The notes below the pieces were generated by a model. That model ran no database searches. It had not been told where the DNA came from and was given only the letters and a program-made list of their open reading frames with translations. 20,877 nucleotides of DNA from a virus, in IMG/VR virus record IMGVR_UViG_3300009431_000417, positions 1-20,877 of that record, one strand, 5' to 3'. A program made the position numbers and the translations under genes. This document shows, piece by piece, positions 1 to 20,877 of this stretch (the stretch's first letter is position 1; each line of letters begins with the position of its first letter).

Positions 1-111
1 AATGCACATCATATAAAACCACGAAGTAAATTTAGACAATTACGATACGAGTTAAATAATGGTGTAACATTATGTTTTTGTTGTCATAAGAAAGTAAAAA
101 ATGAATTTTGA
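1..111 (+). CDS. HNH endonuclease, C-terminal fragment
   Basis: Frame 1 is open from the window edge to a TGA at 109-111 and gives the last 36 residues of a protein. It reads NAHHIKPRSKF, then ELNNGVTLC and CCHKK, which is the classic end of an HNH nuclease: the second half of the His-Asn-His beta-beta-alpha-metal site, with the Asn in the LNNG turn and the last His in the CCHKK zinc-finger-like motif. The start and the first CxxC motif lie outside the window. HNH genes of this kind in phages are often free-standing homing endonucleases, but HNH proteins also take part in packaging, so the role is uncertain. The last 11 bases overlap the next gene. Confidence 0.75.
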   Translation, partial: NAHHIKPRSKFRQLRYELNNGVTLCFCCHKKVKNEF

Positions 112-2584
112 TGAATATAAATTAACGCATACTAGACCTACCGACGAGTTGGAAAGCGACGATAGTGCTACTCCAACTACCAAAAGGGTTATGCTCTATG
201 GTTGGGATGGGACTAATAAGGTCAGGTTAGCCTGTGATGCTACGGGTGCTTTAAAGTTTGCCACAGAAGCCCTTGCCTTTAATGACCTCTCTGATATGCC
301 TGGTGGAGCTATTACTGTGGGGAATATCACTACCCCAGGTTCTGTTCTTGCTTCTACAGGTACCCTAACCCTTGGGGGTACTGGGGGAACTCACAATGAG
401 AATTTGACATTAGATTTTGAAACAGCAGGAGCCGCACAGGAAGTTTTATTAAATACTGGAACTAATGCACAAATAGAATCTAGTGTTAGATTAGATTTTG
501 TAGATAATATACCATTAGTATTTGGGTCAGGAAATGATGCTTTTTTTTACTTTAGAGATAAAACAAATGATTATTTTCAACTTGGATTAGGAACAGGAAG
601 CACATCTAATAGTGGCTATTTTTCAATTATGCAAACAGGGGATTTAGATAGTGCTAATAGAGACCCAGGAGGATTTTCTACTAATCCAGTATTAAGAATC
701 TATTCAAGTGATGCTACTGAAACAGGTGATTATATAGAATTTTTCCATAATCAGACTGATGCCTATATTCAATCTGGTTCTGGTACGATAAATCTTAATG
801 ATGATAATCTTACCACTACGGGTTCTGGAACTTTTGGCGGTACTCAAACAGGTCAATCTTCAATAGACGCAGGTTTAGTAGTAAACTCTTTAGGCGGAGG
901 AGCAGCAGCCGATGACTTTAGAGCAGAGACAGATAATGAGGTCAATGCTTTGGTAGTAGATGCTTCAGCCGATGAAATTCTTATTAATGTTCCTACACAG
1001 TTTGCAGATGATAATGATAAACTTACATTTGGTGTGGGTAAGGATGGTGAAATATTTTCATCTGGCGATGATTTTAACATCAAAAATATAACTTCAGATG
1101 CTGATTTAATATTGGGTATAAATGATGGTGGAGCAGCCAAGACTATTACTTGGGATGCTGATGTAGATATGCTTAAACACTCAGCAGGAGCATTTAATTT
1201 TCATGATGATAACCTTTATACTACGGGCTATATGATAGGTGGAACCGTAGGAACAGATGAAGCTATAATTGGTTTAGACGCAAATACGGCGGGTCATCAA
1301 GGTATCAGTATAGCTATGATTGGTGGTGAAGGATATCTTACTGCTGTTCATGCTGGAGCTGCTTGGAAGAAACTTAATATTCGTGCTTTAGATATAGGAT
1401 TTGATATAGGTGGGAGTGCCGACCAAGTAACTATGGGTACTGGGGGCACCTTTACTACAGTTGGTAAAATTACAGGTACTGTAAGTGGAGTTGCAGTAGA
1501 GGGTCAGAATACTACAGATAGTTCTTCTGTTCAAGTAGCTATATGGAAGTCGGGTAATAGAGTTACAGCGGCAAATAATGACGAAGGGTATTTCTCATTT
1601 TGTAATGATGATTCAAATGAAAATCAGGCAGAATTTGCACGATTTACTTGGAAAGTTAAAGATGTAACATCTAACTCTAAAGATGCTCGTGTTATTATCT
1701 GTGCACAGAAAGCAAATTCTCTTACTGAGATAGCTTGTTTTGATCATACTGTCTCACAAATAAATTCAACCCTTACTATCCCTTCTGGAGCTTCTGTTTG
1801 TGCTGGAGGAACATCTTATTGTGGATCTATAGGGGATTTGGGTTCCTATGGTGGGTACTTCTGTGATGGAACTCGGTATGCCTGTTTAGGAACATCAAGT
1901 CAAGCTGGATATTTTTATTATGCTACTAATTACCCTGAAGTAGAATTAGCTTGTTCAAGTTATGGTATCCATGCTTGTAAGGGTAGTACGGGAAGTGCTG
2001 CTGCCTGTTTTTATGATGGAACACGCACCGCAGTCTTTACAGATGGAAGTTATGGGGGTTGTGTCTATGATGGAACTTATACCGCCGAATTCGCTAATGG
2101 GTCTTATTCGGGGGTGTTTTGCACATCTACAACTTATGCCTGTTTAGCTGACAGTAATGCTGCAGGGCAGTTTTGTTATAGTAGTGGATCAAATTATTGT
2201 GCTTGTTTGGGAACTTCAAGTTGTGCTGCCTGTTTCTATGATGGTGGGCGTTGCGTTGAGATTGCCAATGGTTCTTGTGCAGCTTGTTTTAATGATGGAA
2301 CTTATTATGTTTGTATAGTTGATGGTTCACAAGCTGGCTGTTTCTATTATAGTATGAGTGGGTATTGTATTGTATTAGCAACATCAAGTTATCCTTTTTG
2401 TGCTTATGATGGTTCAATGTATTATACATATATGGATACTTCAGTAGGTCTTTGTGCAGGTTGTTATATAAATACAGATGCCTGTTTCTGCTGTTCAGGC
2501 ACGGCAGGGGTATCTACTACATTTACTAATGGTGATGGGGCTACAGTAACTGTGAGTGGAGGAATAATAACAAGTATAGTTTAG
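101..2584 (+). CDS. Large repeat-rich fibre/structural protein with Cys-rich C-terminal repeats
   Basis: This 827-residue protein is low in charge and rich in Gly, Ser, Thr, Asp and Ala, as in phage tail-fibre and virion-decoration proteins. Residues about 40-560 hold loose beta-strand repeats such as FGSGNDAFFYF, FGVGKDGEIFSS and DDNLTTTGSGTFGGTQ. Residues about 566-800 switch to short repeats of about 18 residues built around (A/G)CFYDGTxx and ANGSYxG, with 27 cysteines in about 235 residues. The last 24 residues end in GATVTVSGGIITSIV, a common end of phage appendage proteins. No signal peptide or membrane segment is seen. I infer a virion surface fibre or host-contact protein. The function of the Cys repeat is unknown. 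The start at 101 has only a weak AAGAAAG ribosome site and overlaps the upstream gene by 11 bases. Confidence 0.7.
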   Translation: MNFDEYKLTHTRPTDELESDDSATPTTKRVMLYGWDGTNKVRLACDATGALKFATEALAFNDLSDMPGGAITVGNITTPGSVLASTGTLTLGGTGGTHNENLTLDFETAGAAQEVLLNTGTNAQIESSVRLDFVDNIPLVFGSGNDAFFYFRDKTNDYFQLGLGTGSTSNSGYFSIMQTGDLDSANRDPGGFSTNPVLRIYSSDATETGDYIEFFHNQTDAYIQSGSGTINLNDDNLTTTGSGTFGGTQTGQSSIDAGLVVNSLGGGAAADDFRAETDNEVNALVVDASADEILINVPTQFADDNDKLTFGVGKDGEIFSSGDDFNIKNITSDADLILGINDGGAAKTITWDADVDMLKHSAGAFNFHDDNLYTTGYMIGGTVGTDEAIIGLDANTAGHQGISIAMIGGEGYLTAVHAGAAWKKLNIRALDIGFDIGGSADQVTMGTGGTFTTVGKITGTVSGVAVEGQNTTDSSSVQVAIWKSGNRVTAANNDEGYFSFCNDDSNENQAEFARFTWKVKDVTSNSKDARVIICAQKANSLTEIACFDHTVSQINSTLTIPSGASVCAGGTSYCGSIGDLGSYGGYFCDGTRYACLGTSSQAGYFYYATNYPEVELACSSYGIHACKGSTGSAAACFYDGTRTAVFTDGSYGGCVYDGTYTAEFANGSYSGVFCTSTTYACLADSNAAGQFCYSSGSNYCACLGTSSCAACFYDGGRCVEIANGSCAACFNDGTYYVCIVDGSQAGCFYYSMSGYCIVLATSSYPFCAYDGSMYYTYMDTSVGLCAGCYINTDACFCCSGTAGVSTTFTNGDGATVTVSGGIITSIV
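1797..2500 (+). repeat. Degenerate short coding repeats (about 18 codons) in the fibre gene
   Basis: The coding sequence contains about a dozen imperfect copies of a unit translating as (A/G)-C-F-x-D-G-T-x-Y-x-C-x-x-x-G-S-x. At DNA level, words such as GATGGAACT, GGAACATCAAG and GCTGCCTGTTT recur. The spacing of about 18 residues suits one or two turns of a beta-solenoid. Cysteines recur at the same positions of the unit, so they could stack in rows along the solenoid. Confidence 0.65.
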
Positions 2585-2591
2585 GAGGTTT

Positions 2592-3167
2592 ATGGGACAC
2601 GACATAACAGTATGTATTCCGACTTTAAATGGGGCTGACACAATAATGAAAGCTCTTAAATCTGTCTTAGTACAAGGTGTTAATATGAGGGTTCTAATAG
2701 CAGACAACGGTTCACAAGACGGAACTCTTGAAATGCTAAAGGCAGCTGTCAAAAATGGTATATTCGGTAATACAGATGTCGAGTTGTTTGATGTGGGTAG
2801 GATTGAAGGTGAGAGACGTAAGAACATAGCCCATGTTCGTAAGTTCCTTACTAACAAGGTAGAAACAAAATATCTCTTTTGGCTTGATGACGATATTAAA
2901 CTTCCAGCCTTTGCTATTAAACTTATGATGGAGATGGTAGAAAGCAACCCCAAGCTTGGTGTTATGGGTTTACATTATCAACCCTTTAACGGACACATGG
3001 CTGTAGGGGCAACTATAATGCCTACTGAGATAGCTAAAGGTCTTACTTGGGAATATCTTCCTAACCAACCCTGTGAATGTAATGGTGCAATAGAAGCTAT
3101 AAAGCAAAGGGGTTATGAAATCATGTACATGAAGAAGATAATGGCACTTGACCTCAATTATTTATAG
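2592..3167 (+). CDS. Family 2 (GT-A) glycosyltransferase, short form
   Basis: This is a 191-residue protein of the GT2 family, which transfers a sugar from a nucleotide-sugar donor. The N-terminus DITVCIPTLNG (residues 4-14) is the first GT-A strand and nucleotide loop. IADNGSQDGT (36-45) is the second conserved segment. FWLDDD (96-101) carries the DxD-type metal and donor site. It is shorter than usual GT2 enzymes (220-300 residues), and the acceptor-side region is reduced. It follows the fibre gene after an AGGAGG site with 7 bases between the genes, so I infer that it modifies a virion protein or a host surface glycan. Donor and acceptor cannot be read from the sequence. Confidence 0.8.
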   Translation: MGHDITVCIPTLNGADTIMKALKSVLVQGVNMRVLIADNGSQDGTLEMLKAAVKNGIFGNTDVELFDVGRIEGERRKNIAHVRKFLTNKVETKYLFWLDDDIKLPAFAIKLMMEMVESNPKLGVMGLHYQPFNGHMAVGATIMPTEIAKGLTWEYLPNQPCECNGAIEAIKQRGYEIMYMKKIMALDLNYL

Positions 3168-3175
3168 GAGGATAC

Positions 3176-3340
3176 ATGGCAGTAACAAAGACTTACCGCA
3201 AGATTGACGCAGACACAGTAGAGATAACCGAGACAATAGTTAATAAAAGAGTCGTTAAGAAATTAAGCTTTGAAGAAGAGAATGCTAGATTTGATGCCAA
3301 GAAGGCTGAAAATCAGAAAGCATTGGATACACTAAAATGA
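3176..3340 (+). CDS. Small charged protein, unknown function
   Basis: The 54-residue product begins MAVTKTYRKIDADTVEITET and continues as a Lys/Glu-rich helix (SFEEENARFDAKKAENQKAL). The start has a strong TAGGAGG site 5 bases upstream, and the stop overlaps the next start as ATGA, so the two are translationally coupled. An N-terminal beta part followed by a charged helix is common among small phage tail-fibre accessory proteins, but I do not recognise a family. Confidence 0.7.
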   Translation: MAVTKTYRKIDADTVEITETIVNKRVVKKLSFEEENARFDAKKAENQKALDTLK

Positions 3341-3516
3341 GTCCAATAAGAAGAGCCATAGATACAAAGATGGATAATTATATTACAGAGCATAAGGCAC
3401 GGCTTGTAGAATTTAAGGCTATGCGTGATAAGGGTGAACTTGATTTTGCTAATGAAGAACTTGAGAAAGAAGTCAAAATACGACTTGATATACTTGAGGA
3501 GCTGAAAGGAACGTAA
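3337..3516 (+). CDS. Small helical coiled-coil-like protein, unknown function
   Basis: The 59-residue product begins MSPIRRAIDTKMDNYITEHK and is almost entirely charged helix with a heptad-like pattern (FANEELEKEVKIRLDILEEL). It overlaps the previous gene by ATGA and the next by TAATG, so it sits inside a coupled structural-gene run. It may be an assembly or scaffold-type accessory for the neighbouring structural proteins; that is inference from position only. Confidence 0.7.
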   Translation: MSPIRRAIDTKMDNYITEHKARLVEFKAMRDKGELDFANEELEKEVKIRLDILEELKGT

Positions 3517-4946
3517 TGGCTGTTAGTGTAACATATACAGACCGAGGAGTATATCACGAAGTAGACCTAGCTGGTTCGGGTTCTATTACTTTAGCTGAAA
3601 TTTATGCTGCGATAGGCGATGACAACAAGATGCTACGGACAGGCACAGCCCCTTATGTTTATACCTTTAAACTTCAAGCGGGCGAAAACTATGTAATGTT
3701 CGATGTTAATAGTGGGGTGACCCTTACCTGTGAGGCAAACGATACACTTAATTGGGAATGGAGTAATGTAAGCACTACCTACTGGCTATTTTATATAGAC
3801 TCTGGGGCTACCATAAATGTAGCTGAAGGGTTTACTTTTGATTTCAATTCTAACGGTGGTACTTATGCAAGGGGTTATCTTAATTTTAGCGGCACGGTTA
3901 ATTTTAATGGTGTAGATGGAAACGGTATTACTCTTCAAAATTACAGGTCTTGCTATTGTTATATGTATGATACTACTGCTTGGGATTGGGATTATGTAAC
4001 ATTTCAGAACACGACTTATACAACTGGCTATATACTTTATTTTTCTCAAGGGTCTTTAAGTTCTTTTGATTGTGGTGGGGTTGAACATAACTTCAATCAG
4101 GTAACAGTTAAAGATGATGGCGGAGAAGGATATTTATTATTTTATTACGGTGATTGGTCTGCTATGACTTTTAGTAACTGGACAATAGATAATTTAGAAG
4201 AGATGGGTATATATTATAATTCTGCCCTTAAATTAGAGAACTGGACAATGAAGAATAACGACGATTATACCCGTCATTATTGGAATGGTTATGGTGGAAC
4301 ATATCCTCATTATAGCACTTCAAAAACATCTAACTGGTGGATGAATGGATACGGTCAACCTTTAATAGTCTATGATACCTGTGAATTTGACGCCCAAGAT
4401 GGCGGAGTTTATAGTATGCTTGCTTATAGCGGTGGAACATACTTAGTAAAAAGTTGTACTTTTAAGAACGCTACTTATGGAATGTATGCCTTTGATTCTT
4501 TAATCCTTCTTTATGGCACACAAACTTATGATACTATTACCACAGATAAAAGCTGGTCTGGTGGAGGAACATTCCTTCATGTAAGGGCGTTTGATATTAC
4601 GGTTCAAGATGTGGATGGTACAGCAATAGAAAATGCTCATGTATCTATAAGACAGAAAGAAGACAAGGAAGAATGGTCATTTTATACAGATGCCAATGGT
4701 CAGGTTAAATCTGTCTTCGGGGACTCATTATATCTTGTAGAAAAAGAAGAAACTTCGGAAGGAGTTTATACAGATTGGTCAGATGGTACAGGCAACCAGA
4801 TACATGAAATAATAGTATCACATCCCGATTACGATACTAACAAACAGGAACTTGCTATGACAGCGGATAAAGATATAACTGTAACCCTTAGACCACAAGG
4901 GACTAAAATTTACGATAGCACGATTTATGATGCTACAATTTATTAG
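3516..4946 (+). CDS. Aromatic-rich phage structural protein with C-terminal Ig-like/carboxypeptidase-regulatory-like domain
   Basis: The 476-residue protein has an N-terminal region (about 1-350) rich in Tyr, Trp, Asn, Gly and Thr, with repeated short strands such as FNFNGVDGNGITLQN, SNWTIDN and LENWTMKNND. This is the look of a right-handed beta-helix used in phage tailspikes and surface proteins. Residues about 358-460 (FDITVQDVDGTAIENAHVSI, then YTDANGQ and later ITVTLRP) match the pattern of a carboxypeptidase-regulatory-like beta-sandwich often fused to surface proteins. It ends with a short internal repeat, KIYDSTIYDATIY. No catalytic motif is visible, so enzyme activity is not claimed. 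The start overlaps the preceding stop. Confidence 0.65.
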   Translation: MAVSVTYTDRGVYHEVDLAGSGSITLAEIYAAIGDDNKMLRTGTAPYVYTFKLQAGENYVMFDVNSGVTLTCEANDTLNWEWSNVSTTYWLFYIDSGATINVAEGFTFDFNSNGGTYARGYLNFSGTVNFNGVDGNGITLQNYRSCYCYMYDTTAWDWDYVTFQNTTYTTGYILYFSQGSLSSFDCGGVEHNFNQVTVKDDGGEGYLLFYYGDWSAMTFSNWTIDNLEEMGIYYNSALKLENWTMKNNDDYTRHYWNGYGGTYPHYSTSKTSNWWMNGYGQPLIVYDTCEFDAQDGGVYSMLAYSGGTYLVKSCTFKNATYGMYAFDSLILLYGTQTYDTITTDKSWSGGGTFLHVRAFDITVQDVDGTAIENAHVSIRQKEDKEEWSFYTDANGQVKSVFGDSLYLVEKEETSEGVYTDWSDGTGNQIHEIIVSHPDYDTNKQELAMTADKDITVTLRPQGTKIYDSTIYDATIY

Positions 4947-4954
4947 GAGTAGTG

Positions 4955-5221
4955 ATGAATGGAGAAACACAGGAGTTGTTCACAAGTATTGTAAAAGAAC
5001 TTGCTAAACTTCAAGGTTCTAATGAAGCCAATTGGAGAAATCACGCTATTCGTGCCTCTGAAGTATTACAAGAGATAAAAGAGATTAAAGGCAGGGTGTA
5101 TAATCTTCCTTGTTCTGAAAGAGTGCATTGGTATAAGAGTATGGAAAAGCGTATAGGTTGGCTATTTACTCTATTTTCACTTTTTGTAATCGGGGTAGTA
5201 ACAGCTTTATGGGTGAGGTAA
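4955..5221 (+). CDS. Small protein with C-terminal membrane anchor
   Basis: From the ATG at 4955 the product has 88 residues: a polar, probably helical N-terminus (about 1-60) followed by one hydrophobic segment, GWLFTLFSLFVIGVVTALWV, at the C-terminus. A GTG lies one codon upstream, but AGGAG at 4945-4949 is spaced better for the ATG. A soluble helix plus a C-terminal transmembrane segment is common for phage holin-, spanin- or gp-like accessory membrane proteins. Its place after the structural genes and before other small membrane genes fits a lysis-region protein, but no specific family is recognised. Confidence 0.7.
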   Translation: MNGETQELFTSIVKELAKLQGSNEANWRNHAIRASEVLQEIKEIKGRVYNLPCSERVHWYKSMEKRIGWLFTLFSLFVIGVVTALWVR

Positions 5222-5222
5222 T

Positions 5223-5372
5223 ATGACACAGCAGATACCAGAACGACCTTTTTATTTTGTAGTCACATCTGCCGCCGAGAGAGACGCTAAATGGCATGAT
5301 GGGTCTTTATGCTATGTTACAGAAGATAATAAATTGTATGTATTGGAAAGTGGGTCTTGGGTAGAAATATAG
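5223..5372 (+). CDS. Small fibre-accessory-like protein
   Basis: The 49-residue product contains SLCYVTEDNKLYVLESGSWVEI. The pattern of a strand, a turn, LYVxxxGxW and a terminal strand is often seen in short phage proteins encoded near tail fibres. It begins one base after the previous stop and ends inside the AGGAGG ribosome site of the next gene. Function unknown. Confidence 0.6.
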   Translation: MTQQIPERPFYFVVTSAAERDAKWHDGSLCYVTEDNKLYVLESGSWVEI

Positions 5373-5380
5373 GAGGTGTA

Positions 5381-5548
5381 ATGGACATCACTAAAATGAG
5401 TCTCGTAGAATTAAAAGCATTAGCGTATGACCGAATAGGTCAAATGGAAACAGTAAAAAATGATTTATCTATAATTAATCAAAGGATTTCGGTGCTTATA
5501 CAACAAGAGAAAAAGACCGAACCCCAAAAGAAAGAAAATGAAGGATGA
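5381..5548 (+). CDS. Small coiled-coil protein
   Basis: The 55-residue product begins MDITKMSLVELKALAYDRIG and is a continuous amphipathic helix followed by a charged tail, KKTEPQKKENEG. I chose the ATG at 5381, not an in-frame TTG at 5357, because AGGAGG lies 4 bases upstream of the ATG and the TTG would fall inside the previous gene. It overlaps the next gene by 11 bases. Function unknown. Confidence 0.65.
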   Translation: MDITKMSLVELKALAYDRIGQMETVKNDLSIINQRISVLIQQEKKTEPQKKENEG

Positions 5549-5744
5549 AGCACGCATTGTATCATTTCATCAGCTTAAATTCATCGTAAGCCAAAAAGAT
5601 AAGGTATGTGGCTTTTGGCACGGTAAGCTGTACCAGTCCCGTAAGGACTTCAATGCACCATTAGAGAAGATGGCACTACAGTTAGAAGACCGAATACATG
5701 CAAACGGATTGAGAAAAAGGATGTTAGGAGAAAATGGCGAATGA
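5538..5744 (+). CDS. Small basic protein, unknown function
   Basis: The 68-residue product includes SFHQLKFIVSQKDKVCGFWHGKLYQ, a strand-rich first half, and then a basic helix, LEDRIHANGLRKRML. It overlaps both neighbours (11 bases on each side), which is typical of the coupled small-gene runs here. No family recognised. Confidence 0.6.
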   Translation: MKDEARIVSFHQLKFIVSQKDKVCGFWHGKLYQSRKDFNAPLEKMALQLEDRIHANGLRKRMLGENGE

Positions 5745-5898
5745 ACTACTAAACCTCTTGACTGACAAGGATAGAGAGACGCTAGACGCAATAAAACGCT
5801 TAGTGCCGAGTATTAAAAATCAATACTTTAAGCTAGGCAGAGATATCGATAAGTTTTTAAAGTTGTGCGAAAATTTTAACAAAGGAGAAAATAAATGA
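5734..5898 (+). CDS. Small helical protein, unknown function
   Basis: The 54-residue product begins MANELLNLLTDKDRETLDAI and is predicted by eye to be all helix with mixed charge. AGGAG lies just upstream of the ATG. The stop overlaps the next start as ATGA. Function unknown. Confidence 0.6.
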   Translation: MANELLNLLTDKDRETLDAIKRLVPSIKNQYFKLGRDIDKFLKLCENFNKGENK

Positions 5899-6071
5899 AC
5901 GGAATAATTAACTGGATTACCACAAATTGGGTACAGCTAGTAGCAACCCTATGGCTTATAGAGCAGTTGCTAAGAGTAATTAGCGAACTTACACCTTGGA
6001 AATGGGATGATAATATCGTTAAGGTATTAGCTAAAATACTTAAATCCTTTTTTCCCAAAAAAAACCCGTAG
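5895..6071 (+). CDS. Holin-like small membrane protein
   Basis: The 58-residue product begins MNGIINWITTNWVQLVATLW, one hydrophobic segment flanked by Trp residues. It continues with ISELTPWKWDDNIVKVLAKILKSFF and a basic end, KKNP. The order of a membrane segment, an xLTPxKxDD-like turn and an amphipathic helix is seen in small phage proteins annotated as holin-like. AAAGGAGAA provides the ribosome site. A role in membrane permeabilisation is inferred. No endolysin is visible beside it. Confidence 0.55.
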   Translation: MNGIINWITTNWVQLVATLWLIEQLLRVISELTPWKWDDNIVKVLAKILKSFFPKKNP

Positions 6072-6190
6072 ACCACCCCTCTTAATGAGGGTAGCCTTCC
6101 GTTTTTTAAGGACGGGAGAGTTGCCTTGGTGGTTTAAGGTTATCCTTAAAATTAGGTTTGGGAAATACATAACACCCTCAGGGGTAGAAT
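6070..6190 (+). ncRNA. Branched structured leader or intergenic RNA, unassigned
   Basis: The gap between two genes contains nested complementary segments. AGACCACC (6070-6077) pairs with GGTGGTTT (6128-6135). Inside it lie CCTC/GAGG (6078-6081 with 6087-6090) and CTTCCGT (6096-6102) with ACGGGAG (6112-6118). Directly after it come TTTAAGG (6133-6139) with CCTTAAA (6144-6150) on a TTAT loop and ACCC/GGGT (6174-6177 with 6182-6185). The result is a three-way junction followed by two hairpins, ending about 14 bases before the next start. No U-run follows, so a simple terminator is unlikely. I recognise no RNA family. Confidence 0.5.
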
Positions 6191-6203
6191 ATAGAGGTTT
6201 TGC

Positions 6204-6644
6204 ATGTTACTTTTCGTGGTAAGAATTGGCATTATAATAGCTATTGCGAAACTCTGGGAAATGGGCGGTCAGCATAATGGGAAATGGTACAGAACTGTAT
6301 GGATTCCTATTATACTCGCCGTCTTTTTTTCTATTACCAAACAATGGTGGTTATTTCCTGTGATGTGTTTGGTAACCCAGAGTGTCCGAATTGGATATGG
6401 CAACTACGAGGAAGGAGAGGATAACTGCTGGATAGCAGACCTGATTAAAGACCATAACGGCTGGTATGTAAGGGCTATATGGGGCTTTCTGGTAGCCGTT
6501 GCGATTAGCTACCCCTTTGGTATTTGGTGGTGGGGTGTCTTAATATACACTTCTGTTAATTATCTGGTCTCAAGACTTAGAATAACTTTACCTTGGAGTG
6601 ATTGGCTCGTAGGAGTATTCTTAGGAGGCATAGTATTTATATGA
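6204..6644 (+). CDS. Multi-pass membrane protein, unknown function
   Basis: The 146-residue protein has about four or five hydrophobic segments: LLFVVRIGIIIAIAKL, TVWIPIILAVFFSI, WWLFPVMCLVTQ, AIWGFLVAVAISYPFGIWWW and WLVGVFLGGIVFI. A charged loop (YEEGEDNCWIADLIKDHNG) lies between the third and fourth. It is rich in Trp. It follows the structured segment and a weak AGAGG site, and its stop overlaps the next ATG (ATGA). It could be a lysis-related or superinfection-related membrane protein; the sequence does not decide. Confidence 0.65.
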   Translation: MLLFVVRIGIIIAIAKLWEMGGQHNGKWYRTVWIPIILAVFFSITKQWWLFPVMCLVTQSVRIGYGNYEEGEDNCWIADLIKDHNGWYVRAIWGFLVAVAISYPFGIWWWGVLIYTSVNYLVSRLRITLPWSDWLVGVFLGGIVFI

Positions 6645-7303
6645 CCAAAAAAGATATAGCAGAACGAGAGGCGTTTCGGTGCATTCACCACCATACAGGT
6701 TTAGCCCACCCAGAGTGTTATAATAAGGACAAGAAATTAAAAGAGGAAGTTATCGGATTTGCCGATATCGAAGCCTCAAATCTAGTGGCAACCTTCGGCA
6801 TTGTTTACACGATATGTATAAAACGGCTTGGAGGGGGTCTAATTAAGCGTTCTATCAGCTTAGACGACCTACATACTGCAAATTACGATAAGAACCTTCT
6901 AAAGCAGTTTATTAAAGATTGTGATGGTTTTACCCGTTTAATATGGCACTACGGCACAGACCGTAAGTTTGACCTACCCTTTCTACGAACCAGAGCTGTT
7001 AAGTGGGGTCTACCCTTTCCAGAGTATAAGATGCTTCATGTCAGCGACACCTACCCCATATTAAAGAATAAGTTTAAACTGCACCGTAACCGTTTAGAGA
7101 CTGCCTGTGATTTCTTCGGGATCCCAGCCAAGGAACACAAACTAAATCCCGATATCTGGCTTATGATGATTACTGGCAATAGAAAGAAGATGAAAACAGC
7201 TCTTGCTTACATCCTGAAGCATAATGTGGAGGATGTCCTATCCCTTGAGGCGTTGTGGAAGAAGATTTATAAATACACACGGCTTGTCAATACGAGTATT
7301 TAG
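6641..7303 (+). CDS. DEDD-type 3'-5' exonuclease, DnaQ/YprB-like
   Basis: The 220-residue protein matches the RNase H-like exonuclease fold. FADIEAS (40-46) gives the first D and E of the DEDD site. WHYGTDRKFDLPFL (102-115) gives the second D, at 111. LKHNVEDVLSLEAL (192-205) gives the last catalytic D, at 198. These enzymes remove nucleotides from DNA or RNA 3' ends using two metal ions. The N-terminus has a small CIHHHTGLAHPEC cluster (14-26), a possible zinc knuckle. I chose the ATG at 6641, which overlaps the previous stop, over a TTG at 6602. A TTAGGAGG site lies 12 bases upstream. A role in phage DNA metabolism or host nucleic-acid breakdown is inferred. Confidence 0.75.
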   Translation: MTKKDIAEREAFRCIHHHTGLAHPECYNKDKKLKEEVIGFADIEASNLVATFGIVYTICIKRLGGGLIKRSISLDDLHTANYDKNLLKQFIKDCDGFTRLIWHYGTDRKFDLPFLRTRAVKWGLPFPEYKMLHVSDTYPILKNKFKLHRNRLETACDFFGIPAKEHKLNPDIWLMMITGNRKKMKTALAYILKHNVEDVLSLEALWKKIYKYTRLVNTSI

Positions 7304-7336
7304 AGGTATAACATAATTATATGGTAAGGGTTCAAT

Positions 7337-7848
7337 GACAGAGGCAATGCGGTTAGAGATACCTTTTAGACCATCTACAAACCCTATCGCACATTCGTTG
7401 GAATTTGCGACTGTGGTGGCACGCTCTACCATACTTATGGTAGGCGAGTATGTGAGCAATTTCGTGGCAGATAAGTCCCAAGGAGATGTCCTTGTAGGGG
7501 AACACTATCCTTGTATTCCAGCCACCAAATGCTCTACCACGATTGATGTTGTCAAACGAGTATGTAGTAGAGGTTATCTTGAAGTGTCTCAATATTTTCT
7601 TAATATACTTCGTGGCTTCTTTAGGTGTGGGGTAGACCTTGTTGTAAAAGTTGGTATGCCTATCAGCTTCGTCCATATAGTGTCTTGCTCGAAACCCTCG
7701 GTCAAACCACTCTCTTTCAACATCTCGCATATGAAGATGCCCATCTTTCTTCATATACTCTCTATTACCACGCCTAATCCAAACGCCTTGTGGTGCGTCA
7801 GAAAGGTTGATATACATTTACTACCTCGCTTTCTGCACCGCCTCTGTC
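7337..7848. repeat. Inverted repeat flanking the minus-strand protease gene
   Basis: GACAGAGGC at 7337-7345 is matched by its exact inverse GCCTCTGTC at 7840-7848. Similarity extends to about 16 positions: GACAGAGGC, two variable bases, TGC, one variable base, G. The pair brackets the whole protease gene, one arm just past its stop and one just before its ribosome site. It could be a trace of gene insertion or inversion, or chance. Confidence 0.4.
7353..7817 (-). CDS. SprT-like zinc metalloprotease
   Basis: The 154-residue minus-strand protein has the zinc motif HEIAH (118-122) in the context LGLICHEIAHILAYHKYG, followed by CHHSRKF (133-139), where a His supplies the third zinc ligand. The HExxH, short helix, H-x(2-3)-F order is that of SprT/SPRTN-type metalloproteases, which cut DNA-bound proteins in cellular homologues. 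The N-terminal about 60 residues are basic and aromatic. The start has GAGGT 6 bases upstream on the minus strand. A longer open frame on the plus strand (7335-8081) has no recognisable motif and is an overlap artefact. It is one of only two minus-strand units in the window, which suggests its own transcription. The target is unknown. Confidence 0.75.
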   Translation of the reverse strand: MYINLSDAPQGVWIRRGNREYMKKDGHLHMRDVEREWFDRGFRARHYMDEADRHTNFYNKVYPTPKEATKYIKKILRHFKITSTTYSFDNINRGRAFGGWNTRIVFPYKDISLGLICHEIAHILAYHKYGRACHHSRKFQRMCDRVCRWSKRYL

Positions 7849-7873
7849 AAAGAACTATTTTACTTCTATTACA

Positions 7874-7882
7874 AGTATATCA
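7874..7882 (-). promoter_or_regulatory. Extended -10 promoter for the SprT-like gene
   Basis: Reading the minus strand, TGATATACT combines an extended TG with a TATACT -10 box, about 50 bases before the protease start. No good -35 box is seen. The next bases, TTGTAATAG, nearly match those after the -10 of the other minus-strand operon: 7866-7879 and 15040-15053 agree at 13 of 14 positions. Confidence 0.5.
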
Positions 7883-7961
7883 TATTTGTCGTCGGAGAAT
7901 TCAGTTTAACAGCCCATATTTGATATTTTCTTTGTTAGGAATATCAAATTTATCGTCGGAG
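7877..7961 (-). repeat. 21-bp direct repeat pair, probable operator
   Basis: Positions 7877-7897 and 7941-7961 are the same 21-bp sequence at 19 of 21 positions, 64 bp apart, sharing the core TCGTCGGAG. On the minus strand each reads CTCCGACGA followed by AT-rich DNA and TGATAT. The copy nearest the gene overlaps the promoter -10. Between them, TTTGATATT (7919-7927) and AATATCAAA (7940-7948) form a 9-bp inverted repeat. The arrangement suits a repressor or activator site, or tandem promoters of which the distal copy has decayed. Confidence 0.55.
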
Positions 7962-8097
7962 GTTCAAAAATTTAGATATTTATTTTTTAGAGACCCTGAA
8001 AAAGGGTGTTTTAAGGAGATAGCTCGTCGTGGACTTTATCTCGTTTTTGTCAAGTGTCCCGACGGTGTAAACAAAAGTTAGTTTTAAGAAAGGTGTA

Positions 8098-8472
8098 ATG
8101 GTAAAGGCAAAGGTTTCCCCCGTTAAGAAAATTAAAGAGGGTGCCAAAGGAACTTACTACGAGGCAGAAGTAGGCTGCACAAAACTGTCTATTATTATTA
8201 TGGACGATGAGGACGGTTCGCCCTGCCGTATTACAGTTCAACCTAATAAGACCAGAGGTGGCTGTCAGGCTAACATAGAAGCCCTGCAACGGGTCATAAC
8301 ATTATTTTTGGAGTGCAACATCAAGGAAGATATTTTAATAGAACAATTAGACCAAGTGGTCTGCGGTTCGTGTAAAAGCCAGATGATACGGGGTGATAAG
8401 ACTATAGCCCTATCCTGTGCTAAGGCTATAGGTGCGGCATTAAAAAAACATATAAATGGTGGTGGAAAATGA
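8098..8472 (+). CDS. Stand-alone TSCPD-domain protein
   Basis: The 124-residue protein carries the TSCPD-domain pattern: GSPCRITVQPNKTRGGC (40-56), then EALQRVITLFLECNI and IEQLDQVVCGSC (81-92), and finally ALSCAKAIGAALKK, where SCAKAI stands in the place of the SCPDAI signature. TSCPD domains are best known as the C-terminal metal-binding part of B12-dependent (class II) ribonucleotide reductases, and also occur alone. No reductase lies in this window, so it could act on a host or off-window enzyme, or have its own role. Four clustered Cys suggest zinc binding. AGAAAGG lies upstream of the ATG. The stop overlaps the next start. Confidence 0.7.
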   Translation: MVKAKVSPVKKIKEGAKGTYYEAEVGCTKLSIIIMDDEDGSPCRITVQPNKTRGGCQANIEALQRVITLFLECNIKEDILIEQLDQVVCGSCKSQMIRGDKTIALSCAKAIGAALKKHINGGGK

Positions 8473-8642
8473 AATACAAAAATAAGAGCTTTTCAGTAAC
8501 AGTAACAAATCCAAACTACGATAAAATTTTTAAGAAGAAAAAGAAAACACAAACATATAATTTAGGGGAAGGTTCTTTAGCTAGCGATTACGAAGAGGTG
8601 CAGAAACATGACCACCCCAGAAACAGAACACCTGAAGAATGA
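8469..8642 (+). CDS. Small basic protein, unknown function
   Basis: The 57-residue product begins MKYKNKSFSVTVTNPNYDKI, followed by a Lys tract (FKKKKKTQTYN) and an acidic/His tail. It overlaps both neighbours by 4 bases (ATGA on each side). The basic stretch could bind nucleic acid; that is inference only. Confidence 0.6.
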   Translation: MKYKNKSFSVTVTNPNYDKIFKKKKKTQTYNLGEGSLASDYEEVQKHDHPRNRTPEE

Positions 8643-8824
8643 CTTGTACTGAATGCCCACACTTTAAAGACAAAATATGCACCCTAGTAGAAGATGGTCA
8701 CGGTTATAAAATGCCCGATGCCGTCTGCTATCTTAGACATATCCTTATCTCTTTATGGAATATAGAGGAGTCGCTCTCCGACGGTATAGAGGATAGGGAA
8801 GATGGGGACTGGTGGAAACGATAA
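8639..8824 (+). CDS. Cys-rich small protein
   Basis: The 61-residue product begins MTCTECPHFKDKICTLVEDG and has Cys at 3, 6, 14 and 30, a possible metal site, followed by an acidic C-terminus ending DGDWWKR. It overlaps the previous gene by ATGA. Similar short CxxCxxF...C proteins are common in phage accessory regions, but the function is unknown. Confidence 0.6.
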   Translation: MTCTECPHFKDKICTLVEDGHGYKMPDAVCYLRHILISLWNIEESLSDGIEDREDGDWWKR

Positions 8825-8830
8825 ATAAAC

Positions 8831-8858
8831 TTGCATTTTTAGAATTATGTGATATACT
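8831..8858 (+). promoter_or_regulatory. Sigma-70-type promoter, extended -10, for the pseudoknot RNA
   Basis: TTGCAT (8831-8836) resembles a -35 box, and TATACT (8853-8858) is a good -10 box with a 16-base spacer. TG two bases before the -10 box gives an extended -10. Transcription would begin near 8865, just ahead of the structured segment at 8879-8975. This is the clearest plus-strand promoter in the window. Confidence 0.65.
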
Positions 8859-8878
8859 TTGAGGTATGAAGACAAAGA

Positions 8879-8975
8879 CCTGCGAGCTAATAGGAAAAAA
8901 ACATATGACTCTGGTTGAGAGATATACTTCAGGAGTGCAGTATATCTCTTTTTGCTCGCAGGCGACCAGAGTCAT
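8879..8975 (+). ncRNA. Large H-type pseudoknot RNA, unassigned family
   Basis: Three perfect pairings interlock. Stem A is CCTGCGAGC (8879-8887) with GCTCGCAGG (8954-8962), 9 bp. Stem B is ATGACTCTGGT (8905-8915) with ACCAGAGTCAT (8965-8975), 11 bp plus a G-U. Stem C is AGAGATATACT (8918-8928) with AGTATATCTCT (8939-8949), 11 bp, with loop TCAGGAGTGC and five T after it. The order A-B-C-C'-A'-B' makes A and B a pseudoknot enclosing hairpin C. The element lies right after a strong promoter and ends 10 bases before the GGAGGG site of the next gene. It could be a leader that controls that gene or a free small RNA. No ToxN-like gene or tandem repeat accompanies it. Confidence 0.75.
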
Positions 8976-8993
8976 TTCTTTTATGGAGGGCGT

Positions 8994-9134
8994 ATGATAG
9001 AAAAGCGTAAGTGGACTAAAGAGGAGTTTCGGCAAGGCTACCGAAATGACCAAGCAACATCGGCTTTCATAATGCTTGTATGTTTTGTGGGTTGTGGGAT
9101 TTTAATTCTATTAGCTATATTGACTGGAGGCTGA
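8994..9134 (+). CDS. Small single-pass membrane protein
   Basis: The 46-residue product begins MIEKRKWTKEEFRQGYRNDQ, a charged N-terminus, and then has one membrane segment, AFIMLVCFVGCGILILLAIL. GGAGGG lies 3 bases before the ATG. It is the first gene after the pseudoknot RNA and its promoter, so that element may govern its translation. Function unknown. Confidence 0.65.
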   Translation: MIEKRKWTKEEFRQGYRNDQATSAFIMLVCFVGCGILILLAILTGG

Positions 9135-9135
9135 G

Positions 9136-9330
9136 ATGAAAGAAATTAAAATTTGGGGTGACGAAGATAGTAAGGATTTAAAGATTAAGCTAAGAAATTA
9201 TCGTTCTACCGTTTGGTGTAGCGATGAAGGTACAGATGTATATTTATTTATGACCTCTCAAGAGGCAGAAGAAATGGCACACCAGATATACAATAAAATG
9301 CAGGAGATGGATGGGGTGGTAAAGACATGA
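9136..9330 (+). CDS. Small protein, unknown function
   Basis: The 64-residue product begins MKEIKIWGDEDSKDLKIKLR and ends with a helix, SQEAEEMAHQIYNKMQEM. GGAGG lies upstream. The strand-rich first half and helical second half suggest a small alpha/beta domain. It overlaps the next gene by 4 bases. No family recognised. Confidence 0.65.
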   Translation: MKEIKIWGDEDSKDLKIKLRNYRSTVWCSDEGTDVYLFMTSQEAEEMAHQIYNKMQEMDGVVKT

Positions 9331-9551
9331 TAGGCGAAAAAGACACTCCCACTCCCGACCACTATCAGGAACTTCCGATGTATGAGCAAGATCCCGAGCC
9401 GAAGAAGAACGATGACGGTCACAGGGATTGCCCTCACCTTCGTTTACATCAGGAAAACAGAAACCTAATTGAACTTTGTATTCATCCCCAAAAAAGATAT
9501 CCAGAATGCGTAGGAGAAGACCATGAATGGTGTCCAAACCGAAAGAGCTGA
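9327..9551 (+). CDS. Cys/His-rich small protein
   Basis: The 74-residue product has a disordered acidic N-terminus (MIGEKDTPTPDHYQELPMYE) and a Cys/His-rich second half: DCPHLRLH, IELCIHPQKRYPECVGEDHEWC. Four Cys and several His could bind zinc. It overlaps the next gene by 29 bases. Function unknown. Confidence 0.6.
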   Translation: MIGEKDTPTPDHYQELPMYEQDPEPKKNDDGHRDCPHLRLHQENRNLIELCIHPQKRYPECVGEDHEWCPNRKS

Positions 9552-9660
9552 ACTATTAAAACTTGTAATTGAAGACATTGACTCCGAAGAAGAATACGAT
9601 CCTCAATACCAAGCCTATATTTATATGGCAAGCAGAGGCAGAGCAAAGGAGACGCTATGA
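9523..9660 (+). CDS. Small acidic helical protein
   Basis: The 45-residue product begins MNGVQTERAELLKLVIEDID and continues acidic and aromatic (EEEYDPQYQAYIYM). TAGGAG lies 7 bases before the ATG. It overlaps the preceding gene by 29 bases and the next start by ATGA. Function unknown. Confidence 0.5.
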   Translation: MNGVQTERAELLKLVIEDIDSEEEYDPQYQAYIYMASRGRAKETL

Positions 9661-9839
9661 GAAAATTTGATTATCAATTAACTAACTGGATATTATTAGA
9701 AGATTTGCTTTTTGCAGAAGATCAAATCAAGAAATACGAAGGGGAGTGCTACGGTAAGGTTTATACCATAAAAAATGATGGCACGGGAAGAAGTGCTATC
9801 TTCACAAAAGGCGATCTTCAAACCAAAGATTACGAATGA
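9657..9839 (+). CDS. Small protein, unknown function
   Basis: The 60-residue product begins MRKFDYQLTNWILLEDLLFA and ends in a strand-rich part (GKVYTIKNDGTGRSAIFTKGDL). The start overlaps the previous stop, and AAAGGAG lies upstream. No family recognised. Confidence 0.55.
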   Translation: MRKFDYQLTNWILLEDLLFAEDQIKKYEGECYGKVYTIKNDGTGRSAIFTKGDLQTKDYE

Positions 9840-10057
9840 GTAGGCAAAAATTCTCGTGTCCAGTCTGTGAGATAGAAATCAATGATGGGGATTTAATTGA
9901 TTACCCCCATATAAAGGGCATTAAGGCGGGAATAAACAAAGAGAAACAAAAAGATCAAGGGCAATGGCTATACTTTTGCAGTAATGAGTGCAAAGATAAG
10001 TTTATTAAGGATAAGGACAGAGACCTAAATGAAAGAAATTCCGAGAGTAGTTACTAA
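9836..10057 (+). CDS. Zinc-ribbon protein, TRASH/YHS-like
   Basis: The 73-residue product has CPVC at 8-11 and CSNEC at 48-52 followed by KDKF. A CxxC near the start plus a CSxxC-x(3)-F after an aromatic strand (GQWLYF) is the pattern of TRASH/YHS-type treble-clef fingers. Such fingers bind metal and often sense it or join proteins. It overlaps both neighbours. A specific role is not visible. Confidence 0.6.
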   Translation: MSRQKFSCPVCEIEINDGDLIDYPHIKGIKAGINKEKQKDQGQWLYFCSNECKDKFIKDKDRDLNERNSESSY

Positions 10058-10295
10058 TAAAGAGGTTTTTGAAGAGCATTTCGTGAAGAGATGGAAAGAG
10101 TGCTTAAAGATAGCCCATAAAGAGTTAAGCAAGATACCCCTTGAAATACCCTTAACTTGGGAAGCCCTATGTGCTACTACGGCTACCTTATTTATTTGCC
10201 GTAATCAAAATGAAGGGCGTATAGCTAACCTGTGTGTTAAGAAACAGAAAATGGTGGATTCACAAACAGAATTTAACAAAAAGGAGGAAGTATGA
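10029..10295 (+). CDS. Small protein, unknown function
   Basis: The 88-residue product begins MKEIPRVVTNKEVFEEHFVK and is mostly helical, with two Cys in the middle (EALCATTATLFICRNQ) and a charged end. It overlaps the zinc-ribbon gene by 29 bases and the next gene by 4. No family recognised. Confidence 0.6.
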   Translation: MKEIPRVVTNKEVFEEHFVKRWKECLKIAHKELSKIPLEIPLTWEALCATTATLFICRNQNEGRIANLCVKKQKMVDSQTEFNKKEEV

Positions 10296-10621
10296 ATTGC
10301 CCAGAGTGTGGCGGAGATATGTGGGATAACAGAAAGAAGAAAGAAAGCGGTCAGTTTAAATCCAATGCCCCGAACTTTTCTTGTAAGGATAAGGAGTGCG
10401 GTGGCAGGGTATGGGATGATGGAGTAGATGAGCCTGTATTTGAGGGGACTAAAAAGCCTAAATCCAAGCCTAAGGCTACTAATGGGGACTCCCAGAGGAT
10501 GATGGCTATGAGTTATGCCAAAGATGTAGTAGTCGCTATGATAGGTATTCAGGACTTAGATACAATGGCTGATCCGTGGAAGGCAATTAAAAAAGGAATG
10601 GGGCAACTGTTAAATGACTAA
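10292..10621 (+). CDS. Zinc-ribbon protein with helical C-terminal domain
   Basis: The 109-residue protein opens with a zinc ribbon, C3-x2-C6 (NCPECGGDMWDNR) and C31-x4-C36 (SCKDKECGGRVWDD). Residues about 50-65 form a Lys/Pro-rich linker (KKPKSKPKATNG). The C-terminal helical part runs RMMAMSYAKDVVVAMIGIQD. A ribbon with a MWDNR motif and a separate helical tail occurs in phage proteins thought to bind single-stranded nucleic acid, but that is inference. AAGGAGG lies upstream. It overlaps the next gene by 8 bases. Confidence 0.65.
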   Translation: MNCPECGGDMWDNRKKKESGQFKSNAPNFSCKDKECGGRVWDDGVDEPVFEGTKKPKSKPKATNGDSQRMMAMSYAKDVVVAMIGIQDLDTMADPWKAIKKGMGQLLND

Positions 10622-10787
10622 GTTCTGTTATTGCGGTTTACCCTTAAAGACGGCTCTTCTACAATCTAAGACCGTCCAATGGTGTCCTAAGCACAACTTT
10701 GCCTATAAAGAGAAGCCTGTCAAGCAACGCCAACCTAAACGAAGAGGTAAATCCAGAAACCCATATGCGGAGGGCATATATGAATGA
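10614..10787 (+). CDS. Small Cys-containing basic protein
   Basis: The 57-residue product begins MTKFCYCGLPLKTALLQSKT and has CYC and WCPKH as a likely zinc site, followed by a strongly basic tail (KQRQPKRRGKSRN). It overlaps both neighbours by 8 bases. The basic tail suggests nucleic-acid binding. Confidence 0.55.
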   Translation: MTKFCYCGLPLKTALLQSKTVQWCPKHNFAYKEKPVKQRQPKRRGKSRNPYAEGIYE

Positions 10788-11001
10788 GTTAAAGCAGTCC
10801 GATAGTGCCGATGAGCAAATGCGTAAGATGCTTGAAAACATTAATATCTTAACCCAACTTACTAGCCAGTTAATAGAGGTCGGTAAGGAATTAAATGTTG
10901 CCAAGGGTAAGTATCAGGAAGTAAAAGCCAAGATAAGATTACGAAAAGAGATTATCAACGGTTTGAAAGTTACAATCAGAGCAGAGGCAAATGCTGTATA
11001 G
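10780..11001 (+). CDS. Coiled-coil small protein
   Basis: The 73-residue product is almost all heptad-like helix (QMRKMLENINILTQLTSQLI, then VGKELNVAKGKYQEVKAKIR). I place the start at 10780 because GGAGG lies 6 bases upstream. An in-frame start further up would run through the previous gene. Function unknown. Confidence 0.6.
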   Translation: MNELKQSDSADEQMRKMLENINILTQLTSQLIEVGKELNVAKGKYQEVKAKIRLRKEIINGLKVTIRAEANAV

Positions 11002-11012
11002 GTGTTTACTCA

Positions 11013-11190
11013 AGTTTGACCTTAACCTCAAACTATCAGAGGGGAACTCTCGTGGTGATAAAGCGACCTACAACCTCACGACCCCGACTAAGAAGAGTGC
11101 GGACTTCTGCTGTCCAAGCTATTAAATAGAAAAGAGCAGACCAATTTAGTTACCTAAGCTGTCTTCTTAGGAAAGAGAGTTTAGGGTCGC
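11013..11190 (+). ncRNA. Structured RNA domain with possible pseudoknots, unassigned
   Basis: The 209-base gap before the resolvase gene is dense in complementary segments. AGTTTGA/TCAAACT (11013-11019, 11028-11034) is a 7-bp hairpin. TATCA/TGATA (11034-11038, 11056-11060) interleaves with TCGTG/CACGA (11050-11054, 11077-11081). CTAAGAAGA/TCTTCTTAG (11088-11096, 11162-11170) is a 9-bp closing helix. Inside it, GGAC/GTCC (11101-11104, 11112-11115) has a loop TCTGCT that matches AGCAGA (11135-11140), an H-type pseudoknot. GCGACC (11063-11068) matches GGTCGC (11185-11190). Not all pairs can form together. No group I intron core motif was recognised. Confidence 0.5.
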
Positions 11191-11210
11191 ATTATGAGAA
11201 AGGAAATAAT

Positions 11211-11582
11211 ATGCTAAAAAGTCCACAACAAAAAGGTAAACAGTTTGAGAGAGATACTGCTAAATATCTAGGTAAGAAGTTTAAGGCTAATGTAAGACGA
11301 ACCCCTTGTTCTGGGGCTATACATGATTTTATGGCTCAAGATATAATCTGTTTAAATCCCAAGTCAGTTCTTAATGAATTATTTATGGAATGTAAAAAGC
11401 AAGAGCATCTTAATCATCATAAAGTATATTGGCGGACAAGAGGTTTATGCCCAGTAGGGAAGATCCCTTGTGTTATCCATGCTAAGAACTTTGATAAGGA
11501 ACCCATTATTACCCTTAGTTTTGAGGATTTTTGTAATTTATTATTACGGCTAGAAGAATTGGAACTTAATAATGGCAGATAA
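11211..11582 (+). CDS. Holliday-junction-resolvase-like PD-(D/E)XK nuclease
   Basis: The 123-residue protein fits the archaeal Hjc/phage resolvase type of PD-(D/E)XK nuclease. KGKQFERDTAKYL (8-20) supplies the helix with catalytic Glu13. VRRTPCSGA (28-36) is the conserved basic/Ser loop. DI at 44-45 and ECKKQ (60-64) supply Asp44, Glu60 and Lys62. Such enzymes cut four-way DNA junctions formed in recombination and replication and clear branched DNA before packaging. AAAGGAAAT lies 6-7 bases before the ATG. It overlaps the next gene by 11 bases. Other PD-(D/E)XK nucleases of similar size are possible. Confidence 0.7.
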   Translation: MLKSPQQKGKQFERDTAKYLGKKFKANVRRTPCSGAIHDFMAQDIICLNPKSVLNELFMECKKQEHLNHHKVYWRTRGLCPVGKIPCVIHAKNFDKEPIITLSFEDFCNLLLRLEELELNNGR

Positions 11583-11814
11583 GATAAGAGAGATATTGTG
11601 TTTTGTATATGGTAAGCAAAAAGAAAGCACTAAACAAGTTATTATAAATGATGCCCTTACCCAAATCAAACAACTCCTGCATAGGAAGATGCCCGAAAGA
11701 ACACCCTTTACAATGGAGAGTAATTATAGTCTTGAGGGAGAAATGCAAGCAATAAGAATGCACACTCGTAATTTAACTTTAGATGATGTCCATAAGGTCA
11801 TTGATGAGATATGA
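11572..11814 (+). CDS. Small helical protein, unknown function
   Basis: The 80-residue product begins MADKIREILCFVYGKQKEST and is helical with mixed charge, ending LTLDDVHKVIDEI. It overlaps the resolvase gene by 11 bases and so probably shares its transcript. No family recognised. Confidence 0.6.
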   Translation: MADKIREILCFVYGKQKESTKQVIINDALTQIKQLLHRKMPERTPFTMESNYSLEGEMQAIRMHTRNLTLDDVHKVIDEI

Positions 11815-11823
11815 GGAGGAGAT

Positions 11824-11910
11824 ATGAAACAGATAATATTTTTAATAATCCTTGCTATATTATGTTTTATGGGAAGTATTTGGTTTTTTATGAAAGCATT
11901 TAGCCATTGA
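11824..11910 (+). CDS. Tiny membrane peptide
   Basis: The 28-residue product, beginning MKQIIFLIILAILCFMGSIW, is one hydrophobic segment with a short KAFSH tail. GAGGAGG lies 4 bases upstream, much stronger than chance for an unused frame. It is too short to assign. Confidence 0.5.
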   Translation: MKQIIFLIILAILCFMGSIWFFMKAFSH

Positions 11911-11923
11911 TGAGGAGGTTTAG

Positions 11924-12091
11924 ATGAACTGGTTAATGTATATTGGTGGTGGTATTTTCTGTTTAATCATTACGGCAATATTTATAAGTAATATTCTTGA
12001 AGTAAAGAAAATATCAAATTTCTGGCTTATTCTCCTTTTTCTTGCCCCTCTATTTATTTGGGCGTGGTTTTGTTGGAAGTTTATTAGGTAA
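11924..12091 (+). CDS. Two-pass small membrane protein
   Basis: The 55-residue product has two membrane segments, LMYIGGGIFCLIITAIFI and FWLILLFLAPLFIWAWFCW, joined by a short basic loop (LEVKKIS). GAGGAGG lies 5 bases upstream in the same 13-base initiation block (GGAGGTTTAGATG) that recurs before the next gene. Holin-like size and topology, but no family recognised. Confidence 0.6.
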   Translation: MNWLMYIGGGIFCLIITAIFISNILEVKKISNFWLILLFLAPLFIWAWFCWKFIR

Positions 12092-12101
12092 GGAGGTTTA
12101 G

Positions 12102-12299
12102 ATGTCGGTAGGAGAGCATCGCCATAAATGGCATTATTATGCAATAGAAGTAACAAGGGGTTCTAAGCCACCAGAGAATTATTCAGGACAATGGTTTTCA
12201 AGCGAATATAAAGTGGTAGAACATTATAGAGCTTGTTCTTGTGGAACCATAGAGAAAAATATTGCTAATAAACATTGGATGGAACAATTGGAGGTCTAA
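12102..12299 (+). CDS. Small His/Cys-containing protein
   Basis: The 65-residue product begins MSVGEHRHKWHYYAIEVTRG and later has HYRACSCGTIEKN. The HxHKWH and CxC segments could form one metal site. AAGGAGG lies 5 bases upstream. The stop overlaps the next ATG as TAATG. Function unknown. Confidence 0.6.
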   Translation: MSVGEHRHKWHYYAIEVTRGSKPPENYSGQWFSSEYKVVEHYRACSCGTIEKNIANKHWMEQLEV

Positions 12300-12799
12300 T
12301 GGACAGAGAGATTGAGGAATTAACTAAATTGATTGTTAAAACAGAAGCAGAGATTTTATTAAAACATCAAGTCCCAGCAACCAAAACTGACTTAGCCCAA
12401 GCCATACTTGATGCAGGGTATCGTAAGGAGAATAAGATGGAATGTTGTTTTAAGTGGGAAAAGGGTTTTAGGGGTTTATGGTATTATACAGAACCTGAAG
12501 AATTAAGAGAATTTGTGGAACGCAAAGATATGAATTTAAACTTCTGCCCCGAATGTGGCAAACCCTTAAAGCAAGAGTGGTGTAAAGGGTGTGTACAAGA
12601 CTCATCATATTATAAAAATGGAAAACTCTGGTGTTCTGATTGTCATCTCCCCATCAAGCCAAGCGAGAAGACGATAGAACCAATAGGTGAATTGAATAGT
12701 AATAAACAAATGAACCTATCCGAAAACAATTGGGGTCACATACAAATACTTAAACACCGTATAGATAAACTTATTGAAGCCCATAACAAAAGGGGGTAG
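12299..12799 (+). CDS. Multi-zinc-ribbon protein
   Basis: The 166-residue protein starts at 12299, where GGAGG lies 4 bases upstream. Residues 1-45 are helical (EELTKLIVKTEAEILLKHQV). NFCPECGKPL (81-90), WCKGC (94-98) and WCSDC (111-115) give three CxxC knuckles, probably one or two zinc ribbons. The C-terminus (WGHIQILKHRIDKLIEAH) is a helix. Zinc ribbons in such proteins mediate nucleic-acid or protein contact. No catalytic motif is seen. Confidence 0.6.
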   Translation: MDREIEELTKLIVKTEAEILLKHQVPATKTDLAQAILDAGYRKENKMECCFKWEKGFRGLWYYTEPEELREFVERKDMNLNFCPECGKPLKQEWCKGCVQDSSYYKNGKLWCSDCHLPIKPSEKTIEPIGELNSNKQMNLSENNWGHIQILKHRIDKLIEAHNKRG

Positions 12800-12803
12800 G
12801 GAG

Positions 12804-12995
12804 ATGACAAATAAGCAAAAAGCTGGAATGTTAAGTGGAATTGTATCAATTATTCTTCATGGAATATTCTCAATAATGCTATTAAGATTTATAAAAGCAC
12901 CTTCGGTAATTTGGCTGATGTTTTGGTTTTCTTTGATATTTAGTGGGATTTCAACAGCTCTTATAAAATATATATTTGAAATAACTAATGATTAA
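12804..12995 (+). CDS. Two-pass small membrane protein
   Basis: From the ATG at 12804, preceded by AGGGAG, the 63-residue product has a basic N-terminus (MTNKQKAGM), a segment GIVSIILHGIFSIMLLRF and a second, VIWLMFWFSLIFSGISTAL. It may be holin-like. It is followed directly by a long hairpin. Confidence 0.6.
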   Translation: MTNKQKAGMLSGIVSIILHGIFSIMLLRFIKAPSVIWLMFWFSLIFSGISTALIKYIFEITND

Positions 12996-12998
12996 CCC

Positions 12999-13039
12999 AA
13001 AGGTTCGGGAAGTGAAAGGGAAACATTTCCCAAGCCTTT
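12999..13039 (+). promoter_or_regulatory. Long intergenic hairpin before a ribosome site
   Basis: Positions 12999-13014 pair with 13024-13039 over 16 steps with one mismatch (C-A) and two G-U pairs. The inner half is GGGAAGTG with CATTTCCC and the outer half AAAGGTT with AGCCTTT. The loop is AAAGGGAAA. No U-run follows. The stem ends just before the AAGGAG site of the next gene. It may set mRNA stability or translation. Confidence 0.55.
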
Positions 13040-13053
13040 AAAAAGGAGACGTT

Positions 13054-13239
13054 ATGGAAAAGATGGAAAAGTACGAAGAACCAGCGGTAAAGGTATTTGG
13101 TGAATTAGTGAAACAATGGACTACAGCAAGAGGGGAAACTCCCGAAGAAGGAAATGTAACTATAGCAGAAATAATAGTGGGATTAGGTAAAATTGACTAT
13201 GAACTTAATAAAATAGGCAAAAAGATTATTGATAAATAG
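13054..13239 (+). CDS. Small helical protein, unknown function
   Basis: The 61-residue product begins MEKMEKYEEPAVKVFGELVK and is helical and charged, ending ELNKIGKKIIDK. AAGGAG lies 6 bases upstream. It sits between two structured intergenic segments. No family recognised. Confidence 0.6.
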   Translation: MEKMEKYEEPAVKVFGELVKQWTTARGETPEEGNVTIAEIIVGLGKIDYELNKIGKKIIDK

Positions 13240-13243
13240 CAAT

Positions 13244-13339
13244 GTGGCAAGGAAGTGCCAAGACAAGCGGTGATATGGCACCGAAACCTTTTCTGGCGGA
13301 GAACTGGCTCTTGTCGCCATTAGGTTCTCCCCTTGCCGC
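13244..13339 (+). ncRNA. Three-way-junction RNA with kissing loops, riboswitch-like, unassigned
   Basis: P1 pairs 13244-13252 with 13331-13339: GTGGCAAGG with CCTTGCCGC, 9 pairs including one G-U. P2 pairs GTGCCA (13255-13260) with TGGCAC (13276-13281). P3 pairs GGAGAAC (13298-13304) with GTTCTCC (13324-13330) and extends as TGGC/GCCA (13305-13308, 13316-13319). The P2 loop contains GACAAG (13262-13267) and the P3 loop CTTGTC (13310-13315), perfect complements that can kiss. An alternative pair CGGTG/CACCG (13268-13272, 13279-13283) competes with P2. The overall plan, a closed junction with two hairpins joined at their loops, is like that of purine riboswitches, but the sequence is not theirs. 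It lies about 40 bases before the next start. Confidence 0.6.
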
Positions 13340-13379
13340 TTCCCGTGCTTTTGGGTAGATTAGAAAGGAATTGTCGCTG

Positions 13380-13559
13380 ATGGCAGATGAGCTTTTCTAT
13401 CTCTCGGAAATTCAAGGTATGATAGCCAATTTGGCGATAGAAAATTCCGAACACAACGACGCTTATATACGGTCTTGTGAATTGGTTGATAAATTCGGTC
13501 CACTACGGAAGATAAAGTGGGAACTGGCTATGGAATATTGCTATAGGAGACCCTTATGA
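13380..13559 (+). CDS. Small helical protein, unknown function
   Basis: The 59-residue product begins MADELFYLSEIQGMIANLAI. I prefer the ATG at 13380 to a TTG at 13371, because AAAGG is only 2 bases from the TTG but about 10 from the ATG. It is helical, with three Cys or Met-rich turns (SCELVDK, EYCYRRPL). It is the first gene after the kissing-loop element and could be its target. The stop overlaps the next ATG. Confidence 0.55.
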   Translation: MADELFYLSEIQGMIANLAIENSEHNDAYIRSCELVDKFGPLRKIKWELAMEYCYRRPL

Positions 13560-13678
13560 ACGACCTAATACTCTTATGTCATTTACTAAAGACTTGGATT
13601 AACTACCGTTCCATTAAAGACCCTGTGGATAAGGCGAATGAAAGAGAGATGTTAGAAGAAGTGATGGGGTATGAATAA
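13556..13678 (+). CDS. Tiny helical protein
   Basis: The 40-residue product begins MNDLILLCHLLKTWINYRSI and ends EREMLEEVMGYE. The start overlaps the previous stop (ATGA), and the end overlaps the next gene by 8 bases. Function unknown. Confidence 0.5.
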   Translation: MNDLILLCHLLKTWINYRSIKDPVDKANEREMLEEVMGYE

Positions 13679-14081
13679 ATTGCTTTCAGTTGCCTTAATT
13701 GTATTCGCATTGAGACCTCTTGCATTAGAGGAAGATTGCCTTGAACACGACCACCAACAGATGAGAAAGATTATGAGGCATAAGACACCCATTAAACCTA
13801 TTAAAACATTTGTAGTCAGAGGGGAACTACCAGAGTGGTTACTTAATGCAAAGTCAGTATTCAACAGTCCCCAATTTATTAAGTGGTATCACGACACAAT
13901 GAAAGAACTCCACCCTTGCGAAGACGGGGAGCATTGTTCTCCTATACCCCATATTGTTAAAAGTATTAGAAATTCCGAAGAGTTCCTTGAGTTCGGTAAG
14001 AAGATAAAGTGTCCCATAGTAATTGAGATGGCAGAGACAGAATTAGTAAAGTTGAGGAAGTTGTTGGAGGTTCAGATATGA
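13671..14081 (+). CDS. Unknown protein with hydrophobic N-terminus
   Basis: The 136-residue product begins MNKLLSVALIVFALRPLALE, which could be a signal or anchor segment. It continues as a mostly helical, Cys-containing protein (DGEHCSPIPHIVKSIRNSEE). The ribosome site is weak (GGGG), so coupling to the previous gene is likely. No family recognised. Confidence 0.6.
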   Translation: MNKLLSVALIVFALRPLALEEDCLEHDHQQMRKIMRHKTPIKPIKTFVVRGELPEWLLNAKSVFNSPQFIKWYHDTMKELHPCEDGEHCSPIPHIVKSIRNSEEFLEFGKKIKCPIVIEMAETELVKLRKLLEVQI

Positions 14082-14203
14082 ATATGATTGAGGTAGATGT
14101 GATAAGAGAGTATCTTATCAATCTCGGTAATGAGGGCAAAATAAAACTGGAAGGTATTACTTGGGATGATATCTTCCACGACATATGGGGTATGATACGA
14201 TAA
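14078..14203 (+). CDS. Tiny acidic protein
   Basis: The 41-residue product begins MNMIEVDVIREYLINLGNEG and ends GITWDDIFHDIWGMIR. GGAGG lies 8 bases upstream, and the start overlaps the previous stop as ATGA. Function unknown. Confidence 0.5.
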   Translation: MNMIEVDVIREYLINLGNEGKIKLEGITWDDIFHDIWGMIR

Positions 14204-14209
14204 TAAATA

Positions 14210-14374
14210 ATGCCTAAAGAGTGCCGAGAAGAAAACTGTCCATTTAAAATGCTTATGATTTTATTTAAAGCACTCCCATCTGGTAAGTGTTTTATAAGTT
14301 GGCACAAAAAAGAAGTTAAACATTACGAACACATAGAAACCGAAACCAAAGTAAATAAAGAAGATTTAGAATAA
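14210..14374 (+). CDS. Small Cys-containing protein
   Basis: The 54-residue product begins MPKECREENCPFKMLMILFK and has Cys at 5, 10 and 27, followed by a charged tail (HYEHIETETKVNKEDLE). No clear ribosome site is seen; the start lies 6 bases after the previous stop. It is supported mainly by fit and Cys pattern. Confidence 0.45.
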   Translation: MPKECREENCPFKMLMILFKALPSGKCFISWHKKEVKHYEHIETETKVNKEDLE

Positions 14375-14408
14375 CACTACCTACGGGTAATCCACGAGAA
14401 GTGTTTTT
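14373..14408 (+). terminator. Possible weak terminator hairpin
   Basis: AACACT (14373-14378) pairs with AGTGTT (14400-14405), followed by three more T. The loop is long (21 bases), with a small inner ACC/GGT pair. The stem is short, so efficiency would be low. Confidence 0.3.
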
Positions 14409-14426
14409 CATAATCGAAGGAGAATT

Positions 14427-14636
14427 ATGGAAAATGCTTTTTGTCAAACTTGTACCGCTCGTACTTGCCTTAATACAAATAAGCCCTGTGAAGAAATTGA
14501 AAAGTTATTACCATCTAAAAATAAAGGTCGTTATTGGAAAGAATTTCCAACCGATAACATTGAAGAAGTAGCCATAAAAAGAGCTTTTGAACTTAAATAT
14601 GGTAAACGCAAGCCCAAAAGCCCCAGTGAGGATTAA
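14427..14636 (+). CDS. Cys-rich small protein with basic C-terminal helix
   Basis: The 69-residue product begins MENAFCQTCTARTCLNTNKP and has Cys at 6, 9, 14 and 21, a likely metal site. A conserved-looking second half follows: GRYWKEFPTDNIEEVAIKRA, then FELKYGKRKPKSP. AAGGAG lies 5 bases upstream. It is the last plus-strand gene before the strand switch and overlaps the end of the convergent regulator gene by 4 bases. Confidence 0.6.
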   Translation: MENAFCQTCTARTCLNTNKPCEEIEKLLPSKNKGRYWKEFPTDNIEEVAIKRAFELKYGKRKPKSPSED

Positions 14637-14821
14637 AGATTAACCTTTTTCCTTGCGTGAAACGACATATCAGCAGATGACATTTTAGGACTTTTGCCTA
14701 ATATGTGCTGGCAAATTATATCTCGTAAAGTTTCACTCTTACTTGTATCGCCCTTAATACTGTTTAAGTAATCATCTTGCCATAACTCAAGCATTATTTG
14801 GTATCGTTTTAAACTAGTCAT
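14633..14821 (-). CDS. Ribbon-helix-helix DNA-binding regulator
   Basis: The 62-residue product begins MTSLKRYQIMLELWQDDYLN. A basic strand (KRYQIMLEL) is followed by helix WQDDYLNSIKG, a turn and helix TSKSETLRDIICQHIL. The S-x-S-E-x-L-R start of the second helix is the hallmark of ribbon-helix-helix repressors of the MetJ/Arc type. Such dimers insert the paired strand into the DNA major groove. GGAAGGGG precedes the ATG, which overlaps the upstream stop (TAATG). It is the third gene of a minus-strand operon whose promoter carries a palindrome, so self-repression is likely. A longer reading from an upstream TTG is less favoured. Confidence 0.6.
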   Translation of the reverse strand: MTSLKRYQIMLELWQDDYLNSIKGDTSKSETLRDIICQHILGKSPKMSSADMSFHARKKVNL

Positions 14822-14940
14822 TATTTCCCCTTCCTTGTCCTGAATATAGGACAACCCTTACACTTCTTTTTATCGCAATACTCACAAGTACAAGCTTGAC
14901 ATATTGCAGATCCTTTATATTCACAGTTTTTACATCTCAT
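14821..14940 (-). CDS. Cys-rich microprotein, zinc-binding-like
   Basis: The 39-residue product begins MRCKNCEYKGSAICQACTCE and has eight Cys, at 3, 6, 14, 17, 19, 22, 27 and 30: four CxxC pairs, enough for two zinc sites. GGAGGAGGG lies 5 bases before the ATG. It overlaps the regulator start as TAATG, so the two are coupled. Function unknown; it may be a partner of the regulator. Confidence 0.6.
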   Translation of the reverse strand: MRCKNCEYKGSAICQACTCEYCDKKKCKGCPIFRTRKGK

Positions 14941-15008
14941 AATCCCTCCTCCACGGTTAATAGTAACGCCATAAAACAAGACAAAAACACAATGGGTAGT
15001 ATTATCAT
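14937..15008 (-). CDS. Possible tiny membrane peptide, first gene of the minus operon
   Basis: The 23-residue frame MIILPIVFLSCFMALLLTVE begins after AAAGGGGG, about 33 bases downstream of the predicted transcription start. It ends by overlapping the next ATG (its TGA lies within ATGA). Hydrophobic throughout. Its ribosome site and coupling argue that it is translated, either for its product or as a leader. Confidence 0.4.
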   Translation of the reverse strand: MIILPIVFLSCFMALLLTVEEGL

Positions 15009-15047
15009 ATTTACCCCCTTTGTTCTTACTTCCCCTTATCTAATACA

Positions 15048-15076
15048 AGTATACACTATAAATGTATATTTGTCAA
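15048..15076 (-). promoter_or_regulatory. Consensus sigma-70 promoter of the minus-strand operon
   Basis: On the minus strand, TTGACA (15076-15071) and TATACT (15053-15048) are separated by exactly 17 bases. This is the best promoter in the window. Within the spacer, an inverted repeat TATACA (15050-15055)/TGTATA (15063-15068) overlaps the -10 box, a suitable place for repressor binding. Confidence 0.75.
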
Positions 15077-15171
15077 GTATTATTTACACACTCTTTATAT
15101 GTATACCCTGCTATAAGTGAGAGGCCTTATTCTTCTTTAGTATTAAAGGAATATATTATAATTATACTTTA

Positions 15172-15314
15172 AATACTAAAATATAAAATATAAACTATTA
15201 AAATATAAACTTTAACTATTAACTATAAACTATAAACTATTAACATATTAACATATTAACATTTAACTACTAACTATAAACTATTAGAATATAAACTATT
15301 AGAATATAAACTAT
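15172..15314 (+). repeat. AT-rich tandem-repeat array before the small terminase gene
   Basis: Nearly all A/T with regular C: ATTAACAT three times in tandem (15239-15262), CTATAAA twice (15223-15236), and a 15-bp unit TATAAACTATTAGAA twice plus ten bases (15275-15314) that runs into the terminase start codon. The rest is made of ACTAT/AACTATTA variants. Such arrays act as iterons, unwinding elements or small-terminase (pac) binding sites. Which one applies cannot be told from sequence. The remainder of the gap at 15077-15171 shows no gene. Confidence 0.65.
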
Positions 15315-15732
15315 GATAACAAGAAAGAAAGAACTATTTATTGACTATTATGTAAAACATGGTAGGGAAAGCTATGGTAATGCTACAAAGTCTGCATTAG
15401 AGGCAGGATATAGTCCAAAGACGGCTTATTCGCAAGGGTCAAGGTTGTTAAAGGATGCCGAAGTGCAAAAGGTAATACAACGGAAGATAGAGGCATTGAA
15501 TAAGAAGTTGAATTTAAGTAAAGAGTCAGTACTAGCTATACTATGGGAGATATCAAGAACAGGCAAAAGAGAAGCTGATCGTATCAACGCTAGTATGGGC
15601 ATAGCGAAGATAGAGAAGTGGACAAGTGAGGGAGCATCGCAAGTCGTTAGTATATATGAGGTTATGAGGAAAGAGCTAGAGCAAGGCAACAAGCGTGATG
15701 TTTCTGTAAGTGCTTATGCCCCAAAGACTTAG
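15313..15732 (+). CDS. terS: Terminase small subunit
   Basis: The 139-residue protein has the N-terminal helix-turn-helix pattern of terminase small subunits: KKELFIDYYVKHG (5-17), then GNATKSALEAGYSPKTAYSQ and GSRLLKDAEVQKVIQ. The small subunit recognises the packaging site in concatemeric DNA and activates the large subunit. The C-terminal part (about 60-139) is helical with a flexible end (SVSAYAPKT). The large subunit lies 500 bases downstream. No ribosome site precedes the ATG, because the upstream repeat array runs into it; initiation may rely on the unstructured AT-rich leader. Confidence 0.8.
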   Translation: MITRKKELFIDYYVKHGRESYGNATKSALEAGYSPKTAYSQGSRLLKDAEVQKVIQRKIEALNKKLNLSKESVLAILWEISRTGKREADRINASMGIAKIEKWTSEGASQVVSIYEVMRKELEQGNKRDVSVSAYAPKT

Positions 15733-15781
15733 CACCTTGACATAATATCTAATATAGGACGTTGAATTATAAGGCAAGGTA

Positions 15782-15815
15782 GGGGGTACCCATAGGCAAC
15801 CCCCCGTGTGGGGGT
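15782..15815 (+). promoter_or_regulatory. Alternating hairpin element
   Basis: GGGGGT (15782-15787), ACCCCC (15799-15804) and GGGGGT (15810-15815) follow one another, so the middle segment can pair with either side. The downstream hairpin has 6 bp and loop CGTGT, with no U-run. Such alternatives are typical of attenuators or translational switches. It lies about 60 bases before the next gene. Confidence 0.4.
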
Positions 15816-15872
15816 GATGTATATGTATAACCCACTCGCTAAATTTTCTACCAAAATTAAATCGGAGGCTAT

Positions 15873-16067
15873 ATGTATACCTACGAATGCAGGGTATGCA
15901 GAAAAAGCAGAAACCTAAAAGAAGGCTATAACCACAGATACCTTACTTGGACTGGTGAGGTCATTAATTGCTGTCCTCCCTGCAGGAAAGATATGGACAT
16001 TACTGCTCAAGTAATGGGAATGTCCAAAAAACGCCCGTATTTCGATTCTCTTCATCGTAAAGTCTAA
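15873..16067 (+). CDS. Zinc-ribbon small protein
   Basis: The 64-residue product begins MYTYECRVCRKSRNLKEGYN and has CxxC at 6-9 and CCPPC at 33-37, a four-Cys zinc ribbon, followed by a helical basic tail (AQVMGMSKKRPYFDSLHRKV). CGGAGG lies 6 bases upstream. It sits between the two terminase subunits and could be an HNH-less packaging accessory; this is inference. Confidence 0.6.
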   Translation: MYTYECRVCRKSRNLKEGYNHRYLTWTGEVINCCPPCRKDMDITAQVMGMSKKRPYFDSLHRKV

Positions 16068-16228
16068 AAGGTACTAGGGTATCAATATACAGCCTAATAT
16101 CAGCCACGGGGCTATAATAGAGGATTTAGGGCATTGTAGAGGGATTTTTTGAAAATTAGACGTTTTGGCTAAATTTAAAAATAAGGGTTTCTATCATAAC
16201 TGGTATTTAGCGTTCTTAAAGGCTTATT
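16068..16228 (+). other. Intergenic gap before the large terminase gene
   Basis: This 161-base stretch has a short AGCC/GGCT hairpin (about 16101-16113) and a TATAAT at 16113-16118 without a credible -35 box. I see no gene in it. The large-terminase start has only AAAGG as ribosome site. Confidence 0.35.
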
Positions 16229-17677
16229 ATGCAATTAACAGCTGAAGAGCGTAAATTCTTTAAAGATAAATTCCTGCAGTTCAGAGACGACATACAGTAT
16301 TTCGGCGAGTTCTTCTTCCCGCATTTATTAAATAGAGCTTCTGCAGAGTTCCAGAAAGAGATTTATAGGGATTTAGCCAAAGCCTATCCCTTTTCAGCCT
16401 TTGAGGTATTTAGAGGTGGGGGTAAATCAACTATAGGGTTAATCATTAAACCCATACATTTTGCCCTATTTAAACCTATAGGTGATATTTCACTTATTAG
16501 TAAGTCCGAGAGTTTTGTTTTAAACGAAATAAATAGAAAAATCAAGTCCGAGTTTGAAAATAACGAGAAGTTAATACAGTTCTTTGGTAACCTTAAGACA
16601 GAAAAGTGGTCTGAAAGCTATTTTGTCCTTAAGAACGGTATTGCTTTTGAAGGTATGGGAATAGGTGGGCAGTTAAGAGGTGGAAGGCGTGGTCTTATTA
16701 TGCTCGATGACTTAGAAGATGAGGAAACTGCTATCTCCGAGGAACAACGAGATAAATTAAGACGCCGAATAAACAAAGAGCTGATACCCAAGCTACTCCC
16801 CGAAGCCGAAATGGCATATTTTGGGACACCGATACATCAGTTAGCTTACATACACCAGATCATTACCACCCCAGATAACGGGTGGCATAAGAGAATTTAT
16901 TCTGCGTATATAGACAACAAGCAAGAAGCAGGAAAAGAACGCTGGCAAGAGATGTTCCCCCACGATAGGTTGCAGATGATTAAGTCAACTATGGGGACAA
17001 ACTACTTTTCTGGGGAATATTTATGTAATCCTATAGCAGATGAGAATGTCCCGATAAAAGAAGGTCAGATAAAGACCTGGACAAAGAAGCCCAAGAAGTT
17101 TAGCTGTGTCATAGCGATGGATCCAGCATATTCCGAGGATAGTAATTCGGATTATAAAGTTGCCGTGGTAGTGGGAACGGACGAAGAGGGTAACAGATAC
17201 CTTTTTGCTTATGTAAGAACCCACGCACCGCAACTTCAATACTGGGATATGGTAGCCATTTTATACAGGCAATGGAAAGAACATATTACCGCCGTAGGTG
17301 CCCCTAATGGTGGTGGGGATAAAGAGTTCTTCCGTGGTTTTACCGACTACTGTATAAAAAATAATATTATGGCACCCTGTGAGTTAAAGAATACCTTTAC
17401 CACAGCTACAGGGGATGTTAAACGAAATAAGAAGGTTAGGGTCATAGCAGCCTTACAGCCACATTTTGAAAGAGGTCAGTATTATATACACCCAGAGCAT
17501 ATGGAGGCACGGGATGAGCTTTTAACAATAGGTGCTTCCAGGTGGGATGATTTAGTTGATGCTATGAGTTATGCAGAGTCTATTATTCAGCCTATTTATT
17601 ATGAGGCAACAGCATACGAGGATGAGCAGATAGAACAGGAAAAGATAGACCGTGGCATTACGGGATATGGAGACTAA
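16229..17677 (+). CDS. terL: Terminase large subunit
   Basis: This 482-residue protein is the ATP-driven motor and nuclease that fills the capsid. The N-terminal ATPase domain has FRGGGKST (61-68) as Walker A, GLIMLDDLED (155-164) as Walker B with the catalytic acid, and a later coupling segment, MAYFGTPIHQ. The C-terminal RNase H-like nuclease begins CVIAMDPAYSED (293-304) with Asp298, and ends with RWDDLVDAMSYAE (438-450), which supplies further acidic metal ligands. Length and order match the family. The stop overlaps the next ATG (TAATG), so the radical SAM enzyme is co-translated with it. Confidence 0.95.
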   Translation: MQLTAEERKFFKDKFLQFRDDIQYFGEFFFPHLLNRASAEFQKEIYRDLAKAYPFSAFEVFRGGGKSTIGLIIKPIHFALFKPIGDISLISKSESFVLNEINRKIKSEFENNEKLIQFFGNLKTEKWSESYFVLKNGIAFEGMGIGGQLRGGRRGLIMLDDLEDEETAISEEQRDKLRRRINKELIPKLLPEAEMAYFGTPIHQLAYIHQIITTPDNGWHKRIYSAYIDNKQEAGKERWQEMFPHDRLQMIKSTMGTNYFSGEYLCNPIADENVPIKEGQIKTWTKKPKKFSCVIAMDPAYSEDSNSDYKVAVVVGTDEEGNRYLFAYVRTHAPQLQYWDMVAILYRQWKEHITAVGAPNGGGDKEFFRGFTDYCIKNNIMAPCELKNTFTTATGDVKRNKKVRVIAALQPHFERGQYYIHPEHMEARDELLTIGASRWDDLVDAMSYAESIIQPIYYEATAYEDEQIEQEKIDRGITGYGD

Positions 17678-19002
17678 TGAAAGTCCTATTTGTTTACCCG
17701 AATATAGGAACAGAGTTACGAATACCATTAGCAATTTCAATATTGATAGCAACTATAAGAAAAGCAGGTCATGAAGTCAAACTATTCGACACAACTTTTT
17801 ACGGAGAATTTCATACGGATGATGAAAAGATGTCAGCACTTGGAACGCACGAGAAAACGAATCTCAACGAAATCGTTGGGAAAACGGAAAAAAAAGATGT
17901 CAAAGAAATGCTTAAAAAAGAAGTGGAATCCTTTAAACCCAATCTTATCTGCGTGTCGCTGGTTGAAAGGAATTTTAACACGGCGAAAGAGCTGTTGCAG
18001 GATACGAAGATACCGACGCTAGTTGGAGGAATACTTCCTACCATAGCTCCTGAGTTTGTTCTTAAGCAACCTTGGGTTAGCGGTATATGCGTAGGTGAAG
18101 GCGAGGAGTGGATAAAAGAAGTTCTCAAGGGGAAAAGTTTAGATAGTAAATTTCCTTTAATGGATATGGATGATATTCCAGACCAAGACTGGTCGGATTT
18201 TGATGAGAGGCATTTATTGAAACCATTTATGGGTAAAGTTTATAGAGGCGGTGCATTTGAGTTTTCACGGGGTTGTTATAAGTCGTGTACCTTTTGTGTA
18301 GCACCGAAGATACGGAAGATTTGTGAAGGGCTTGGAAGATACCACAGAACCAAATCACCGTCAAGGTGCATAGAAGAAATACAAAAGAAGATATTAGAAT
18401 ACCAACTGACTATGGTTTCTTTCGGGGATACGGATTTCCTAAGCGGTGTTACTAAACCCGTTATGTATGATTTTTTAAGTTTGTATGCTAGGAAGATTAA
18501 AACCCCGTTTACCATACAGACAGGCGTAGAGAATCTTATGGACGAGAAGTCTTTAAAACTTCTTCGTGAGGCTCAATGCTGTGCTATCAGCGTGGGTATT
18601 GAAAGCGGTAGTGATAGAATTCGAAAAACGGTAATTAAGAAAGCGATACCGTTTGAGGTTATTAAGAAAGCATTTGACTTGTGTAGAAAACACGAGTTGC
18701 GTATTACAGCTAATTATATGGTGGGGTTACCATTTGAAACAGAAAAAGATATTATGGATACTATGGAACTTAATAAGTACATAGACCCACCGTCAATAGC
18801 AGTAACATTTTTTACTCCGTTTATGGGTACGGAGCTTTATGACATTTGCATTAAAGAAGGTTTTTATAGACCGTTTCGGGAGAATGTTTATGGTTACCCA
18901 CCGTTAGATATGCCACAGCTTAAACCCGAAAAAATAAAGAAAATGGTAAAGGATTTCACAGATGATTTCAGGGGATACCAAAGAGATTTTAATATCTTAT
19001 AA
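17677..19002 (+). CDS. B12-binding-type radical SAM enzyme
   Basis: The 441-residue protein has an N-terminal cobalamin-binding-like Rossmann domain (about 1-155: VLFVYPN, LIATIRKAGHEVKLFD, VGGILPTIAPEF, CVGEGEEWIKEVL). A radical SAM domain follows, with FSRGCYKSCTFC: Cys200, 204 and 207 as the CxxxCxxC iron-sulfur site. Further radical SAM motifs are SVGIESGSDRIRK and NYMVGLPFETEKDI. The DxHxxG base-off B12 motif is absent, as in many relatives, so cobalamin use is unsure. Such enzymes methylate or rearrange carbon centres; the substrate here is unknown. The start overlaps the large-terminase stop, and the portal follows after 9 bases, so it is fixed in the packaging operon. Confidence 0.9.
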   Translation: MKVLFVYPNIGTELRIPLAISILIATIRKAGHEVKLFDTTFYGEFHTDDEKMSALGTHEKTNLNEIVGKTEKKDVKEMLKKEVESFKPNLICVSLVERNFNTAKELLQDTKIPTLVGGILPTIAPEFVLKQPWVSGICVGEGEEWIKEVLKGKSLDSKFPLMDMDDIPDQDWSDFDERHLLKPFMGKVYRGGAFEFSRGCYKSCTFCVAPKIRKICEGLGRYHRTKSPSRCIEEIQKKILEYQLTMVSFGDTDFLSGVTKPVMYDFLSLYARKIKTPFTIQTGVENLMDEKSLKLLREAQCCAISVGIESGSDRIRKTVIKKAIPFEVIKKAFDLCRKHELRITANYMVGLPFETEKDIMDTMELNKYIDPPSIAVTFFTPFMGTELYDICIKEGFYRPFRENVYGYPPLDMPQLKPEKIKKMVKDFTDDFRGYQRDFNIL

Positions 19003-19011
19003 AGGGATAAT

Positions 19012-20877
19012 ATGCCAAAGAAAGTAAACAAAGACAACGAACTGCTTCAGGAAATACAATCCGAAGTACAGGATTCAAAAGCACATACTGAGACTTGGGC
19101 GGTTAAACACGATAAGTTTTATCGGCTTCGTTTCAGAGTAAAGAAAACAAAGACCTTCCCGTTTACGGGATGTTCCAATTTAAGGCTTCCTACGATAGAA
19201 ACTATTATCCGTAAGACGAAAGCCGCTCTTGTAGGTATATATGCAAACATTAAACCCCGTATGCAGGTTATCCCCCAGACGGATATCAACTTACAGAAAG
19301 CCAATAAGATAGAAAGGTTTCTCGATTATCTTGCAGACTATAAAATCAAGCTTTTAAATAAACTTGTGTTGGGTTGTGACAAGATGCTCGAGAAGGGTTT
19401 TGTTCTTTTGAAAATTACTTGGTCTATGAAGAGCAGGGATTATACCGAAAAGATAGATTTAAAAGATATTGAACTTAAAGATGCTATGCAGTTGTTTGAT
19501 ACGAATATCCCTGATGAGATGGTTGTTCAGGAATTTATCAGAAGATATGATGTTGATATGTCTGAGACCGTTGTTGAAGATAATATGCAGGCAGTACAAA
19601 AAGCCGTTCAGGAAATAAGAAGCGGTAAGGACAAAATAAACCTTGACCTTAAAGACGAACTGTATAATGCCCCCGAAGTTTTTGTATGTGACCCTGGCGA
19701 TATATATGTGCCTTCTGATGCAGGTTCGGAGGTTCAAGATTTAAGATGGATATGCCACGAATATTATGAACCCCTAGAGATTTTAAAACAGAGGGCTTCT
19801 GAGGGTGTATATGACACGGATGTCATAAATGAAATAAATGATTTAAGAAGAATGGATAACACCGATACTACAATATCTAAAGATAATGATAAATTAGACG
19901 AGGCAACAAAGTCCCAAAGAGAAGGTATTGACAGAGTAAATAATCCATCCCATTTAGTAAAAATATGGGAAGTATATAAATATCACAGTCCCGAAGAAGA
20001 TGACCACGAACAGAAGTGGCAGTTCATTATAGCCCCCGAATTTAACTTAATGCTCAAAAAGCAGATATGTCCTTATGACCACCAGAAGTTTCCGTTTGTT
20101 AGATTTGCTACAGAAGTCGTAGATGATAGATGGTTTGCAGCCAGAGGTTTCCCAGAGCATTTAGAAGACATCTCAAAAGAGATAGATGCACAACATAACC
20201 AGAAGATAGATAGCCAGACTATACGAAATGCACCTATGTTTAAATTCCGTTCAGGTATGGTTAATCCAAAGCTAGTAAGGTTTATACCAGCACAGGGTAT
20301 TCCTGTGTCAGGTATGCAACCATTAGATGATTCCATAAAACTTATGGATAACTCTAATGCTGGTGTGGATTATTCTTATGAGCGTGAAGAGATGATGTTA
20401 AAGACGGTCATACAGGAATATCTTGGACAGGTTGATTATTCACTTCAGTCGATGATTAACAAACGACAGCCGAGAACTTTAGGCGAAGTGCAGATGCAGG
20501 CACAGAATGCCAACCAGGCTTTTTCTTTAGATTCCACTATGTGGACAGAAAGCATATCGGAAGTATTTTCACAGATACTTGAATTATGTCAACAGTATAT
20601 GCCTGAAAGAATATTTGCCTTAGTGACAGGTAAAGATGATCCACAGCCCTTACATATGACAAGGGACGAGATACAAGGTAGATACCAGATAGTATGCCGT
20701 GGTAATGATACAAATACTAACCCGTATGTTCAGGCTCAAAAGTCCCAGATGAGAGTACAACTTCTTATAAATGAGATGACAATGGGAACTGGTGTTGTAA
20801 CCCCTCCCAATGTTTATAATATAATTAAACGCTACTTGCAGGATGATGGTGAGATTGCTTGGAAGGAACTCATTTCT
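19012..20877 (+). CDS. Portal protein, truncated by the window edge
   Basis: This frame is open for 622 codons to the last base. It begins MPKKVNKDNELLQEIQSEVQ. Segments such as FPFTGCSNLRLPTIETIIRK, YEPLEILKQRASEG, WFAARGFPEHLEDISKEIDA and QIDSQTIRNAPMFKF-like text (actual KIDSQTIRNAPMFKF) are typical of large phage portal proteins. So is the later RTLGEVQMQAQNANQ region before the C-terminal crown. The portal is the dodecameric ring at one capsid vertex through which the terminase pumps DNA. The size (over 620 residues) and the IDAQHNQKIDS region suggest the P22-like/large portal class, but subtype is not certain. AAAGGGATAAT provides a weak ribosome site. Confidence 0.8.
   Translation, partial: MPKKVNKDNELLQEIQSEVQDSKAHTETWAVKHDKFYRLRFRVKKTKTFPFTGCSNLRLPTIETIIRKTKAALVGIYANIKPRMQVIPQTDINLQKANKIERFLDYLADYKIKLLNKLVLGCDKMLEKGFVLLKITWSMKSRDYTEKIDLKDIELKDAMQLFDTNIPDEMVVQEFIRRYDVDMSETVVEDNMQAVQKAVQEIRSGKDKINLDLKDELYNAPEVFVCDPGDIYVPSDAGSEVQDLRWICHEYYEPLEILKQRASEGVYDTDVINEINDLRRMDNTDTTISKDNDKLDEATKSQREGIDRVNNPSHLVKIWEVYKYHSPEEDDHEQKWQFIIAPEFNLMLKKQICPYDHQKFPFVRFATEVVDDRWFAARGFPEHLEDISKEIDAQHNQKIDSQTIRNAPMFKFRSGMVNPKLVRFIPAQGIPVSGMQPLDDSIKLMDNSNAGVDYSYEREEMMLKTVIQEYLGQVDYSLQSMINKRQPRTLGEVQMQAQNANQAFSLDSTMWTESISEVFSQILELCQQYMPERIFALVTGKDDPQPLHMTRDEIQGRYQIVCRGNDTNTNPYVQAQKSQMRVQLLINEMTMGTGVVTPPNVYNIIKRYLQDDGEIAWKELIS

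Follow-up and report, generated by a model that had tools for sequence, protein, structure and literature searches.

Results

Gene content of the window and features of the segment

The window, by which we mean the whole stretch of DNA analysed here, is a virus record of 20,877 bases with a G+C content of 38%. Small genes are densely packed in it, mostly on the plus strand, and many of them overlap as ATGA. The gene content includes terminase subunits, a TSCPD protein, an exonuclease, a PDDEXK nuclease and a radical-SAM/B12 protein. An 827-aa protein encoded at 101-2584 has no Pfam or PHROG match, and its C-terminal third is a Cys/Tyr-rich short repeat. The nearest terminase relatives lie on two short contigs (94% and 82% protein identity), both of which stop short of the RNA region; about 30 further terminase relatives (40-61% identity) come from sequences that have almost no other genes in common with the window.

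The segment studied here precedes a gene for a small protein, and its features are the following.

8831-8836, plus strand: TTGCAT, -35-like, 16 nt before the -10
8850-8858, plus strand: extended -10, TGATATACT
8866-8997, plus strand: 43-codon ORF, MKTKTCELIGKKHMTLVERYTSGVQYISFCSQATRVISFMEGV (rival reading of the segment), overlapping the start of the next gene as ATGA
8879-8887, plus strand: 5' arm of stem A, CCTGCGAGC, closing an 84-nt domain by 9 bp with 8954-8962
8905-8915, plus strand: 5' arm of stem B, ATGACTCTGGT, the proposed antisense segment, 11 bp with 8965-8975
8918-8949, plus strand: hairpin C, 11 bp (8918-8928/8939-8949)
8949-8953, plus strand: run of five T after hairpin C
8954-8962, plus strand: 3' arm of stem A, GCTCGCAGG, pairing with 8879-8887
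8965-8975, plus strand: 3' arm of stem B (B'), ACCAGAGTCAT, the proposed target
8985-8990, plus strand: Shine-Dalgarno sequence GGAGGG of the downstream gene
8994-9134, plus strand: proposed regulated gene, encoding a 46-aa protein with one membrane span predicted by eye

A candidate promoter and repeated 9-mers

An initial annotation of this DNA placed a promoter with an extended -10 directly ahead of the segment. The -10 part of this claim is supported by the repetition of TGATATACT, which has four exact copies in the window where 0.37 are expected, but the -35 matches at three of six positions and the pair at 8831-8858 is absent from the promoter scanner's list, having stayed below its threshold. 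We regard a promoter at this place as plausible and even likely. The copies of TGATATACT lie at 3486, 3556 (minus strand), 7882 (minus strand) and 8850. Two of them face each other around the gene start at 3516, and one lies about 57 nt upstream of a divergent SprT-like gene, the only well-supported gene on the minus strand. The divergent intergenic region between this gene and the TSCPD gene (7818-8097) also has imperfect direct repeats around GTCGTCGGAG / ATCGTCGGAG, which are possibly regulator sites. The repeated 9-mer TGATATACT may serve the phage as a -10 or form half of an operator. The promoter 9-mer GATATACTT recurs at 8921-8929 in the 5' arm of stem C, inside the transcribed element, so that this part of C may act as an operator half-site or in sigma-dependent pausing.

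A structured RNA that lies directly behind a promoter and contains a -10-like repeat recalls the put elements of phage HK022; in putL, a -10-like pause sequence is believed to help the RNA fold (PMC9378689). By analogy with the put stem-loops, which bind the beta' zinc-binding domain of RNA polymerase, the nascent RNA could bind the polymerase just past the promoter and suppress termination in the long small-gene cluster downstream. Sigma-dependent pausing would help, at the place where stem C repeats a -10-like sequence. We give this reading very little credit. The put RNAs are about 70 nt long and form two stem-loops instead of crossing stems (PMC9378689), and the present element has no sequence match to them. 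Moreover, the repeat GATATACT could instead be an operator half-site.

Three perfect interlocking stems

All three perfect stems described in the initial annotation (9, 11 and 11 bp, in the order A-B-C-C'-A'-B' within the 97 nt from 8879 to 8975) are present, with no G-U pair in any of them. Weaker complementarity of the 5' arm of B runs back to 8898, and the pairing with B' can be extended to 8982 (16 of 18 positions), 2 nt short of the Shine-Dalgarno sequence. The claim that such pairing cannot be due to chance holds for a single segment of this kind, where it is far beyond what Markov sequences produce. We took the segment as the source of 300,000 first-order Markov 120-mers. Stems of 9 bp or longer were present in 2.7% of these and stems of 11 bp or longer in 0.18%, and 0.016% contained two disjoint stems of 9 bp or longer; by extrapolation, the probability of the 9/11/11 triple would be on the order of 1e-8 for one segment. 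When the whole window was replaced by Markov copies, 2 of 200 contained a crossing pair with a sum of at least 20 bp. Long crossing stems are commoner in real phage DNA than in Markov models, and the 1.01 Mb of phage DNA that we scanned, comprising all fetched loci, has three non-repeat crossing pairs of at least 20 bp, this locus included. The window came third in the non-repeat ranking, after contigs L015 and L008. The pair in L015 (9067-9163, near the contig end) consists of two perfect stems, 18 and 15 bp long, that cross each other, and is the strongest non-repeat pair in the 1 Mb; it has no match in Rfam and is possibly another self-antisense element.

The pairing is equally perfect on either strand, and the strand was therefore assigned from the promoter, the T-run and the direction of the gene. 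This symmetry, together with the lack of G-U pairs, would suit an element that acts as DNA (an operator, or a site of recombination or replication), and also inverted repeats that arose through mutation; in neither case would the RNA play a part. The repeat GATATACT points the same way, with six copies in the window where 1.0 is expected, an inverted pair within stem C among them. Yet stems A and B have no further copy elsewhere in the window, no switch of G+C skew occurs at the segment, and the crossing order is unusual for DNA sites. We consider an explanation purely at the DNA level improbable.

Predicted folding of the segment

The nested nearest-neighbour fold of the segment has a z-score of -3.4. 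When successively longer prefixes are folded, C is there once the prefix reaches about 8948, and A once it reaches about 8960. At the level of primary pairing, the segment has the crossing stems and embedded hairpin of an H-type three-stemmed pseudoknot, and thermodynamic modelling permits A, B and C to form simultaneously. The suggestion of the initial annotation that the RNA switches between a terminator-like and a knotted form is not supported, because the three stems have no bases in common and are thus not alternatives. Besides, C would be a weak terminator, since it has only three G-C pairs and is followed by about five U before a G.

These folds bear on the possibility that the segment is a cis-acting three-stemmed pseudoknot leader, in which C, A and B would fold in turn, with no antisense action in trans, and the compact knot would set translation, stability or transcription downstream, perhaps through a protein or a ligand. 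The order of formation in the prefix folds and the compatibility of the stems agree with it. However, if the knot is left out, nested B+C (-36.9) is favoured over forced A+C (-33.7), and no conserved loop core could be shown. Perfect stems of 9 and 11 pairs are also longer than is usual for such pseudoknots. The topology has precedents among riboswitches as well as frameshift elements (PMC11262651), and in phage T4 a 5' pseudoknot serves as a translational operator (PMC535899). The order A-B-C-C'-A'-B' is that of the fluoride and preQ1-II riboswitches (PMC11262651), but the perfect stems are much longer here, with neither a ligand core nor a family match. The T4 gene 32 operator is likewise a structured element of a phage mRNA placed 5' of the Shine-Dalgarno sequence (PMC535899), but there a pseudoknot of about 28 nt precedes the gene of a single-strand-binding protein, whereas a small membrane-protein gene lies downstream here. 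The tisB mRNA also encodes a small protein, a toxin, behind a structured leader with a proposed 5' pseudoknot (PMC7708055); it needs a standby site about 100 nt from a sequestered ribosome site, whereas the pairing described here lies just upstream of the Shine-Dalgarno sequence. Overall, we find a leader that acts only in cis unlikely.

Two further candidates with a related topology were rejected. A programmed frameshift stimulator would require a slippery heptamer immediately upstream and a productive -1 frame, and the A AAA AAA at 8895-8901 lies inside the loop, with the -1 frame stopping a few codons on, at 8916. An HDV-like ribozyme has a similar topology, but A' and B' are 2 nt apart, which leaves no room for the catalytic strand, and Rfam gave no match.

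An overlapping open reading frame

The 43-codon ORF spans the stem segment and was absent from the initial annotation. Its presence counts against the C4-like interpretation developed below. The segment might be a gene for a small protein that is translationally coupled to the next gene, with incidental or secondary inverted repeats. The frame is open from the ATG at 8866, and its stop/start overlap (ATGA) resembles that of several neighbours. Its codon score falls at the 24th percentile of real genic windows, inside their range, and only 4% of stop-free wrong-frame windows attain it; the likelihood ratio of about 3.5 speaks weakly for coding. Against this, the sole Shine-Dalgarno-like sequence is a GAGG 1 nt from the ATG, whereas the neighbours have GGAGG at a usable distance, and no protein relative of the product was found. 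Coding would also leave three perfect interlocking stems unexplained. We judge it rather unlikely that the segment is primarily a protein gene.

Searches for homologues

In agreement with the initial annotation, which recognised no known family, Rfam gave no match. We found no RNA homologue by blastn against phages, nor by exact patterns (two run in viral contigs, one in genome contigs), nor near close relatives of the TSCPD, exonuclease and 9136 proteins; relatives of the 46-aa protein were not found either. The relatives of the PDDEXK nuclease and of the terminase were searched by blastn, with a stem descriptor, by a whole-record RNA search and with two covariance models, and gave no RNA homologue. 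The covariance search of related phages that had been proposed along with the initial annotation was thus run over the terminase relatives, with the same outcome. The covariance models were each built from a single sequence, which limits how far they can reach, and the neighbouring genes are missing from most of the relatives. The absence of the RNA there says little for these reasons; without homologues, covariation neither supports nor refutes the stems.

Some matches were discarded. A 17-nt match in two relatives is antisense to the terminase coding sequence, and the other three-stem matches, in marine contigs, are palindromic repeat arrays and not homologues. Such arrays occur in the contigs of distant terminase relatives, in AT-rich intergenic DNA several hundred bases upstream of terL and around one strong hairpin (L054:4154-4290, L055, L057:2343-2517, L058:2259-2414, L062:1406-1524, L063, L066, L069 and L071:9094-9238). 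Their repeats, for example TAGTACTA, CTAGGGTATA and TATATATAGAG, vary in sequence from contig to contig, and the layout is constant.

Comparison with C4 antisense RNA

C4, an antisense RNA of phages P1 and P7 (Rfam RF01695), binds in P1 to a nearby downstream part of its own message and blocks translation; control of this type has been described in P1-like phages and in prophages of proteobacteria. In C4, loops a' and b' bind the target mRNA, where b' occludes the ribosome site, and RNase P processes the RNA at the GGW that starts the closing stem (PMC5320573). The antisense strands of C4 are inside the domain and the target is just after it, so the closing stem crosses the antisense-target pairs. 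In P1, C4 has 77 nt, the target a2 follows after 3 nt, b2 (753-760 of the locus) is beside the Shine-Dalgarno sequence and icd starts at 771.

One of the loci that ranked above the window, in contig L008, turned out to be a C4 antisense RNA according to Rfam. It scores 69.1 bits where the cut-off is 45, and a small ORF and a Phage_pRha gene follow it. This contig had entered the sample through an unrelated pattern and the scan, which served here as a control, was not aimed at C4. The same phage contig combines the C4 upstream of Phage_pRha with a type II hammerhead ribozyme and an isrK sRNA (L008:3532-3594 and L008:6309-6503).

The segment resembles C4, a resemblance noticed after the fact, in several respects. 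A closed domain (84 nt here, 77-87 nt in C4) comes after a promoter and is followed by a target, a Shine-Dalgarno sequence and a small ORF. The target begins 2 nt after the domain, compared with 3 nt in P1 and, in L008, 4 nt if one counts from where the Rfam match ends or 10 nt if one counts from the closing stem. It is complementary to an internal single strand, and the closing stem crosses the antisense-target pair. In the predicted fold of the isolated domain, the antisense strand is mostly unpaired, with a mean unpaired probability of 0.66 for B and 0.78 for the corresponding segment of L008. The predicted duplex between this loop and its target has an energy of -21.0 kcal/mol.

There are also differences. 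Stem A encloses one strong hairpin, whereas the closing stem of C4 (called P1, like the phage) encloses two, P2 and P3. There is one perfect 11-nt antisense segment, weakly extended to 18 nt, where C4 has a' and b' to pair with a2 and b2. The closing stem lacks a GG start, as stem A begins with CCTGCG. The antisense pairing might occlude the ribosome site, though only through its weaker extension, as B' itself ends 9 nt before the Shine-Dalgarno sequence. The covariance model RF01695 found no match in the window at E up to 10, and the downstream proteins scanned have no icd/ant (antirepressor-like) domains. We thus do not place the element in RF01695, since it lacks the covariance match, a second hairpin and antisense segment, the GG mark and icd/ant, but by analogy it may work like C4.

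Discussion

Our results lead us to favour, tentatively, the interpretation of the segment as a C4-like self-antisense leader, outside RF01695, that represses the gene of the 46-aa membrane protein. What the analysis shows of it is the stems, their geometry, a likely promoter and, in the predicted fold, an exposed segment B. Transcription would begin near 8865, from the extended -10 at 8850-8858. Stem A would then close the 84-nt domain (8879-8962), to which hairpin C would add stiffness, and between A and C the 11 nt of segment B would stay largely single-stranded. Its exact complement B' would follow in the same transcript, 2 nt past the domain and ahead of the Shine-Dalgarno sequence of the 46-aa gene. 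B could pair with B' in cis, which would make the pseudoknot; were the domain processed and released, it could also do so in trans, with the B' of other transcripts. Pairing out to 8982 would abut the Shine-Dalgarno sequence and hinder ribosome loading, and the downstream gene would stay off until the RNA is absent or out-competed. We infer the transcription, the pairing in vivo, the repression, the processing and any release of the domain.

The stronger proposition, that this is a C4-type leader that evolved independently, with a sequence unrelated to C4 and controlling a small membrane protein instead of an antirepressor, is more doubtful. If true, a domain followed by its own target would be a recurrent device of phage control, recognisable by the signature of its crossing stems. 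Should an unrelated phage share this layout without sequence similarity, family models would miss such RNAs. The geometric signature (a closed domain, its own complement, a Shine-Dalgarno sequence) could then serve to find them, as suggested by our scan, which recovered a real C4 unprompted.
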